Of a DNA stretch of 64,000 bases, positions 1 to 64,000 are shown piece by piece. The position numbers were made by a program, and so were the translations under genes. Location of the stretch: positions 1,674,001-1,738,000 of the forward strand of contig NZ_FNTA01000004.1 of NCBI RefSeq assembly GCF_900105055.1. Reading direction: 5' to 3'. Numbering within the stretch: position 1 is the first letter of the stretch; the number at the start of each line of letters is the position of its first letter. The notes beneath the pieces were generated by a model, which had not been told where the DNA came from, searched no databases, and saw only the letters and a program-made list of their open reading frames with translations. Origin of the DNA: Amycolatopsis lurida (GTDB lineage Bacteria > Actinomycetota > Actinomycetes > Mycobacteriales > Pseudonocardiaceae).

Positions 1-395
1 ACCACGTTGGTGTGGTACTTCTCCTTGGTCAGTCCGGACTTCTCCACGGCGTCGGTGACGTCCATCAACGCGCCCTTCGTCGCCAGTTCGGGGAAGTTCG
101 CGGGCGTCATCCAGAACACGTCGGGCGCGGTGCCGGAGACCATCTCGGTGACGAGCTTGGTCCAGTACTGGTCGTAGGGCTGAAGCTCGATCTTGACGTC
201 GATGTCGGGGTGCGTGGCTTTGAACGCCTCGAAGACCTTCTCGTAGCCCTTCTGCTGCTGCTCGTCCCAGATTCGGTAGGTCAGTGTCGTCTTGCCGTTG
301 CTGTCGCCGCTGCCGCCGCAGGCGGCGACCAGCCCGACCAGCACGCCGATGCTCAGCGCGCTGAGCATCTTCCGCCGGAAAGTCGAGAGCTGCAT
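1..395 (-). CDS. Sugar ABC transporter substrate-binding lipoprotein (C-terminus beyond window)
   Basis: Extracytoplasmic solute-binding protein of the carbohydrate uptake (CUT1) type. The first 131 residues are visible and the gene runs off the left edge. The N-terminus has basic residues (FRRK), a hydrophobic stretch and a lipobox LVAAC with Cys26, so it should be lipidated and held outside the membrane. The following mature sequence (TYRIWDEQQQKGYEKVFEAF, then APDVFWMTPANFPELA) is typical of the family-1 binding fold. It is the last gene of the minus-strand operon, 17 bp after the second permease; such genes usually come first. The bound sugar is not identifiable; the neighbouring glycosidases suggest a galactose- or hexosamine-containing oligosaccharide. 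Confidence 0.9.
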   Translation of the reverse strand, partial: MQLSTFRRKMLSALSIGVLVGLVAACGGSGDSNGKTTLTYRIWDEQQQKGYEKVFEAFKATHPDIDVKIELQPYDQYWTKLVTEMVSGTAPDVFWMTPANFPELATKGALMDVTDAVEKSGLTKEKYHTNV

Positions 396-412
396 GGGGA
401 CACTCCTTTGTG

Positions 413-1249
413 TCATTTGAGTCCGGTCAGGGCGACCGACCGGACGATGTAGCGCTGGAAGAAGACGAAAACGAGCAGCATCGGCAGCAACGTGAGCAGG
501 CTGCCCGCCATCATCCGGGTGTAGTCGATGCCGATCTCCGAGCGCAGGGCGGCGATCGCGACGGTGACCACACGGGTGTCCTCGCTGCTGGTGATGATCA
601 GCGGCCACAGGAAGTTGTTCCAGGACGAGATCACCGTGACGATCGCCAGCGTGGCCAGGATCGGCCTGCTCAGCGGCAGGATGATCCGCCACAGGATGGT
701 CAGGTGCCCCGCGCCGTCCATCCGCGCGGCCTCCTCGATCTCGCGCGGGATGCTGCGGAAGAACTGGCGCATCAGGAAAATCCCGTACGGTGTCCCGAAG
801 ACGTACGGCGCGACGAGCCCGTACCAGCTGTTCACCAGGTCCAGCTCACGCATGATCAGGAACAGCGGGATCAAGGTCACCACGTTGGGCACCATCAAGG
901 TGGCCAGGTACAGCCAGAACAGCGAGTTGCGGCCCCGGAAGTCCAAGCGCGCGAACGCATACGCCGCCAACGTGGTGAAGATCAGTTGCCCCACGGTGAG
1001 GACGGTGACGAAGATGAAGGTGTTGAGGATGGACTGTGCGAAGTCCGAGCCCAGCAGCGCGCCGAGGTTCTCCATCGTCGGCGAGGACGGCGGCGCCCAC
1101 GGTGCCGCCTCGAAGAGCTCACCGCGCGGTTTCAACGCGGTCGAGACGATCAGCCAGTACGGGAAGATCGACATGGCCGCCCCGATGATCAGCGTCGCGT
1201 AGAGGGCGGCGCGGCGGGAAGGCCGCCGTCGCCGGGTGGTCGTGGTCAC
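413..1249 (-). CDS. Carbohydrate ABC transporter permease, MalG type
   Basis: Inner-membrane subunit of a CUT1 sugar importer, 278 aa. A basic N-terminus (TTTTRRRRPSRR) precedes about six membrane segments. The EAA loop that contacts the ATPase is at about residues 170-192 (EEAARMDGAG...ILP), as expected for MalG homologues. A GTG start fits best, with GAGGGG six bases upstream. It lies 12 bp after the MalF-type permease in one operon. No ATPase gene is visible; such importers in actinomycetes commonly use a shared MsiK-type ATPase encoded elsewhere, which is an inference here. The substrate is unknown. Confidence 0.93.
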   Translation of the reverse strand: MTTTTRRRRPSRRAALYATLIIGAAMSIFPYWLIVSTALKPRGELFEAAPWAPPSSPTMENLGALLGSDFAQSILNTFIFVTVLTVGQLIFTTLAAYAFARLDFRGRNSLFWLYLATLMVPNVVTLIPLFLIMRELDLVNSWYGLVAPYVFGTPYGIFLMRQFFRSIPREIEEAARMDGAGHLTILWRIILPLSRPILATLAIVTVISSWNNFLWPLIITSSEDTRVVTVAIAALRSEIGIDYTRMMAGSLLTLLPMLLVFVFFQRYIVRSVALTGLK

Positions 1250-1261
1250 GGTCGGCCCCTC

Positions 1262-2212
1262 TCAGGTCAGGTCGTAGGTCGTGGTGCGGTTGAAGTACCG
1301 GACCTGCGCCATGGTGACCGCGAGGATGATCAGGAACAGCACCATCGCGATGGCGGAGGCGTAGCCGAAATCGAACTGCCGGAACGCGGTCTGGTAGATC
1401 GTGTAGTTGATGACCTCGGTGCTGTTGCCGGGACCGCCGTTGGTCATCACGAAGACGGTGTCGAAGACCTGGAACGAGCCGATCACGTTGGTGACGAGGA
1501 CGAAGAACAGCGTCGGGCGCAACAGCGGCAGGGTGATCGCGAAGAACTGCCGGACCGGCGACGCCCCGTCCAGCGTGGCCGCCTCGTAGAAGTCCTTCGG
1601 GATGGACTGCAACCCGGCGAGGAAGAACAGCATGTTGTAGCCCGCGAACTGCCACACCTGGGTCGCCGCCACCGAGGGCAGCGCGAGGCTGGCCGAGGAC
1701 AGCCAGCTCGGCCCGTCGATCCCGAAGATCTCCAGGAAGGAGTTGACCGCGCCGGTGGCCGGGTCGAAGATCCAGCCCCACACCAGGCCCATCACCACCG
1801 GCGTCGCCATCCAGGGCAGGACGAACATCGCACGGAAGATCTTCACGCCGCGCACTCGCTGGTTGAGCAGCAGCGCGAGCAACAGGGCCAGCACCGTCTG
1901 CACCGGGATGGTCAGGACCACGTAGGCGACGGTCACCAGCAGCGAGTGGCCGATCCCGCCGTCGGCGAAGAGCCGCTCGTAGTTGGCCAGCCCGACGAAC
2001 TCCGGCGTGGCCAGCAGCTTCCAGTCGAACAGGCTCAGCCCGGCGACGATCAGCACTGGCAGCAACAGGAACGCGACGACACCGAACAGGCTCGGGGCCA
2101 CGAAGGCATATGCCGTCAGGGTCTCTCGCGCTCGCCGCCGACGTCCCCGCGGCGGCATCGGGCGGGTCGAAACCGGTGTCGGCGGGGTCGGCACCTCAAG
2201 GACCTGAGCCAT
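1262..2212 (-). CDS. Carbohydrate ABC transporter permease, MalF type
   Basis: Membrane subunit of the same CUT1 importer, 316 aa. After a Pro- and Arg-rich cytoplasmic tail it has about six membrane helices, with the EAA loop at about residues 207-230 (YEAATLDGAS...ITLPLLRP). The sequence TNVIGSFQVFDTVFVMTNGG near the C-terminus is characteristic of MalF/UgpA-like permeases. ATG start with GAAGGGAG five bases upstream. It is 21 bp downstream of the alpha-galactosidase gene and presumably co-transcribed with it, linking import to galactoside cleavage. Confidence 0.93.
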   Translation of the reverse strand: MAQVLEVPTPPTPVSTRPMPPRGRRRRARETLTAYAFVAPSLFGVVAFLLLPVLIVAGLSLFDWKLLATPEFVGLANYERLFADGGIGHSLLVTVAYVVLTIPVQTVLALLLALLLNQRVRGVKIFRAMFVLPWMATPVVMGLVWGWIFDPATGAVNSFLEIFGIDGPSWLSSASLALPSVAATQVWQFAGYNMLFFLAGLQSIPKDFYEAATLDGASPVRQFFAITLPLLRPTLFFVLVTNVIGSFQVFDTVFVMTNGGPGNSTEVINYTIYQTAFRQFDFGYASAIAMVLFLIILAVTMAQVRYFNRTTTYDLT

Positions 2213-2233
2213 GGGGACTCCCTTCCGGAGAGA

Positions 2234-3541
2234 TCAGGCAGGACCGGTTGACGGCGTGAGCAGCTCGCGGGTGCGCGTGGCTCCCCACTCGTCGAGGTCG
2301 GCGAGGCGATCGCTCGAACACCTCCACCCACCGCTGGAGGCCACGTGATCCGCCCAGCCGGCGCGGTCTTCCACGCGTGGAGACACCAGCAGGCAGTCGG
2401 GATCGTTGACCCACAACCGGCCGTGCATGAACTCCCGCGCCGCCCCGGCCAGCCGCGCGCCAAGCTGTGAGGGCTGACTGACGTCCCCGGACTTGGGTTC
2501 GACGGCGATCGCGGTGTCCGGGCTGACCCGCATGGCGTCGACCAGTCCCACGCTGGGCAGCATCGGTGCGCCACAACCGAGAACGGTCGAGTCCGGGCCG
2601 ACCGCCTCGCGGATGATCCGCATCCCGGCCACGTAGGCGTCATGCCCCGACACGTCGGCGCGCCGAGGGCCGGGGTGCGCTCCTGCGTAGACGTAGTCGA
2701 TCTTGAAGAACGAAAACCCGGTCGCTACCAGTGATCTGAACACGCCGCCGAGATGCTCCGCCGCGTCAGGGTGTGTCACGTCGAGCACCGCGATGTCCCG
2801 GTCCCACTCGCGCATCACGGGCGTGCCCCGTACCAGCCAGTCCGGATGCTCGGTCGCCACCCGGCTGTCGGAGGCCACGAAGAACGGCGTCAGCCAGATG
2901 CCCGCCCGCCGCCCGGTGTCTGCGACGCGTTTCGCCACTCCTTCAAGGGATCCGAAGCCCGGCCGGATGTCGAGCCAGTCCCCGATGGCGTTCTGGTAGC
3001 CGTCGTCGAGCTGGATGATCTCCAACGGCAGCTCCAGTCGTTCGGCGTGCACCAGGGTGTCGGCGATGTCCTGCTCGGTGACCTTGTTCCAGTGCCCGTA
3101 CCAGCTGCTCCACCCCGGACCGAGCGGACGGACCGCCGTCACGCCACCGTCGGCCGCCACTTCCTCGGCCCAGGCGACGAGCGCGCGCGGAAGGTCGGCG
3201 TGCTCGGTCTCCCGGACAGCGCCCAGGCTGGAGACGACGAGCCGGTCCCCGAGCGCCTGTACGCGGATGGAGGGGACTTCGGCGGAGTGATCCACCGCGG
3301 ACCACGACCGCACCGGGCCACCGTCGCCCGGGTCGATCACGATGAGTCCCTCGCCCTGGAAGCCGGACTCCGGCATCGGCCGGTCGAAGCGGAAGCAGCT
3401 CGCCGCGATCTGCGCCGAGGACGGCCGGGGCGAAGTCGCGTTACCCGGGTAGATACCGGTGGGACTCCAGGACTGCCAGCCCTGCTCGAAGACGCGCGCC
3501 CGAGACGGCACGCAGGCAACCTCAGCGATCGGGAGGTACAT
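2234..3541 (-). CDS. GH36-type alpha-galactosidase, compact form
   Basis: Glycoside hydrolase of 435 aa, predicted to release terminal alpha-galactose (or alpha-GalNAc) inside the cell; no signal peptide. The barrel region shows GPGWSSWYGHWNKVT, then IIQLDDGYQ, and the nucleophile motif FKIDYVYAG at about residue 279. A second conserved block, MRVSPDTA, probably supplies the acid/base Asp. Many GH36 enzymes are about 700 aa with large flanking beta domains; this one is short. ATG start with GAAGGGA upstream. It is the first gene of the importer operon and diverges from the GH20 gene, so both are probably controlled from the AT-rich gap between them. Confidence 0.85.
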   Translation of the reverse strand: MYLPIAEVACVPSRARVFEQGWQSWSPTGIYPGNATSPRPSSAQIAASCFRFDRPMPESGFQGEGLIVIDPGDGGPVRSWSAVDHSAEVPSIRVQALGDRLVVSSLGAVRETEHADLPRALVAWAEEVAADGGVTAVRPLGPGWSSWYGHWNKVTEQDIADTLVHAERLELPLEIIQLDDGYQNAIGDWLDIRPGFGSLEGVAKRVADTGRRAGIWLTPFFVASDSRVATEHPDWLVRGTPVMREWDRDIAVLDVTHPDAAEHLGGVFRSLVATGFSFFKIDYVYAGAHPGPRRADVSGHDAYVAGMRIIREAVGPDSTVLGCGAPMLPSVGLVDAMRVSPDTAIAVEPKSGDVSQPSQLGARLAGAAREFMHGRLWVNDPDCLLVSPRVEDRAGWADHVASSGGWRCSSDRLADLDEWGATRTRELLTPSTGPA

Positions 3542-3668
3542 CGGCGTCCCTTCGTGGTGGTTCTTGTTCGTTTGTGCGCATACTATCTCTTAAAAGAGCA
3601 CTATATGCTCAATCTAGAAGTTTAATGAACAGAAAAAAACATATGCACGCATACGGAGGGCAGTGACC
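3542..3668. promoter_or_regulatory. AT-rich divergent promoter region with two small dyads
   Basis: This 127-bp gap separates the GH36 operon from the GH20 gene and is clearly richer in A+T than its surroundings. It holds CTCTT-AA-AAGAG at 3587-3598 and AGCA-N5-TGCT at 3597-3609, which overlap and could bind a repressor. GGAGGG at 3656-3661 is the ribosome-binding site for the GH20 start at 3669. No regulator gene is adjacent; the AraC protein at 8794-9660 is the nearest candidate (inference). Confidence 0.5.
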
Positions 3669-5351
3669 ATGGGCCATGACGACGCGCGAGAGCGGGCGGC
3701 GCACCTCGTTCCCCAACCGCACTCGGTGCGGCTCGGCGCGGGGGTGCTCCGGCTTCCGGCCGAACTCGCGGTGCGCCTGGACGTGCCGGCGGAGGAACGG
3801 GCGGCGGTCCTGCGGGTGATCGCGCTGCTGCCCATGACCAGCAAGGTCGTCACCGAACCCGCAGGCCTGCGGGTGCTGCTCCGCGCGGGCGTGACCCCTC
3901 CCGAGGGTTTCGTGCTCGACGTGACCGAGACCGGAGTGACCATCACCGCGGCGGACCGTTCCGGTGTCGTGTATGCCGTGCAGACCCTGCGTCAGCTGCT
4001 GCCCGACGCCGCTTACCGGCAGGCCGCGCCGTCGGGCATCCGGTGGGACGCACCGGTCATCCGCGTCGAAGACAGTCCACGATTCCGCTGGCGCGGAATG
4101 CTCCTCGACGTCGCCCGGCACTTCCTGCCCAAGCGGGAGGTGTTGCGCCACCTCGATCTGATGAGCGCGCACAAGCTGAACACCCTGCATCTGCACCTCA
4201 GCGACGACCAGGGCTGGCGGGTGGAGAGCCTTCGCTTCCCGCGCCTGCACGAGGTCGGCGGCTGGCGGGCGACGAGCCAGGTCAGCCACTACTCCGACGA
4301 GGTCGTCCACGACGGCACACCACACGGCGGTCATTACACCCGCGACGACCTCGCCGAGATCGTCGCCTACGCGGCGGACCGCGCGATCACGGTCGTCCCG
4401 GAGATCGGCATTCCCGGCCACACCGGGGCCTTGCTGGCCGCCTACCCGGAGTTCGGGTCCCCGTCCGTGCCGGCTCGCACGGTGCACACGAACTGGGGTG
4501 TGCACGACGCGCTCCTGGCTCCCTCCGAGCACTCCCTGGAGTTTCTGCGCCTCCTGTTCGACGAGCTGCTCCCGCTGTTCCCTTCCCCGTACGTGCACGT
4601 GGGTGGCGACGAATCCGTCCTGCGGGCGTGGGACGACGACCCGGTGGTGCGTGCGTTCGCCGACAAGCGGAGGCTCACCGGGAGTGCCGAGATCTTCGCC
4701 GCCCTGATGGCCGAAGTGCGGCACATGCTGGCTGAGCACGGCAAAACACCGGTCACGTGGGACGACAGCTTTGCCGCGCAAGGAGCCGCGGCCGACGCGG
4801 AATCGACCACCACGCTGGTCATGGCGTGGCGGGGCGCGGAGGTCGCCCGCCGGGCGGCGGCGGCCGGTCACGATGTCGTGCTTTCGCCGGTCATGCCGAC
4901 CTATTTCGACTACTTCCAGGAGGCCCACCCCGACGAGCCGCTCGCGATCGGTGGCCCGGTCACCCTCGACGACGTCGCCTCGTGGGAGCCGATCCCGCGG
5001 GACTGGTCCGAAACCGAAAGTGCTCGTGTGCGAGGGATCCAGTGCCAGATGTGGACCGAGTTCGTCGCGGACCCACGACTGGTCGACTACCTCCTGTACC
5101 CGCGAACGTGTGCCTTCGCGGAGATCGCTTGGGGCTCCCGCACACAGGATCTCCACCGGCGGCTGCCCCGCCACCTCGACCGGCTGGCGGCGGCCGGAGT
5201 CGAGTTCCGCCCGCTGACCGGCCCGGCGCCGTGGCAGCGCGGCGGCACCGGTCGGCGAGCCCATCGCGCCGGGGTTCCGATGGCCGAGCGCCTCGCGAAC
5301 TACGCCGACGCGGCCGCGACCGGAACCGTGGCGGATATCCCTGACGTGTAA
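3669..5351 (+). CDS. GH20 beta-N-acetylhexosaminidase
   Basis: Exo-glycosidase of 560 aa that removes terminal beta-linked GlcNAc or GalNAc by substrate-assisted catalysis. An N-terminal GH20b-like domain (about residues 10-130) leads into the barrel, which opens with SPRFRWRGMLLDVARHFLP. HLSDDQGWR is present, and the catalytic pair is in HVGGDE (Asp314-Glu315). No signal peptide, so it should act on imported oligosaccharides. ATG 3669 is preferred because GGAGGG sits at correct spacing; an in-frame GTG at 3663 is too close to it. Divergent from the GH36/importer operon. Confidence 0.92.
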   Translation: MGHDDARERAAHLVPQPHSVRLGAGVLRLPAELAVRLDVPAEERAAVLRVIALLPMTSKVVTEPAGLRVLLRAGVTPPEGFVLDVTETGVTITAADRSGVVYAVQTLRQLLPDAAYRQAAPSGIRWDAPVIRVEDSPRFRWRGMLLDVARHFLPKREVLRHLDLMSAHKLNTLHLHLSDDQGWRVESLRFPRLHEVGGWRATSQVSHYSDEVVHDGTPHGGHYTRDDLAEIVAYAADRAITVVPEIGIPGHTGALLAAYPEFGSPSVPARTVHTNWGVHDALLAPSEHSLEFLRLLFDELLPLFPSPYVHVGGDESVLRAWDDDPVVRAFADKRRLTGSAEIFAALMAEVRHMLAEHGKTPVTWDDSFAAQGAAADAESTTTLVMAWRGAEVARRAAAAGHDVVLSPVMPTYFDYFQEAHPDEPLAIGGPVTLDDVASWEPIPRDWSETESARVRGIQCQMWTEFVADPRLVDYLLYPRTCAFAEIAWGSRTQDLHRRLPRHLDRLAAAGVEFRPLTGPAPWQRGGTGRRAHRAGVPMAERLANYADAAATGTVADIPDV

Positions 5352-5386
5352 AGAATTCCGCGCGCGGTGGCGGTGCACGGACGCCG

Positions 5387-8300
5387 TCACCGCGTCGGGG
5401 TCCGGATCGCTCGGGCGAGGTCCAGCGCGTCGACGTGGTGCGGGTCCTCAGCCAGCAGCGCGGTCAACCGGTCAACCGCGCGTGCGTGCTGCCCGTCGAG
5501 AATGTCGAGCTGCGCCCGCAAGAAACCTGTACGGCGCAGCCGCGTGGCGGCCGGATCCTCGGTGAACAACAACATCGACGGCAGCGAAGTCGCGAAGTAG
5601 TCCACGACCGGCGGGCTCGCCTCCACCGTGTCGCAGAAGGCTCGCAACGCCTCGGTGAGCCGGTCGGCTTCCTCGGTGCGACCCAGCCTGCGCAGCGCGA
5701 GCACCGAAGAGTAGGTCGCCTCGGAATAGGGCTGGGTACTCATCCCCAGGAAGTCGCCCTGCTGCGCGGCGGCCAGCTCCCAGGCCGCCCGGTCGCCCAG
5801 CACGTCACCTCGCATCAGGTGCAGCTGGGCGGTGTTCGCGAGCGGATGCCTTGCCTCGCTGAGAGATTCCGGCGGCGCAAAAGCATCGTCCACTGTGGAT
5901 CGGGCACGGCACAGCCGGTCCCATACGCGCAGCACGTCGCCCTCACCGCCCTCCCACGGTTGGAAGGTGCGGCCGAGCAGCAGTTCGCGGGCCTCGTCGA
6001 GCCGGTCGGCGGTGATCAGCAGTTGTGCGAGCTCAAGGGTGGCGTCGTCTCGTGTCTCGACCAGGGCGCGGTTCCGCAAGAGCCAGTCCAGCCGTTGCCC
6101 GGGCGGCACGCCGCGCCTCGCACTGAGCTGATCACGCTCGAAGACCAACCTGGCGTCGTCCCCCGCGACGGCGAGCGCGGAGTCGTAGGCCGCGCATGCC
6201 TGGTCGGCGTCACCGAGGTGGTTGAAGGCCGCGAGCCCCAGATTCCGCCAAACCACCGGGTCATCCGGGTCGATCGCGGCCGCGGCGTTCCAGGCCGCGC
6301 ACGCGTCGTCAGGGCGTCCGTTGGCGTAGAGCCAATGTCCGAGCAGCGCGCGAGCCCGCACGTCCGTGTCGTCGGAATCCGCCGCACGCTCCAACGTCAA
6401 CGCATCGTCCAGCCGTGAAGGAAAGCACCACGTGGCGTCGAGATTCTGCGCCCTCTGGACGGCTTCACGCGCCTCGTGGTCTCTGCCCAGCCTGCGCAGC
6501 ACCTCGGCTCGGTAGTACTCCAGCAACGGCCCGGCCGCTGTCTGTCCGATCGCGCGGGACCCCTCCCGCTCACGGGCGACGTCGAGCACCCGCAGCGCCG
6601 CCTCGTGCTCGCCAACGCCGATGTACTCCAGCGCGATGTCAAGGCAGGTCTGTGCGTCCGTCGTGAGAGGCAGGCCGAGCAGATCGCGCGTCCACCAGTC
6701 CAGGGGATCAAGCACATGGGTGGCTTCGGCAAGCTTTGTCGCTTGACCGTCTTTTCCGTTACGGCGCAACACGATCACCTGGAGCGCACGGGCTTGCAGG
6801 TGCTCCGGCTCGGTGCGCAGCACATCCTCGAGCCTGGCCAGTGCCTCCCTGTTCCGCCCGTGTGCGGCGTCGATGCGCGCCATGCGATAGCCCGCCGGTG
6901 CCCGCCACGCGCGCGCCCACGAGCTTGAGCCGTAGACGTCGTAGGCTTCCTCGGCCCGGTCGAGTCGCTCCAGGACTAGACCGAGGCAGTACAGCGCGGT
7001 CGTGTCGACGGGGTTCGCATTCAACGTCGCCAGCCGGGAAACGGCTACCCGCAGCAACTCCTCCGCCTCAGCGAAGTCACCACGCTGATACGCGAGCCCA
7101 GCGAGCCCGACATTGGCCGCGACATGCGCGGGATCGCGGCGCACTGCCTCACGCCAGTACAGCTCCGGCGAGCGCGTCGCGTGCCGGTACTGATCGAGGT
7201 GCGCGCCGATCACGGCCAGCTCTTCCACGGTCGGCACGTCATCGGGCGCGGCGGGCTCGTGCGCCGGGGTGACTTGATCGTCCGCACTGGGGACCAGGGA
7301 ATCCCACTCCACCAACAGTTCGTCACCGTGGAGGACGCGCAGCACGAGTCGATCAGCGGGCCCCGTCAGCGGGACGCTCTCCTGGAAGGGCTTGCCCGGC
7401 GCGATGTCGGCGCGTACCTCGGCGATCTCGGTCCCAGTGCCGTCAACGAGCGACAAGCGGCATCCGGGGCGGTCAACCGTCACGGCGACTCCGACCCGCG
7501 CGCTCGTTCCCCGCAGGTCCACCCGCGCCGCGGCGTCCACGGTCGCCGCCTGCACCGGCCCGATTTCCTGAATCGGATACCAGAACTGGGAAAACACCTT
7601 CGTCTCCCCGGGCGCGATGAAGGAGAAGTCCGGCTGGTTGTCGGTGAACACCCCGGCCATCAATTCGACGTAGGCCGAACCGTCATCGGTCAGATTGCGG
7701 CCCCACGCATCACCGAACTCCGAAGCGCCCCAAGTCCACTGCTTCTTCCCGACAGCGATCTGCCGATCGGCGACGTGCACGAACCCGGCCCGCGCGGCAT
7801 GGTCATAGCCACCGAAGAATGCTTCCTTCCTGCCCACACACATGTACGAGGTCGGCACCGGGATGTTGCGATACCAGTCAAGGCGGTCCCCGCGGACCTG
7901 TACCCCACCGGCGACCGTGTCGACCTCGTCGTGCCGGGCCGGGTAGTCGACTCCGTAGTAGGCCCGATCCGCGGCGGGGAAGCCGGTCGTCGCGCGCTTG
8001 GCGTGATCGGCGACCACCCGCACGTCTCGTGGGAAGAACGACTGGTAATTCTCATCCGCCCGCGCGGCGATATTGGTCCACCACAAGAACGTCCGGGTCC
8101 GCTCGCCACGGTTGTACAGCCGCACCCGAAGCTCCAGGACGGCGTTGTCGGGCCGCATCCGGACGCCGTGCATCCCCTTCATCCGGTCGAAGGGGTCGTG
8201 GTCGGAGCACCACACGGTCACGGCGCCATCGGCCTCGTGCTCGATCTCGACGTCGGTCGGCAGGAACGTGGCGGGGCGATGGTGCTGCGGCCAGTTGAAC

Positions 8301-8701
8301 TCGACTCCGCCGGAGATCCATGGGCCGGTCAGGCCGACGAGAGCGGGCTTGATCACCGGGTTGCGGTAGAAGAAGTCGTAGTTTCTGGTGCGGTCGAAAG
8401 CGACATGAATGCGGCCACCGAGCTCGGGCAGCACCATCAGCCGCAGCCAGCGGTTCTCCAGGTGCACCGCGTCCCACTTCGCCGGGGCCTTCACCGGGCT
8501 GATCCGGTCGTGGAACGGCAGTGGATACACCCGCCCGGAGGAGCCCTGATAGACGCGCCGGTCCAGGTAGGCGGGATACCGGTCGGGCGCCTCGGGAAGG
8601 TAGCTGTCGATCATCACCCCGGCCCGCCACGCCGCGACCCCGGCCTCGGCCTGCTCGGCGGGGCGGGACGGCAGGATCAGCGTCGATTCACCCTGTGACA
8701 T
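5387..8701 (-). CDS. DUF5107 domain and tetratricopeptide-repeat protein
   Basis: Large predicted cytoplasmic protein, 1104 aa. Residues from about 45 to 340 look like a DUF5107 (galactose-mutarotase-like) domain: MVLPELGGRIHVAFD, then GPWISGGVEFNWPQHHRPATF, are typical. A linker follows, then roughly ten TPR units from about 500 to 1080 with repeated Ala/Leu/Arg helices such as YQRGDFAEAEELLRVAV. DUF5107 proteins are often found with glycoside hydrolase and sugar transport loci, but their activity is not established. No signal peptide. It is tail-to-tail with the GH20 gene and divergent from the AraC gene, so it may belong to the same regulon. Confidence 0.85.
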   Translation of the reverse strand: MSQGESTLILPSRPAEQAEAGVAAWRAGVMIDSYLPEAPDRYPAYLDRRVYQGSSGRVYPLPFHDRISPVKAPAKWDAVHLENRWLRLMVLPELGGRIHVAFDRTRNYDFFYRNPVIKPALVGLTGPWISGGVEFNWPQHHRPATFLPTDVEIEHEADGAVTVWCSDHDPFDRMKGMHGVRMRPDNAVLELRVRLYNRGERTRTFLWWTNIAARADENYQSFFPRDVRVVADHAKRATTGFPAADRAYYGVDYPARHDEVDTVAGGVQVRGDRLDWYRNIPVPTSYMCVGRKEAFFGGYDHAARAGFVHVADRQIAVGKKQWTWGASEFGDAWGRNLTDDGSAYVELMAGVFTDNQPDFSFIAPGETKVFSQFWYPIQEIGPVQAATVDAAARVDLRGTSARVGVAVTVDRPGCRLSLVDGTGTEIAEVRADIAPGKPFQESVPLTGPADRLVLRVLHGDELLVEWDSLVPSADDQVTPAHEPAAPDDVPTVEELAVIGAHLDQYRHATRSPELYWREAVRRDPAHVAANVGLAGLAYQRGDFAEAEELLRVAVSRLATLNANPVDTTALYCLGLVLERLDRAEEAYDVYGSSSWARAWRAPAGYRMARIDAAHGRNREALARLEDVLRTEPEHLQARALQVIVLRRNGKDGQATKLAEATHVLDPLDWWTRDLLGLPLTTDAQTCLDIALEYIGVGEHEAALRVLDVAREREGSRAIGQTAAGPLLEYYRAEVLRRLGRDHEAREAVQRAQNLDATWCFPSRLDDALTLERAADSDDTDVRARALLGHWLYANGRPDDACAAWNAAAAIDPDDPVVWRNLGLAAFNHLGDADQACAAYDSALAVAGDDARLVFERDQLSARRGVPPGQRLDWLLRNRALVETRDDATLELAQLLITADRLDEARELLLGRTFQPWEGGEGDVLRVWDRLCRARSTVDDAFAPPESLSEARHPLANTAQLHLMRGDVLGDRAAWELAAAQQGDFLGMSTQPYSEATYSSVLALRRLGRTEEADRLTEALRAFCDTVEASPPVVDYFATSLPSMLLFTEDPAATRLRRTGFLRAQLDILDGQHARAVDRLTALLAEDPHHVDALDLARAIRTPTR

Positions 8702-8793
8702 GCGGCAACGCTATGCCCGGGCACCCGTTCGGCGGGATGGCCGAATCGACCGAGTCACCTGGACGATTCGACGGCCGGCGGTACGGTGTGCGG

Positions 8794-9660
8794 ATGCTGA
8801 TGCCCGATGGCTTCCCAGGTCAGCGGTTGCGCGTGCTGCCGCGGCCGCTGGTGGCGTCGGCCCTGCGCAGGGCCCCGACCTCGGGCCTGCTCGTCACCGA
8901 CGCCGGGTACTTCCCCAGCGCGGCCAACCACGGCATGCACCGCCCGCGCAGCGCACCGGAAGCCATCGTGATCGTCTGCACCGACGGGGTCGGGTACTGC
9001 GAGGCCGACGGCAGAGTGAGCGTGATCAGGCCGGGAAATGCCCTGGTCCTGCCCCCATCCCGTCCGCACTTCTACTGGGCGGACTCGCGTGCCCCCTGGA
9101 CGATCTGGTGGCTGCACGCCGCGGGTTCCCAGGTCTCGGAGCTGCTCACGGTCGTCACGCCGGGCGGCGGAGAAGCCATCATCGAGGTGCGCGACGTCTA
9201 CCGGGCCGTCTCGGCGATCGACGACGCCATCGGCTTCCTCGAGCGGGATGAGACCTTCCCGCACCTTATCTCGGCCTCCGGCGCGGGCTGGACCTTGCTG
9301 GCGCAGCTGGCCGCGGACGCACTGACCGAAGCCCACCAGCCCACCGAGCCGGTTCGCCAGGCGCAGGAGTACCTGCGGCACAACTTCGCGAAGCCGGTGA
9401 TCGTCAAAGAGCTCGCGCGCACGGCGGGCCTATCGCCCTCGCACTTCGCGGCCCTGTTCCGGATGGCGGCGGGCTGCGGCGTGGTCGAATACGCCAAGCG
9501 CCTGCGGATGGCCCGAGCGCGCGAGCTGCTCGTCACCACGTCCCGCGACATCTCCGAGATCGCCAGGACCATCGGCTACAACGACGCGTTCTACTTCTCG
9601 CGCACTTTCCGCAGAGAACACGGGTGCAGCCCCAGCGAGTACCGACGCGGGAAGAACTAG
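8794..9660 (+). CDS. AraC-family transcriptional regulator
   Basis: Sugar-responsive type regulator, 288 aa. The N-terminal half resembles the AraC cupin ligand-binding domain (TDGVGYCEADGRVSVIRPGNALVLPPSRPHFYWAD, read across about residues 65-100). The C-terminal 100 residues carry the paired helix-turn-helix: VIVKELARTAGLSPSHFAAL and RDISEIARTIGYNDAFYFSR, ending CSPSEYRRG. In-frame ATGs at 8713, 8737 and 8794 are possible. I chose 8794 because family similarity starts there, but none has a strong ribosome-binding site. It faces the DUF5107 gene and is the likely regulator of the glycan locus (inference). Confidence 0.88.
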   Translation: MLMPDGFPGQRLRVLPRPLVASALRRAPTSGLLVTDAGYFPSAANHGMHRPRSAPEAIVIVCTDGVGYCEADGRVSVIRPGNALVLPPSRPHFYWADSRAPWTIWWLHAAGSQVSELLTVVTPGGGEAIIEVRDVYRAVSAIDDAIGFLERDETFPHLISASGAGWTLLAQLAADALTEAHQPTEPVRQAQEYLRHNFAKPVIVKELARTAGLSPSHFAALFRMAAGCGVVEYAKRLRMARARELLVTTSRDISEIARTIGYNDAFYFSRTFRREHGCSPSEYRRGKN

Positions 9661-9841
9661 CGCCCCTCTTACTTGCCGGTCTTCCGCGCCGCGGCGGCGA
9701 TCTCCGGAACCCGTGCTCGGTGACCGGACACGAACCGATATCGACAGGCCGTTCGACGCAGCCGTCATGATGCTCCCTGCCGCTGGTGAGCCACGAGGGC
9801 CACCTTGTGACCGCGGGCATGGATCGAGGACCATCGCCGGT

Positions 9842-12013
9842 ATGCGAAGACGTGTTCAACGGCGTCGCCGACTGGCTGTCCTGTGGTGGACCGCTTGGCT
9901 CGCCCTCCTCGCCGTTCTCGGTTCGGTGCTTTACTTCCTGTTCCGCGACGGCTTGCAGGTGGCGGCCAACATGGCCCAGCTGATCTCCGTGGCGCTTGCC
10001 CTTCTTCCTTTGCTCTGGGCGTTGGTCGTGTGGCGCCGCCGCACCGTCCGGCTGCCCGACCCCGAGGAGCTCGCGAAGGCGGTGGTGTACCTCGCAGACC
10101 GTGTGCAAAGGCAGTGGATCGAGGATGCGCGCACGTGGCACACCGGCGTCCTTCCCGTGTGCTGGAAGGTCACAGGCCGCAGGAAGCTGATGGACCACCT
10201 CGGCCAGGTGACAGACCTGGACCTCGACGAGCTCGCGGTGGACAAGGGCGCCCTCGATTCCCTCGCGTGCAACTTCCCGATGCTGTTCCAGCGCCGCCTG
10301 ATTCTGCTCGGCGCGTCCGGGACGGGCAAGACCTCCCTCGCGGTCCTCCTGCTGCTGAAACTGCTGGAAAACCGGTCGCAGAACGATCCCGTCCCGGTGT
10401 TCCTCACCGCGTCACGGTGGGAGGTCGCGGAGGACCGGTCACTGCGCGAGTGGCTGACCGACGAGCTGTGCCGCCTCTATCCCGGACTGACCGACCCGGA
10501 ACACGGCGGCCCGGGGACACCGGAAGAACTGGTTCGCAGTCAGCGCGTCATCCCCTTCATCGACGGTCTGGACGACCTGCCCGAGCGGGTTCAACGGCAC
10601 TTCTTCTCGACGCTGAACAACTCGCTGGCCATGGGCGACGCCCTGGTGCTGACCTGTCACACGAAGGAGTACCGCGACCTGGTGGAGACCACTGGGAAGG
10701 TCATTCCAGGCGCCGTGGTGCTGGAATCGATGCCCATCGATCCGCAGCACGCGCGCGAATATCTCGCGATCTCTTCGGACGACGTGGGGGACGTGGTGGT
10801 CGACGCCCTCATCCCCGCTGACGGCGACCTCAGCCGGACCCCGGACCAGGTGAACGCCCATATGACCAGGGCATTGGACCTGTGGCTGTTCCGCACCGTC
10901 TACCGCGACGGCGACCGTGATCCGTCGGAACTCCTCGATCCGAACGTGAACCGCGATCCCGAGACTCTCCGGGCGCACATGCTCGCCCATGTCATCCCGG
11001 CGCTGATCAGGAATAGACCACCCAGCACTCACTCGCACGAGCGGTTCCGACCAAGCAGACGCTACGAGCCGGACCAGGTCCGGTCATGGCTCGGGTATCT
11101 GGCCCACCGGTGCACCAACAGGACCAGTCACCAGGAGAAGCAACGCCGAGAGCTCCTGTGGTGGTACGTCGCCGCCACCGTGAACGGCCCGTCGCGCACC
11201 ATCAAACTGTCAGTGGCTGTCTTCACTGCCATCGCGACGACGATCATCACCGCCGGAATCGTGTCCGGCGCTGACCTCGGCGTCGCCGGATCCATCGGCT
11301 TTTTCGGCATCGCCTTGTCCTACACCTGGATGGTCGCCGCGAGCACCGACACCCACTTCGCCAGGTGGCGAGGAGAAGAGCCGGGAATCGTGGCAGGGCT
11401 ACGCAGCCACGTCCTAGCGGTGATGACCATCCTCGGGTTCACAGGCGGTGTGGGCGTCGCGGGCTACACCTTCATCCTCACAATGAACGCCATCTTCGGA
11501 AGCTCGGAGCGGGAAAGCGCCGATGCCGCGACATCATCGGACATCGCGGTCTTGCTCGCCGTGCCCCTGCTGTTCCTGGCGGCCTCCGCCCTCAACCAGG
11601 TCCTGGCAGTGCCGACCTCGGGCATCGACAACCTCACCTCGATGACGGTCTGGCGTTCCGCTCGACGCGTCACTCTCATCCAGGTGGCGGTCGCCACGGC
11701 CGCCGGAGCCGCGGGCACGCTCGCGATCTGCGCCCGCATGGACGCGCCGGCCTTCGCGACGGTGACGGTCACCATCGCCGGGGCCGGCATCATCGGCTTG
11801 CCGGCAGGCCTCCTGCCCGGGCGGCACCACGCATGGCCTGCCTACGTCATCGCCGTCGACCACCTCGCCAGGACCGGCCGACTGCCACGGAACCTCATAC
11901 GTTTCCTGGACGACGCGCACCGCCTCGGCCTGCTGCGGGCGGTCGGGCCCGCCTACCAGTTCCGCCACGCCGAACTCGAGGACCACCTAGCCGCCCACTA
12001 CCAGCAGCAATAG
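9842..12013 (+). CDS. Membrane-associated NACHT-domain NTPase
   Basis: STAND-class NTPase of 723 aa with an unknown trigger. Two hydrophobic helices at about residues 10-60 anchor the N-terminus. The NACHT domain has the P-loop GASGTGKTS at residues 157-165 and a Walker B-like FIDGLDDLPE near 240. From about residue 445 there are several further membrane helices (for example TIKLSVAVFTAIATTIITAG and ATVTVTIAGAGIIGLPAG), followed by a soluble tail (FLDDAHRLGLLRAVGPAYQF) that resembles the end of other actinobacterial NACHT-TM proteins. ATG 9842 starts the recognisable protein. Members of this superfamily can act in defence or signalling; here this is inference only. Confidence 0.85.
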   Translation: MRRRVQRRRRLAVLWWTAWLALLAVLGSVLYFLFRDGLQVAANMAQLISVALALLPLLWALVVWRRRTVRLPDPEELAKAVVYLADRVQRQWIEDARTWHTGVLPVCWKVTGRRKLMDHLGQVTDLDLDELAVDKGALDSLACNFPMLFQRRLILLGASGTGKTSLAVLLLLKLLENRSQNDPVPVFLTASRWEVAEDRSLREWLTDELCRLYPGLTDPEHGGPGTPEELVRSQRVIPFIDGLDDLPERVQRHFFSTLNNSLAMGDALVLTCHTKEYRDLVETTGKVIPGAVVLESMPIDPQHAREYLAISSDDVGDVVVDALIPADGDLSRTPDQVNAHMTRALDLWLFRTVYRDGDRDPSELLDPNVNRDPETLRAHMLAHVIPALIRNRPPSTHSHERFRPSRRYEPDQVRSWLGYLAHRCTNRTSHQEKQRRELLWWYVAATVNGPSRTIKLSVAVFTAIATTIITAGIVSGADLGVAGSIGFFGIALSYTWMVAASTDTHFARWRGEEPGIVAGLRSHVLAVMTILGFTGGVGVAGYTFILTMNAIFGSSERESADAATSSDIAVLLAVPLLFLAASALNQVLAVPTSGIDNLTSMTVWRSARRVTLIQVAVATAAGAAGTLAICARMDAPAFATVTVTIAGAGIIGLPAGLLPGRHHAWPAYVIAVDHLARTGRLPRNLIRFLDDAHRLGLLRAVGPAYQFRHAELEDHLAAHYQQQ

Positions 12014-12175
12014 TTCCGGTGCCGGCGCCTGCGCAAGTGCCGAACGGGCGGCGATCCTTGTTCCGATTCTTCACCCTGATGCCCACTGATGTCGCGTTCG
12101 TGGACCAAGGCCGGGGCCGGGGCGGTCCAGCGACCCCTGGTCGTGGAACAACGTCCCGGTCCGCCGACGACCTGT

Positions 12176-13576
12176 TCAGCCCTTGCGGGGGACTATGAGA
12201 ATGTGGCTCATGTTGGCGCTGTGCGTTGAGGTGGATCCGCGTGAGTCGGTCAGGTCCTCCACCGCGCCCTGTACCCCGCCGTCCATCCCGTCTACCCACT
12301 TCACCATGACGTAGGCGCTGAACCGCGGGTCACAGTCGGCGCGGACGGTGAAGTCGGGCAGGTGCAGGGGTACGTGATGGCGGTGCACCGCGTACGACAT
12401 TTCGCGGAGTTCCCCGGTAGCCCGGTCCTTGTGGCAGACCTCGTTGCCCTTCCACTGGGTGACGTACAGAGTGAAGGTGGCCGTCGACGCGGTCGGGGCG
12501 GGCGTGTCGCAGAGCTTGTCCTTCTGCGGATAGCAGACCTGGAATTGGGTATCGGCGACGACGCTGAGGTGGGTGAATCCCGGCGCGAAGGTGACGGACC
12601 TGAGTACCGGCTCCCGGGCGATCATGCGGGGAGCCGGTCCCACGTGCAGGAGGCCACGTGGCACCGCACTCTGTGCGGGCGCGCCTGTGGTCGTGTTGTC
12701 CACGGACGTGTCGGCGACCTCGATCCGCCCGCTGTCCAGCCGGAACTGCGCGTCGAGGTCTTCCCTGAGCGCGGCGGCGCGGACGTAGGCGGTGCAGGCG
12801 ACTGTGGTGGCCACACCGGGATGCAGCAGGAAGCGGGTGGTCAGTTGCACCTCTTCCTTCTCCCGCTCCGACGACGCCCCTTCCTGCAGGATGTTCTGTC
12901 CGGTCACGAAGTTCTGCTCACCACCGGGCCATCTGCACCGCACCTCGTTGTCGAACAGCGAGCGGTGGGTCGCCGAGCTCGCGCGCATCACCGACACCAC
13001 GTACGCGGTCTGCGTCGTCGACATCTCCAGCTCGACGCTGCCCAGCGCCACCACCTCATGATCGGGCCTCCAGGATCCACCAGGCACTGCCCTGGGCATC
13101 CGCGGCGCGAATATGCGACGTGGTGCGAAGTCGTATCGGACGACGGCGTCGGCGGGCGCGGCGGCGGGCACGGGTGTGGAGGGGCCCGCATCATCGAAGG
13201 CCGTGCTCGACGGGATCACGATCGCCACGAGGACCGCGGCGGCGGCCGCGAGTGATCGTGGGCGCCGCCGGCCAGAGCCGGAGGCCAGGTCCGGAGTTTC
13301 GACTGAGGAAACCGGTGTCTCCACGGTGATCTTGCCGTTGGCCACATGCCAGTGCCGTAGCAAATCGGCGAGGTCTTGGTCAGTCGCCCCACACGCGGTG
13401 GCGATTGCGGCAATCGTCCGATAATCGGGTGGAACCGTTACTCCAGAGCAGTATCGATGCAGAGTGGAACTGCTGATATGTGCTTTTCGGCCAAGATCTG
13501 AATAGCTCAGCCCGCTGCGCTCCTTGAGAGCAGCGAGAAGTTGCGCAAGCTCGCTGCGCGTGCTCGACACATCCAT
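12176..13576 (-). CDS. Membrane-bound XRE-type regulator with extracytoplasmic paralogue domain
   Basis: Three-part protein of 466 aa. Residues 1-70 are an XRE/Cro-like helix-turn-helix (LSYSDLGRKAHISSSTLHRY, then ATACGATDQDLADLLRHW). A single membrane helix follows near residues 100-120 (RSLAAAAAVLVAIVIPSS). The rest should lie outside the membrane. That outer part is strongly similar, nearly end to end, to the secreted protein encoded divergently at 13876-14913; both contain RSLFDNEVRC, VTGQNIL, LHPGVATT or VHPGVATT, HVPLHLPDF, and DGMDGGVQG or NGMDGGVQG. ATG 13576 is preceded by GGGGAGGG at about seven bases. I infer a membrane-tethered DNA-binding sensor; ligand and targets are unknown. 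Confidence 0.85.
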   Translation of the reverse strand: MDVSSTRSELAQLLAALKERSGLSYSDLGRKAHISSSTLHRYCSGVTVPPDYRTIAAIATACGATDQDLADLLRHWHVANGKITVETPVSSVETPDLASGSGRRRPRSLAAAAAVLVAIVIPSSTAFDDAGPSTPVPAAAPADAVVRYDFAPRRIFAPRMPRAVPGGSWRPDHEVVALGSVELEMSTTQTAYVVSVMRASSATHRSLFDNEVRCRWPGGEQNFVTGQNILQEGASSEREKEEVQLTTRFLLHPGVATTVACTAYVRAAALREDLDAQFRLDSGRIEVADTSVDNTTTGAPAQSAVPRGLLHVGPAPRMIAREPVLRSVTFAPGFTHLSVVADTQFQVCYPQKDKLCDTPAPTASTATFTLYVTQWKGNEVCHKDRATGELREMSYAVHRHHVPLHLPDFTVRADCDPRFSAYVMVKWVDGMDGGVQGAVEDLTDSRGSTSTHSANMSHILIVPRKG

Positions 13577-13875
13577 CGACCCTCCCCAAGTCTCCGGTGC
13601 CGCGAGCCAGTATGACACCGTCCCACACCCTCCGGGAAACCCCTGATCAGGCCCATTTCACGCATGCCGGGACGACACACGTCCCGGCAACCCTTGCCGC
13701 CGCTACCCGTCACCCGACATGGTTGTTCCGCACCCCTGGTGAACCGTGAATCAAATTCACTTCAGGATCAGCCGTAGCCACCGAAACTCGACACCTCGCC
13801 CCCTATCAAGGGGCCATGTGTTATCGCCGAAACAGTTCGTCACGCTAAATTCTCACTGGTGAAAGGAGACCGCGG
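13577..13875. promoter_or_regulatory. Divergent control region with GTGAAT-N3-ATTCAC dyad
   Basis: The gap between the XRE sensor and its secreted paralogue. It contains a perfect inverted repeat GTGAATCAAATTCAC at 13746-13760 and a smaller TCAC-TG-GTGA dyad at 13853-13862 overlapping the AAAGGAG ribosome-binding site of the secreted gene. These are natural candidates for operators bound by the adjacent XRE domain. Binding is inferred from position and symmetry only. Confidence 0.45.
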
Positions 13876-14913
13876 GTGAGGCGAATACTGTCCTTCATTC
13901 TCGGTGCCGTGGTGCTGGTCGTGCTCGCCCCGGCGGCGACCGCGAGCACTGCCACCCATGTCAAGTTCACGCCGCAACAGGTGCTCGCGCCGAAGGTGCC
14001 CGAGACGAAGCCGGGTGAGCCGGTGAAGTTCGACCAGGAGGTCAAGAAGCTGGGCAGCGTGGACCTGGAAATGTCGGCGACGCAGACCGCCTACGTCAGA
14101 TCGGTGATGCGCGCGAACTCGGCCACCTATCGCTCGCTGTTCGACAACGAGGTGCGGTGCACCTGGCCTGGCGGCGAACAGAGCTACGTAACGGGACAGA
14201 ATATCCTCCAGAAGGGCGCATCCCTGGAGCCGGAGAAGGAGGACGTCCAGCTCACCACCCGCTTCCTGGTGCACCCCGGTGTCGCCACGACGGTCACCTG
14301 CACCGCGTACGTCCGTGCCGCCACGATGCGCAAGAACCTCGACGCCCAGTTCCAGCTGCACGACGGATTCCTCGAGTTCGCGGCCACCTCCGTGCACAAC
14401 ACCACGGCCGGTCTTCCCGCCCAGCGCGCCACACCCCGTGGCCTCGTGCGTGTCGGACCGGACCCCGAGGTCGTGGCGCGTGAGCCCGCGTTGCCGCACT
14501 TCACCCTCGCGCCAGGCTTCACGAAACTCAGCGTCTTCGCCGACACCGAATACAAGACCTGTTACCCGGTGAAGGACAAGGACTGCACCCAGCCACCGGC
14601 CTCGACGGCCACCTTCACCCTCTACGTCAACCAGTGGAACGGCGACAAACTCTGCCAGACCAGCAACGCCACCACGACGACCCGCCAAATGTCCTACTCG
14701 GTGCACCACCATTACGTGCCGCTGCACCTGCCCGACTTCAAGGTCCGGGCCGACTGCGAACAGCGGTTCAACGCCTACGTCCTGGTGAAATGGCAGAACG
14801 GCATGGACGGCGGAGTGCAGGGAACCGCGGTAGGCCTGCCCGACTCACGCGGGTCGACCACGACCCACAACGCCGACATGAGCCACGTCTTCGTCGTCCC
14901 CCTCAAAAGCTGA
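13876..14913 (+). CDS. Secreted protein, paralogue of the outer domain of the XRE sensor
   Basis: Unrecognised exported protein of 345 aa. GTG start with AAAGGAG eight bases upstream. The signal peptide is clear (RRILSFILGAVVLVVLAP, cleavage expected after ATAS near residue 24). The mature part is a single domain collinear with residues about 150-466 of the neighbouring membrane regulator, with conserved Cys in RSLFDNEVRC, TCTAYVRA, KTCYPVKDKDC, KLCQTS and RADC, which suggests disulfides. No enzymatic motif is evident. The divergent arrangement suggests that the regulator controls, or senses the same ligand as, this protein. Confidence 0.85.
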   Translation: MRRILSFILGAVVLVVLAPAATASTATHVKFTPQQVLAPKVPETKPGEPVKFDQEVKKLGSVDLEMSATQTAYVRSVMRANSATYRSLFDNEVRCTWPGGEQSYVTGQNILQKGASLEPEKEDVQLTTRFLVHPGVATTVTCTAYVRAATMRKNLDAQFQLHDGFLEFAATSVHNTTAGLPAQRATPRGLVRVGPDPEVVAREPALPHFTLAPGFTKLSVFADTEYKTCYPVKDKDCTQPPASTATFTLYVNQWNGDKLCQTSNATTTTRQMSYSVHHHYVPLHLPDFKVRADCEQRFNAYVLVKWQNGMDGGVQGTAVGLPDSRGSTTTHNADMSHVFVVPLKS

Positions 14914-15126
14914 CGACAACGGGCGAACCCCCTCAGCCGCGTCGACGCCGTTGATTTCCGCGCTGCCATCCTCACCACAAGCGCACATCGAAAGCCGCCC
15001 GACTCGATTTTCTGCCAGCACCACATCTCCCGAAATTCACCGCAAAACCCGCACTGAGAGACCATAGACGCAGCACCACGTATTCAGTGCGGACTGCGAA
15101 TCCGCAACCACAAATCAGGAGTCACG

Positions 15127-15612
15127 ATGCCAAGAAAAACACTGGCGATCATTGCGGCCGCGTGCGCAATGGCAGCGACGGTCTCGTTCGGCGCCACCAC
15201 GGCGTCCGCCGCGAGCCGTGTCGCGCCATCTGCTGCGGCCGCCGCCGGAATCCAGGGGTCTCCGAAATGTTCCGGCACGGAATCATACGGCCCCATCCGC
15301 TACCAGGTGTGCGTCCGGTACAACTGCGATAGCAATTCGTGCTTCCACCGCGGATACCTCGGCGTGGCCAACACTGCCACGAGCGCTCGCACGGTCACCT
15401 GGGACCTGGACTGGAGCTTGATCGGTGCCCCGTGGCGCGACGACGACCGCGGCGTCGTGACACTCGCCGCCGGTCAGCAGAAAACCATCTATTCCCGCTA
15501 CACCTACGAAACCTCACCCTGCGGTTTCACGGGACAGAGAAAACTGACCGTCGCATACAGCTCTGGCACAAGCGCACCCATCACAGTGGAAGACTTCATG
15601 GCATGCCGATGA
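15127..15612 (+). CDS. Small secreted cysteine-containing protein
   Basis: Exported protein of 161 aa that I do not recognise. CAGGAG upstream supports ATG 15127. Signal peptide: KTLAIIAAACAMAATVSFG with a likely cut after ASA near residue 34. The mature chain has six Cys (PKCSG, YQVCVRYNC, NSCFHRG, SPCGF, MACR), probably paired in disulfides, and beta-rich sequence. It is the second of three consecutive plus-strand genes for secreted proteins; spacing over 200 bp from the first argues for its own promoter. Confidence 0.72.
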   Translation: MPRKTLAIIAAACAMAATVSFGATTASAASRVAPSAAAAAGIQGSPKCSGTESYGPIRYQVCVRYNCDSNSCFHRGYLGVANTATSARTVTWDLDWSLIGAPWRDDDRGVVTLAAGQQKTIYSRYTYETSPCGFTGQRKLTVAYSSGTSAPITVEDFMACR

Positions 15613-15720
15613 ATGCTCTGTACGTTCACCCTTTCCGGTCGACCTGCGGCCGTTTCGGACAATCGTTCACCTGCGGGCTCACACCCGGGGCCCTCAGAAC
15701 TCGAGTTCGGGGAGGAAGTT

Positions 15721-16239
15721 GTGAAGGCAAAGGCATTCTTCCGGGCGGCGACTGTAGCGCTCGGCATTGGGGCCGCTGTGCTGGCTTCGGCGCCCGTGGC
15801 CACTGCGAGGCCGTCGGACGTGCTCGCCCGCTATGCGGCGGACGGCATCGACGTGGGCCGGCTACCCGCCGGGTACTCGGTCGTCGGCGACCAGATCCTG
15901 TGGCAACGGCAGACCGAGGACGGCGTGCTCAGCACCGGGCTCGGCACGTTCTGCTCGCTCGGCTTCCTCTGCCTGTACCGGGCGACGGGCACCACCGGCA
16001 CGCTGTGGTTCACCAACGATCGGCAGCGCATGCACAATCTGGGGAATTACAGCTTCAATGACGCGACCCGCAGCTGGTGGAACAACTCCAGCTACGACGC
16101 GATCTGGTACTTCCACACCAGCGGCTCGCCCAACCCGTACGTGTGCATGAACGCAGGCGATCGCGTGAGAAACCCGCCTGCTTCGCAGCAACGGCAGGCA
16201 TCGCTCGCCTACGTTTACCCCAACTCCACCACCTGCTGA
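15721..16239 (+). CDS. Secreted peptidase-inhibitor I36-like protein
   Basis: Exported protein of 172 aa. The GTG start at 15721 is fixed by GGGGAGGAAG just upstream. The signal peptide is KAKAFFRAATVALGIGAAVL, cut after ATA near residue 30. The C-terminal half has the I36/SMPI-like pattern: FCSLGFLCLYR, a Gly-rich strand, NLGNYSFNDATRSWWNNSS and a final Cys. The family includes secreted metalloprotease inhibitors of streptomycetes and many small exported proteins of unknown function, so inhibition is only a possibility here. Confidence 0.75.
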   Translation: MKAKAFFRAATVALGIGAAVLASAPVATARPSDVLARYAADGIDVGRLPAGYSVVGDQILWQRQTEDGVLSTGLGTFCSLGFLCLYRATGTTGTLWFTNDRQRMHNLGNYSFNDATRSWWNNSSYDAIWYFHTSGSPNPYVCMNAGDRVRNPPASQQRQASLAYVYPNSTTC

Positions 16240-16357
16240 CAGGCCATGGCGTGCGGTTTGCCAGCGCGTGATGGCCCGTGGTTGATCACGTTTTTCGGCA
16301 CTCCTCGACCACTCGGTAGGACAGCGTGTTGAACAGCGGGGCTCGTGTCGGATGGGG

Positions 16358-16394
16358 TTGACCCCGCCCCCGGGTCAGGCTGGAGCCTGGCCGC
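16358..16394 (+). promoter_or_regulatory. MerR-type promoter/operator of the serine hydrolase gene
   Basis: TTGACC at 16358-16363 and GGGTCAGGCT beginning at 16372, with the dyad TGACCC-N7-GGGTCA, end 13 bp before ATG 16395. The same elements with identical spacing precede the merR-like gene at 17789. TTGACC placed about 36 bp before the ATG fits a -35 box of a leaderless promoter, and no ribosome-binding site is present. Confidence 0.65.
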
Positions 16395-17702
16395 ATGAGG
16401 AACAACATCATTATTTCCCCGGCTCAGCTCGCTGCGCCGGTCGGCGGATTGCGGAAGAGGGTGCGTATGCCTCGGGTCTTCCGGCGGGCGGCGGTCACGG
16501 TGCTGGCGGTCACGCTGCTGGCCGGAGCGGCCGCACCCGGGGCGGCCACCGCGGACAGCCTGGCTGGGTCGAAGGCCGCTGCCCAGCAGAACCGCCCCGA
16601 ACTACAGGAGGCCATCCAGGGCTTCGTCGATATCGGGTTCACCGGGATGCAGATGCGGGTGAACGATCAGCGGGGCGAGTGGGCCGGCACCGCCGGGGTG
16701 CGCAAGCTAGGCCAGACCGCGAAGCCGCCGACGAACGGGCGGTTCCGGATCGGCAGCAACGCCAAGACCTTCGTCGCCACCGTGGTCCTGCAACTGGTGG
16801 CCGAGGGCAAGATCGGGCTGGACGCCCCGGTGGCCGGCTACCTGCCGCAGTTCGAGCTGGACCGGGAGATCACGGTGCGAATGCTGCTGCAGCACACTAG
16901 CGGGCTGTTCAATTACACCGGCGACTACTACAACGGGAAGCCCATGCCGGGGCTGCCTTCGACGGGCCAGGAATGGGTGGACAACCGTTTCCGCACCTAC
17001 CAGCCCGACGAACTGGTGCGGTTCGCGTTGGCCAAGGGACCGCTGTTCCTGCCGGGGAGGGACTGGAACTACTCCAACACCAACTACGTGCTGGCCGCAC
17101 TGCTGATCGAGAAAGCCACTGGCCGCTCCTACGCCGAGGAGATGCAACGGCGGATCCTGCGATCACCCGACGCGGCTGCCCCTGGCTCCACCCCTCAGCA
17201 GCCACGGCCGCTGGGGCTGTCGGGCACCGAGGTGCCGGGCACCCGGACGGGGATCCGCGGGCCGCACGCGCACGGTTACTACCGTTACCAGGACGCCGGT
17301 CAGTGGAAGACGGTCGATGTCACCCGCCAGAATCCCTCCCTGGTGTTCGCCGCCGGTGACATGATCTCAACCACCCAGGATCTCCACACGTTCTTCTCCG
17401 CGCTGATGAGCGGCAAGCTCCTGCCGGCCCCGCTACTGGCCGAGATGCGCACGCCGCACTCGAAGGTCGGTTACGGCCTCGGGGTGTACGTGGAGAAGCT
17501 GGGCTGCGGCGTCACCGTTGTGCGCCACAACGGCAACAACATTGGCTATGGGGCATTGATGTACAGCACGCCCGACGGGAGTAAGACCCTGACCGCCTCG
17601 ATCACGGGCGTGGACACCGAAGTCGACCTGGCCACGAAGTACCCGAAGGCGTTGGACAAGCTCCTCAAGGCGGCGTTCTGCGGCGAGCAGACCGCAGGCT
17701 GA
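16395..17702 (+). CDS. Secreted serine hydrolase (beta-lactamase class C / D,D-peptidase fold)
   Basis: Exported penicillin-binding-protein-like hydrolase, 435 aa. A long n-region with RKRVRMPRVFRR precedes a hydrophobic signal segment ending near ADS. The active-site SxxK is SNAK (Ser121-Lys124); the Tyr motif is YSNTNYV; the third motif is HNG in VRHNGNNIGYG. This pattern matches class C beta-lactamases, esterases and D-Ala-D-Ala carboxypeptidases, which sequence alone cannot separate. The start at 16395 is supported by exact spacing from the MerR-type operator; ATG 16467 is an alternative. It is followed by the MerR gene and probably controlled by it. Confidence 0.88.
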   Translation: MRNNIIISPAQLAAPVGGLRKRVRMPRVFRRAAVTVLAVTLLAGAAAPGAATADSLAGSKAAAQQNRPELQEAIQGFVDIGFTGMQMRVNDQRGEWAGTAGVRKLGQTAKPPTNGRFRIGSNAKTFVATVVLQLVAEGKIGLDAPVAGYLPQFELDREITVRMLLQHTSGLFNYTGDYYNGKPMPGLPSTGQEWVDNRFRTYQPDELVRFALAKGPLFLPGRDWNYSNTNYVLAALLIEKATGRSYAEEMQRRILRSPDAAAPGSTPQQPRPLGLSGTEVPGTRTGIRGPHAHGYYRYQDAGQWKTVDVTRQNPSLVFAAGDMISTTQDLHTFFSALMSGKLLPAPLLAEMRTPHSKVGYGLGVYVEKLGCGVTVVRHNGNNIGYGALMYSTPDGSKTLTASITGVDTEVDLATKYPKALDKLLKAAFCGEQTAG

Positions 17703-17751
17703 GGAACCTCCCCGCTCAGCCGAGGGCGCCGTGCGATGCGAGGCAGGCGGG

Positions 17752-17788
17752 TTGACCTTGACCTTGGGTCAGGCTGCACACTCGTCGC
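17752..17788 (+). promoter_or_regulatory. MerR-type promoter/operator, autoregulatory copy
   Basis: TTGACC at 17752-17757 is repeated directly at 17758-17763, followed by GGGTCAGGCT from 17766 and then 13 bp to ATG 17789. The central dyad is TGACC-TTG-GGTCA (17759-17771). Spacing of TTGACC, GGGTCAGGCT and ATG is identical to the copy at 16358-16394. The gene again has no ribosome-binding site, consistent with leaderless transcription. Confidence 0.65.
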
Positions 17789-18595
17789 ATGGCTCCCTCG
17801 ACCACCTCGGTCACGTCGACCGGCGACGTCACGATCGGTCAGGCGGCGGCATTCGCCGGGGTCACGGTGAAGACCGTGCGGCACTATCACCAGCAGGGGC
17901 TGCTCCACGAACCACCACGGGACAGCTCCGGCTACCGGCGGTACGGATCGGCCGATCTGCTGCGGCTGGTCCAGGTCCGGACCCTGGCCGCCGCAGGCGT
18001 ACCGCTGGCCGAGATCAAGCCCTTGCTCAACGCCGATCCTGACCGGTTTGCCGCCGCTCTCGTCGACGTGGAACGGCGCCTCACCGAGCGGATCACCGAG
18101 CTGACCGCGCGGCGAGACACGCTGCGACAGCTCGCCGACGGCGACCGGGTCCTGCTGCCCGATCGCGCTCTCGCGGTCCTGGACCGGCTCACCGATCTCG
18201 GCTTCGCCCCTGACTACGTGGCCGGCCAACGAGAAGCCCTGGTCTTGGCCAGGGCGCTGGCACCGGAGTTGTTCGACCTCCTTCTGATCCAGCTCGGACA
18301 CCGGCTCGCCGACCCCGAGTTCGCCGACCTGACCAAACGCGGCTGGGCTGCGCGGTCCTGGGACCCGGACGACCCCCGGATCGACGAGCTCGCCTCCGCG
18401 CTGGCCGACAACCTGCTGGCCAACCGTGAACTGCTGGCGCCGCCGACGGACTACCGACCCGGGCCCGACGCCGCCACCCGATACGGGCTGATCAATCACC
18501 ACCTCGAAGATCAGACCTCGACGGCCTGGACGCGGCTGAACGCGCTCGTCGAAACCAAACTGCGCGCCGCGGGGGTACCCATCCCCTACCAATGA
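17789..18595 (+). CDS. MerR-family transcriptional regulator
   Basis: Activator/repressor of 268 aa. The N-terminal winged helix is clear: TIGQAAAFAGVTVKTVRHYH, then GYRRYGSADLLRLVQVRTLA. The coiled linker follows at about residues 90-130, with a helical C-terminal sensor region. No conserved Cys pattern of metal sensors is seen, so a small-molecule or drug-like ligand is more likely. Its promoter carries the same operator as the upstream serine hydrolase gene, suggesting autoregulation and joint control. Confidence 0.92.
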   Translation: MAPSTTSVTSTGDVTIGQAAAFAGVTVKTVRHYHQQGLLHEPPRDSSGYRRYGSADLLRLVQVRTLAAAGVPLAEIKPLLNADPDRFAAALVDVERRLTERITELTARRDTLRQLADGDRVLLPDRALAVLDRLTDLGFAPDYVAGQREALVLARALAPELFDLLLIQLGHRLADPEFADLTKRGWAARSWDPDDPRIDELASALADNLLANRELLAPPTDYRPGPDAATRYGLINHHLEDQTSTAWTRLNALVETKLRAAGVPIPYQ

Positions 18596-19219
18596 TGGCC
18601 GGTTCTCGTCGTCAACACCACGCTGGTCCGGGAGTTGTTCCAGCAGCTGAGTAGGTCCGCGGTGTCAGGGCGAGCGAGCTCCAGCAGCATTCCGCTGACA
18701 TGCGTCGCCAGAACGGGGTGGATATCTCTGCACACCAGGAAGCAAAGCTCGGCCAAACCAAAACTCGCGCTGCTCCGGTGTGAGGCCGGCTGATATCTGC
18801 TCCGCGGCATACCGCGGCGCTGCGCATGGCAGCAGTGACAAGTCGACTAGATCCTGCGCGGCCTTGTTCTCGCGCGGGATCGTACGAAGCTCGTGCAGCA
18901 GGTTCCGGCCGAGACGGTAGTAGTCGAGGATGCGGACCAGCACGTTTCCCAACGGGTCCTCGGCGTTGGGCTCGGCCTCGCGGAAGTATCCGATCAGAGC
19001 GTACGCAGCCGTGTCCTGGTCGCTCGCGCACGCCGACGCGATCGCCAGCAGGCGCAGGCACTCCAGGTCGTTGTCGAGGTCGGCACCCGTGGACAGGTAG
19101 GGCCACGCCCCTTTGCAGTCTTGGCTCAGGATGCCGAGCGCACCGCACAGGTAGTACATGTCGGCGCTGTGCGGATCGCACCGCTGGAGATCCGTGGCCC
19201 GCTGGTACAGCCGCGACAC
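18586..19219 (-). pseudogene. Frameshifted helical protein gene of unknown family
   Basis: One frame gives about 155 residues (SRLYQRATDL, then ADMYYLCGALGILSQDC and ECLRLLAIASACASDQDTAA) up to PEQREFWF. The reading then continues sensibly in the next frame as AELCFLVCRDIHPVLATHVS to a stop at 18586. Removing one G of the TTTGG near 18755 would restore a single protein of about 210 aa. The helical, TPR-like composition resembles C-terminal parts of some actinobacterial regulators, but I do not recognise the family. The upstream end is also uncertain. A sequencing error is an alternative to true decay. Confidence 0.5.
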
Positions 19220-19381
19220 CCGGCCGCGCCGGCGGGCCGCTCACCGCCTGGAAAATGACGAACGCAGTACATTCCTTTTCGACCGGTGTGCGGTAACCAA
19301 TCAGGTTGCGTCGGTATCTTCGGTCACCCGTTGGGCGGGCCTACCGCGCGGACGCCTGCAGGCGGGCAAAGGTTCTCCGTC

Positions 19382-22120
19382 TCAGTTGGCTGAAGCCGTC
19401 GGCATGGTTTCGACGGTGAGCGCGTCGTCGCCGAGCCCCGTCAACCCGGCGATTTCCAAGATCCGCAGTGGCATGGAACCCTCCGTTGTCAACACTGTCA
19501 ACGTCGAGTTCTGTCCTGACGCGAGTGTCGCCGCGTCGAGCAAGAGGGCGATGCCGCAGCTACTGAGGTAGCGCACGCCGGTCAGATCGACCGTGAGTTC
19601 TGGCGCGTCGGTGCTTTCGATCCTGTGGAGCAGAGCCGGCCTCACGGAGGCGGTGGTGGTCAGGTCGAGGTCGCCTGTCAGGCGCAGGATCGGCTCGCCG
19701 GGCGCGCCGTCCACCGACAGGTTCACAGCTGTGTCGTCGGTCAGGACCGGGGGCACCACATCTGCGGTCGATGCCGTTCGCGAGGCGATCCGGAACCGGA
19801 CTGTGGTGCCGTGCTCGGATTGATCGATGGTGGCTGTTTCCGCCAACGCGTTGATGAGCTGGATTCCGCGACCACGGTGTCCATTATCGGCCGGTTCGGG
19901 CCGCCAGATGCCGCGATCGGTCACGACGACCTCGACGTCGCCTGTCGCGGTCCTGGTCACCGAGTAGGTGACCAGGCCCGCGGACTGTGGGTAGGCGTGC
20001 TCGATGGAGTTCGCGACCGCCTCGACGAGGGCGAGGTTCAGGTCTTGATACAAGCCGGCGGGGATACCGGCGAGCTGTGACCAGTCGATGACCTCCGCGC
20101 GCAGCTCCCGGAGGATAGCGGGTTCCGCGGTTCGCTCGCGTCTCAGCGGCTGCGGTATCAGCCGGAGCCCGAGCACCGCCACGTCGTCTTCTTGGCCGGT
20201 GTCGAGCAGGCTGTCGATGACCGCTGCGACCAGCGGCTCCGGGGATAAGGAATGGTTGTCCGCCAAGGCTTTGCACAGCCGTCGCAAACCCTCGTCGATG
20301 TGCTCGTCGCGCCGTTCGACCAAACCGTCGGTATACAGCAGCACCGAGGTTCCGGGTTTCAGGGTCGCGGTTTCCTCTCGGTAGCGTGCGCGCCGCGGCC
20401 CGCCCAGCACGCTGCCTCCGCCGGGTAGCAGTGTCGCGGTAGAGCCGCCGACGACCACCGGAGGCGGGTGCCCGGCGAGGGCCCACCGCAATTCACCGGT
20501 TTCCCAGTCGAGGGTCAGGCACGCACAGGTGGTGCCCGGAGCTCCCTCGGTGCGGGCGGCGAAGGCGTCGAGGCGTTGCAGCGCCGCAGCGGGCCCATGT
20601 CCATCGAGGAGGCTGACGGCCAGTGCGCTGCGCAGCTGACCCATGACCGCCGCGGCCTGTGGTCCCTTGCCGACGACATCGCCGACCGAGAGCGCCACGA
20701 CAGAGCCACGCAATGCGATCAACTCATACCAGTCTCCGCCTGTTTGCGCGTGGGCGGCGACGGGCAGATAGCGTGCCGCGACGGCGATCCGGGGCAGTGC
20801 CGGGAGTTCACGGGGCAGCAGGCTCTGCTGAAGGGTTTCCGCGATGTCGTGTTCGCGTTGCAGCAAGAGTTCGCGCTCGGCTTCACGGCGGCGTCGTTCG
20901 GTGACGTCACGGCCGATCGCCTGCACACCGGACGGCGTGGCCTGGATACTCAGTTCAAGGGCGATGGTGGTTCCGTCCGCCCGGTGGAAGTGGTGCACAT
21001 CGCTGGTCTCCCAGACCTTCCCCAGATCCACGACGAATTCTCGCCACCGGTCGCTTCCGTCGTTCTCGAGCAGGTCGGTGATCGGGGTGCCGATGAGCTC
21101 ATCACGGGAGTAGCCGAGCAGTTCGCAGGCCGCCGGGTTGATCTCGTCGAATCTGAGGTCTCGGTCGAGCATCCAGATCGCGTCCGTGGCCCGTTCCACG
21201 AGTAGCCGGTAGCGCTGTTCACTGTCTCGCAGTGCCCGACCGGCGTGTGTGCGCTGGATGGATTCCCAGCAGCGGTTCACGATCATTTCCACCAGGCCGA
21301 TTTCGGCATCCGTCCAGGGGCGGACGGTCGCCTGGTGGACGGCCATCGCGGCGACGAACCGGCCGGCGCGCAGCAGCGGCACACAGATGACGGCCCGGAT
21401 GCCGGTCACCCGATAGGCGTTCAGGTCCGCTGCTTCGAGGCGGTCGTCTTCGGAACTGTCGGCGACGACCCATGGCAGACCGGCGCGCATCGCCCGCATG
21501 CAACCTTTTCCGAACTCCGACATCGCGAACCGGCCGGGCAACGGCGGAAGTCCGGTGGCATGGTCGCCACTCATCAGGAAGTGGTCCTCGTCGTCTTCGG
21601 CCTCGGCGTAGGCACAGCGATCGGCGCCCAGGTAGTCGCCGAGGCGCTGGGCCGCGTACGCCATGACCTGTTCGGCGTCCTCCAGATCCTGGAGGCCACG
21701 CTCGAATTCGGCGAGGAACTGTTGCCGCTCGGCCTCCGGCTCCCTCCCGGACACGTCGAGCAAGACACCGCTGACGACGCCACCGGGCAGCACTCGCCCC
21801 AACTCCCGAAGCCAGACAACCCGGCCGTCCGCCGCGATCGCGCGATAGGTGAGGTCGTAGTCTTGCCGGTTCCAGCCGTGGGCACGCAGGCTGAGGTAGC
21901 GTTCGCGATCCTGTGGGTGCACCAAGGACGCGGCGAAAGCCGGATCGGCCAGCCAGGGGGCGGGAGGATACCCGAGCAGGCGCCGGCATTCGTCGGATAC
22001 GAAGGAGTAAGCGCCACTGCGGACGTCTGCCTGCCATACGACGACCGGCAACCGACCGACCACATCCAGGAGGTCCGGGCCACCGTCGCCGGAACCTGAC
22101 GGCGGGTCTTGCGTTTCCAT
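19382..22120 (-). CDS. PAS-GAF-PAS-SpoIIE phosphatase-HATPase-STAS signalling protein
   Basis: All-in-one partner-switching protein of 912 aa. Domain order, with approximate residues: PAS 15-125, GAF 150-295, PAS 305-420 followed by a short coil, PP2C/SpoIIE phosphatase 440-650 (GGDWYELIAL, LSVGDVVGKG, LLYTDGLVERRDE), HATPase_c anti-sigma-kinase type 660-785 (NLALVEAVANSIEHAY, GRGIQLINAL) and STAS 805-905 (TGVRYLSSCGIALL). In the STAS loop the usual Asp before the phosphorylated Ser is Ser, but a Ser acceptor remains. ATG 22120 is chosen; an in-frame start 27 bp earlier is possible. It would sense stimuli and control the phosphorylation state of its own or another antagonist. Confidence 0.92.
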   Translation of the reverse strand: METQDPPSGSGDGGPDLLDVVGRLPVVVWQADVRSGAYSFVSDECRRLLGYPPAPWLADPAFAASLVHPQDRERYLSLRAHGWNRQDYDLTYRAIAADGRVVWLRELGRVLPGGVVSGVLLDVSGREPEAERQQFLAEFERGLQDLEDAEQVMAYAAQRLGDYLGADRCAYAEAEDDEDHFLMSGDHATGLPPLPGRFAMSEFGKGCMRAMRAGLPWVVADSSEDDRLEAADLNAYRVTGIRAVICVPLLRAGRFVAAMAVHQATVRPWTDAEIGLVEMIVNRCWESIQRTHAGRALRDSEQRYRLLVERATDAIWMLDRDLRFDEINPAACELLGYSRDELIGTPITDLLENDGSDRWREFVVDLGKVWETSDVHHFHRADGTTIALELSIQATPSGVQAIGRDVTERRRREAERELLLQREHDIAETLQQSLLPRELPALPRIAVAARYLPVAAHAQTGGDWYELIALRGSVVALSVGDVVGKGPQAAAVMGQLRSALAVSLLDGHGPAAALQRLDAFAARTEGAPGTTCACLTLDWETGELRWALAGHPPPVVVGGSTATLLPGGGSVLGGPRRARYREETATLKPGTSVLLYTDGLVERRDEHIDEGLRRLCKALADNHSLSPEPLVAAVIDSLLDTGQEDDVAVLGLRLIPQPLRRERTAEPAILRELRAEVIDWSQLAGIPAGLYQDLNLALVEAVANSIEHAYPQSAGLVTYSVTRTATGDVEVVVTDRGIWRPEPADNGHRGRGIQLINALAETATIDQSEHGTTVRFRIASRTASTADVVPPVLTDDTAVNLSVDGAPGEPILRLTGDLDLTTTASVRPALLHRIESTDAPELTVDLTGVRYLSSCGIALLLDAATLASGQNSTLTVLTTEGSMPLRILEIAGLTGLGDDALTVETMPTASAN

Positions 22121-22754
22121 GAGCACAAACCTCCAGGCTGCGAACACCGGGCGCCGACCGGAGAGCAGACCGTCTCGAAACCATGAACGTGAAAAGGATC
22201 CTAAGCGGTCTTGGCTCGTATCGCGCTTTCACATGACCGCTTCAGACAGCCGGAACGCCCTCACCGTCCGGGTTCCGGGGTTGCTGGTGACCTCCGCATG
22301 GCGCGCGACGGCTGTGGCCCTGCCGGGCGATTCGAATGGCAATTACCGCAGGACGACCACCTGGCCGGGACATGCGCCTCGTCGAGGTGGACACATTCTG
22401 AACGCCTGGCCATTGTGGCCGGGCGACCAGCCAGCGCGGTCGCACTCGCGGCCCGTACTCCGGCCGGGCGTCTCCGCTCGCCACGTTCACCGGCATCGCG
22501 ATCACCTTCCTCGCATTGAGGTTGGCAACGCGCTCGTGCTGGTACTCGCGGCAGGGTCAGTGACTCGGGTGATCGAAGACCGCGGAGGCGATGTCGACTG
22601 CCCGGCCAACGCCCGCGTTCAAGCCGAACCATAGGGGAGAACGGCGCCCACGACGTAGTCACCCAGTCACGACGATGACTGGCTTACTTACTTCGCGGTC
22701 CGTGCGTGCGCGGGTGACTTCCGCGACAGTCAGCGGTATTGGCAGAATAGGCCG
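22121..22754. other. Intergenic region, 634 bp
   Basis: Lies between the divergent SpoIIE-type gene and the truncated PAS gene. I see no convincing coding frame, hairpin terminator or repeat. It should hold both promoters. Confidence 0.4.
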
Positions 22755-23090
22755 GTGACCGACACTGCGGCCTCCGACGGAAACGCTCCGCATTCAGCGC
22801 TGAACCGGATCATCGCGGGGCATCCGCGCGCCATCGGCAGCTTCCGGTTCCACTTCGCCGACCAGTCCTGGGAATGGTCCGACGACGTCGCCCGGCTTCA
22901 TGGCTACGCGCCCGGTACGGTCAAGCCCACGACGGAGCTGCTGCTGTCGCACAAACACCCCGAGGACCGCGACACGGTCGCCGGAACACTGGCTGCCGAC
23001 CCGACTCGTCGGCCGTCTAGCCCGTCCACGGGTCCGGTCCAGACGCGCGGGGACTCCGGCCGAAGCCAAGTAAGCTTCATCAGACGGTAA
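22755..23090 (+). pseudogene. Truncated PAS-domain protein (PAS-ANTAR type remnant)
   Basis: A 111-aa frame from a GTG start. It begins like a normal actinobacterial PAS/ANTAR regulator (GSFRFHFADQSWEWSDDVAR, LHGYAPGTVKPTTELLLSHK, HPEDRDTVAGTLAAD) but the similarity stops inside the PAS fold. The tail is Ser/Pro/Arg-rich and no ANTAR RNA-binding domain follows. Probably a decayed copy of a gene that once headed the STAS/MEDS operon downstream. It may still produce a short PAS fragment. Confidence 0.6.
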
Positions 23091-23119
23091 GGGCCGAGTT
23101 CGCGCCGGGAGGCAAGGAC

Positions 23120-23485
23120 GTGGAAGACGCTGCCAGTGCCGGCGGCCAGCGCCGTGACCATAGGATCGAGGCTGGGTTGCGGATCCTCGACCTGCCCACC
23201 TCGAGCGGGATAATGGTGATCGGGACGATCGACCCGGCGTCCCGGGCATCATGGGAGACGAGTTTGCACCTGCTGGTCGAAGACGGTGGGGGCACAGTGG
23301 ATCTATCCTGCCTGTCCTTCACCGACGTACGCGGCATGAGCGCCCTCGTTGACGCGGCTCGCCGCGTCCAGCCACCTCGGTCGCTGAAGATCCGACATCC
23401 GCCGGAGACCGTACGGAAAGTCCTGCGCCTGTTCTGGCCGGAAGAAGCAGCTCGGCTCGTCGCCGACGACGGACGGTCGATATGA
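23120..23485 (+). CDS. STAS-domain protein (anti-sigma antagonist-like)
   Basis: Small protein of 121 aa. GTG start with GGGAGG upstream. The fold is STAS: a hydrophobic strand (IMVIGTIDPAS), then VDLSCLSFTDVRGMSALVDA and a final helix. The loop that usually carries DS(S/T)G reads TDVRG, so the normal phosphorylated Ser is absent. This is common among MlaB-like STAS proteins. It overlaps the MEDS-HATPase gene by 4 bp (ATGA), so the two are translationally coupled and likely interact. Confidence 0.8.
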   Translation: MEDAASAGGQRRDHRIEAGLRILDLPTSSGIMVIGTIDPASRASWETSLHLLVEDGGGTVDLSCLSFTDVRGMSALVDAARRVQPPRSLKIRHPPETVRKVLRLFWPEEAARLVADDGRSI

Positions 23486-24423
23486 ATCCGGCTGCCACGA
23501 CCGCGGACCCGTTCGTGCACCCCGCTCTGTTCTACGAAGGTCCGGAGGACTACCTCGCGGGCACCGTGCCGTTCATCCGCCAAGGCCTGCTGGTAGGCGA
23601 ACCGGTCGCGGTGTCGGTTCCCGGCCCCCACCTCGAACTGTTGCGCGCCGCGCTGGGCCAGGACGCCGAAAAGGTCCGGCTGCTCGACATGACCGAAGAA
23701 GGCCGCAACCCCGGCCGGATCATCCCCAGCGTCCTCCGCGCCTTCGCCGACGCCCACCCCGATCAGCGGGTCCGCATCATCGGCGAACCGATCTGGGCCG
23801 GACGTTCCGAGCTGGAGTACCCGGCCTGCGCCCAGCACGAGGCACTGATCAACCTCGCGTTCACCGGCCGCGACGTCACCATTCTCTGCCCATACGACAC
23901 CACCCGGCTCGACGTGCACGTCCTTGCCGACGCCGAAGCCACCCACCCCGTGCTGGTCGACGCCGACGGCGAACGTCCCAGCACCGGCTACGACCCCCAG
24001 CGCATCATTAGCGGCTACAACACTCCCCTTCCCGAACCTGCCACCGCCCTTACCATCGACGCTGTCACCCGCGACTCGGCCTCCTTGGCCCAGGCCCGCA
24101 CTGTGACCCGCGAGCAAGCGCACCGGGTCGGACTTTCCCCGGCCCGCAACGAAGACGTTGAACTCGTAGTCGCCGAACTGCTCGGCAACAGCATCGACCA
24201 CGGTGGCGGGCAGGGACGGCTTCGGCTGTGGACCGAGCAGGGCTACCTGGTCTGCGAAGTCCGTGACAACGGCCACATCACCGACCCACTGGCCGGACGG
24301 CGCCCCGTCCCTGCCGGGGAACTTCGCGGCCGCGGTTTGCTGCTGGTCAACCAGTTGTCCGACCTCGTCCGCGTCCACACCGACCCACACGGCACCACCG
24401 TTCGAGCCTGCTTCGCGACGTAG
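23482..24423 (+). CDS. MEDS sensor domain fused to anti-sigma-type HATPase (RsbA-like)
   Basis: Protein of 313 aa. Residues about 10-165 form a MEDS domain (HPALFYEGPEDYLAGTVPFI, GLLVGEPVAVSVP, IIGEPIWAGRSELEYPACAQ), which senses small ligands in DcmR-like proteins. Residues about 190-310 are an RsbW/SpoIIAB-like ATPase with an N-box (NEDVELVVAELLGNSIDHGG) and GRGLLLVNQLS. It should phosphorylate or bind a STAS partner, most simply the protein encoded just upstream. No sigma-factor gene is adjacent. Confidence 0.87.
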   Translation: MNPAATTADPFVHPALFYEGPEDYLAGTVPFIRQGLLVGEPVAVSVPGPHLELLRAALGQDAEKVRLLDMTEEGRNPGRIIPSVLRAFADAHPDQRVRIIGEPIWAGRSELEYPACAQHEALINLAFTGRDVTILCPYDTTRLDVHVLADAEATHPVLVDADGERPSTGYDPQRIISGYNTPLPEPATALTIDAVTRDSASLAQARTVTREQAHRVGLSPARNEDVELVVAELLGNSIDHGGGQGRLRLWTEQGYLVCEVRDNGHITDPLAGRRPVPAGELRGRGLLLVNQLSDLVRVHTDPHGTTVRACFAT

Positions 24424-24639
24424 CCCCTTCTCCTAGCTGTTCGAGCCGTTCTGCGAGAAAGTTCCAGGTCTTCTGAGCAGCAGAGCGGCAAGTGGCTGTC
24501 GTAGTCGCGGCATCAGCACATCTGTCCTCGAAGCGCAAAGAGCACTTCCGCGGCCACCGCTGGGCACCTGCGCTGGAGGATGTGTCCCCCATTCATCGCC
24601 CGCGGATCCCCGCCGCGATCGGCTTCCCACTGGGTTCCG

Positions 24640-25130
24640 CCGGTGCTCTCGCCTCGGCCGTTCGTTTCCGCGCTCCTGATGATCGCGGTGATCGATTGGC
24701 TACTGCATTCGTGGCCGGTGCCGGAACATTCGTCCGGCAGGACGCTCTCATGTTCGCGCTCAAGGCCCTGGGGCCACCGGTTTCGCGTTCTTGTCCCGCG
24801 ACGCCTGCCGACGTGGCGATCCGGGGGTTCACTCGGTTCGGTGTCAAGAGCCTGTCAACGCCCTCCAAGCAAAGATCAGCGGCACCCCACGCTGACGGCG
24901 TGACCACAACACTCACCCGCCGCGAAAGCGGTACCGATCGCGCCGAACGCCATCGCCTTTCCGTCGCCGGCGTACCAGGCCTGGGCTTCACGTGCCGGTC
25001 TCGCTCGCGATCGCCGGACTGTTGGTCGTGTTGACGCTGTCCTACCGTCAAGTGATCGCCGCGTTCCCCGACGGTGGCGGCGTCTGCGGAGTCAGCCGGA
25101 CCTGCCGCGCTGTCGCTCGGCGACCATGCC
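24640..25130 (+). pseudogene. Decayed membrane permease remnant
   Basis: No intact frame exists here, but pieces read like an APC-type amino acid permease: VPVSLAIAGLLVVLTLSYRQ followed by VIAAFPDGGG (about 24985-25080), a signature of the second and third helices of that family. The preceding stretch contains further hydrophobic fragments (GAGTFVRQDALMFALKAL) in another frame. Several frameshifts separate them. I call this a degraded gene with approximate limits. Confidence 0.4.
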
Positions 25131-25268
25131 GAAGCCGTGCACGTCATCCATCCCGACGACGAACAGGCTGCGCGGGACTTCCTCGCGGACCGGGAACGTG
25201 GCATCCCGCCGTGGCGCTGGTCCAGCTCCACGGCGAACGAAGTGCCTCGGTGAAGCAGCGCCACACTG

Positions 25269-25494
25269 AGTCAAAGGCCTACTCGGTCCTATCTGTCTCG
25301 TGCTCAGCTTGCTCGGCTGGTTCAGCCCCTCCTGAGAGTGGATCTCGGTACTGGCCCTGGCCGCCGGGGCGATCTCAGTGTTCACTGATCGCCAGTATCG
25401 ACTGGATGGCCTTGTCATCGCAGGCGTCTGCACCGCCGCGCTCCAACTGTTCTTCGGGCTGCTCCTGTTCACGATGGACCTGGCAGGCCACTGA
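25269..25494 (+). pseudogene. Small membrane protein gene with in-frame stop
   Basis: Reading from 25269 gives a hydrophobic segment (ICLVLSLLGWFSPS), then a TGA near 25330, then EWISVLALAAGAISVF, TDRQYRLDGLVIAGVCTAAL and QLFFGLLLFTMD before the normal stop. The two halves make one plausible protein of about 75 residues with three membrane segments if the TGA is ignored. No start with a ribosome-binding site is visible. Probably another decayed gene in this stretch. Confidence 0.4.
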
Positions 25495-25599
25495 GAACAT
25501 CGCCTCCGAAGCGCGACCACGTGCTCACGAAACGCTCGTGCCGTCCCGAAAACAGTTGCTCAGCGCGCGATAGCGACCCCGGCGTGCCAGGTTTGAACC

Positions 25600-26091
25600 A
25601 TGAGCGATTACCCCAGCCATCCCGCTTCCGCTGAAACCTCCACTGTCACCACCCAGGAACGCCCCGGCACGATCAACGGTGCCTTCTGGGCTTTCCTGGC
25701 CTCCGCGGTCATCGGGCTGCTCAGCGGTGTCCTGGCCTTCGCCAGCAAAGACGCCTTGGTCGAAGCCACCAGAAACGCCAACAGACAGAGCGGAACACAG
25801 CTCACCGAAGCCCAGATCGATCAGGCCGCCACCTTCATCATCGTCATCGGACTGGTGATCGCGGTCGCGTTCGCATTGCTGTACCTGTTGTTCGCGGCGA
25901 AGCTCCGCGCCGGGCGGAACTGGGCACGTATCGTCCTCACCGTCCTCACAGCACTCCAACTGATTTCGATCATCTTCAGTACTAACACCATCGTGGGCTA
26001 CCTCAGCGTCCTCGCCGCCGTCATCGGCGTCGTGCTGTCGTTCACCGCCCCTTCCAACGAGTACATCACCGCGACCAAGGTCGCGCGCTAA
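25600..26091 (+). CDS. Four-helix membrane protein, hypothetical
   Basis: Protein of 163 aa, not assigned to a family. A polar N-terminus (SDYPSHPASAETSTVTTQER) precedes helices at about residues 27-48 (AFWAFLASAVIGLLSGVLAF), 72-100 (FIIVIGLVIAVAFALLYLLF), 104-124 (IVLTVLTALQLISIIF) and 128-150 (VGYLSVLAAVIGVVLSF). The gene sits among decayed genes but is intact. Similar small integral-membrane proteins are frequent in actinobacteria; function unknown. Confidence 0.78.
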   Translation: MSDYPSHPASAETSTVTTQERPGTINGAFWAFLASAVIGLLSGVLAFASKDALVEATRNANRQSGTQLTEAQIDQAATFIIVIGLVIAVAFALLYLLFAAKLRAGRNWARIVLTVLTALQLISIIFSTNTIVGYLSVLAAVIGVVLSFTAPSNEYITATKVAR

Positions 26092-26189
26092 GCACCTTCG
26101 GCGGCGCGGTAACGCACTAGCACTGGACGCCAGCAAGTCTCGGGCGAGGGTGTGCTGTCCCGGTTTGGGGTGGCACACCCTCCTCGACG

Positions 26190-26615
26190 CTGTACTACCT
26201 GTCCCTTGCTCACCGATTCGCCGCCGTCGCGGCGTAATTCGCCGACGGAGGCCAAGGCTGATTGCCGTACGGCCAACACGCCTTCACCCGCACCGCCCTC
26301 GGCGTCTCCCGCACGGTCGTCAAACCCCACCTACAGCCGCTTCACCCAACCCGATCCACCGGCCAAGAACCACACGACTACCCCTACGCCCAAGGTGGCC
26401 CCACCAATCGCGCGGACCCCACCGGTGTCAACAGCGCGGGGGAATGCGTCAACTCAGCGGCCGGCTTGCTCAGTGGCGGAATCAGCTTCCTGGGAGGCGG
26501 CAACCCCATCTTTGTCGCCGTCGGCGCCGGTGGGTATGTGTCAGCCGCCAACAGCCTTCAGAACGACTGTAATATCACCCTCAACCAAGTCCCTAAAAAT
26601 GGCTCTCGTAGATAG
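26190..26615 (+). pseudogene. RHS-repeat protein C-terminal remnant
   Basis: Fragments of the conserved end of an RHS/YD-repeat core are split over two frames. One frame contains YSRFTQPDPP; another contains TGQEPHDYPYAQGGPTNRAD followed by PTGVN, matching the usual RFTQPDP...Y-YAQG-PTNR-DPTG pattern. The variable tip after it (about 55 residues, with a Gly-rich stretch LLSGGISFLGGGNP) is intact and stops at 26615. The upstream bulk of the RHS protein is missing. A small two-helix membrane protein follows at once, as is usual for these tips. Confidence 0.6.
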
Positions 26616-26631
26616 CAAACGGAAGGGCACT

Positions 26632-26835
26632 GTGGAAAACGACACAACCCCAACGTACCGACAGCTTGCTTTTTGGACAGTTCCAGGAATAGCCTGGACA
26701 ATTATCGGCGCCTTCGGAAGCGGTCCTGGAAATGGCTTGGTTTTCCTCACACTGGGAATCATCCTCCTGTTAGGAGTTGTGTTCTACGCGCTTCGACTCC
26801 GTCGGCGTGAGCGACGTGGCAAGAACCCAAACTAG
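26632..26835 (+). CDS. Small two-helix membrane protein downstream of RHS tip
   Basis: Protein of 67 aa. GTG 26632 has GGAAGGG five bases upstream and begins after the RHS stop; an ATG at 26599 is possible but lacks a ribosome-binding site. It has two hydrophobic helices (FWTVPGIAWTIIGAFG and LVFLTLGIILLLGVVFYAL) and a basic tail (RLRRRERRG). Base composition is lower in G+C than the surroundings. Position suggests a partner or immunity-type protein for the RHS tip, but this is inference and the RHS gene itself is broken. Confidence 0.55.
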   Translation: MENDTTPTYRQLAFWTVPGIAWTIIGAFGSGPGNGLVFLTLGIILLLGVVFYALRLRRRERRGKNPN

Positions 26836-27007
26836 CCGACTTTCCCGGCGCCCGGTTCCGGCGGCGCAGATCGGCGAGCCCTTGGAATAGCCCGTAGTCG
26901 ACGAGTACCAGGGCCCGGGCTCTCCAGCGCATACCTGCTGCCGGTCACGCATCCGGATCCGCCATGGAAAGTCGGCGCGACACTCACGACGCCTTTCTGC
27001 CGATGGC

Positions 27008-27815
27008 TTAGAAGCCGTTGCCGAGGACTTCGTCGACGGCACGGCAAGGACTCGGGGGCACCAGACCCGTGGGGTAGCCGAACCGCATGAAAGCCTGCGG
27101 GAACCCGGGCAGCTCCAGGTCTTCGGCCAGCCCGGAACCGGCCAGACCGTCGTCGACCGCGTCGAGCCAGGTGTTCTGCAGAGCGTGTCCCGCGTGCAGG
27201 TGGTCGTACCTGCCGTCGTCGATGGTGAGGAAGACCAGCAGGGTTTCCCCGGCGAGCCGCCGCTGGAGAACCCGGTGGTCGGGCAACGCCGTGGCGGAGC
27301 GTACGAGGCCCGCCCAGGGGAGCGAGCCGGCGAGTAGAGCGCTCCCGGCCAGTCCGACGCCGTGGCGGTGATAGGTCTCGTCGCGGATCGTCCACAACGC
27401 CAGTTCGCGCTGGTACGCCGAGTCGTGCTGATACGCCTCGGCCGCGAATTCGAGCAGATCCGCGACCCGGGAGAGTTCGAGCTCGTCGTGAATCGGCCTG
27501 GCCGTCACCCCGGCTCTCGGCCGCGGCGGCGATCAGGTCCACGATCTTCTCCCGCGAGACGCGCCTGCCGGAGAAGGGGTGGCGGTAGCTGCCCCGCCGG
27601 GCGATCGCCGAATACCGGTGCAGATCGACGTCGGACGGTGACGAACGCCCCGTCGTTTCGATGGCGGCGACGATGTCCGGCTCGGGGAACGTGCGCGTAC
27701 TCAGGTCGTGGCCGAGAACGCGCACGGCCAGCTCCACGTTGGCGAGGGCGGCACCGCACGAGATCAGCCGGTCACGTCCGCGGGCGTCGTGCTGGGGAAG
27801 TTCCAGGGTTCGGCG
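27008..27815 (-). pseudogene. Acg-type nitroreductase pseudogene
   Basis: Residues of an FMN-dependent nitroreductase of the mycobacterial Acg/Rv2032 type are spread over two frames. The upstream frame reads TLELPQHDARGRDRLISCGA, then ELAVRVLGHD, HRYSAIARRGSYRHPFSGRR and IVDLIAAAAESR. The downstream frame continues TARPIHDELELSRVADLLEF, AYQRELALWTIRDETYHRHG and LPGFPQAFMRFGYPTG. The switch is at a run of four C (G on the coding strand) at 27508-27511, consistent with a single-base indel. The 5' end is also missing. A sequencing error could explain the indel but not the truncation. Confidence 0.7.
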
Positions 27816-28119
27816 GCGCGCAGTGCATGGGTAGAACCGTGCACGTCACTGGCCTTCTGCTCAGAACACGGAGCACGCCCAGCCGACCTGCGACCACACC
27901 CAGCATGTCCAGCCTTGGGAGCAAAGAACTCCAGACCCACTGCAGCGGTTGTGACGAGGAAGCAAAAGCCGCTACGCCACCAACTGGCTCTGCAGCACTC
28001 CTCCACCTATGAGCACACCGGAGCAAACAGAGACATAACGGAGTCCAGTCGCGATTGACGCCAAGGCGAAATTGCCGCCGAAGGACCAACATCCCCGCAG
28101 GTCGGCAGCGATGTCGATG
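27816..28119. other. Intergenic region, 304 bp
   Basis: Between the truncated nitroreductase and the tRNA gene. I see no coding frame, repeat of the tRNA end or terminator in it. Confidence 0.35.
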
Positions 28120-28196
28120 TGGTGGGCCGGGTCGGGCTCGAACCGACGGCCAAGGGATTATGAGTCCCCTGCTCTAACCAACTGAGCTACCGGCCC
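28120..28196 (-). tRNA. tRNA with CAU anticodon, probably tRNA-Ile2 (elongator Met alternative)
   Basis: A 77-nt cloverleaf on the minus strand with encoded CCA. Acceptor stem GGGCCGG/CCGGCCC, D arm GCTC...GAGC, anticodon stem GGGGA/TCCCT with loop CTCATAA, variable loop TGGCC, T arm GTCGG-TTCGAGC-CCGAC, discriminator A. The anticodon is CAU. The GG-rich anticodon stem and TTGG variable region look more like the AUA-reading isoleucine tRNA whose C34 becomes lysidine than an elongator methionine tRNA. Initiator tRNA is excluded because the usual three G-C pairs and C1-A72 mismatch are absent. Confidence 0.9.
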
Positions 28197-28418
28197 CAAC
28201 GGTGCCCTGACACCTCCGCGGGAGCCGCCCCAGCCCCATCAGCGGGTTTGCGAACGCACAGAAGTCCCAGTTCGCTCCAAGTTATCACAGCGCTCACCTG
28301 CCACGATCGCCTAGGCCGATCAGCTGGTTTCCGGCGCCGGACAGAGCCGTCTCGTCTAGGTTGCAAGGAGCAGCGCCGGGCGGCACGCCGCTCGGGCCCA
28401 TCGGGCAGGGAGGCGCTC

Positions 28419-28568
28419 GTGGCGAGTCCGGTCGCCATCGCGCTCGGTTTCGTGGCCGCCCTCGGCACAGTGATGTCACTGAGGGCGAGCATCCGGGTAC
28501 TGCGGCGAGCCGGCTCCCGTGTCGACGCGATCCTCGCCGACGAGCTGGGCGACCGGCCGCCGCGGTAA
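28419..28568 (+). CDS. Tiny membrane protein, hypothetical
   Basis: A 49-aa frame from GTG 28419 with GGGAGG six bases upstream. It has one hydrophobic helix (VAIALGFVAALGTVMSL) followed by a basic, helical tail (RASIRVLRRAGSRVDAILAD). It is convergent with the VTC-domain gene, with 25 bp between. The good ribosome-binding site supports it, but no family is recognised. Confidence 0.45.
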   Translation: MASPVAIALGFVAALGTVMSLRASIRVLRRAGSRVDAILADELGDRPPR

Positions 28569-28593
28569 CCGATTGTCGGTCCTCTTTGGACGA

Positions 28594-29508
28594 TCAGGCG
28601 TCCGGCGGCGGGAACGGCCTCGCCGTGGTCGGCGGCGAATCGGCGCACACTGGGCCGTGAAGCTCTGGTCGAACATCGCCCGCACCTGGAACGTGGTCGC
28701 CGTGTACGAGCCCTGAACAGTGTTCAGCATGACGGTGCCCCGCCACGCCGAGCCGCCGCAGCGCCGGTCGCCACCGGTTCCCGCCGGTGGCCAGCCCCAG
28801 CGCCACCAGGCCGGCGCAGTATTTGCTCACCGACTGCTCCCGGATCCGCAATTTCGCCAGCGCCTCGGTGACGCTGTTGCGCTCGGACGCCGACTTCACC
28901 TCCAGCAGCACCAGGTCGCCCCCGGCGGCGAGGCTCCGCGAACCCGAACGCCAGATCAGCGACGTGTCGCAGGTGATCCGCGCGTCGGCGGTGACGAAGG
29001 TGGTCCGCCGGTAGTCGGTGACCAGCGCGGGAGTCAGCGGCCGGGGCGCGGGCCGGCCGTAGGCGGCGGTGAGCGCGTCGTCGAGGAACGTCAGCGCGGG
29101 CGCGGTCAGGCCGTGTGCCGCCTCGGCCGGGTGCGGGCGGCGGACCTTGACCGTCTCGTCGCGCTTCACGCTGACCTTGAGCTCGCAGTAGGTGTCGGCC
29201 GAGTCGATGTAGGTCCGGGTGCGGATCTTGAACCGCCGCCGTCGGTCTTGCCGGTGCGCCCGGAAGATCGCGAGGTCCGGGGTGTCGAAGTACGTCGACG
29301 AGTAGCCGAACACGCGTTGCCCGTCGATCGCCAGACAGCGCAGCGACGCTCTCAATGCCTCTGTGACGGCCAGGAAGTCGCTGAGTGGCAGGACGTACTT
29401 GCGATCCGTCCGGCTCATCAGCCCGCTCGTGGCGACCACTTCGGCCAACGACAGCGCGGGGAGGCCTTTCGCCACCGCCGCGACGGTGGCCGTTCCGCGC
29501 CCGCTCAC
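28594..29508 (-). CDS. VTC-domain protein (polyphosphate polymerase-like)
   Basis: Protein of 304 aa with the VTC/CYTH-like tunnel fold that in yeast Vtc4 makes polyphosphate. Visible basic and acidic core motifs: SRTDRKYVLP, GYSSTYFDTPDLAIFRAHR, RRRFKIRTRTYIDS, CELKVSVKRDE, YRRTTF, LLEVKSAS and SKYCAGL. It overlaps the DUF4956 gene by 4 bp; this pair recurs in many bacteria, often with CotH. After the usual family end (NRWRPALRRL) there is a 47-residue low-complexity tail, so the original stop may have been lost. Enzymatic activity of bacterial members is not certain. Confidence 0.87.
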   Translation of the reverse strand: MSGRGTATVAAVAKGLPALSLAEVVATSGLMSRTDRKYVLPLSDFLAVTEALRASLRCLAIDGQRVFGYSSTYFDTPDLAIFRAHRQDRRRRFKIRTRTYIDSADTYCELKVSVKRDETVKVRRPHPAEAAHGLTAPALTFLDDALTAAYGRPAPRPLTPALVTDYRRTTFVTADARITCDTSLIWRSGSRSLAAGGDLVLLEVKSASERNSVTEALAKLRIREQSVSKYCAGLVALGLATGGNRWRPALRRLGVAGHRHAEHCSGLVHGDHVPGAGDVRPELHGPVCADSPPTTARPFPPPDA

Positions 29509-30089
29509 CGGTGCCCCGCCGGGGCGCCGTGGACGACGGCGGCGGCGTCCGGACGGAACCGGACGTCGACGACGGTCACCTCGCGGACATAGTCCACTTC
29601 GGACACACTGTGCCGCACGACGGTTCCGCCGAGCCGCGCCCGGAGCTCCATCAGCATCGTCTGTTCGTCGGGGTACACGGTGTCGAGCACGACCGTGCGC
29701 CGCTGCGGGCCGCGCGTGCGCGACGGGTGATCCGCGACGTACATGACGGCGAGCAGCAGGACGTTGAAGACCGCGACGATCCGCCAGTCCGCGGACGGCA
29801 GCCCGTTCACCAGCCCCAGCACCAGCGCGACGAAGTAGTACGCGACCTCCTGCTGGCTGATCGAATCGGACCGCAGCCGGATGATCGACAGCACGCCGAA
29901 CAGGCCGAGGCCGAGCGCGCTCGCGGTCGACACGGAAAGCAGCACGGCGACCGAAACGCAGACGCCGACGTTCAGCGCGAGATAGGCGCAGGCGAGGTCA
30001 CCACGATGGTGACGACGGGCGTAGATGCCGTACGCGAGGATGACGGCCGCGACGAGATCGACGGCGAGATGAAGGAGTGTCGTGGTCAT
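29505..30089 (-). CDS. DUF4956 membrane protein
   Basis: Protein of 194 aa with three or four membrane helices in the first 120 residues (LVAAVILAYGIYARR, VSVAVLLSVSTASALGLGLF, IVAVFNVLLLAVMYVAD). The family hallmark GVLSIIRLRSDSISQQEVAY lies between them. The rest is a cytoplasmic ferredoxin-like domain. ATG 30089 is preferred over GTG 30098 because it lies exactly 45 bp from the palindrome at 30134, matching the distance for the gene at 32470. It pairs with the VTC-domain protein. Confidence 0.85.
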   Translation of the reverse strand: MTTTLLHLAVDLVAAVILAYGIYARRHHRGDLACAYLALNVGVCVSVAVLLSVSTASALGLGLFGVLSIIRLRSDSISQQEVAYYFVALVLGLVNGLPSADWRIVAVFNVLLLAVMYVADHPSRTRGPQRRTVVLDTVYPDEQTMLMELRARLGGTVVRHSVSEVDYVREVTVVDVRFRPDAAAVVHGAPAGHR

Positions 30090-30120
30090 GAAAACCACTG
30101 TGGCGCGAGAAGAAGAGACC

Positions 30121-30154
30121 GCTGTGAGAGCCGGATGAGAACCGTCTCATCCGG
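30121..30154 (-). promoter_or_regulatory. Palindromic operator, copy A (before DUF4956-VTC)
   Basis: CCGGATGAGA-ACCG-TCTCATCCGG, a perfect 10-bp inverted repeat (30131-30154), overlaps the end of the response-regulator gene and lies 45 bp before ATG 30089. A further TGAGA at 30125 sits 11 bp from the TGAGA inside the palindrome, giving the direct-repeat spacing typical of OmpR-family sites. Eighteen of 20 central bases match copy B at 32515. A rho-independent terminator is a weaker reading, as no T-run follows. Confidence 0.6.
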
Positions 30155-30812
30155 ACTCACCGAGCCGATAGCCCATGCCTCGCACGGTTTCGATCCGCTC
30201 GGCGCCGATCTTTCCGCGCAGGTAACGGATGTAGACGTCCACCACGTTCGATCCGGGGTCGAAGTCGAAACCCCAGACCCCGCCGAGCAACTGTTCCCGG
30301 GAGAGCACCTGGCCGCGGTTCCGCAGCAACGTCTCCAGCAGTGCGAACTCGCGAGCGGTCAGGTCCTTCTCCTCCCCCGCCACCGAAACCTTCCTGGTGC
30401 GCAGGTCGAGCGACAGGTCCCCGGCACGCAGCACCGCCGGCTCGGCTTCGGGATTTCCCCGTAGCCGCAGGCGGATCCGAGCCAGCAGTTCTTCGAACGC
30501 GAACGGTTTGGCCAGATAGTCGTCGGCGCCGCCGGACAGCCCGGCGACGCGGTCGACGACGCTGTCCCGCGCGGTCAGGATGATCACCGGCACCGTCCGG
30601 CCCGCCGCCCGCAGGGCCCGCAGCAGATCCGAACCGTCGAGATCCGGGAGACCGAGGTCGAGGACCACCAGGTCGTGCGCGCCGGTCAGCGCCTCGGTCA
30701 GCCCTTCGGAGCCGGTCTTGACCCAGCGGGTCGCGAACCCCTGCGCCCGCAGGCCCTTCTCCACGAACGCGCCGATCCGGGCGGAATCCTCCACCACCAG
30801 CACACTGGTCAC
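30147..30812 (-). CDS. OmpR/PhoB-family response regulator
   Basis: Protein of 221 aa. The receiver domain has the phosphorylated Asp52 in VVLDLGLPDLDG, acidic pair VVEDS near residue 8 and the Lys in AKPFAFEEL. The C-terminal winged helix includes LTAREFALLETLLRNRGQVL and VDVYIRYLRGKI. It overlaps the histidine kinase gene by 4 bp. The two near-identical palindromes at 30131 and 32515, both in front of transcription-unit starts, are its likely binding sites. Confidence 0.95.
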   Translation of the reverse strand: MTSVLVVEDSARIGAFVEKGLRAQGFATRWVKTGSEGLTEALTGAHDLVVLDLGLPDLDGSDLLRALRAAGRTVPVIILTARDSVVDRVAGLSGGADDYLAKPFAFEELLARIRLRLRGNPEAEPAVLRAGDLSLDLRTRKVSVAGEEKDLTAREFALLETLLRNRGQVLSREQLLGGVWGFDFDPGSNVVDVYIRYLRGKIGAERIETVRGMGYRLGESG

Positions 30813-32200
30813 CGGTCCGCACCTTCCGCCACGGGGATCTCCATGGTGAACCGCGCCCCTTCGCCGGGCGCGGTGTCGAGCAGGACACGGCCACCGTGCG
30901 CTTCGGCGATCGCGGCGACGATCGCGAGGCCCAGCCCGGCGCCGTCGTCGCCGTTCGAGTTGCTGCCGCGTTTGAACCGCTCGAAGATCCGGCTTCTCGA
31001 ATCCGGGGGGACTCCCTCGCCGGTGTCGCGGACCCAGAGCCGCGCCGTCGTCGCGGTCACCTCGGAGCCGAGGGCGATCTCCTGGCCTGGCGAAGTGTGC
31101 CGGACGGCGTTGGAGACCAGTTGCAGCAACGCCTGCGCGAGCCGCTGGCCGTCCGCGCGGACCGTCGCCTCGGCGACCGCGTCGAGCCGCCAGACGCGGT
31201 CGGCCAGCGGACGGGATTTGGCGAGGGTCTCGACGGTGAGATCGGCGAGGTCGGTGTCGCCGGGCGTGAGGAAGTCGGGGTTGCCGGATTTCGCGAGGAC
31301 CAGCAGGTCGTCCACGATCCGTTGCATACGCCCGAGTTCGTCGAGGACGAGATGCCGGGTGGCGGCGTTCTCCTCGGGGTCTTCCCCCATCAGCTCGAGA
31401 TGGCCCCGGACGATCGTGATCGGCGTGCGCAGTTCGTGCCCGGCGTCGTCGATGAACTCGCGCTGCCCGGCGAAGGCGCTTTCGAGCCGGTCCAGCATCG
31501 TGTTGAAGGTGCGCCCGAGCGCGGCCACATCGTCCGAGCCGCGGACCTCGATCCGGCGCGAAAGGTCGGTCTCACCGATCTGTTCGGCGGCCAGCCGGAC
31601 CTCCCGCACCGGCGCGAGGATACGGCCGGCGACCAGCCAGCCGATCAGCCCGGCCAGCACGAGCGCGGCCCCGGACATCGCGGCCATCACGCCGACGACG
31701 TCGTTGATCTCGCCGGCGGCGTGGTCGACGAACTCGACGATCACCAGCGCGCCGCGGCCCGGTGAGCCCTCGATGGTCACCGGGACGACGCCGTACCGCG
31801 CGGATCCGACCGCGGTGGTGACCGTGCCGTACGCCGGGCTCGCCGCCCGGGACAGTTCCGCGACGAACTTCGGGTCGGTGTCGAGCCGGACCGGCGGCTC
31901 GATCGCGCTCCGCCTCGACGCGACGCCGTCGCTGATCGAGAAGAACGTCTCGTACTTCTCGGGCAGGTTCCGTTCCAGGTGACGGCCGAGGACCGCCTCG
32001 ACGGTGGCGGGCTGCCCGGCCGGGCGGGCGTCCGGCGACGCCAGGAAGGCCCGGAGTTTGCCGGTCTCGTGCGCGATCTCGTTGTCGAGGCGCTGGTCGA
32101 GCTGGTTGTGCAGGACGGTGCGGGTGGCCAGCAGCGATCCGGCGAGCGCGAGCAGCACGACCAGCAGGACCCACGCGAGGATCCGGGCGCGGGCGCTCAT
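30809..32200 (-). CDS. Sensor histidine kinase
   Basis: Membrane kinase of 463 aa. First helix near residues 7-27 (ILAWVLLVVLLALAGSLLA), an outer sensor region to about residue 165, second helix near 170-195 (VMAAMSGAALVLAGLIGWLV), then HAMP. The dimerisation box holds His255 (DAGHELRTPITI); N, G1 and G2 boxes follow (LVSNAVRHT, VRDTGEGVP, GAGLGLAIV). Partner is the overlapping response regulator. The outer region shows no recognised ligand domain. Confidence 0.94.
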   Translation of the reverse strand: MSARARILAWVLLVVLLALAGSLLATRTVLHNQLDQRLDNEIAHETGKLRAFLASPDARPAGQPATVEAVLGRHLERNLPEKYETFFSISDGVASRRSAIEPPVRLDTDPKFVAELSRAASPAYGTVTTAVGSARYGVVPVTIEGSPGRGALVIVEFVDHAAGEINDVVGVMAAMSGAALVLAGLIGWLVAGRILAPVREVRLAAEQIGETDLSRRIEVRGSDDVAALGRTFNTMLDRLESAFAGQREFIDDAGHELRTPITIVRGHLELMGEDPEENAATRHLVLDELGRMQRIVDDLLVLAKSGNPDFLTPGDTDLADLTVETLAKSRPLADRVWRLDAVAEATVRADGQRLAQALLQLVSNAVRHTSPGQEIALGSEVTATTARLWVRDTGEGVPPDSRSRIFERFKRGSNSNGDDGAGLGLAIVAAIAEAHGGRVLLDTAPGEGARFTMEIPVAEGADR

Positions 32201-32209
32201 CGGCCCGGC

Positions 32210-32470
32210 TCAGTCGTCGAGGTCGAAGTGGTCGTCGGCGTCATCAGGGTCATCATCGAGGTCGTCGTCGTGTCCGGCCAGCCGGGGCGGGACGACGGCG
32301 GGCGGGGCACCCGTTTCACCCGGCCCGGTGGCGGCCTGCCCCGCCGGGGCGACGACCGCCGGGCCGAGGTCGGGCGGCGAGGCCGCGGTGGCCGCGATGA
32401 CGGCGAACGTGCCGGTGGCCGCCACCACGACGGCGGCGACCCCGGCCAGGACGATCATTCGGACTCGCAT
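32210..32470 (-). CDS. Exported or membrane-anchored peptide with Asp-rich tail
   Basis: Protein of 86 aa, first gene of the two-component operon (10 bp before the kinase). An N-terminal hydrophobic helix (IVLAGVAAVVVAATGTFAVI) acts as signal or anchor. A Pro/Ala-rich linker follows, then a tail of about 20 residues made almost only of Asp with a few Leu/His (HDDDLDDDPDDADDHFD). Such a tail should bind divalent cations. No family is recognised. Position suggests an accessory to signal sensing by the kinase (inference). Its promoter carries palindrome copy B. Confidence 0.7.
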   Translation of the reverse strand: MRVRMIVLAGVAAVVVAATGTFAVIAATAASPPDLGPAVVAPAGQAATGPGETGAPPAVVPPRLAGHDDDLDDDPDDADDHFDLDD

Positions 32471-32499
32471 ACCACCCAGGCTGCCCGGCGCGGGTGAGT

Positions 32500-32534
32500 C
32501 AGCGATGAGGGCTCGATGAGAACTTTCTCATCCG
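32500..32534 (-). promoter_or_regulatory. Palindromic operator, copy B (before the two-component operon)
   Basis: GATGAGAA-CT-TTCTCATC at 32515-32532 is a perfect 8-bp inverted repeat located 45 bp before the start at 32470. TGAG at 32506 lies 11 bp from the TGAG inside the palindrome, the same layout as copy A. This supports autoregulation of the two-component operon together with control of DUF4956-VTC. Confidence 0.6.
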
Positions 32535-32539
32535 CGGGC

Positions 32540-33688
32540 TCACCGATGCGCGTGCGGATACTCCGGCGAGCGGTGCTGGAAGGCCAGGATGTCGGGATTC
32601 CGGATCGTGCCTTCGCTGATCTCGATCGCCCGGTCGAGCGTCGGGTCGGCGGCCCACGCGGTGCGCCCCGCCAGCACTCGCTCCAGATGCGGCAGCAGGG
32701 CGCCGCTGATCTCCCAGGTCGCCGAGTCCCAGAGGTAGGACGGGCTGTGGTCGACGGCGTAGTAGGTGACGCCGCGGACCTGGAAGGTCGGCTCCGTGAA
32801 CGTCGTCGGCTTGGCCCAGCTGAAACCCATTGCCTCGTCACAGGAAACGTCGACGACGAGGCTCCCGTGCCGGAACACGGCGAGGTCTTCCTCCACGAGG
32901 AACGTCAACGGCGCCTTCGGGTCCTGCAGCACACAGTTGACGACGACGTCGTGTCCGGCGAGGAACTCCGCCAGTGGCACGCGTCCGTCCTCGGTGATCG
33001 CGTGACTGCGGCGGAGGTCCGCCGGGCCCTTCAGATCGTGGTCGAGATGCACGATGTTCGCCGAGTGGATCGGCGACCCGACCGCGGTGACGCCGCGATG
33101 GGTGAGGACGTGCACGTCGTGGATCCCGTGCGCGTTCAACGCCGTCACCGAACCACGCGCTGTGGCACCGAAGCCGATCACAACGGCGCGGAGACGGCGG
33201 CCGTAGTCGCCCGTCGAACCGATCAGCTGAAGCGCGTGCAGCACCGAGGAATAGCCGGCCAGTTCGTTGTTCTTGTGGAAGACGTGCAGACCGAAAGAAC
33301 CATCACCGCGCCAATGGTTCATCGCTTCGAAAGCGATGAGGGTCAGCTTCCGGTCGATGGCCAGCTGCGTGAGCTTGTCGTCCTGGACGCAGTGCGGCCA
33401 GCCCCAAAGGGTCTGTCCCGGCCGGAGTTCGGCCAGGTCTTCCGCGAGCGGTTTGGCGAGGAGAATGACGTCGCAGTCCGCGATCAGTCGTTCACGGGAA
33501 CGCATCGCCCCGACCAGGGGCGCGAGGTCGTCGTCCGGGATGCCGAAGCGTTCGCCGTAGCCGTTTTCGAGAAAGATGCGTTCACGGATACCGGGGTCGA
33601 TCCGCTCGAGATGGCGCGGATGGATCGGAAGCCGCCACTCGTTTTCTTTTCGCGAGCGGGAAATGACGCCGAGAGTGAGTTGGTCCAC
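32540..33688 (-). CDS. N5-(carboxyethyl)ornithine synthase-like dehydrogenase
   Basis: Oxidoreductase of 382 aa in the alanine dehydrogenase/transhydrogenase fold. Family reaction: NADPH-dependent reductive condensation of ornithine (or lysine) with pyruvate. The N-terminal block VISRSRKENEWRLPIHPRHL is diagnostic for this branch; the Rossmann motif is VIGFGATARGSV near residue 180; HFF-like GLHVFHKNNELAGYSS and SPSYLWDSATWEIS follow. GTG start at 33688. Substrate is inferred from family. The divergent gap carries TAGAC-N5-GTCTA. Confidence 0.75.
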   Translation of the reverse strand: MDQLTLGVISRSRKENEWRLPIHPRHLERIDPGIRERIFLENGYGERFGIPDDDLAPLVGAMRSRERLIADCDVILLAKPLAEDLAELRPGQTLWGWPHCVQDDKLTQLAIDRKLTLIAFEAMNHWRGDGSFGLHVFHKNNELAGYSSVLHALQLIGSTGDYGRRLRAVVIGFGATARGSVTALNAHGIHDVHVLTHRGVTAVGSPIHSANIVHLDHDLKGPADLRRSHAITEDGRVPLAEFLAGHDVVVNCVLQDPKAPLTFLVEEDLAVFRHGSLVVDVSCDEAMGFSWAKPTTFTEPTFQVRGVTYYAVDHSPSYLWDSATWEISGALLPHLERVLAGRTAWAADPTLDRAIEISEGTIRNPDILAFQHRSPEYPHAHR

Positions 33689-33703
33689 TTGGGGCCCCTT
33701 AAA

Positions 33704-33718
33704 TAGACCTTCAGTCTA
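33704..33718. promoter_or_regulatory. TAGAC-N5-GTCTA inverted repeat
   Basis: A perfect 5-bp dyad with 5-bp spacer, 16 bp before the GTG start of the carboxyethylornithine-synthase-like gene and in the gap to the DUF5994 gene. The form resembles operators of TetR-family repressors. No such regulator is adjacent. Confidence 0.45.
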
Positions 33719-33833
33719 AACGCAGGGGCGTGGCGTAGACTCAGGGTGTCCGAGAGCATCTCGTGCGCAGGCGTTCGAGTCCGCGTCGTCCTCGGCCCCC
33801 ATCCGGCCGCTCGGCCCGGGACGGAGCACCGCC

Positions 33834-34271
33834 ATGACGACGGTCTCGCACAGGAACACCGTTGCCCCTCCGAAACATGTCGCCCGCCTGCGCCTGAAGC
33901 CCAAAGCGTCCGCGACCGGTCACGTCGACGGCGCGTGGTGGCCCGCCTCCCGTGACCTCGCCGCAGAACTGCCGTTCCTGCTGGTGGTATTGGCCGTCCA
34001 GCTGGAACACGTCGAGCGGGTGACCTACAACCTCACGGCCTGGCCGTCCACTCCCCGGCGGCTCGTCGTCGAAAGCGGGGACGTCCGGCTCGAAGGGTTC
34101 CGCTCGCAACACCCCGCCACCGTGACGGTGATCGGCACCGCGGGCAGGCGGCGGCTGACCCTGCTGGTCGTCCCTCCGGAGACCGAACCGGACCTCGCGC
34201 ACCGCCTGCTGATGACCGCGGCGCACCGGGAGAGCGTCGACGGCATCGACACGCTGCTCACCGGCGAATGA
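33834..34271 (+). CDS. DUF5994 family protein
   Basis: Small cytoplasmic protein of 145 aa. The order RLRLKPKASATGHVDGAWWP, SRDLAAELPFLL, then RVTYNLTAWPSTPRR is the DUF5994 signature seen widely in actinomycetes. No function has been assigned to the family. ATG start with GGAG about 12 bases upstream. It ends 9 bp before the convergent NmrA-like gene. Confidence 0.8.
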   Translation: MTTVSHRNTVAPPKHVARLRLKPKASATGHVDGAWWPASRDLAAELPFLLVVLAVQLEHVERVTYNLTAWPSTPRRLVVESGDVRLEGFRSQHPATVTVIGTAGRRRLTLLVVPPETEPDLAHRLLMTAAHRESVDGIDTLLTGE

Positions 34272-34280
34272 CGGCGAGCG

Positions 34281-35105
34281 TCATTTGAACGCCACCGCGT
34301 TCCGCGCCGCCCATTCGGCGAAGGTCCGCCCCGGTCGTCCGAGCACCTTCTCGACGTCGGGGCTGACCCGCCGCTCTTCCTCTGTCGGACCGCCGAGGAT
34401 CGAGAGCGTGGCCTCCACGACCACCGGCGGCATGAACTCCGACATCGCGGCACGTGCTTCGTCTTCGCTCAGTTCGGCGAATCGCAGCGGTTCGCCGAGC
34501 GCGTCGCCGAGATCCGCCGCCTGCCGCCGCGGCGAGATCGGCTCGGGTCCGGTGAGCACGTAGGTCCGGCCGTGGTGGCCGGGTTCCCGCAGCACGGTCG
34601 CCGCGACGTCGGCGATGTCCGCCGGGTCGATGACGGGCAGCGCGACGTCGCCGAACGGCGCGGCGACGACCCGATCGGCCCGGATGGCCGGTGCCCACTG
34701 GAAAGCGTTCGACGCGAAGCCTCCCGGCTGCAGTACTGTCCACTTCGGACTCATCGCTTTGACCGTCTCCTCGAACGCGGGCGCGTGCCGTCCGGTCGCG
34801 ACCCCTTGGGAGGACAGGAGGACGATCTCGGCGTCACCCGCCGCCGTGACGACCTCCGCGACGTCTCCGCCCGCCGCCAGGAATTCTCCCGACGTCAGCA
34901 GGAAAACCCGGTCCGCTCCGGCGAAGACCTCCTTCAGTCCTTCGGTACGGGCGAGGTCGGCCCGCACGGTCCGCACCCCCTCCGGCAGGTCCGACGGCGA
35001 GATCCGGCGCGACACCGCCGTCACTTCCTCCCCTGCGGCGACAAGGTTTTCCACCAGCAGCCGTCCTACGTTCCCGGTCGCTCCGGTCACCACGATCATG
35101 GTCAC
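34281..35105 (-). CDS. NmrA-like NAD(P)-binding protein
   Basis: Atypical short-chain dehydrogenase of 274 aa. The N-terminus has the nucleotide-binding TGATGNVGRLLVENL; LLSSQGVATG and WTVLQPGGFASNAF follow; no YxxxK catalytic pair is evident. This fits NmrA-type redox sensors or quinone-oxidoreductase-like proteins. ATG start at the end of GTGACC-like leader without a strong ribosome-binding site. The upstream gap contains a TAGGTACCTA palindrome. Confidence 0.85.
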   Translation of the reverse strand: MTMIVVTGATGNVGRLLVENLVAAGEEVTAVSRRISPSDLPEGVRTVRADLARTEGLKEVFAGADRVFLLTSGEFLAAGGDVAEVVTAAGDAEIVLLSSQGVATGRHAPAFEETVKAMSPKWTVLQPGGFASNAFQWAPAIRADRVVAAPFGDVALPVIDPADIADVAATVLREPGHHGRTYVLTGPEPISPRRQAADLGDALGEPLRFAELSEDEARAAMSEFMPPVVVEATLSILGGPTEEERRVSPDVEKVLGRPGRTFAEWAARNAVAFK

Positions 35106-35156
35106 TCCTCGGTTCGCGTTTCGTTGACGCGGCCGAAGCTACCTTCCCGGTGATAG

Positions 35157-35166
35157 TAGGTACCTA
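35157..35166. promoter_or_regulatory. TAGGTACCTA palindrome
   Basis: A perfect 10-bp palindrome in the A/T-richer gap (GATAGTAGGTACCTAGAGG) between the NmrA-like gene and the CoA transferase gene. Similar GTAC-centred sites occur before genes controlled by HxlR-family regulators; none is encoded nearby. Confidence 0.4.
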
Positions 35167-35247
35167 GAGGAAAGTAATGGGAAAACGACCCCTTCGTGAG
35201 CGCGATCACAACTTCGAAGCCGCGAACGGCCGCTTAGGGTCGGGCAC

Positions 35248-36393
35248 ATGCCCGAAACCGCACTCGGCCCGCTGCGCGTCCTCGACTTCTCGCGGGTGCT
35301 CGCCGGCCCGTTCGCCACCATGCTGCTGGCCGACCTCGGCGCGACGGTGATCAAGGTCGAGCGGCCGGGCACCGGCGACGACACCCGCAGCTGGGGACCG
35401 CCCTACGACGCCGCCGGCCAGGCGACGTACTTCCAGTCGGTGAACCGGAACAAGACGAGCGTGGCGCTGGACCTCGGCGATCCGGGCGATCTCGCCAAGG
35501 CCCGCGCGCTCGCGCTGGAGGCCGACGTCGTGGTCGAGAACTTCCGTCCCGGCGTGATGGAGCGGCTCGGTCTCGGCCCAGAGGTCCTGCTGGCGGCGAA
35601 TCCCGGCCTCGTCCTGTGCTCCGTCACGGGTTTCGGTTCCGGCGGCGGCGCCGCGCTGCCGGGTTACGACCTGCTCATCCAGGCCGTCGGCGGGCTGATG
35701 AGCATCACCGGCGACCCGGCGGGCGAGCCGCAGAAGGTCGGCGTCGCCCTCGTCGACGTCCTGGCCGGGCTGTTCGCGAGCGTCGGCATCCTCGCCGCAT
35801 TGCGCCATCGCGACCGGACCGGGCAGGGGCAGCGGGTCGAGATCGACCTTCTCTCCAGCCTGCTCGCCGCGCTGGTCAACCAGGGCAGCGCCTACACCTC
35901 CGGCGGGACGGTCCCGGCGCGGATGGGCAACCGGCATCCCAGCATCGCGCCCTACGAACTCGTCCCCTGCGCCGACCACGAACTCGCGCTCGCCGTCGGC
36001 AACGACCGGCAATTCGCGGCGTTGTGCGAGGTCATCGGGCTGCCGGAGCTCGCGGGCGAAACCCGGTTCGCGACCAATCCGGCGCGGGTCGAACACCGGG
36101 CCGAACTCCGCACGCTGCTCGAAGACCACCTCGGCCGGCGTCCGGCGGCCGAGTGGGCGGCGGAGTTGAGCGCGGCCGGGGTGCCCGCCGGGGAGGTCAA
36201 CGACATCGCGGGCGCGTTCGCGCTGGCCGAACGGCTCGGGCTGAACCCGATGGTGGACCTCCCACGGCCCGACGGCACCTCGGTGCGGCTGACCCGCAAC
36301 CCGATCGGGCTGTCGGCGACGCCGGCGCGCTACGAGACCGCGCCGCCGGACGACCCCGGGCAACTCACCCTTCCGTTGCCCGGCTGGAGCTGA
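35248..36393 (+). CDS. CaiB/BaiF (family III) CoA transferase
   Basis: Enzyme of 381 aa that moves CoA between carboxylic acids. The opening RVLDFSRVLAGPFATMLLAD, ATVIKVERP and the central VTGFGSGG are standard for the family. The likely catalytic Asp is in KVGVALVDVLAGLFA near residue 165. The C-terminal lid region has AERLGLNPMV and RLTRNPIGLS. ATG start follows GGGTCGGGCAC without a strong ribosome-binding site. Acid substrates cannot be predicted. The gene stands alone. Confidence 0.9.
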   Translation: MPETALGPLRVLDFSRVLAGPFATMLLADLGATVIKVERPGTGDDTRSWGPPYDAAGQATYFQSVNRNKTSVALDLGDPGDLAKARALALEADVVVENFRPGVMERLGLGPEVLLAANPGLVLCSVTGFGSGGGAALPGYDLLIQAVGGLMSITGDPAGEPQKVGVALVDVLAGLFASVGILAALRHRDRTGQGQRVEIDLLSSLLAALVNQGSAYTSGGTVPARMGNRHPSIAPYELVPCADHELALAVGNDRQFAALCEVIGLPELAGETRFATNPARVEHRAELRTLLEDHLGRRPAAEWAAELSAAGVPAGEVNDIAGAFALAERLGLNPMVDLPRPDGTSVRLTRNPIGLSATPARYETAPPDDPGQLTLPLPGWS

Positions 36394-36402
36394 CGGGGAG
36401 CC

Positions 36403-36432
36403 GTCAGCGGACTGTCAGCGCTTCGTCAACAC
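36403..36432 (+). promoter_or_regulatory. Three GTCA(G/A)CR repeats at 11-bp spacing
   Basis: GTCAGCG at 36403, GTCAGCG at 36414 and GTCAACA at 36425 form three direct repeats exactly 11 bp apart. They end about 20 bp before the monooxygenase start at 36453, overlapping the expected -35 region. Helical-turn-spaced heptamers are the classic target of SARP and OmpR-type winged-helix regulators. Confidence 0.6.
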
Positions 36433-36452
36433 CGGCCGCGAAGCTCCCTGCC

Positions 36453-37616
36453 ATGACGAACAGGACAGTCCTCATCTCCGGCGCCAGCATCGCCGGTCCC
36501 GCCCTCGCCTTCTGGCTTTCCCGCCAGGGCTACGCGGTCACCGTCGTCGAACGGTCGCGGGAGCTCCGCGGCGGCGGACAGGCGGTCGACTTCAAGGGCG
36601 CCACCCACCGCTTCGTGCTGGAGCGGATGGGCATCCTCGAGGAAATCCGCAGGCACCAGACCGGCGGGCTCGACCAGACCATCGTCGACGCCGAGGGACG
36701 GCCGCTCGCCGTCCTGCCCGGAGAGTTCACCGGAGGCGACGTCGAGATCCGCCGCGGCGACCTGGCCCGGATCCTCCACGAACGGACCGAGCGGGACTGC
36801 GAGTACGTCTTCGGCGACTCGATCGCTTCACTGACCGAGACCGCCGACGGCGTCGACGTCACCTTCGAGCGCGGTGCCCCCAGACGCTTCGACCTCGTCT
36901 TCGGCGCCGACGGTATCCACTCCACGGTGCGACGGCTGGCGTTCGGCCCGGAAGCCGACTATGTGGAACACCTCGGTCACTACTACGCCCTGGTCGAGAC
37001 CGACGAGGCCGACGGCGGTCCGGCGGTGATGTACAACGAGCCCGGCCGCATGGCGGCGACCGGCGGGCCCAAGGCGAACGCGTTCTTCGTGTTCGCCTCC
37101 CCCGAACTCGCCTACGACCGGTACGACATCGGACAGCAGAAGGACATCTTGGCCGGCGCGTTCGCCGACGGCGGCTGGCGGCTGCCGGAACTGCTGGAGG
37201 TGGTGAAGCGCTCGGACGACGTCTACCTGGATTCGATCGCCCGGGTCAAGATGGACGGCTACTCGACCGGACGCGTCGCGCTCCTCGGTGACGCGGCCTA
37301 CGGCAACACCCTCGGCGGCTTCGGCACCGGGCTCGCGATCGTCGCCGCGTATGTCATCGCGGGCGAGCTCGCCGCGGCGAACGGCGACCATGAGCCTGCC
37401 TTCCGCCGCTACGACGAGAAGTTCCGCGGCTACGCCAAGGTGGCCCGCAACGCCAACGCCGGCCCGTTCCTCGCGCCGCCGACGAACCTGCGGATCAAGC
37501 TGCGCGACCAGATGTTCCGGCGGCGGCTTCTGCTGCGCTCGATGCTGTGGGTGACCGACAAGCTGGCCACCGACATCACGCTCGACGAGTACCCCGCGCT
37601 CGCCAGGCTGGGCTGA
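36453..37616 (+). CDS. FAD-dependent monooxygenase
   Basis: PHBH-type flavoprotein hydroxylase of 387 aa. Motifs: the N-terminal FAD site ISGASIAGPALAFWLSRQG, the DG motif VFGADGIHS, and the second FAD site RVALLGDAAYGNTLGGFGTG. Resembles enzymes annotated as tetracycline- or aromatic-ring monooxygenases; the substrate is unknown. ATG 36453 has AAGCTCCC upstream, not a strong ribosome-binding site. The three 11-bp-spaced repeats before it suggest specific activation. Confidence 0.88.
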   Translation: MTNRTVLISGASIAGPALAFWLSRQGYAVTVVERSRELRGGGQAVDFKGATHRFVLERMGILEEIRRHQTGGLDQTIVDAEGRPLAVLPGEFTGGDVEIRRGDLARILHERTERDCEYVFGDSIASLTETADGVDVTFERGAPRRFDLVFGADGIHSTVRRLAFGPEADYVEHLGHYYALVETDEADGGPAVMYNEPGRMAATGGPKANAFFVFASPELAYDRYDIGQQKDILAGAFADGGWRLPELLEVVKRSDDVYLDSIARVKMDGYSTGRVALLGDAAYGNTLGGFGTGLAIVAAYVIAGELAAANGDHEPAFRRYDEKFRGYAKVARNANAGPFLAPPTNLRIKLRDQMFRRRLLLRSMLWVTDKLATDITLDEYPALARLG

Positions 37617-37856
37617 TTCACAGCGGCGGCGCGGCTCCGTTCGTGCTCATCGGGGCGCCTGGCCTTGGCGCTGGCCGGGTTCATCCCCGCGGGTCTCTGG
37701 GCGTTCCGCCGGGCGATCACCTGACTTCGGCGTGCGCCCTCCGCGATGTCGTGGTCGGCTGGACGAAGTTTCCCGCGTGACGTTTCCGGGGAAGCCGTGT
37801 CTTAGCTGGTGAGGTGAAGGGAGCTTCGGCATGACGGCGCTGCACAGGTGCGCTCG

Positions 37857-38438
37857 ATGACGACCTCGGAGAGAACCGAACCGCTCGCGGCCGGCGAAAC
37901 CATGCTGGACGACGCGACGCTGGTCGCGCGCGCCCGCGACGGTGAGATCCGCGCGTACGAGCAGCTCGTCCTGCGGTTCCAAGGGCCGATGTACCGGCTG
38001 GCGCTGCGGATGCTCGGGAACAAAGGGGACGCCGAGGACGTCGTCCAGGAGGTGTTCCTCGTCGCCTGGCGAAGGCTCGACCAGCTGCAGGAGGACGCGG
38101 CGTTCGTCGGCTGGCTCTACCGGATGACCACCAACCGGTGCCTGAACGTGATCCGCGCCAGGAAGCCGGTGGCCGACGTCGAGCTGGATCAGCAGGAGTC
38201 CGCCGGTTCGGTGGGACGGCCGGACCGCGCGGCGGAGACGAGCGCGCAGATGGCGGCCCTGACCGGGGCCTTGGACCAGCTGACCGCCGAGCAACGGGCC
38301 TGCTGGCTGTTGCGCGAGGTCCACGGGCGCTCCTACGAGGAGATCGCGAAGGCGATCGGGGCGACCACCACCGCGGTGCGCGGACGCATCGCGCGAGCAC
38401 GAGCACAGTTGGCGGAGGTGATGGCGCCATGGCGATGA
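37857..38438 (+). CDS. ECF-type RNA polymerase sigma factor
   Basis: Sigma-70 family protein of 193 aa with regions 2 and 4 only. Region 2: AYEQLVLRFQGPMYRLALRM and GDAEDVVQEVFLVAWRRLDQ. Region 4: LTAEQRACWLLREVHGRSYE, then AKAIGATTTAVRGRIARAR. First gene of a four-gene operon with an anti-sigma/Asp23 fusion. ATG 37857 overlaps the stop of a 9-codon upstream frame at 37831-37860 that has a strong ribosome-binding site (AAGGGAG); GTG 37848 is another possible start. Confidence 0.92.
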   Translation: MTTSERTEPLAAGETMLDDATLVARARDGEIRAYEQLVLRFQGPMYRLALRMLGNKGDAEDVVQEVFLVAWRRLDQLQEDAAFVGWLYRMTTNRCLNVIRARKPVADVELDQQESAGSVGRPDRAAETSAQMAALTGALDQLTAEQRACWLLREVHGRSYEEIAKAIGATTTAVRGRIARARAQLAEVMAPWR

Positions 38439-38995
38439 ACCACGCGACCCGCGACTACCTGCTGCCGTGCGGCCGTGATGTGGAACAGATCTGGGACCGG
38501 CTCGATGAGGTCGATGCCGGCCGGGCGGACCCGCACGAACTCGACTGCCCGCACTGCCGGGCGACCAGGGAGAGCCTCCGCGTGTTGCGCGGGCTGACCA
38601 GGGAACTGGCCGAAGACGACGCCGAGCCCTCGCCGGATCTCACCAGCCGGATCATGTCCGCGATCCGCGCCGAGGTGCGGCGCCGGGACCTGGTGCCGCT
38701 GGCCAGCCCGGAACCGGGCGACGTGCAGGTGAGCGATCAGGCGGTCGCGGCGGTGCTGCGGTTCGCCGCGGACTCCGTCGACGGTGTCCGCGCGCGGCGC
38801 TGCCGGGTCCACCGGTCGGGGGAAGACGCCGACGCGCTGGCCGTGGACGTGGAGCTGAGCCTGGCGATAGCGCATGATTTCGACGGTGACTCGCTGGACC
38901 TGGTCCGCGAGCGGGTCACGGCGGCGGCCGGCGCCAGGGTGGGTCTCCGGCTGGCCCGGCTCGATCTGGTGGTGGAGGACATCTATGACGCGTGA
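38429..38995 (+). CDS. Zinc-type anti-sigma domain fused to Asp23/Gls24-like domain
   Basis: Protein of 188 aa. Residues 1-80 resemble a zinc-associated anti-sigma domain: H36-E-L-D-C40-P-H-C43 matches the H-x3-C-x2-C core. Residues about 95-188 read like an Asp23/Gls24 envelope-stress domain (VQVSDQAVAAVLRFAADSVD, then GDSLDLVRERVTAAAGARVG). There is no membrane helix. The gene overlaps the sigma gene by 10 bp, so it is the natural anti-sigma factor. Fusion with an Asp23 domain suggests that signal input comes from the envelope Asp23 proteins encoded next (inference). Confidence 0.78.
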   Translation: MAMNHATRDYLLPCGRDVEQIWDRLDEVDAGRADPHELDCPHCRATRESLRVLRGLTRELAEDDAEPSPDLTSRIMSAIRAEVRRRDLVPLASPEPGDVQVSDQAVAAVLRFAADSVDGVRARRCRVHRSGEDADALAVDVELSLAIAHDFDGDSLDLVRERVTAAAGARVGLRLARLDLVVEDIYDA

Positions 38996-39386
38996 GCAGG
39001 CCCCGGCCAGGCCACTGACCGAAACGGTGATCTCCCCGCCGGTGATCGCGGCCGTCGCCGCGCATGCCGCGGCCCGGGTCCCCGGCGTGGTCCGCCTGGA
39101 ACCCGGGCTGCGCGGCCTGGCCGGTTCGCTGACCCGGATCGCGCGGCAGCGGATCAAGGGCCTCGAACCGGCGCCGACGGAGGGGGTCCGCGCGTTCGTC
39201 GAGCACGATCCGACGGACGTCCGGGTGGAGATCGACCTCTCCCTCTCCGGGCTGGACCAGGCCGCGGCGACGGCGCAGGCGGTTCAGCGTGCCGTCGGCA
39301 AGGCGGTCACCGAGGCGACCGGGCTCACCCCGTCGGCCGTCTCGGTGTCCATTTTGGACATCGAAATCCGTGGAGGACTGTTGTGA
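38985..39386 (+). CDS. Asp23/Gls24 family envelope stress protein
   Basis: Protein of 133 aa. TVISPPVIAAVAAHAAARVP followed by GVVRLEPGL, and VRVEIDLSLSGLDQAAATAQ with AVGKAVTEATGL, are the family pattern. ATG 38985 has GGTGGAGG upstream and overlaps the previous stop by 11 bp. In Gram-positive bacteria Asp23 proteins form membrane-associated polymers in cell-wall stress. It is the third gene of the sigma operon. Confidence 0.85.
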   Translation: MTREQAPARPLTETVISPPVIAAVAAHAAARVPGVVRLEPGLRGLAGSLTRIARQRIKGLEPAPTEGVRAFVEHDPTDVRVEIDLSLSGLDQAAATAQAVQRAVGKAVTEATGLTPSAVSVSILDIEIRGGLL

Positions 39387-39688
39387 CCGCACGATCCGAA
39401 CTGACCGCGTCCCTGCTGAGCACCCTCCGCGAGGTGCCGGGGCTGCGCGCGGCCACGCCGTCGACCACCGCCGCCGCCTCGGCGGTGCCGTGGGACCTCG
39501 ACGTGATGGCCGTCGACATCTCCGAGAACGTCGTCGAGATCCGCGTGGTCGCGCTGGAGGTACCGATCCCGCCGCTCACGGAGGTCGCCGGGGCGGCCTT
39601 GCGCGCGGTGCTCACCGGAACCCCGTGGGAGAACGCGGACCTGCGGATCGTCGTGACCGACGTGGACGCCGCCGCACTCGTTCCCTGA
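39383..39688 (+). CDS. Small Asp23-like operon protein
   Basis: Protein of 101 aa, last gene of the sigma operon. The GTG start overlaps the preceding TGA by 4 bp. The strand pattern VMAVDISENVVEIRVVALEV with a closing helix (EVAGAALRAVL) and a final strand (LRIVVTDVDAAALVP) resembles the Asp23 half-domain, but similarity is weak. Tight coupling says it works with the preceding proteins. Confidence 0.7.
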   Translation: MTARSELTASLLSTLREVPGLRAATPSTTAAASAVPWDLDVMAVDISENVVEIRVVALEVPIPPLTEVAGAALRAVLTGTPWENADLRIVVTDVDAAALVP

Positions 39689-39692
39689 CCCG

Positions 39693-39735
39693 AAAAAATC
39701 GCGGTGGCCACGCCCGGAAGCGTGGCCACCGCGAT
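39693..39735 (-). terminator. Intrinsic terminator of the fasciclin gene
   Basis: A perfect 16-bp stem (39698-39713 with 39720-39735) and 6-nt loop. On the minus strand the stem is followed by a run of T (AAAAAA at 39693-39698 on the plus strand), so it ends transcripts of the fasciclin lipoprotein gene. It may also stop the plus-strand sigma operon, though without a T-run. Confidence 0.85.
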
Positions 39736-39749
39736 CATGGGGTGGGGAC

Positions 39750-40427
39750 CTAGTTCTTGTTGGTGCCCGGCGTCAGCACCTTGTCGATGACGAAGACGGT
39801 GGCGTTCTTGGTGGGGATGTTGCCGCACAGCACCTTCGCGCCGTTGACGGTCATGTTCTCGCCGGAACCCTCGATCTTCACCGGGCCGCCCGCGGTGTTC
39901 AGGCTCTCCACGGACTTGGCGGACTCCAGGCCCTTGGCGTCGTAACGCTTGCCGACGACGTGGTACTGCAGGATCGGGGCCAGCTGGTCCGGCTTGCCCG
40001 CCAGCTCGGTGAACTTGGCGTCACCCAGGGCCTGGAAGGCCGGGTCCGCCGGGGCGAACACGGTGATGGCCTGCTGGCTGTTGAGGGTGTCGACCAGGTT
40101 GGTGGCCTTGACCGCGGCGACCAGCTTGGTCAGCAGCGGGTTGGTCGACGCGGCACTGGCGACCGGCTGCGGGCCCATCGAGTCCAGCGAGCCGGGCGCA
40201 CTGCCCTGCGGCAGCTGCGAACAGGCCGGGCCGAACACGTCGGCGTTGGTGGTGACGCCGTCACCCGAGGCGGCGCTGGACATCGGGGCCGACATCGACG
40301 AGGACGGGGCGGGCGCGGGGGCACTGCTGGAGCTGCCGGACGAAGCGCTGTCGTTGCTGCTGCAGGCGGCCAGGGCCAGCGCGGTGACCGCGGTGAAACC
40401 GATTCCTGCGACGCGAAGCTTGCTCAC
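39750..40427 (-). CDS. Fasciclin-domain lipoprotein
   Basis: Cell-surface lipoprotein of 225 aa. Signal peptide with lipobox LAAC at Cys22, a Ser/Ala/Pro linker, then one fasciclin (FAS1) domain: VDTLNSQQAITVFAPADPAF, LAPILQYHVVGKRYD and NATVFVIDKVLTP. Homologous to mycobacterial MPT70/MPT83. GTG start with GGAG upstream. It lies 88 bp after the molybdopterin oxidoreductase gene on the same strand, a pairing common in actinobacteria. Confidence 0.92.
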   Translation of the reverse strand: MSKLRVAGIGFTAVTALALAACSSNDSASSGSSSSAPAPAPSSSMSAPMSSAASGDGVTTNADVFGPACSQLPQGSAPGSLDSMGPQPVASAASTNPLLTKLVAAVKATNLVDTLNSQQAITVFAPADPAFQALGDAKFTELAGKPDQLAPILQYHVVGKRYDAKGLESAKSVESLNTAGGPVKIEGSGENMTVNGAKVLCGNIPTKNATVFVIDKVLTPGTNKN

Positions 40428-40515
40428 GGAAAATCACTCCATTTGTTTTTCGGACTCTTGCCGGGTATTCGGACCTACTGCGAAATCGGATTGCCCCTCT
40501 TTCGAGTGACGCCGA

Positions 40516-43758
<3,243 letters not shown>

Positions 43759-43779
43759 CCCGGACGAACGGGACGCGAA

Positions 43780-43819
43780 AGCGCCGGGCGCGCGGCATCG
43801 AAGCCGTTCGCCCGGCGCT
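43780..43819. terminator. Bidirectional terminator between argG and the LprG-like gene
   Basis: AGCGCCGGGCG pairs perfectly with CGCCCGGCGCT (11 bp) around an 18-nt loop, 21 bp after the argG stop and just before the convergent gene's stop. GTTCTTC follows on the plus strand. Confidence 0.65.
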
Positions 43820-43832
43820 GTTCTTCATCCGG

Positions 43833-45125
43833 TCAGCCGCCGAGCTTCGACCGGCGTTCCGTCAGCTCGTCGACCAGACGGGTGATCTCGACCTGCCCGA
43901 TCGCTTCGGCCAGCACGGCGACCGACGCGATGCTCTCGATCCGGTACTGGACCGGCACCCCGCCGGAGGCTCGCGATCGCGCCTCGGCATCCGCCTTCTT
44001 CTCCGCTTCGACGGACGAGAAGACGCTCCCGGCACCGCCGTTGACACAGCTGATCGAAGCCGAACCGTTCAACGGCAGACTGGCGCTTTCCCGGCAACTG
44101 CCCGCCGCGCGGCCACCGATGGTCACGTTCGCGGTCATCGTGGCGTTGACCTTGCCGCTGACCTTCCCACCGCTGCTCGCCGAGGCGGAGTTGGACACGT
44201 TCGCCGTCACCGTGCAGCCCGACGAGCCGCACGCGACCGTGGCCGCACCGTTCATGTCGAACCGCACACTGGTGTCGACGGCACCGGACAGCTTCTTGGT
44301 GTTCGCCGTCAGATCTTCGTAGACGGCGTCGGTCTCCTGCGGCGACAAAGCGTCCACATCGGACTCACCGAGGCCGGCGCCGGACGGGATCGGCGGCCGT
44401 GACTCCGAGCCGGGCATGGACGGTATCCCGCCGGGCATTTTCACGGAGTAGCGGAGAAGCCGGTGCGGTGCCTCCTTCGAGACGTACAGGTCACCCGCCG
44501 GCGTGCTCGCCTTGAGCGCCGGAACGTCCCGCACGGTCTCGTTCTGATCCCCGGGGATCTCGTCCGCCCGGTCCAGCGCCGCGCGCAGCCGGGCGGCGAG
44601 TTTCTCCGGGGACTCGAACTGCTGCAGAGCCGGGCCGAACAGCGCGTCCTCGCCGGTGATCCACCGGTCCTTGAGCTCGTCGGTCCCGCCCGCGTCCGCC
44701 ATCGCCCCGGGCAGCATGCCGTCCGGCGCCTTGAAGTAGACCTTGCCGCCGACGACCAGGATGTCGATCTTCTTGCCCTGGAAGGACATCGTGCCGGACG
44801 TCTCACCGTGCGCGGTGGTCTTGACGTCCGTCTTGATCATCCCGCCGACCCCGGAGGTGCTGTTGCGGACGGCAGGCGCCGAAGAAAGCCCGGCGAGCGC
44901 CTGCTCGAAGGGTTCACGGTCCCCCTTCGACGGCCACAGGAGCCAGGTCGTCAGACCCGCGAGGAGCACCAGCACCAGTCCGGCGATCCCGCCGAACAGC
45001 AGCCACCGGGGTTTCCGGGCGGGCGGCCCCGGTACCGGTTGCGGGACCCAGCCCTGCGGCGGCGGCCACTGCGCGCCTCCGGGTGGGATTGTTTGCTCCA
45101 CGTCGCCCTCCATCACTGTTCTCAC
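43833..45125 (-). CDS. Membrane-anchored LprG/LolA-like surface protein
   Basis: Protein of 430 aa. A Pro-rich cytoplasmic tail (about 35 residues) precedes one membrane helix (LLFGGIAGLVLVLLAGLTTW). The outer part begins like LppX/LprG lipoproteins (SGTMSFQGKKIDILVVGGKV, then YFKAPDGMLPG), which bind lipids, and ends with a Ser/Ala/Gly-rich beta region with Cys pairs (CGSSGC, SCRESA, SCVNGG). GTG 45125 has GAGG seven bases upstream; ATG 45113 is an alternative. Function unknown. Confidence 0.72.
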   Translation of the reverse strand: MRTVMEGDVEQTIPPGGAQWPPPQGWVPQPVPGPPARKPRWLLFGGIAGLVLVLLAGLTTWLLWPSKGDREPFEQALAGLSSAPAVRNSTSGVGGMIKTDVKTTAHGETSGTMSFQGKKIDILVVGGKVYFKAPDGMLPGAMADAGGTDELKDRWITGEDALFGPALQQFESPEKLAARLRAALDRADEIPGDQNETVRDVPALKASTPAGDLYVSKEAPHRLLRYSVKMPGGIPSMPGSESRPPIPSGAGLGESDVDALSPQETDAVYEDLTANTKKLSGAVDTSVRFDMNGAATVACGSSGCTVTANVSNSASASSGGKVSGKVNATMTANVTIGGRAAGSCRESASLPLNGSASISCVNGGAGSVFSSVEAEKKADAEARSRASGGVPVQYRIESIASVAVLAEAIGQVEITRLVDELTERRSKLGG

Positions 45126-45229
45126 CGGACGACCTCACGCTAGGGAGGAATGATGAAAACTTGATGAAACGCGATCCGACGAACCGGAAGGCCCTGCCGC
45201 GCCGGGCGGACGCGGCAGGGGAAGCCGGT

Positions 45230-46414
45230 TCAGCCCTTGCGCGCGAACGAGATCCGGTGCAGTCCGCCGGGCTGCTCGTCGGCCAGGTACAGCTCGCCGT
45301 TCTGGTCGGTGCCGAACGTGGTGGCGTCGAGCGGGAACTCGCCGATCCGGGCGCTTTCGTAGGTGCCGTCGGTCTTCTTGCGGACGGCCCAGGCCGTTCC
45401 CTGGCAGAAGTCGGTGGCGAGGTAGGTCCCGCCCGCCAGCGCCGCGTACTTCCTGCCGCGGTAGACATGCCCGCCGATCACCGCGCAGCCTTCCGCGCCG
45501 GAGATGTAGTGGAAGACCGGATCGGTGTAGGTCACGCCGTCCTTGCACCGTGTCTCGTCGAACACGACCGGCCCTTCTTTGCAGGACCAGCCGAAGTTCG
45601 CGCCGCCCTTGCCCTTGGCGAGGTGGTCGACCTCCTCGAACCGGCCCTGGCCGACGTCGCCGATCCACAGCGAACCGTCGGCCGGATCGAAGGAGAACCG
45701 CCACGGATTGCGGAGCCCGTACGACCAGATCTCCGGACGCGCGCCCGCGACGCCGACGAACGGATTGCCTGCTGGGACGCAGTACTTCAGCGGACGGCAC
45801 GCGCGGTCGACGTCGATCCGCAGGATCTTGCCCAGCAACGTGTCCAGGCGCTGCCCGCTGGCTAGCGGATCGCCGCCTCCGCCACCGTCACCGATCCCCC
45901 AGTACAGATACCCGTCCTGGCCGAACGCCAGCTGGCCGCCGTTGTGGTTGGGGAACTCGGAATGCGGCTGGGTGATCAGCTCGGTGAGCTCGCCGGTGTC
46001 CAGCCGGACGCGGGACAGAGTCACCGCACTGTCGGCTTTGCGGGTGTACGCGACGTAAACCCGCCGGTCCTTGGCGATCGCCAACCCGAGCAGCCCGCGC
46101 TCGACGTCCGCGCCGTTCACCTTGGCGCTGATGTCCAGAACCGGCTTGGCGGCGAGCCCGGTCCGGGGATGGTAAGCCCGGACGACGCCTCTCTTCTCCA
46201 CGATGAGGATCCGGCCGCTGCCGTCGTTCAGCGCGGTGATCGCGGTCGGGTTGACCAGCCCGGACGCGACCTTGGTCGCCGTGGCGGTCAGCTCGCCGAG
46301 CGGAACGCCCCGCGTCTCCCCGGGTTCCGCGCTGCTCATGGCCGGGAGCAGCGCACCCGCCAAAGCGAGCCCGGCCACCAGGGACAACCCCCGGCGGAAG
46401 TGCCGTCGCGTCAT
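45230..46414 (-). CDS. Secreted PQQ-dependent sugar dehydrogenase-like protein
   Basis: Beta-propeller protein of 394 aa of the glucose/sorbosone dehydrogenase family. Basic N-terminus RRHFRRGLSLVAG and a hydrophobic stretch ending SSAEP form a Tat- or Sec-type signal. Motifs: GRILIVEKRGVVR, VERGLLGLAIAKD, SEFPNHNGGQLAFGQDGYLY, GLRNPWRFSFDPADGSLWIG and NFGWSCKEG. Cofactor PQQ is inferred from the family. It is upstream in orientation to the membrane protein gene and 104 bp from it. Confidence 0.9.
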   Translation of the reverse strand: MTRRHFRRGLSLVAGLALAGALLPAMSSAEPGETRGVPLGELTATATKVASGLVNPTAITALNDGSGRILIVEKRGVVRAYHPRTGLAAKPVLDISAKVNGADVERGLLGLAIAKDRRVYVAYTRKADSAVTLSRVRLDTGELTELITQPHSEFPNHNGGQLAFGQDGYLYWGIGDGGGGGDPLASGQRLDTLLGKILRIDVDRACRPLKYCVPAGNPFVGVAGARPEIWSYGLRNPWRFSFDPADGSLWIGDVGQGRFEEVDHLAKGKGGANFGWSCKEGPVVFDETRCKDGVTYTDPVFHYISGAEGCAVIGGHVYRGRKYAALAGGTYLATDFCQGTAWAVRKKTDGTYESARIGEFPLDATTFGTDQNGELYLADEQPGGLHRISFARKG

Positions 46415-46751
46415 GAGGACTCCAATCGCCAGTGAATGGTCTGGTCCAATTCAACTGCGACCGGAGGAGCGGCGGTACCTCCATCCGCGAGCTTTCCGTC
46501 GGTTTCTTTCCGTCTTCAGGCAACGCCTCGGAGGGATGGAGTTGCGGCCGAGCACTCGTGGAATGGACACCATGCGCCCGCAAGCCTTCGGCGACACGCC
46601 GTTCCTGGCCGCCACATTCGAGGGAAACACTCGGATAGCGGTGTGGGATCCGACGCCCATACCGTTGGCTGGAGGGTCGAAATGGAGCCTGGGCCACCAG
46701 GAACCTAGCGTCGGACAACGATCGATCAGCTGTGCGGGCGGCGATGATCTG
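46415..46751. other. Divergent intergenic region, 337 bp
   Basis: Between the sugar dehydrogenase gene and the double-HTH gene. Frames extend through it from the latter, but codon use and lack of motifs argue against coding. No dyad or terminator was noticed. Confidence 0.4.
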
Positions 46752-47108
46752 ATGACCGAAGAAGATGACAGCCCCGGGGAACATATCGGGGCCACCGAGC
46801 ATGGGGACGACCTCGGCTCACTGGACGACGAGCTGGTACGTCTCTACAACGACGGCGAGACGATCGAAGGTCTCGCGAAACGCTACGCGTTGAGCTATCA
46901 CAAGGTACGCACCACCCTGCTGACCGCCGGTGTCACGCTCCGGCCGCCGAAAATCCAGCTCCCGCCCACACCTCCAGGCCTGGTCAACGCCTATCTGGCG
47001 GGCCGGAGCATCCGGCAGCTCGCCGACATTCACGGTATGAGTTACAACCAGACCCGCCGAATCCTTCTCGCCGAAGGCGTCACCCTGCGCCCACGAGGGC
47101 GACAGTAG
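46752..47108 (+). CDS. Small protein with two tandem helix-turn-helix units
   Basis: Protein of 118 aa. After an acidic N-terminus there are two similar HTH segments: LYNDGETIEGLAKRYALSYH ... GVTLRP, and YLAGRSIRQLADIHGMSYNQ ... GVTLRP, separated by a Pro-rich linker. Each resembles the resolvase/MerR-like helix-turn-helix of small actinobacterial DNA-binding proteins. The start is uncertain because no strong ribosome-binding site is seen. Targets unknown. Confidence 0.72.
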   Translation: MTEEDDSPGEHIGATEHGDDLGSLDDELVRLYNDGETIEGLAKRYALSYHKVRTTLLTAGVTLRPPKIQLPPTPPGLVNAYLAGRSIRQLADIHGMSYNQTRRILLAEGVTLRPRGRQ

Positions 47109-47722
47109 TCACTCTTGCCGACTGTCACCCGAGGCGGGCTCTCCGGGCGGGCGGCGTCACGCCACGCCCGGAGAACCGAAGCTCTACTCACAGCGCATGA
47201 CTTCTGCCGTCACGCAGAGTACACAATCCAGATGTAGCGTTCCATTACGCTGGCCTGGTCCTTTCCACTTCTCTTGATGTGCGCCCACTCGCCCGATAAG
47301 GTCGAATCTACGGGCTCGCGAAGAGCTCATTCGCAAATTGAGCAGGCTGGGATTGAAAGTCTCCTTGTGAGTGACGAGCGCAGCTTACAGCCACTCAGTC
47401 AGCAGCTTTCAGCACCCCGTCACACCTTTGTGCAACCGCAGCAGCAACACGCCACACGATGGCCTGACATGCGGTTTCTCTCTGCGCATGCGCAAGTTCG
47501 GCCACCTTCGTGCGCGGACGCCGCGCGCCGGACCCAACGGCCGACCTCACACCGAGATGGACATCCTCTGATCTACTGATCAGTAGTCGCGGAAACGGCC
47601 TAGTTCGCGAAATCCACCCGACACCAATGAGTGTATGGATGGTCACGAAAGCTGCTGTGGGTAGTAATACGCGGCCGAATATTCACACATCCGATTGTTA
47701 CCCAGCGGTACCGTTTGACGTC
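47109..47722. other. Low-GC intergenic region, 614 bp, with one palindrome
   Basis: Noticeably richer in A+T than the rest of the window. The 14-bp perfect palindrome CTACTGATCAGTAG lies at 47573-47586. No gene is convincing: short frames here lack ribosome-binding sites and conserved motifs. It separates two convergently oriented genes, so the sequence is not needed for promoters and may be an insertion scar. Confidence 0.4.
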
Positions 47723-50700
47723 TCAGTCGCGGTGTCCGCGCAGTATCCGGAGATGAGGCGAGGGCATCGCCACGGTGTCTCCTTCGCCTTCACGCGCAGC
47801 CGGGACAAGTGGTCCACGCGCGTCCAGTTCGGCCAGCAGGACCTCGATCGCCTCCGCCTTCGCCACCCGCGCCCGCCCGCGGTAGAGCTCCGCGGCGTCC
47901 CGCCACAACTTCCGCGCATCGTCGGGGTTTCCGTGATCGCAGAGAACGGCGGCCAGGACGCCCAAGGCCCGCGCCTGTCCAGTCGCATGCCGAGTCCGGT
48001 TCGCATAATCGACCGCACGATGCGCGTACCGCAGCGCCGCCCCGGCGTCACCTTCCGCGTGCCGAAGCTGAGCGAGCACTGTGGTGAGTTTCATGATCGT
48101 GGGAAGATCTTGGCTGGCCTCGATCAACGCTTCGCCGGCACTGCATTCCAGCGACGCTTCGGCAAGCCTGCCGAGGCGGACCAGCAATGCCCCGAGAGCG
48201 GCGTGCGCCCGCATCAGCTCAGTGGCGTCACCGGCTTCGCGCCGGTGTCGCACGGCCTCCCGGTACAGTGCGAGCGCCTCCTCGTCGTGGCCGCCCATCT
48301 CGACCAACGCGTCGGCGAAGCGATGTTCCGCGCTGGCACACAACATCGGCTCACCGAGTTCGCGAACTGACGGCAGCACCTTCCGATATCTTTCGACCGC
48401 TTCGGCCGCGCGACCGGCATGGAAATGCACACGGGCCAGGTTCAGCCTGACCGTCGCAACGCCGACCGCGATCCCATGGGCGTCGACCAGTTCGAGCGCG
48501 CGCAGCAGGCACGTCTCGGCGGCGTCGTCGGCGCCGCTGAGCATGTGCACCACCGCCAGGTCGTTCAGGCACGAAGCCAATGAGCCCACGTCACCTTGTG
48601 CCGACGCGGCGCGGACGGCAATGGTGAGCCCCTCGATCGCGTCGGGGTATATCCCCTGCAGGATGAAGAATTCCGAGGCCATTGCGGGCAGAAGATACGA
48701 AATACCGTTGAGAACACCTTCCGACGCCGCGCTGATCGCCATGATCGACGTTCGTTCCCGCAGCACCCACTGCTTTGCTTCGGCGACGTTCCGGAACCCG
48801 GGCGTGGGCGCCGCCCGCACCATCGGAGGCAGGTTCAACAGCTCTTTGTGCGGGAACTGCAGGCGATACGCGTCGATGACCACGCGCAGGTAGAACTCGA
48901 ACATCCTCCTCCGCGCGAGGTCCACATCGGACAGCTGGGCGGCCAGGGACGCGGCGTACAAATGCAGAAGGTCGTGCACGCGATAGCGATCGAGGTCCGC
49001 GGGGTGCTCGATCAGATGCGCGGCGACCAGTATGTCGAGTGAGCGGCGCACCTCCGACGCAGGGCGCCCGTCCGCCGCGGCGATCACCGCGGTGGTCATC
49101 TCGGCGCTCGGATGCAGGCCGATCAGGGCGAACACACGCTGCTCGGCGGGCTCGAGGTCGTGATACGAAAGGGCGAAGGCTGACCTCAGGCTCATCCCCG
49201 GCCAGTCGCCCTCGTCACCGAGGTCCAGCAGCAGTTCGGCGTCGCGCAATTGGGTCGCCAAGGTTCGCATCCGGGTACCCGCTCGCGAGACGGCGCGTTC
49301 GGCGACCAGGGTCAGCGCCAACGGGTTGCCCTGGCACAGCCGCACCAGTTCTCCGACCCCCTCCGCGTCATCTCGCGCCCGGTGACCGATTCGCCGGGTC
49401 AGCAGGGCGGAGGAATACCGGTCGCCGAGCGGGAAGACCGTGATCACCGGCGGGGTCAGCTTCGCCGACAAGGACTTCAGGCGCCACCGCGAAACGATCA
49501 GCACCGTGCACGACGACAGGACACCCAGCAGCGGCGCGACCTGATCGGAACTGCGCACGTTGTCGAGAATCACGAGCATCGAGCGCCGGGCGAGCAACGC
49601 CGACAGTTTCGCGGCGCGGGCGATCGGATTGACCACTTGGTCGACCGGGAAATCCAGCAACGACAAGAGTGTGTCGACTATTTCGCCGGCGTCGGCCTTC
49701 GCGGCTTGGCTGTCACCGCGAAGATCCAGCATGACCGCGCCATGTCGGTACCGTCGTTCCGCGCGGTGGGCCCATTTGGCCGCCAACGTCGTCTTCCCGA
49801 CCCCGGGTCCTCCGGTCACCACCACCGCGGCACGTTTCGGCGCGCCCGCGGAATCGGTCGTGTAAGCGTCGAGCAGCGCGAGCAGATCGACTCTTCCCGC
49901 GACATCGTCGACGTCCGGCGGCAAATGCCGGATCATGTGCTCGTTTTGACCGGCGGAATCGGGCGAAGCCGGTTTGCGGCGGGGAATCACCCGTTCCGGC
50001 CGGATCAATACCTTGTCGTTGACCGCCCGCAGTTCTTCCGCGGCCCTTGTCTCCCCAGCCTCACGGTAACGGGCATACGTCGCCCGAAAGAAGTCGGCGG
50101 CTTCAGCGGGTTGATCGGCTTCGGCAAGCGCCCGTATTCGCAGTTTTTCGAAGCTCAGTTCCCTCGGATGTGCTTGTTCGAGTTCCGCCAGTTTCCGCAC
50201 CGCGGCGTCGGCTTGTCCGGTCGCCAAGTGCTCCGCCACGACGAATGCGTTGGCGGGGATCCACTCACTGCGTTCCCATAGGGCGCGCCATCCGTCGGCG
50301 CGCTCGGTCCGGAGATCGGCCAAGGCTTCGTCACGGCACAACCGGACGGCCGAAAGCGCTTCGACCAGTGCGCGGTCGTGCTGACCGAGTTCACGGAACC
50401 GGCGAGCCTTGTCCATCATGGCCTGGAAGCCGAAGTGATCGATCAGCGCCGGCTCGATCTCCAGCAGGCAACCCCCTTTACCCACACTCACGTTCGCGGG
50501 CACGGATTTTTCGTGGAACGCCCGGCGCAGCTTGGTCGCGTTCTGGTGAAGCGTCGAGTGGGCGTCCTGTGGCGCCCTCTCGTGTTCTTCCCATACCCAG
50601 TCCACGACGACGTCCAGTGGCAATCGGCGGTTCGGCGCGGTCAGCAGCGCGGTCAGCACCTGTCTCGGCCGGGGACCCGCCCAGTTCACATCCACATTCC

Positions 50701-50749
50701 CGTGCATTAGCATGGCCGTCTGCCCGAGAATTCCGAAAGCGATTTCCAC
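47723..50749 (-). CDS. AfsR/SARP-type regulator: winged helix-BTAD-NB-ARC-TPR
   Basis: Large STAND transcription regulator of 1008 aa. Residues 1-95 form an OmpR-like winged helix (AGPRPRQVLTALLTAPNRRL), 100-245 the bacterial transcriptional activation domain, about 285-560 the NB-ARC ATPase with VVTGGPGVGKTTLA, and from about 620 the TPR repeats (SLASCLNDLAVVHMLSGADD, HAALGALLVRLGRLAEASLE). This is the layout of AfsR, which activates secondary metabolism genes in streptomycetes. GTG 50749 is preferred (GAAGGGG upstream). It diverges from the gene pair at 50972-52707, its nearest possible target. Confidence 0.9.
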   Translation of the reverse strand: MEIAFGILGQTAMLMHGNVDVNWAGPRPRQVLTALLTAPNRRLPLDVVVDWVWEEHERAPQDAHSTLHQNATKLRRAFHEKSVPANVSVGKGGCLLEIEPALIDHFGFQAMMDKARRFRELGQHDRALVEALSAVRLCRDEALADLRTERADGWRALWERSEWIPANAFVVAEHLATGQADAAVRKLAELEQAHPRELSFEKLRIRALAEADQPAEAADFFRATYARYREAGETRAAEELRAVNDKVLIRPERVIPRRKPASPDSAGQNEHMIRHLPPDVDDVAGRVDLLALLDAYTTDSAGAPKRAAVVVTGGPGVGKTTLAAKWAHRAERRYRHGAVMLDLRGDSQAAKADAGEIVDTLLSLLDFPVDQVVNPIARAAKLSALLARRSMLVILDNVRSSDQVAPLLGVLSSCTVLIVSRWRLKSLSAKLTPPVITVFPLGDRYSSALLTRRIGHRARDDAEGVGELVRLCQGNPLALTLVAERAVSRAGTRMRTLATQLRDAELLLDLGDEGDWPGMSLRSAFALSYHDLEPAEQRVFALIGLHPSAEMTTAVIAAADGRPASEVRRSLDILVAAHLIEHPADLDRYRVHDLLHLYAASLAAQLSDVDLARRRMFEFYLRVVIDAYRLQFPHKELLNLPPMVRAAPTPGFRNVAEAKQWVLRERTSIMAISAASEGVLNGISYLLPAMASEFFILQGIYPDAIEGLTIAVRAASAQGDVGSLASCLNDLAVVHMLSGADDAAETCLLRALELVDAHGIAVGVATVRLNLARVHFHAGRAAEAVERYRKVLPSVRELGEPMLCASAEHRFADALVEMGGHDEEALALYREAVRHRREAGDATELMRAHAALGALLVRLGRLAEASLECSAGEALIEASQDLPTIMKLTTVLAQLRHAEGDAGAALRYAHRAVDYANRTRHATGQARALGVLAAVLCDHGNPDDARKLWRDAAELYRGRARVAKAEAIEVLLAELDARGPLVPAAREGEGDTVAMPSPHLRILRGHRD

Positions 50750-50971
50750 GAGTGCGCCCCTTCCCCATGGCGAACCCGGGTTCGCCACCCCTGTCCCGCC
50801 GGATCATTTTTCCACCAGTCCGCGCATAAGGCCAGGTCATCGGCTTAATTGTCAAACTTCGGCGATCACCGTTGATCATCTGTCAATGAACTGACAACCG
50901 GCCGAAGCCCTTTTCTCCACGATCGCTCCCATGCTGACTGCGGATACCGGAGTTCGAGCGAGGGGAATTTC

Positions 50972-52189
50972 ATGACCGAGTCATCGTGGGTCCACAGTCC
51001 GGTGGACGACGCCGATCAGCACTGGGCGACACGCAAGGGCGTCAAATCCGTGCTGGTGATGATTCCGCACATCGTCGCCGGGAATCGGCTCCTCGATCTG
51101 CTCCCGCTCTTCGAGGCCGACCACCGTGTCCAGTCGACCTTCACCGTTCCGGAGTGGGAATCGTGGCGCGCCACTCACGACTTCGTGGCGGCCCAAGGGG
51201 GAATAGTCCTGCCCTGGGCACAGGCCAAGCGCGGTGAATACGACCTCGTCCTCGCCGCCAGCCAGCGTGGCATCGACGAAGTCGCGGGGCCGGTGTTGCT
51301 GGTCCCCCACGGCGGAGGATTCGGCCAGTACCGGCCGTGGCGGCCCCCGGACGCCGGGTCCGGCTGGAGTCCCCAAGTCGGGCTCGACGCGGGTCAGCTG
51401 ATGCGGGAAGGACGAGTGCGCGCCGACTCGATCGTGCTCGTCCACGACCGCGAGCGGGACGTCCTCGCCGAGACCTGCCCTCGCGCGGTCCCCACCGCTG
51501 TCGTCGCGGGTGACATCGCGCTGGATCGGCTCGTCGCCAGCCTTCCCTTCCGCGATCACTACCGGCGAGGTCTCGGCGTGACCGACGACCGGCGGCTGGT
51601 GGTCGTCACCTCGACCTGGTCCGATCGCTCGGCCTTCGGACGCCATCACGACCTGTTCGAACGGGTGCTCAGCGAACTTCCCCCCGAGGACTTCCGGGTG
51701 CTCGGTGTCCTTCATCCCCAGATCTGGGCGCACCACAGCCGCTGGCAGATTCGCAGCTGGCTGGCCGACAGTCTGCGGTCCGGGCTCGAGCTTTTGCGCC
51801 CCGAAGGGAGTTGGCGAGCCGCCTTGATCGCCGCCGATCATGTCATCGGCGACTACGGCTCCGTGACCGGTTACGCGGCGGCCATCGGCAAACCGGTGCT
51901 CTTGGCCGTGGACGGCACCGAGCCGTTGCTGCCGGGCACGCCCAGCGCGGTCATCGCCGAACACGCGCCCCGCTGGATACCCGGCAGCACTCTTCGCCCT
52001 TTGCTGCGCGAGGCGGAGTCCGTCGGCGTGGCCGAGCACGTTCGCGGATTGCTGTCGTCCCGGCCTGGCCGCGCCGGAGCGATCCTGCGCGCCGAGATGT
52101 ACCGGCTTCTCGGTTTGCCCGAACCCGGCAGAGCGGTCCCGGTGTCCCCTGTGCCGATGGCGGAGGTGCTGCCGTGCTGGCCTTTGTAG
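50972..52189 (+). CDS. Glycosyl/glycerophosphotransferase-fold protein of unknown role
   Basis: Protein of 405 aa of an actinomycete family often carrying misleading names. The two-domain Rossmann organisation recalls CDP-glycerol glycerophosphotransferases: VLVMIPHIVAGNRLLDLLPL, YDLVLAASQRGIDEVAGPVL, LVPHGGGFGQY, VVTSTWSDRSAFGRHHDLFE, VLGVLHPQIWAHHS and the nucleotide-site-like AADHVIGDYGSVTGYAAAIG. No membrane segment. GAGGGG lies nine bases before the ATG. It overlaps the next gene and sits between two STAND regulators. A cell-surface polymer role is possible but unproven. Confidence 0.7.
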   Translation: MTESSWVHSPVDDADQHWATRKGVKSVLVMIPHIVAGNRLLDLLPLFEADHRVQSTFTVPEWESWRATHDFVAAQGGIVLPWAQAKRGEYDLVLAASQRGIDEVAGPVLLVPHGGGFGQYRPWRPPDAGSGWSPQVGLDAGQLMREGRVRADSIVLVHDRERDVLAETCPRAVPTAVVAGDIALDRLVASLPFRDHYRRGLGVTDDRRLVVVTSTWSDRSAFGRHHDLFERVLSELPPEDFRVLGVLHPQIWAHHSRWQIRSWLADSLRSGLELLRPEGSWRAALIAADHVIGDYGSVTGYAAAIGKPVLLAVDGTEPLLPGTPSAVIAEHAPRWIPGSTLRPLLREAESVGVAEHVRGLLSSRPGRAGAILRAEMYRLLGLPEPGRAVPVSPVPMAEVLPCWPL

Positions 52190-52707
52190 CGCGGTTGCGC
52201 GTCACTGCCGGGAACTGTCGGATCGACGCCGCGGGAACCTCGTTCCTCCTGTCCGGCGCGAACGACGGGACCCGCACCTCTCTCGCCGACGTGCTCGTCC
52301 ACTCAGGGCCGCACGCGGTCGCGGACGCCCGCGGCGTGATCGCGAGCGACTTCGACCGGCTGCCCGGTCTCACGATCGTCGCCGTCGCGGGTTCCGCGGG
52401 GCGCTGTCTTGTCGGCGACCGCGCGGGAGACCTGATCGTCATCCCGTGCGAGTCCGCCGCGTTGGCGGGCGCGGGGGCCTATCTGTGGTCACTCGCCGGA
52501 CGCCGGCTCCGGCTGCTGCGGGTGATCGCGCCGTGCGTCCAAGGCGGCCAACCGGGCACGGGCCCGTTCCACCCGCAGCCCGCCGGTCGGACCGCACAGG
52601 TCCAGCGCTTTGATCAGATGGCCACGAGCGGCGCCGAAATCGCCCTCGAGCTCAGCGACCTCGGCGAACGCCACCAGCACATCGGACTGATAGACGGCCG
52701 AACCTGA
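52174..52707 (+). CDS. Hypothetical partner of the preceding gene; 3' end overlaps a convergent gene
   Basis: Protein of 177 aa from GTG 52174 (GGAGG at 52162-52166), overlapping the previous stop by 16 bp. The first 105 residues read as a real protein (FVARLRVTAGNCRIDAAGTS, SLADVLVHSGPHAVADARGV, AVAGSAGRCLVGDRAGDLIV). The last 70 residues lie antisense to the TPR gene at 52489-54579 and look like shadow sequence. So either the genes overlap by 219 bp, or this gene lost its original 3' end when the neighbour was joined to it. Confidence 0.6.
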   Translation: MLAFVARLRVTAGNCRIDAAGTSFLLSGANDGTRTSLADVLVHSGPHAVADARGVIASDFDRLPGLTIVAVAGSAGRCLVGDRAGDLIVIPCESAALAGAGAYLWSLAGRRLRLLRVIAPCVQGGQPGTGPFHPQPAGRTAQVQRFDQMATSGAEIALELSDLGERHQHIGLIDGRT

Positions 52708-54579
52708 CTCGTCGAACACCGCGGCGGCGCGTTCGAGCTCGCGCTTCGCCGCGGTGATCTCGCCCGCCCGCGCGTCGATCCGCGCCAGCGACAGGGTGAG
52801 CTCGGCTTCGCCCTTCACATCGCCGATGTCCTTGAACAGCTCTTGCCCGAGGCGCAGGTGCCGGGCGGCGTCGGCGGTCCGGCCCGCCTGCAGGAACGCC
52901 TCGCCGATCCGCCGGTGCCGCTGGGCGACGCCGCGGTCGATCCCGAGTTCCCCTTCGATCACGAGGCTCTGGCCGAAGAGCTCGACCGCTCGCTCGAAGT
53001 CGCCACGACCTTGCGCCGCCATGCCCAGCTGGTCCAGGGCCACGGACTCGTTGTGGCGGCTTCCGGCTCCCTTCGCCAGCTCCACGGCCTTCAGGCATTC
53101 GCTTTCGGCAGCTTCGAACCGTCCTAGATCCAGGTAGGCGCGGGCCAGCTGACAGCGCAACCGTGCTTCGGCGATCGCGTGGGCGCACCGGTGTGCCGCG
53201 GCGATGCCGGCCTCGTGCGTCCGGATCCAAAGCTGATAGTGCTTGCGGTAGAGGAAGAGTTCCCAGAGGGCTTCGCACAGTTGCCAGGCGAGCTCGTCCT
53301 GCCGCAGCGCGGACGTCTCTTCCAGCACCGCGATGATGTCCGGCAGCCGTTCGTCCAGCCATTCAAGGGCTTCGGCACCGGTGGCGAACAACGCCGGCGA
53401 ATCCTCGTAGCGGGCGCGCACGGTACTGACCCGCCAGCGCATCGGGATCACCACCATGTTCGCCCGCGTCATCCGGTGCAGGTACCAGGTCGCGATACGG
53501 GGAACGACTTCGAACCGTTCGTCGTCGGGTAGCGCCCGTGCGTGCAGCCGCACCAGATCGTGGAAGCGATAGCCGCCCTCGCGGATCTCTTCGAGCAGGC
53601 TGGCGTCCGCCAGCTCTTGGAGTCCGTCCGCGGCCTCGGTGCCGGAAACACGCAGCGCGGCGGCCGCCGCTCCCACTTCGACCGTCAGGCCCGGATACTC
53701 ACTGACCAGCCGGTAAAGCCTGGCCGCGTGCGGCGACAACGCCGAATACGACGAATCGAAGGTGGCCGTCAACGACGCCTCCCCCACCGGCGACAGCTTC
53801 GTCAAACGCAGCCGTTCGTCACGGAGCTCCGCCACCATCCTGGCCACCGGCCACGTCGGCCGCGACGCCAACCTCGCACCGGCCACCCGGAGCGCGATCG
53901 GCAGGCGGCCGCACAGGGCCGCCAGGGTCGTCACATCCGAAAGTTCACCGGCGACCCTCGACTCGCCCACCGAACGCGTCAACAGCTCGACGGCGTGTTT
54001 CTCCGGCAGAGGCGCCATGTCGACGAACCGGGCGCCCTCGGCGTGCAGGCCGTCCAGCCTCAGCCTGCTGGTGACCACGACGACGCAGCCCGACGAAGCC
54101 GGGATGAGCGGCCGCACCTGGGCGGCCGAGATCGCGTTGTCCACCACCAGCAGCAGTCGCATCCCCGCGGTGGTGGTCCGGAACAACGCCGCTTGTTCGG
54201 CCAGTTCGACCGGAACCCGCTCCGGAGAGACCCCGAGTGCCCGCAAGAACGCTCCGAGCGCGTCTTCGGGCGGCACGGCCGTCTCCGGCGAGAACCCGCG
54301 CAGATCCGCATACAGTTGCCCCGACGGGAAGCGTCCGGCGTTCCGGACCGCCCAGGTGACCGCGAGCGCGGTCTTGCCCACCCCGCCGGGCCCGACCACC
54401 ACGGTCACCGCGGGCGACCGGTCGGCCGAGGCGTCCTCCCGGCCGGCCGCGGCGGAGTCGAGCGCTTCGAGTTCAGCGGTCCTGCTCGTGAAATACGCGG
54501 GGACAGGCGGCAACTGCCGGGGAATCGGAGTACCGGATGGCGACCGCGCGACCGTCGTCGAGGCGCCGTCATCTCCCAT
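52489..54579 (-). CDS. NB-ARC ATPase with TPR repeats (AfsR-like without DNA-binding domain)
   Basis: STAND protein of 696 aa. Residues about 20-300 form NB-ARC: VVVGPGGVGKTALAVTWAVR, LLLVVDNAISAAQVRPLIPA, VVVVTSRLRLDG and LCGRLPIALRVAGARL. From about 430 onward are TPR repeats (ARAYLDLGRFEAAESECLKA, DQLGMAAQGRGDFERAVELF). Unlike the neighbour at 47723 there is no winged helix or BTAD, so it must act through a partner or another output. ATG 54579 begins the recognisable protein; its ribosome-binding site is weak. Confidence 0.85.
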   Translation of the reverse strand: MGDDGASTTVARSPSGTPIPRQLPPVPAYFTSRTAELEALDSAAAGREDASADRSPAVTVVVGPGGVGKTALAVTWAVRNAGRFPSGQLYADLRGFSPETAVPPEDALGAFLRALGVSPERVPVELAEQAALFRTTTAGMRLLLVVDNAISAAQVRPLIPASSGCVVVVTSRLRLDGLHAEGARFVDMAPLPEKHAVELLTRSVGESRVAGELSDVTTLAALCGRLPIALRVAGARLASRPTWPVARMVAELRDERLRLTKLSPVGEASLTATFDSSYSALSPHAARLYRLVSEYPGLTVEVGAAAAALRVSGTEAADGLQELADASLLEEIREGGYRFHDLVRLHARALPDDERFEVVPRIATWYLHRMTRANMVVIPMRWRVSTVRARYEDSPALFATGAEALEWLDERLPDIIAVLEETSALRQDELAWQLCEALWELFLYRKHYQLWIRTHEAGIAAAHRCAHAIAEARLRCQLARAYLDLGRFEAAESECLKAVELAKGAGSRHNESVALDQLGMAAQGRGDFERAVELFGQSLVIEGELGIDRGVAQRHRRIGEAFLQAGRTADAARHLRLGQELFKDIGDVKGEAELTLSLARIDARAGEITAAKRELERAAAVFDESGSAVYQSDVLVAFAEVAELEGDFGAARGHLIKALDLCGPTGGLRVERARARLAALDARRDHPQQPEPASGE

Positions 54580-55393
54580 GACCGCACCCCGACCGGCGGC
54601 GATTCGAGCGCGAATTGCGCAAACGCGATTTTTCACCTTCGAGAACAGAAGTCCACGACGAAAAAAGTCGCGGGTCACGTGCCAAAGATCGCATGCTCGT
54701 GTCTCCCCACACGGCCATATTCTTTTATCCGCGCAACAACCGGGCACGGATCCTCGTCGTGCCACACCGCCACGTCCACCCCGGGAATCCCCGAACCTCC
54801 CTGTCTACCGCGCCGAGCGGTGCCCCTCCCGGCAAGGCAGGGACATCTACCCGAAAGAACCAAGGCGACAACCCCGTCACAAACGCTTGATACACCTGAA
54901 CGCAGGAGGCTCGGGGCATATCGCCACATACTGTGACCTCCGACACTCCACCCACCGGCGACCACTTCTCCGCTCGCGGGCAAGCGAAAGAGCGAACACA
55001 ACGGAAAGAAGATCCGCCGGTAAGGAAAAGGGTACCGGAATCGATTCGGCAAGCCGCTCCATGACCTGCCGGACAATTTCTTTTCGAGCCACTCCCCTTC
55101 GATCACCCACGCCTCAGGCCACCCCTGGACCACACGCCGCGGCGCCGTGGCGACCGCGGGATTCACGCGCGGCAGGCCACCCACTCGCCCAAGATCGTTT
55201 TCCGGTCGTTCACTCGTATCGGCGGGCAAATCGGACATCAGCCATACCCCTGAGTAGCCACATGTGAGACTTCTGTATGCTCCGCTCTCGCTCGATGGGA
55301 TTAGTCATCCCCCGATCGGGCGAGCCGTTGCGGTCGGGGCCTGTGGTCGCATGCGGCGCTGGCATTCGTGGTCCGTATCCGGATAGGAGACAC
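54580..55393. other. Intergenic region, 814 bp
   Basis: Divergent gap between the NB-ARC gene and the thioester protein gene, with lower G+C. Short frames exist on both strands but none has a ribosome-binding site plus motif. AGGAGA at 55385-55390 serves the gene at 55394. No hairpin or repeat was recognised. Confidence 0.4.
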
Positions 55394-56548
55394 ATGCACG
55401 GCAGGTCAGTTCTGGTTCGTGGCGGGATCGCGGTGGCCACCGCGGCCGTCGCGCTGACGATGGCCGCTCCGGCCGCCCTCGCCGACGACGGCGCGGCGCG
55501 GGGCCGGGTCGTCGAAGGTTCCGGCACCGATGGTTTCAGCGTCAACTTCGAGGGCGGGCAGCACTACGTCACGAAGCTGTTCGGGCTGAAGCTGTCCGAT
55601 GGCAGCAAGCTCAAGATGTACTGCGTGCAGGTCGAGGTCGACATGCGCACCGATCAGGACATGATCGAACGTCCGTGGAACAAGTACCCGGACGCCGCTT
55701 CGCCGTTCAACAAGAACAGCTCCAAGATCAACTGGGTCCTGCACCACGGCTACCCGGCCGTCGCCGTGAAGGCGCTCGAGGGCGCGCTCGGCAAGGACGT
55801 CAAGCTGACCGACGGTTTGTCCGTCGAGGAGGCCGTGACCGCGACGCAGGCCGCCGTCTGGCACTTCAGTGACGGCAAGAACCTCGACCGCAAGAAGCCG
55901 CTGCCCTACGAGAGCGCCGAAGAGTCCGCCGACGTGCTGGCCGTCTACGACTACCTCACGGGCAAGCAGAACGTCGGCATCGGACAGCAGCCGAAGCCGA
56001 CCCTCGACATCGGCCCGGCCAAGGCCTCGGGCGCGACCGGCTCCAAGATCGGCCCGTTCAGCATCGCCACCAACGGTGACATCACCGAGCTGACGAGCAA
56101 GCTGCCCGAGGGCGTCAAGGTCACCGACGCCGACGGCAAGGAGATCAAGGCCGCCGCCATCAAGGACGGCACCAAGGTCTACGTCGACGTCCCCAAGGAC
56201 GCCAAGGACGGCTCCGGCTCGTTCGCGCTGAAGGTGAGCGGCCGCCTCGACACCGGTCGCCTGTTCGTGGGCGAGAACTACGCCAAGGTGCCCGCGCAGT
56301 CCCTGATCGTCGCGGAGTCCGAGAAGACCTCGGTCGTCGCGAACGCGACCGCGAACTGGAAGCAGGGCGGCGCGCCCGTCACCGAAACCCCGGCCCCCGC
56401 CACCCCCGGTGGCGCCGAATCGGGTGGCGGCGACGAGCTGGCCAACACCGGTGCTTCCGCGACCATGCCGCTGATCATCGGCGGCGCGCTCCTCGGCGCG
56501 GGTGCGCTGATGGTGCTGCTGGTGCGCCGTCGCCGTAGCGAGGCGTAA
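55394..56548 (+). CDS. Thioester-forming surface protein with LAXTG sorting signal
   Basis: Cell-wall protein of 384 aa. Signal peptide ends near ALA (residue 30). The thioester domain (TED) has Cys77 in KMYCVQVEV and Gln152 in TATQAAVWHFSDG, the residues that form an internal Cys-Gln thioester able to bind covalently to a target surface. A second beta domain follows (about 200-320). The C-terminus has ELANTG, a hydrophobic helix and RRRRSEA, a class E sortase signal (LAXTG). No sortase gene is in the window. ATG start with AGGAGA upstream. Confidence 0.9.
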   Translation: MHGRSVLVRGGIAVATAAVALTMAAPAALADDGAARGRVVEGSGTDGFSVNFEGGQHYVTKLFGLKLSDGSKLKMYCVQVEVDMRTDQDMIERPWNKYPDAASPFNKNSSKINWVLHHGYPAVAVKALEGALGKDVKLTDGLSVEEAVTATQAAVWHFSDGKNLDRKKPLPYESAEESADVLAVYDYLTGKQNVGIGQQPKPTLDIGPAKASGATGSKIGPFSIATNGDITELTSKLPEGVKVTDADGKEIKAAAIKDGTKVYVDVPKDAKDGSGSFALKVSGRLDTGRLFVGENYAKVPAQSLIVAESEKTSVVANATANWKQGGAPVTETPAPATPGGAESGGGDELANTGASATMPLIIGGALLGAGALMVLLVRRRRSEA

Positions 56549-56561
56549 GAACCGAACGAAC

Positions 56562-56594
56562 AGCGGGGCCGGTCCTTTGTGGACCGGCCCCGCT
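56562..56594 (+). terminator. Terminator after the thioester protein gene
   Basis: AGCGGGGCCGGTCC and GGACCGGCCCCGCT form a perfect 14-bp stem with loop TTTGT, 13 bp after the stop codon. A short TTTCG follows. Confidence 0.8.
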
Positions 56595-56884
56595 TTCGCG
56601 TTCACCGGCCGCAGGCGTGCGCCATCGCGGGAAGGTCATGCCGAGATCGGCTTCGGAGAGCCGCGCCAGGGTGCGATCGCTCGCCCCCACCCGCGCGCCG
56701 CGCACTGCCGTTTTTGTGCTGGATCACAACCCGCACCCTTTCCGAGCCGTGCTCCGTCCCAACGCGAGTAAAAGAAACGTCGAAATCGCGCGATCAATGA
56801 TGTACGGGTCTGTACACCATCGGTTACCGGCTGGTAGGTTCCGGGCATCCAAACGTGATCCACTTCATGATTCAAAGGGGAGTC
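56595..56884. other. Intergenic region before the lipase gene, 290 bp
   Basis: Holds the lipase promoter. AAAGGGG at 56874-56880 is the ribosome-binding site. GATGTACGGGTCTGTACACCATCGG around 56800-56823 contains a GTAC-rich imperfect dyad (TGTAC...GTACA) that may be an operator. Confidence 0.4.
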
Positions 56885-58199
56885 ATGACCCGAAAGCCCG
56901 CTCGTCTGCTAGCCGTCGCGATCGCCCTCATCGTCGGTTTCGCCGCCGCGCCCGCCGCCTCCGCCGCCCCCGCCACCGACCCGTTCTACAGCTACGACGG
57001 CAGCGAACCATTGTCGTCGTACAGTCCCGGTGCCGTTTTGAAGACCCGGACGCTCAATTACCACGTCATCGGCATTTCCACGCCGCTCAAGGTGACCCAG
57101 TTGCTGTACCGGTCCACCGACGCGCAAGGGAAGCCGTCCGCCAACGTCACTTCGGTGCTGCGAAGCCTCACCGGCGACAGCACGAAAGCCGTTTCGTACC
57201 AATCGTTCTACGATTCGCTCAACCCCGAACACGGCCCGTCGCGGGCGATCGCCGGTGACGTCTCGCTCGGCGGCCTGATCGCCAACGCGGAGTCGCTGTT
57301 CATCGCGCCCGCCCTGCTGCTGGGCTACAACGTCGTCATTCCCGACACCGAAGGCCAGAAGGCGAACTTCGCCGCCGGGCCGGAATACGGGACGAACACC
57401 CTGGATTCGATCCGTGCCGCGACGCGGGCTCCGGGAACCGGGATGAACGACAAGACCCGGTTCGGTCTCATCGGGTATTCGGGTGGTGCCATCGCGACGG
57501 GCTGGGCCGCCGCGCTCGCGCCGGATTACGCGCCCGAGGTCAACAAGAACCTGGTCGGTTTCACCGAAGGCGGAGTGCTCGTCAAGCCGTCGCACAACCT
57601 CAAGTACGTCAACGGCAGCGTCGCGTGGACCGGGGTCATTCCGATGGCGCTCATCGGCGTCTCGCGATCCTTCGACATCGATCTCAAGCCGTACGCGAAT
57701 TCTTACGGCCTTCAGGTGCTCAAGGACATGGAAAAGGCGTCGATCGTCGACGCGCTCGGCCGGTATCCCGGGCTGACGTGGGAGAAATTCGTCAAGCCCG
57801 AGTACGTCAACCCGAACAAGGTGCTGCCGTACGTCGAGGCCGTCAACAAGATCAACCTCGGTTCCGCCCCGACACCCACGGTGCCCGGCTACATCGCGCA
57901 GGGCAACAACGGTGTCGTGGAAGGCACTTTCGGCAATCCCCCGGGGATCGGGACCGGCGACGGGGTGATGGTCGCCGGTGACGTGCGCTCGCTCGCTCGC
58001 GCGGCAGTACTGCGACACCGGCAACAAGTCGATCAAGTACGACCAGTACAACACGCTGAGCCACGTCGGGGCGGCCGTCGCCTGGGCGCCGCAGGCCATC
58101 GGCTGGCTCAACGACCGGTTCGCGGGCAAGGCGGCCCCGACCAGCTGCGGGAAGATCGCCCCCGGTAACTCCCTTGCCCCGGAGGTGCCGGTCAGCTGA
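56885..58199 (+). pseudogene. Secreted lipase, frameshifted at a GCTC repeat
   Basis: Secretory-lipase (LIP) family protein, about 437 aa if read through. Signal peptide KPARLLAVAIALIVGFAAAP ends near ASA. The nucleophile Ser199 is in IGYSGGAIA. At 57987-57998 stand three GCTC units; the main frame then runs into Arg-rich nonsense to 58168. With two units the frame continues VRSLARQYCDTGNKSIKYDQ and YNTLSHVGAAVAWAPQAIGW to a stop at 58197-58199. The downstream part holds the likely catalytic His (SHVG), so the frame as read should be inactive. It may be slippage-based switching, decay or an assembly error. Confidence 0.75.
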
Positions 58200-58207
58200 C
58201 CCCGCGT

Positions 58208-58262
58208 GTCCGTGAAGGCCTCCTTGAGGGACTCTGGGTCCCTTGAGGAGGCCTTCACGGAC
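58208..58262. repeat. Long inverted repeat, probable terminator
   Basis: GTCCGTGAAGGCCTCCTTGA... and its near-perfect complement form 25-nt arms (58208-58232 and 58238-58262) with a 5-nt loop TCTGG and about two mismatches. It lies 8 bp after the lipase stop and 24 bp before the TetR start. GAAGGCCTCCTT-type hairpins look like a dispersed family in such genomes (inference). Confidence 0.7.
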
Positions 58263-58286
58263 TTCCGGACCGGTACGGTGCCGCAC

Positions 58287-58931
58287 GTGACCGAGCACCG
58301 CAAGCTGCCGAAGGGGCCGCACAACCTGAGCCGGGACGAGGTCGCCGGAACCCAGCGCGCCCGGCTGATCGACGCCGTTCTGGAGAACACCGGCAAGCGC
58401 GGCTACGTCGCCACCACCGTCGGCCACATCACCGCCACGGCGGGGGTGTCCCGGACCTCGTTCTACGAACAGTTCACCGGCAAACAGGACGCGTTCCTCG
58501 CCGCCTACCGCGAGGTCACCACCGAGTTCATCAGCCAGGGCGTCGCCGCGGGCGCCGAGGCCGCGACCCCGCTGGACGCCGTCGCCGCCTGCTGCGACTT
58601 CCTCGTCGACTACGTGCACCGGCGCCCCATCGCCGTCCGTGCCGTCCTGCTGGAGATCTACGCGCTCGGCGACGCGGGCCTCGAAGTACGGGAGAACACC
58701 TTGCGTGCCGGGGAAGCCGTCTTCGACCGGACGGCGAGCTGGCTGCGTGCCACCGACCCCTCGCTGCCGTCACCGCCGCCGTTCACGGCACGCACGGTCG
58801 TCGCCGCCACCATCGAACTGATCACTCAGGCCATCTGGATCGGCACGGAAGACGCGTACGAACAGGCTCGCGAAGCCGTCCGCTACACCTGGCTGCTCGG
58901 CTTGTTCGGGCACCGGAGCGTCGACGCCTAG
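58287..58931 (+). CDS. TetR-family transcriptional regulator
   Basis: Repressor of 214 aa. The N-terminal HTH is RARLIDAVLENTGKRGYVAT followed by TVGHITATAGVSRTSFYEQF. The helical C-terminal ligand domain is unspecific. GTG 58287 is the sensible start; an earlier in-frame start would lie inside the hairpin at 58208-58262. It overlaps the convergent SDR gene by 4 bp. Its target could be the lipase or the convergent operon. Confidence 0.88.
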   Translation: MTEHRKLPKGPHNLSRDEVAGTQRARLIDAVLENTGKRGYVATTVGHITATAGVSRTSFYEQFTGKQDAFLAAYREVTTEFISQGVAAGAEAATPLDAVAACCDFLVDYVHRRPIAVRAVLLEIYALGDAGLEVRENTLRAGEAVFDRTASWLRATDPSLPSPPPFTARTVVAATIELITQAIWIGTEDAYEQAREAVRYTWLLGLFGHRSVDA

Positions 58932-59776
58932 CGGGCGAGACGCCGCCGCTCGAACTCGACGATCAGTTTCGGGTACCGCCGCGGGAGCAGCCGGACGAGC
59001 CGGTCGACCAGTTTCGCGTCGTTCCCGACGAGCACCCGCGGCTTCCCGGCCTCGACGCCGTCGACGATGATGCGGGCGGCCTGGTCGGCAGGCATCTTCA
59101 GCAGCTTTTCGTTGTACACCCGGACGCGTTCCCGCTGTTCGGCGGTGGGCTCGATCCCGCGGGCCTCGGCTTCCTTCAACGCCGCCGAGGCGATACCGGT
59201 CTTGACCCCGCCCGGGTGGACGACCGTCACCCGCACCGGATGTCCGGCCGCGATCATCTCGGTGCGCAGGGCCTCGGTGAACCCGCGGACGCCGAATTTG
59301 CTGGCACAGTAGGCACTGAGTGTCGGCTGGGCCAGGAAACCGTTGAGACTGGAGATGTTGACGACCTGGCCGTCGCCGGAGTCGATCAGATGCGGCAGGA
59401 AGGCCTTGGTGCCGTTGATGACGCCGAAGAGGTTGACCGCGAGCGTGCGGTCGTACAGCTCCCAGTCGGCGTCGAGCACGGTCTGCCCGCCGCCGGCGAT
59501 CCCCGCGTTGTTGTAGATCTGGTGCACGACACCGAACTGCCCAGCGACGGCGGTCGCGTACTCCAGCACCGCCGCCCGGTCGCTGACGTCCAGCGCGGCA
59601 CCCTGCACTTCCACGCCAAGGGCTTTGACCTGGGCGACGGTTTCGGCCAGTCCGGTTTCGTCCACATCGGACACCGCGAGCCGGGCTCCGCGCCGCGCGA
59701 GTTCGAGCGCCAGCTGACGGCCGATGCCGGAACCGGCACCGGTGACGACGGCGACCTTGCCGCGAACACCGCTCAT
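58928..59776 (-). CDS. Short-chain dehydrogenase/reductase
   Basis: Classical SDR of 282 aa: VVTGAGSGIGRQLALELARR, the NNAG motif, catalytic Ser in NISSLNGF and YCASK. The Asp in AVSDVDETG after the second strand suggests NAD(H) preference. It overlaps the hydrolase gene by 4 bp as the third gene of the operon. By analogy with the mymA locus it would oxidise or reduce alcohol/ketone products of the monooxygenase and hydrolase. Confidence 0.92.
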   Translation of the reverse strand: MSGVRGKVAVVTGAGSGIGRQLALELARRGARLAVSDVDETGLAETVAQVKALGVEVQGAALDVSDRAAVLEYATAVAGQFGVVHQIYNNAGIAGGGQTVLDADWELYDRTLAVNLFGVINGTKAFLPHLIDSGDGQVVNISSLNGFLAQPTLSAYCASKFGVRGFTEALRTEMIAAGHPVRVTVVHPGGVKTGIASAALKEAEARGIEPTAEQRERVRVYNEKLLKMPADQAARIIVDGVEAGKPRVLVGNDAKLVDRLVRLLPRRYPKLIVEFERRRLAR

Positions 59777-60672
59777 CGGGTTTCTCCTGCCGGGTCGAGG
59801 GCCAGTTCGGCGGTCAGCTCGACGAGCCGCTCGACCAGGTCCGGGGCGATGTGGTGGCCCATTCCGGGGATTTCGACGTAGCGGGCGCCCCTGATGGCCT
59901 TGGCGGTCGCCCGCCCGCCGCTGTGGTGGACCATGCGGTCGGTGTCGCCGTGGACCACGACCGTCGGGCAGGTGATGCGGGCGAGTTCGGCGGTGCGGTC
60001 GCCGCTGGCCTGGATGGCGCCGATCTGGCGGGCGATGCCGCTGCGGGCGCGCCGTCCCCCGGCCCGTTCCCACAGGCCCTCGGCCCACGCCGTTTCGACG
60101 TCCTTGTCCAGCGGGAACGTGGCCGAACCGAGGTGGCCCATCAGCGACAGGTGCCCGGCCACGGATTCCTCGACCGTCTGAGCGGGCCGCCTCGCCATGC
60201 GCACCAGCGTCGACTTCGCGGGCTGCCCGACGCGGCGGTGCCCGGTCGTGGAGAAGATCGACGTCAGCGACAGGACCCGGCCGGGCTTCCGGGCGGCGAC
60301 GGTCTGCGCGATCATGCCGCCCATCGACATGCCGACCAGATGCGCCTGCTCGACGCCCAGGTGGTCCAGCAGGCCGACGGTGTCCGCCGCCATGTCGCCC
60401 AGGTCGTAGGCATCCGGGAGCGGCCTGGCCAGCAGTTGCCGGAGCTTGCCGGGATTCGGCGCCTTGATGCGCTCCGAGCAGCCCGCGTCCCGGTTGTCGA
60501 ACCGGATGACGCGGAAGCCGCGGCGGGTGAAACCATCGATCATTTCCCGCGGCCACGACGTGAGATCCAGGCCGAGGCCGGCGATCAGCACCAGCGGCAC
60601 ACCGTCGGCCGGGCCGTCTTCGCGGTAACAGATCTTCGGGCCGCCGGGCAGCTCGGCGAAGCTGTCGGTCAC
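59773..60672 (-). CDS. Alpha/beta hydrolase
   Basis: Esterase/hydrolase of 299 aa. Nucleophile Ser in [12 protein letters not shown], acid in [11 protein letters not shown], catalytic His in [26 protein letters not shown] forms the oxyanion region. GTG 60672 overlaps the stop of the monooxygenase gene (GTGA). The likely role is hydrolysis of the ester made by the Baeyer-Villiger enzyme encoded upstream. Confidence 0.9.
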
Positions 60673-62162
60673 GAGCTCACCGCTTCCCGGGCCTCGACGC
60701 GGGAGAAGTGCAACTCCGGATCGGTGATGTCGTCCGCGCGCAGCAACTTGATGTCCGAGTGGTAGCTCATCGACGTCAGCCACGGCATGCGGTCACCCTG
60801 GCGCGGGAGCTGGTCGAGGGCTCGCTGGACGTATCCGGCGGCGAAGTCCAGGAACGGCTTCGTCGGCATGTCCGGGTCGGCGACGACGGGACGGCAGACG
60901 TCGTAGCCGTGGGCGTCCATATGCGCCAGCAGACGGCAGAAATGCTCGCACAGCAGGCCGATCTTGAGCGTCCACGACGAGTTCGTGTAGCCGATCGCGA
61001 ACGCGGCGTTCGGCACGTCCGAAAGCATCATGCCCTTGTACGCGACGGTTTCCGGCAGGTTCACCGGTTTGCCGTCGACACTGAGCTTCGCCCCGCCGAA
61101 CACCTGGAGGTTCAGGCCGGTGGCGGTGACGATGATGTCCGCCTCCAGCTCGCGCCCGGATTCGAGCAGAATCCCCTTTTCGGTGAAGGTCGCGATCTTG
61201 TCGGTGACGACGTCGGCCTGCCCCCTGCGGATGGCGGCGAACAGGTCACCGCCGGGCACGGCGCACAGCCGCTGGTCCCACGGGTCGTACGGCGGGTTGA
61301 AGTGCTCGTCGACCGGATAGCCCTGGGGAAGCTGCTTCTTGTTGACGTAGCGGATGAGCCCGCGCGCGGTCTTCGGGAACTTCTGGCAGAACTGCCAGAC
61401 CGCCAGTCCCTTGCGGATGTTCTTGCGGCGGGTGAGCGCGTACGCCCGCTCCTCGCCGAGGATCTTGCGCAGGCCGTTGGCGATCTTGTCCTCGCGCGGC
61501 ACCGGCATGACGTAGGTCGGGGTGCGCTGCAGCATCGTCACGTGCGCCGCGGTGCCCGCCATCGCCGGGATCAGGGTGACCGCGGTGGCGCCACTGCCGA
61601 TCACGACGACCCGCTTGCCCGCGTAGTCGAGGTCCTCCGGCCAGTGCTGCGGGTGCACGATCGTGCCGGTGAACCGGTCCCGGCCCTCGAAGCGCGGGGT
61701 GAAGCCCTCGTCGTAGCGGTAGTAACCACCCGCGTTGAACACCCAGCCCGCGCTGAGGCTGGTGCGCTCACCGGTGTCGGTCCGCTCGATCTCGAGCAGC
61801 CAGCGGGCCTCGTCGCTCGACCAGGCGGCCGAGAGCAGCTTGTGGTGGTAGCGGATGGCGGGCTCGAGGCCGTTCTCGGCGACCGTCTCGCGCAGGTACG
61901 ACAGGATCCGGGGCGCGTCGGCGATGGACTGCTTGTCCCGCCACGGCTTGAACTCGTAGCCGAAGGTGTGGAGATCGGAGTCCGACCGGATACCCGGGTA
62001 GCGGAACAGGTCCCAGGTGCCGCCGGACGCGCCGCGTGCCTCCAGGATGGCGAACGTCTTGCCCGGGTTCTCGGTCTTCAGATAGCGCGCGGCCCCGATC
62101 CCGGAAATCCCGGCACCGATGATGACCACGTCGAGGTGCTCGACGGGGGTGCTCGTCGTCAT
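60669..62162 (-). CDS. Flavin-containing (Baeyer-Villiger-type) monooxygenase
   Basis: NADPH/FAD monooxygenase of 497 aa. FAD site [17 protein letters not shown] near residue 15, the BVMO fingerprint [12 protein letters not shown] near 155-166, and the NADPH site [14 protein letters not shown]-terminal half contains [12 protein letters not shown], typical of MymA/EthA-like enzymes. ATG 62162 is the start of recognisable sequence. First gene of the operon, divergent from the PucR regulator. Confidence 0.92.
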
Positions 62163-62231
62163 GCGGTACTCCAGCCTCGTCTCGGTTCCCTCCACGATGC
62201 GGGTCGGGCGGGGAATTGCGCTAGCGCTATC

Positions 62232-62259
62232 TGCACCATCATGATGTATGGATGGTGCA
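62232..62259. promoter_or_regulatory. Inverted repeat TGCACCATC-N10-GATGGTGCA
   Basis: A perfect 9-bp dyad in the gap between the monooxygenase operon and the PucR gene, covering the PucR start codon at 62252. A second palindrome, GCGCTAGCGC, lies beside it at 62218-62227. Suited to control both directions. Confidence 0.65.
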
Positions 62260-63496
62260 AAGTGCCGCATCACCGTGGCCGACCCTCTCACCTGAGGCGC
62301 GTGACCTCTTCCGGCGGGGCGCGGAGATCGTGCTGCATCCGCGTGCCGAATGGATCGAGGAGCTGCACGAGGCCTCGCTCGGCGGGGACAGTATGCGCGC
62401 GGTCGCCGAGGACCCCGTGCTCACCGAGGGGACCAAACGCGCCAATCTGGCGAATCTGCTGCACTGGGCGGCCGCCAACGTGCAGCGCCCCGGTGAACGG
62501 GTCGCCGCCAACCTGAACCGGGAGGTACTGGACGGCGCTCGCGACATGGTGCGCCGCGGCTTCGACTCCGGCGGCCTCGACGCCTACCGGCGGGCGCAGG
62601 GAGTCGCCTGGCGCCGGTGGATCGAGATCTGTTTCGACCTCACGTCGGACCCGGTCCTGCTCCGCGAACTGCTGGACGTCTCGTCGCTGTCGATCACCAC
62701 GTTCATCGAGGACACCGTCGCCGCGGTGTCCGAAAGGATGGCCGCCGAACGCTCGGAACTGACCCGCGGCGCCCACGCCGAACGGCGGGCCACGGTCACG
62801 CTGCTGCTGGAAGGTGCGCCCATCAGCCGTTCACGGGCCGAAGCCCAGCTCGGCTACCCGCTCGCCGGCCCGCATACGGCCGCGATCGTCTGGAGCGGCT
62901 CGGCGACACCGTCGTCCCAGGAACTCGAAACCGCCGCGGAGACGCTCATGCGGGCGAGCGGCGCTTCACACCGGCTGACCGTCGTCGCCAGCGCCGCCGC
63001 CCTGTGGGTCTGGCTGCCCGGCCGGACCCCGCCGCGCGCGGACCGGCTCGCCGAAGACCTCGCGCCGCACGCGGGCGTCCGGATCGCGCTGGGACGGCCC
63101 GGCAGCGGGATCGACGGGTTCCGCCGCAGCCATCTGGACGCCGCCGCCACCCAGCGGATGCTCGCCCGGCTCACCTCGCCGCAGCAGATCGCGCGGTACC
63201 AGGACATCCAGCTACTCGCCCTGCTCACCGGCGATCCGGCGCAGGCGGACGAATTCATCGCGGACACCCTCGGCGAACTCCGCCACGCCGACGCCGAGAC
63301 CCGGGAGACCGTGCGGGCCTACGTGCACGAACTGGGCAACACGACGCGGACCGCGGAGCGGCTCTACACCCATCGGAACACCGTCGTCCGGCGGCTGGCT
63401 CGGGCCGACGAACTACTCCCCCGGCCGCTGGCGGAGAACGCGGTGGACGTGGCCGTCGCGCTGGAAACGTTGCGGTGGCTGGGAAGCGGCGCTTGA
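62252..63496 (+). CDS. PucR-family transcriptional regulator
   Basis: Regulator of 414 aa. The N-terminal region resembles the RsbT-co-antagonist/PucR sensory helices ([16 protein letters not shown] ...), a degenerate GGDEF-like middle follows ([20 protein letters not shown]), and the C-terminal HTH is [20 protein letters not shown] with [15 protein letters not shown] 62252 lies within the inverted repeat, so the transcript is probably leaderless. Likely controls the divergent monooxygenase operon. Confidence 0.9.
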
Positions 63497-63502
63497 GACA
63501 GT

Positions 63503-64000
63503 TCACTCGAGCGTGTTCACGGACCAGGGCGGCGAGACCGTACCGTCGGGCGTCACTCCGTACTTGCGCAACCGGAGGCGACCGCTGCGGTCCTTCATCT
63601 TCGCGAAGAGTGTTTCGATGCTTCCCCACGCCTCGGTATGCCCATGGGCCAGGGCGATGAGGTAGTGATCCAGGGCATCGGTGTAGCGGGCTTCACGACG
63701 CAGCTGATCGGCGAGACACACGCGAGACTTCACGTCACCGGCGCTGATGCCCCTTTCGAGGAGGGCGATCCCCTTCTCCCGGTGTTCTTTTCGCTCCAGG
63801 AGCGACATCGCGACCGAGGCGACGGCCGCCGTGTCGGAGTTCGCGAGCTGTTTCTCGAGTTCTGCCAGCGCCTTCTCGAATTCCCCTTCGACCGCCAGCG
63901 CGAGCACATGATTATGGGCGTAACGCGGATCAGCGGCGTCACATTTTTCGAGAAGGCGTTTGGCGTCGTAGGAACGGTGCAGGTCCAACTGCACCTCGAC
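63503..64000 (-). CDS. TPR-like protein (5' end beyond window)
   Basis: At least 163 residues of a helical repeat protein; the frame stays open to the window edge, although a GTG at 63994 could be a start. Repeats such as HNHVLALAVEGEFEKALAEL, CLADQLRREARYTDALDHYL and IALAHGHTEAWGSIETLFAK look like TPR/Sel1 units. The C-terminus ends LRKYGVTPDGTVSPPW. Convergent with the PucR gene with only 6 bp between. Confidence 0.7.
   Translation of the reverse strand, partial: VEVQLDLHRSYDAKRLLEKCDAADPRYAHNHVLALAVEGEFEKALAELEKQLANSDTAAVASVAMSLLERKEHREKGIALLERGISAGDVKSRVCLADQLRREARYTDALDHYLIALAHGHTEAWGSIETLFAKMKDRSGRLRLRKYGVTPDGTVSPPWSVNTLE

Follow-up and report, generated by a model that had tools for sequence, protein, structure and literature searches.

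A putative membrane-tethered XRE regulator of Amycolatopsis whose outer domain closely copies a divergently encoded secreted protein

For most transmembrane one-component regulators we know of no identified signal for the outer domain. The locus described here, from a window of 64,000 nucleotides (the whole stretch of DNA analysed) of Amycolatopsis lurida, raises the question of what such a regulator senses when its neighbouring gene points to the signal: the sensor copies, or swaps places with, a secreted protein. The locus thereby offers a concrete route by which ligands might be sought for numerous orphan actinobacterial HTH-TM regulators. It is also a first clue to what the outer domain (here called X) and the I36-like proteins encoded near it do. 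The features of the locus are collected in Table 1.

Table 1. Features of the locus, in window coordinates
Feature	Position	Strand	Basis
Membrane-tethered regulator gene, 466 aa	12176..13576	minus	ORF; HTH, linker, one hydrophobic segment, outer domain X
Outer domain X of regulator, residues 145-466	12179..13144	minus	all-beta, six conserved cysteines; alignment and model
Hydrophobic segment, approximately residues 109-126	13199..13252	minus	hydropathy; membrane anchor or signal-peptide-like
HTH_31 (XRE) DNA-binding domain, residues 9-72 of 466	13361..13552	minus	Pfam PF13560, E 1.3e-15
Divergent intergenic region, 299 bp	13577..13875		putative shared promoter region
Inverted repeat TGCCGGGACG-N5-CGTCCCGGCA	13665..13689		best operator candidate
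Dyad GTGAAT-CAA-ATTCAC	13746..13760		named in the first-pass annotation
Secreted 345-aa free copy of domain X	13876..14913	plus	ORF; signal peptide-like N-terminus
Secreted I36-like protein	15613..16239	plus	PF03995, E 3.9e-07; 0.7 kb downstream of free X

The regulator gene is read from an ATG at 13576; an alternative GTG start at 13618 would give 480 aa. The first-pass annotation, made from the sequence alone, described the product as an HTH, one membrane segment and an outer domain, and this layout was borne out. In a Pfam scan the N-terminal part matched HTH families only, with HTH_31 and HTH_3 as best matches. The same scan of the fusion gave no match to Trans_reg_C (the OmpR-type winged HTH of ToxR/CadC-type regulators), to an RsgI-type N-terminal anti-sigma domain or to the zinc protease domain of BlaR1/MecR1. 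An AlphaFold model of the 466-aa protein (pLDDT 82.3) has a five-helix HTH at residues 3-79, a low-confidence stretch at residues 84-142 that holds the hydrophobic segment and, beyond it, beta elements approximately the same as those of free X, which is itself modelled as an all-beta protein (mean pLDDT 88.9). One hydrophobic segment was found, with a Kyte-Doolittle value of 2.1; it is short and signal-peptide-like, and marginal on a simple scale. An RRRPR cluster precedes the segment. In an alignment of five fusions a conserved P-S-S-[TM]-A stretch follows it and resembles a signal-peptidase site as judged by eye rather than by a trained predictor.

Tethered X (residues 164-479 in the 480-aa numbering) is 66% identical to the secreted 345-aa protein over 316 aa (E 4e-158), and RSLFDNEVRC occurs in both, in agreement with the nearly end-to-end resemblance reported at first pass. 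Orthologues of free X within Amycolatopsis are 87-94% identical. Six cysteines (C95, C142, C229, C237, C260 and C294 in the free protein) are common to its close relatives. All six are kept in the fusions and the RRRPR cluster lies before the hydrophobic segment, which together favour a location of tethered X outside the cell. Domain X is unannotated because, outside the HTH, neither protein matches Pfam or NCBIfam above cut-off. Among solved structures there was no whole-chain match for X, only beta-sandwich proteins of low TM-score such as PNGase F, and PADLOC gave no defence-system match for either X protein of the window. A third X paralogue in the same genome, 48% identical, is solitary (G000:C4:5960932-5961909, L037). 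Internal TGA codons in three X paralogues, considered as possible recoding, proved to be terminal stop codons.

Domain X is present in 35 of the 392 Pseudonocardiaceae genomes searched, mostly as solitary secreted proteins. The genome search also found the fusion with an adjacent free copy elsewhere: the divergent tethered/free pair occurs in four of the 392, all Amycolatopsis (the window genome, G019, G021 and A. roodepoortensis), intact and at a different site in each. The DNA common to these species is 2.76 kb long and approximately 92% identical, with borders close to the two genes, and no conserved flanking genes were found around the pair except for a single I36 gene shared by G019 and A. 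roodepoortensis. In G021 collinearity with the window, at 93% over 7 kb, breaks off precisely at window position 9660, the stop codon of an AraC-type gene, and the pair is located elsewhere; the sequence adjoining it there had no matching block in the other genomes. The region beyond 9660 is variable and may be an island. Given its different sites and dissimilar flanks, the pair sits in variable regions and behaves as a 2.76-kb module. In the window it is adjoined by a gene for a 766-aa NACHT-domain protein with predicted membrane segments (9713-12013, plus strand), which had no match in G019, G021, G002 or A. roodepoortensis and only a marginal PADLOC match.

Both X copies are maintained, with dN/dS values among the four pair-bearing species of 0.30-0.49 (fusion) and 0.20-0.28 (free copy). 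Within the fusion, selection is purifying on the HTH part as well as on X, and constraint is lowest in the linker/TM part. A tree groups the five tethered X domains, among them that of Actinosynnema sp. ALI-1.44, in a single clade (100/100 support) apart from the free copies; the clade has one old origin. Gene conversion between tethered and free X was rejected because the two copies differ by approximately 22-25% in DNA, against approximately 8% between orthologues, and because the tree separates them.

The partner of the tethered domain is not always its own copy. In A. thailandensis (L040) and two Allokutzneria (L041 and L042) the gene upstream of free X, on its strand, encodes a different HTH-TM protein with an I36-like outer domain. 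This domain scores above the Pfam cut-off in L041 and just below it in L040, and the N-terminal part of both proteins, which has no Pfam HTH match, is HTH-like by similarity to other such proteins. In Actinosynnema (L043) the roles are reversed: the gene for HTH-TM-X stands divergent to one for a secreted I36, and the latter protein shares 67% identity over 92 aa with the tethered I36 domain of L041. The L043 HTH-TM-X gene has a frameshift in the HTH region, around 7620-7640 of the draft assembly, that may be a sequencing error or decay. This swap of the tether between the X and I36 families is new here. I36 (PF03995) is the domain of the swapped partner proteins beside X, but X is distinct from it: neither fusion X nor free X matched PF03995 at E up to 1. 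At first pass the free and tethered copies were proposed to compete for one ligand or to dimerise with each other. With partners from two families in four related loci, the swap argues against a model limited to competition of identical copies, and neither their competition nor their dimerisation can hold as a general rule.

An I36 gene lies within approximately 2 kb of X in seven of eight close-clade loci (chance 0.2-0.9% per locus, figures that are not independent since the loci are related), and several of these genes differ from each other. The one in the window we treat as an associated gene, whose role we infer from this recurrence near X; between it and free X lies a gene for a secreted 161-aa protein with no Pfam match (15127-15612, plus strand). 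The HTH-TM-I36 regulator was found in eight genomes. In three of these the next gene encodes secreted X, once with a free I36 gene intervening; in two it encodes an SH3-like protein, in two a further I36, and in the remaining one there is no clear partner.

The HTH front end of the window fusion is also reused with other outer domains. Relatives with GH39/42-like barrels were found at 12 loci, with a neighbouring paralogue at none. The same front end occurs with PG_binding_1 and a lysozyme-like domain at seven loci, and secreted PG-binding genes adjoin five of these, a figure that is suggestive only, because PG-binding domains are common and it stands without a matched control. Outside the X family, the closest HTH (56%) belongs to a protein of the GH39/42-like type, and an exchange of outer domains may therefore have produced the window fusion. 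Of the 62 HTH_31 genes read in a census of the window genome, four encode an HTH and one TM together with a small outer domain. Only for the window fusion is a paralogue of this domain encoded next to it; a tandem of LacI genes was a false positive. Other HTH-TM proteins of this genome have small outer domains that are I36-like (L108 3590-4324) or, by eye, lectin-like (L090 3420-4421) and Ig-like (L104 3051-3938), and their genes have no neighbouring paralogues. A frame-broken relative lies at approximately G000:C2 71700 (L038 5672-6412); its HTH front end is 74% identical to that of the window fusion over 31 aa, and GH39/42-like outer-domain pieces follow out of frame.

The window regulator, of a kind present in some soil actinobacteria, belongs to a wider and shuffled set of regulators made of pieces of secreted proteins; these regulators probably inform DNA of what the secreted protein encounters outside. 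We put forward as doubtful the fuller proposal of a modular actinobacterial HTH-TM class, in which outer domains would come from one pool with the adjacent secreted proteins (X, I36, peptidoglycan-binding) and the tether would pass between X and I36. These two would then interact directly, and each regulator would sense outside the cell what it exports itself.

The first-pass annotation knew of no named system with this design, a statement that needs correction. Transmembrane transcription regulators (TTRs), which include the CadC/ToxR-like one-component systems, are a named general class in which single-pass forms are the commonest, according to the parts of PMC10269533 concerned. They share with the window protein the union of a DNA-binding domain and a membrane segment in one protein; the window regulator differs in having an XRE HTH_31 and an outer domain that copies a secreted neighbour, a design not described in those parts of the article. 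In Clostridium thermocellum, by the passages of PMC4711584 that treat the pair, the outer module of the membrane sensor RsgI6 is 57% identical to Xyn10D, the secreted enzyme it is thought to control. There too the outer sensor of a membrane regulator is a close copy of a secreted protein, but RsgI is an anti-sigma factor acting via SigI rather than a DNA-binding protein, and those passages do not report a divergent pair with the copied gene. BlaR1 has an extracellular sensor homologous to secreted class D beta-lactamases that meet the same ligand (PMC5957439). The likeness again lies in the outer sensor, whereas BlaR1 is a membrane protein without an HTH and signals via a zinc protease that destroys the repressor BlaI. 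The principle of a sensor that copies a secreted protein therefore already exists in RsgI6/Xyn10D and BlaR1. What would set the present system apart is direct DNA binding by an XRE domain, the divergent near copy and the exchange of the tether between X and I36. A literature search, with most subscription journals outside its coverage, found no XRE-TM-secreted-domain system in actinobacteria.

We favour, with a probability of about 0.45, a reading in which the 466-aa protein serves as a one-component transmembrane transcription regulator of the single-pass type and carries as its sensor a copy of the secreted protein it probably controls. This reading starts from what is observed: the architecture, paralogy, co-conservation, purifying selection, single old origin of the tethered clade, X-I36 gene association, tether swap and reuse of the HTH front end. 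The topology, target, signal transfer, direction of regulation and operator that we infer would fit together as follows. The target of secreted X, at or near the cell surface, would be part of the wall or matrix, or else a complex containing an I36-like protein, and tethered X would bind it as well from its place in the membrane. Occupancy would alter the state of the regulator, by oligomerisation or by cleavage beside the weak membrane segment; the HTH would then change transcription from the divergent gap, and sensor and secreted product would thereby be adjusted together. In favour of this reading we count the identity between the X domains, the retention of the pair in four species at different sites, the dN/dS values of both copies, the tethered clade, the six cysteines, the swap, the I36 genes near X in seven of eight loci, the reuse of the HTH front end with glycosidase-like and peptidoglycan-binding outer domains, and the RsgI6 and BlaR1 precedents. 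Against it we count the short segment, which could be a cleaved signal-like sequence, the narrow distribution of the pair, the uncertain operator and the want of an informative structural match for X.

The swap leaves two main options, a shared external target and direct sensing of the secreted partner. Under the latter, tethered X would bind its secreted neighbour (X-X or X-I36) and the regulator would count its own export or assembly state. X and I36 genes recur together whichever has the tether, as binding partners would, and the free partner is X itself in four species; yet the HTH-TM-I36 regulator also stands beside SH3-like secreted proteins, so a fixed X-I36 pair is not obligatory, and we hold direct sensing to be unlikely. 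The weakness of the hydrophobic segment and the conserved P-S-S-[TM]-A after it suggest another course, in which the segment would act like a signal sequence with a long cytoplasmic front, X would be freed by signal peptidase and the HTH by a further cut. For RsgI proteins a last step of release by proteolysis is known (PMC12203970), but the HTH-TM-I36 relatives do not have the motif, and both the eye-judged site and the simple scale weigh against release by cleavage, which we consider improbable. The least probable of the explanations is that shuffling joined HTH-TM to X by chance beside the parent gene, giving a protein that does little or regulates unrelated genes. The pair is narrowly distributed, domain exchange is common in this HTH-TM group, and the Actinosynnema frameshift and the frame-broken L038 also count in its favour; however, purifying selection acts on both parts of the fusion, HTH and X, in the four species, where the pair sits at differing sites, and the matching of sensor and neighbour recurs with other domains.

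If a shared target is sensed, the response would be delivered in the divergent gap, which measures exactly 299 bp from start to start, as first reported, and has a mean column identity of 90% across the four species. The GTGAAT-N3-ATTCAC dyad to which the first-pass annotation drew attention is present there but is a weak operator candidate: its left arm is broken in G019 and G021, leaving it intact in two of the four species, and some 6-3-6 dyad arises in 157 of 2000 dinucleotide shuffles of the gap (8%). The 10-bp inverted repeat at 13665-13689 is perfect in the window, has one mismatch in A. roodepoortensis and G021 and is degraded in G019; repeats like it arose in 7 of 2000 shuffles. It is the better candidate for a putative operator. 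In Actinosynnema, the divergent gap that separates HTH-TM-X from secreted I36 holds a perfect 17-bp inverted repeat of its own (L043 7294-7332).
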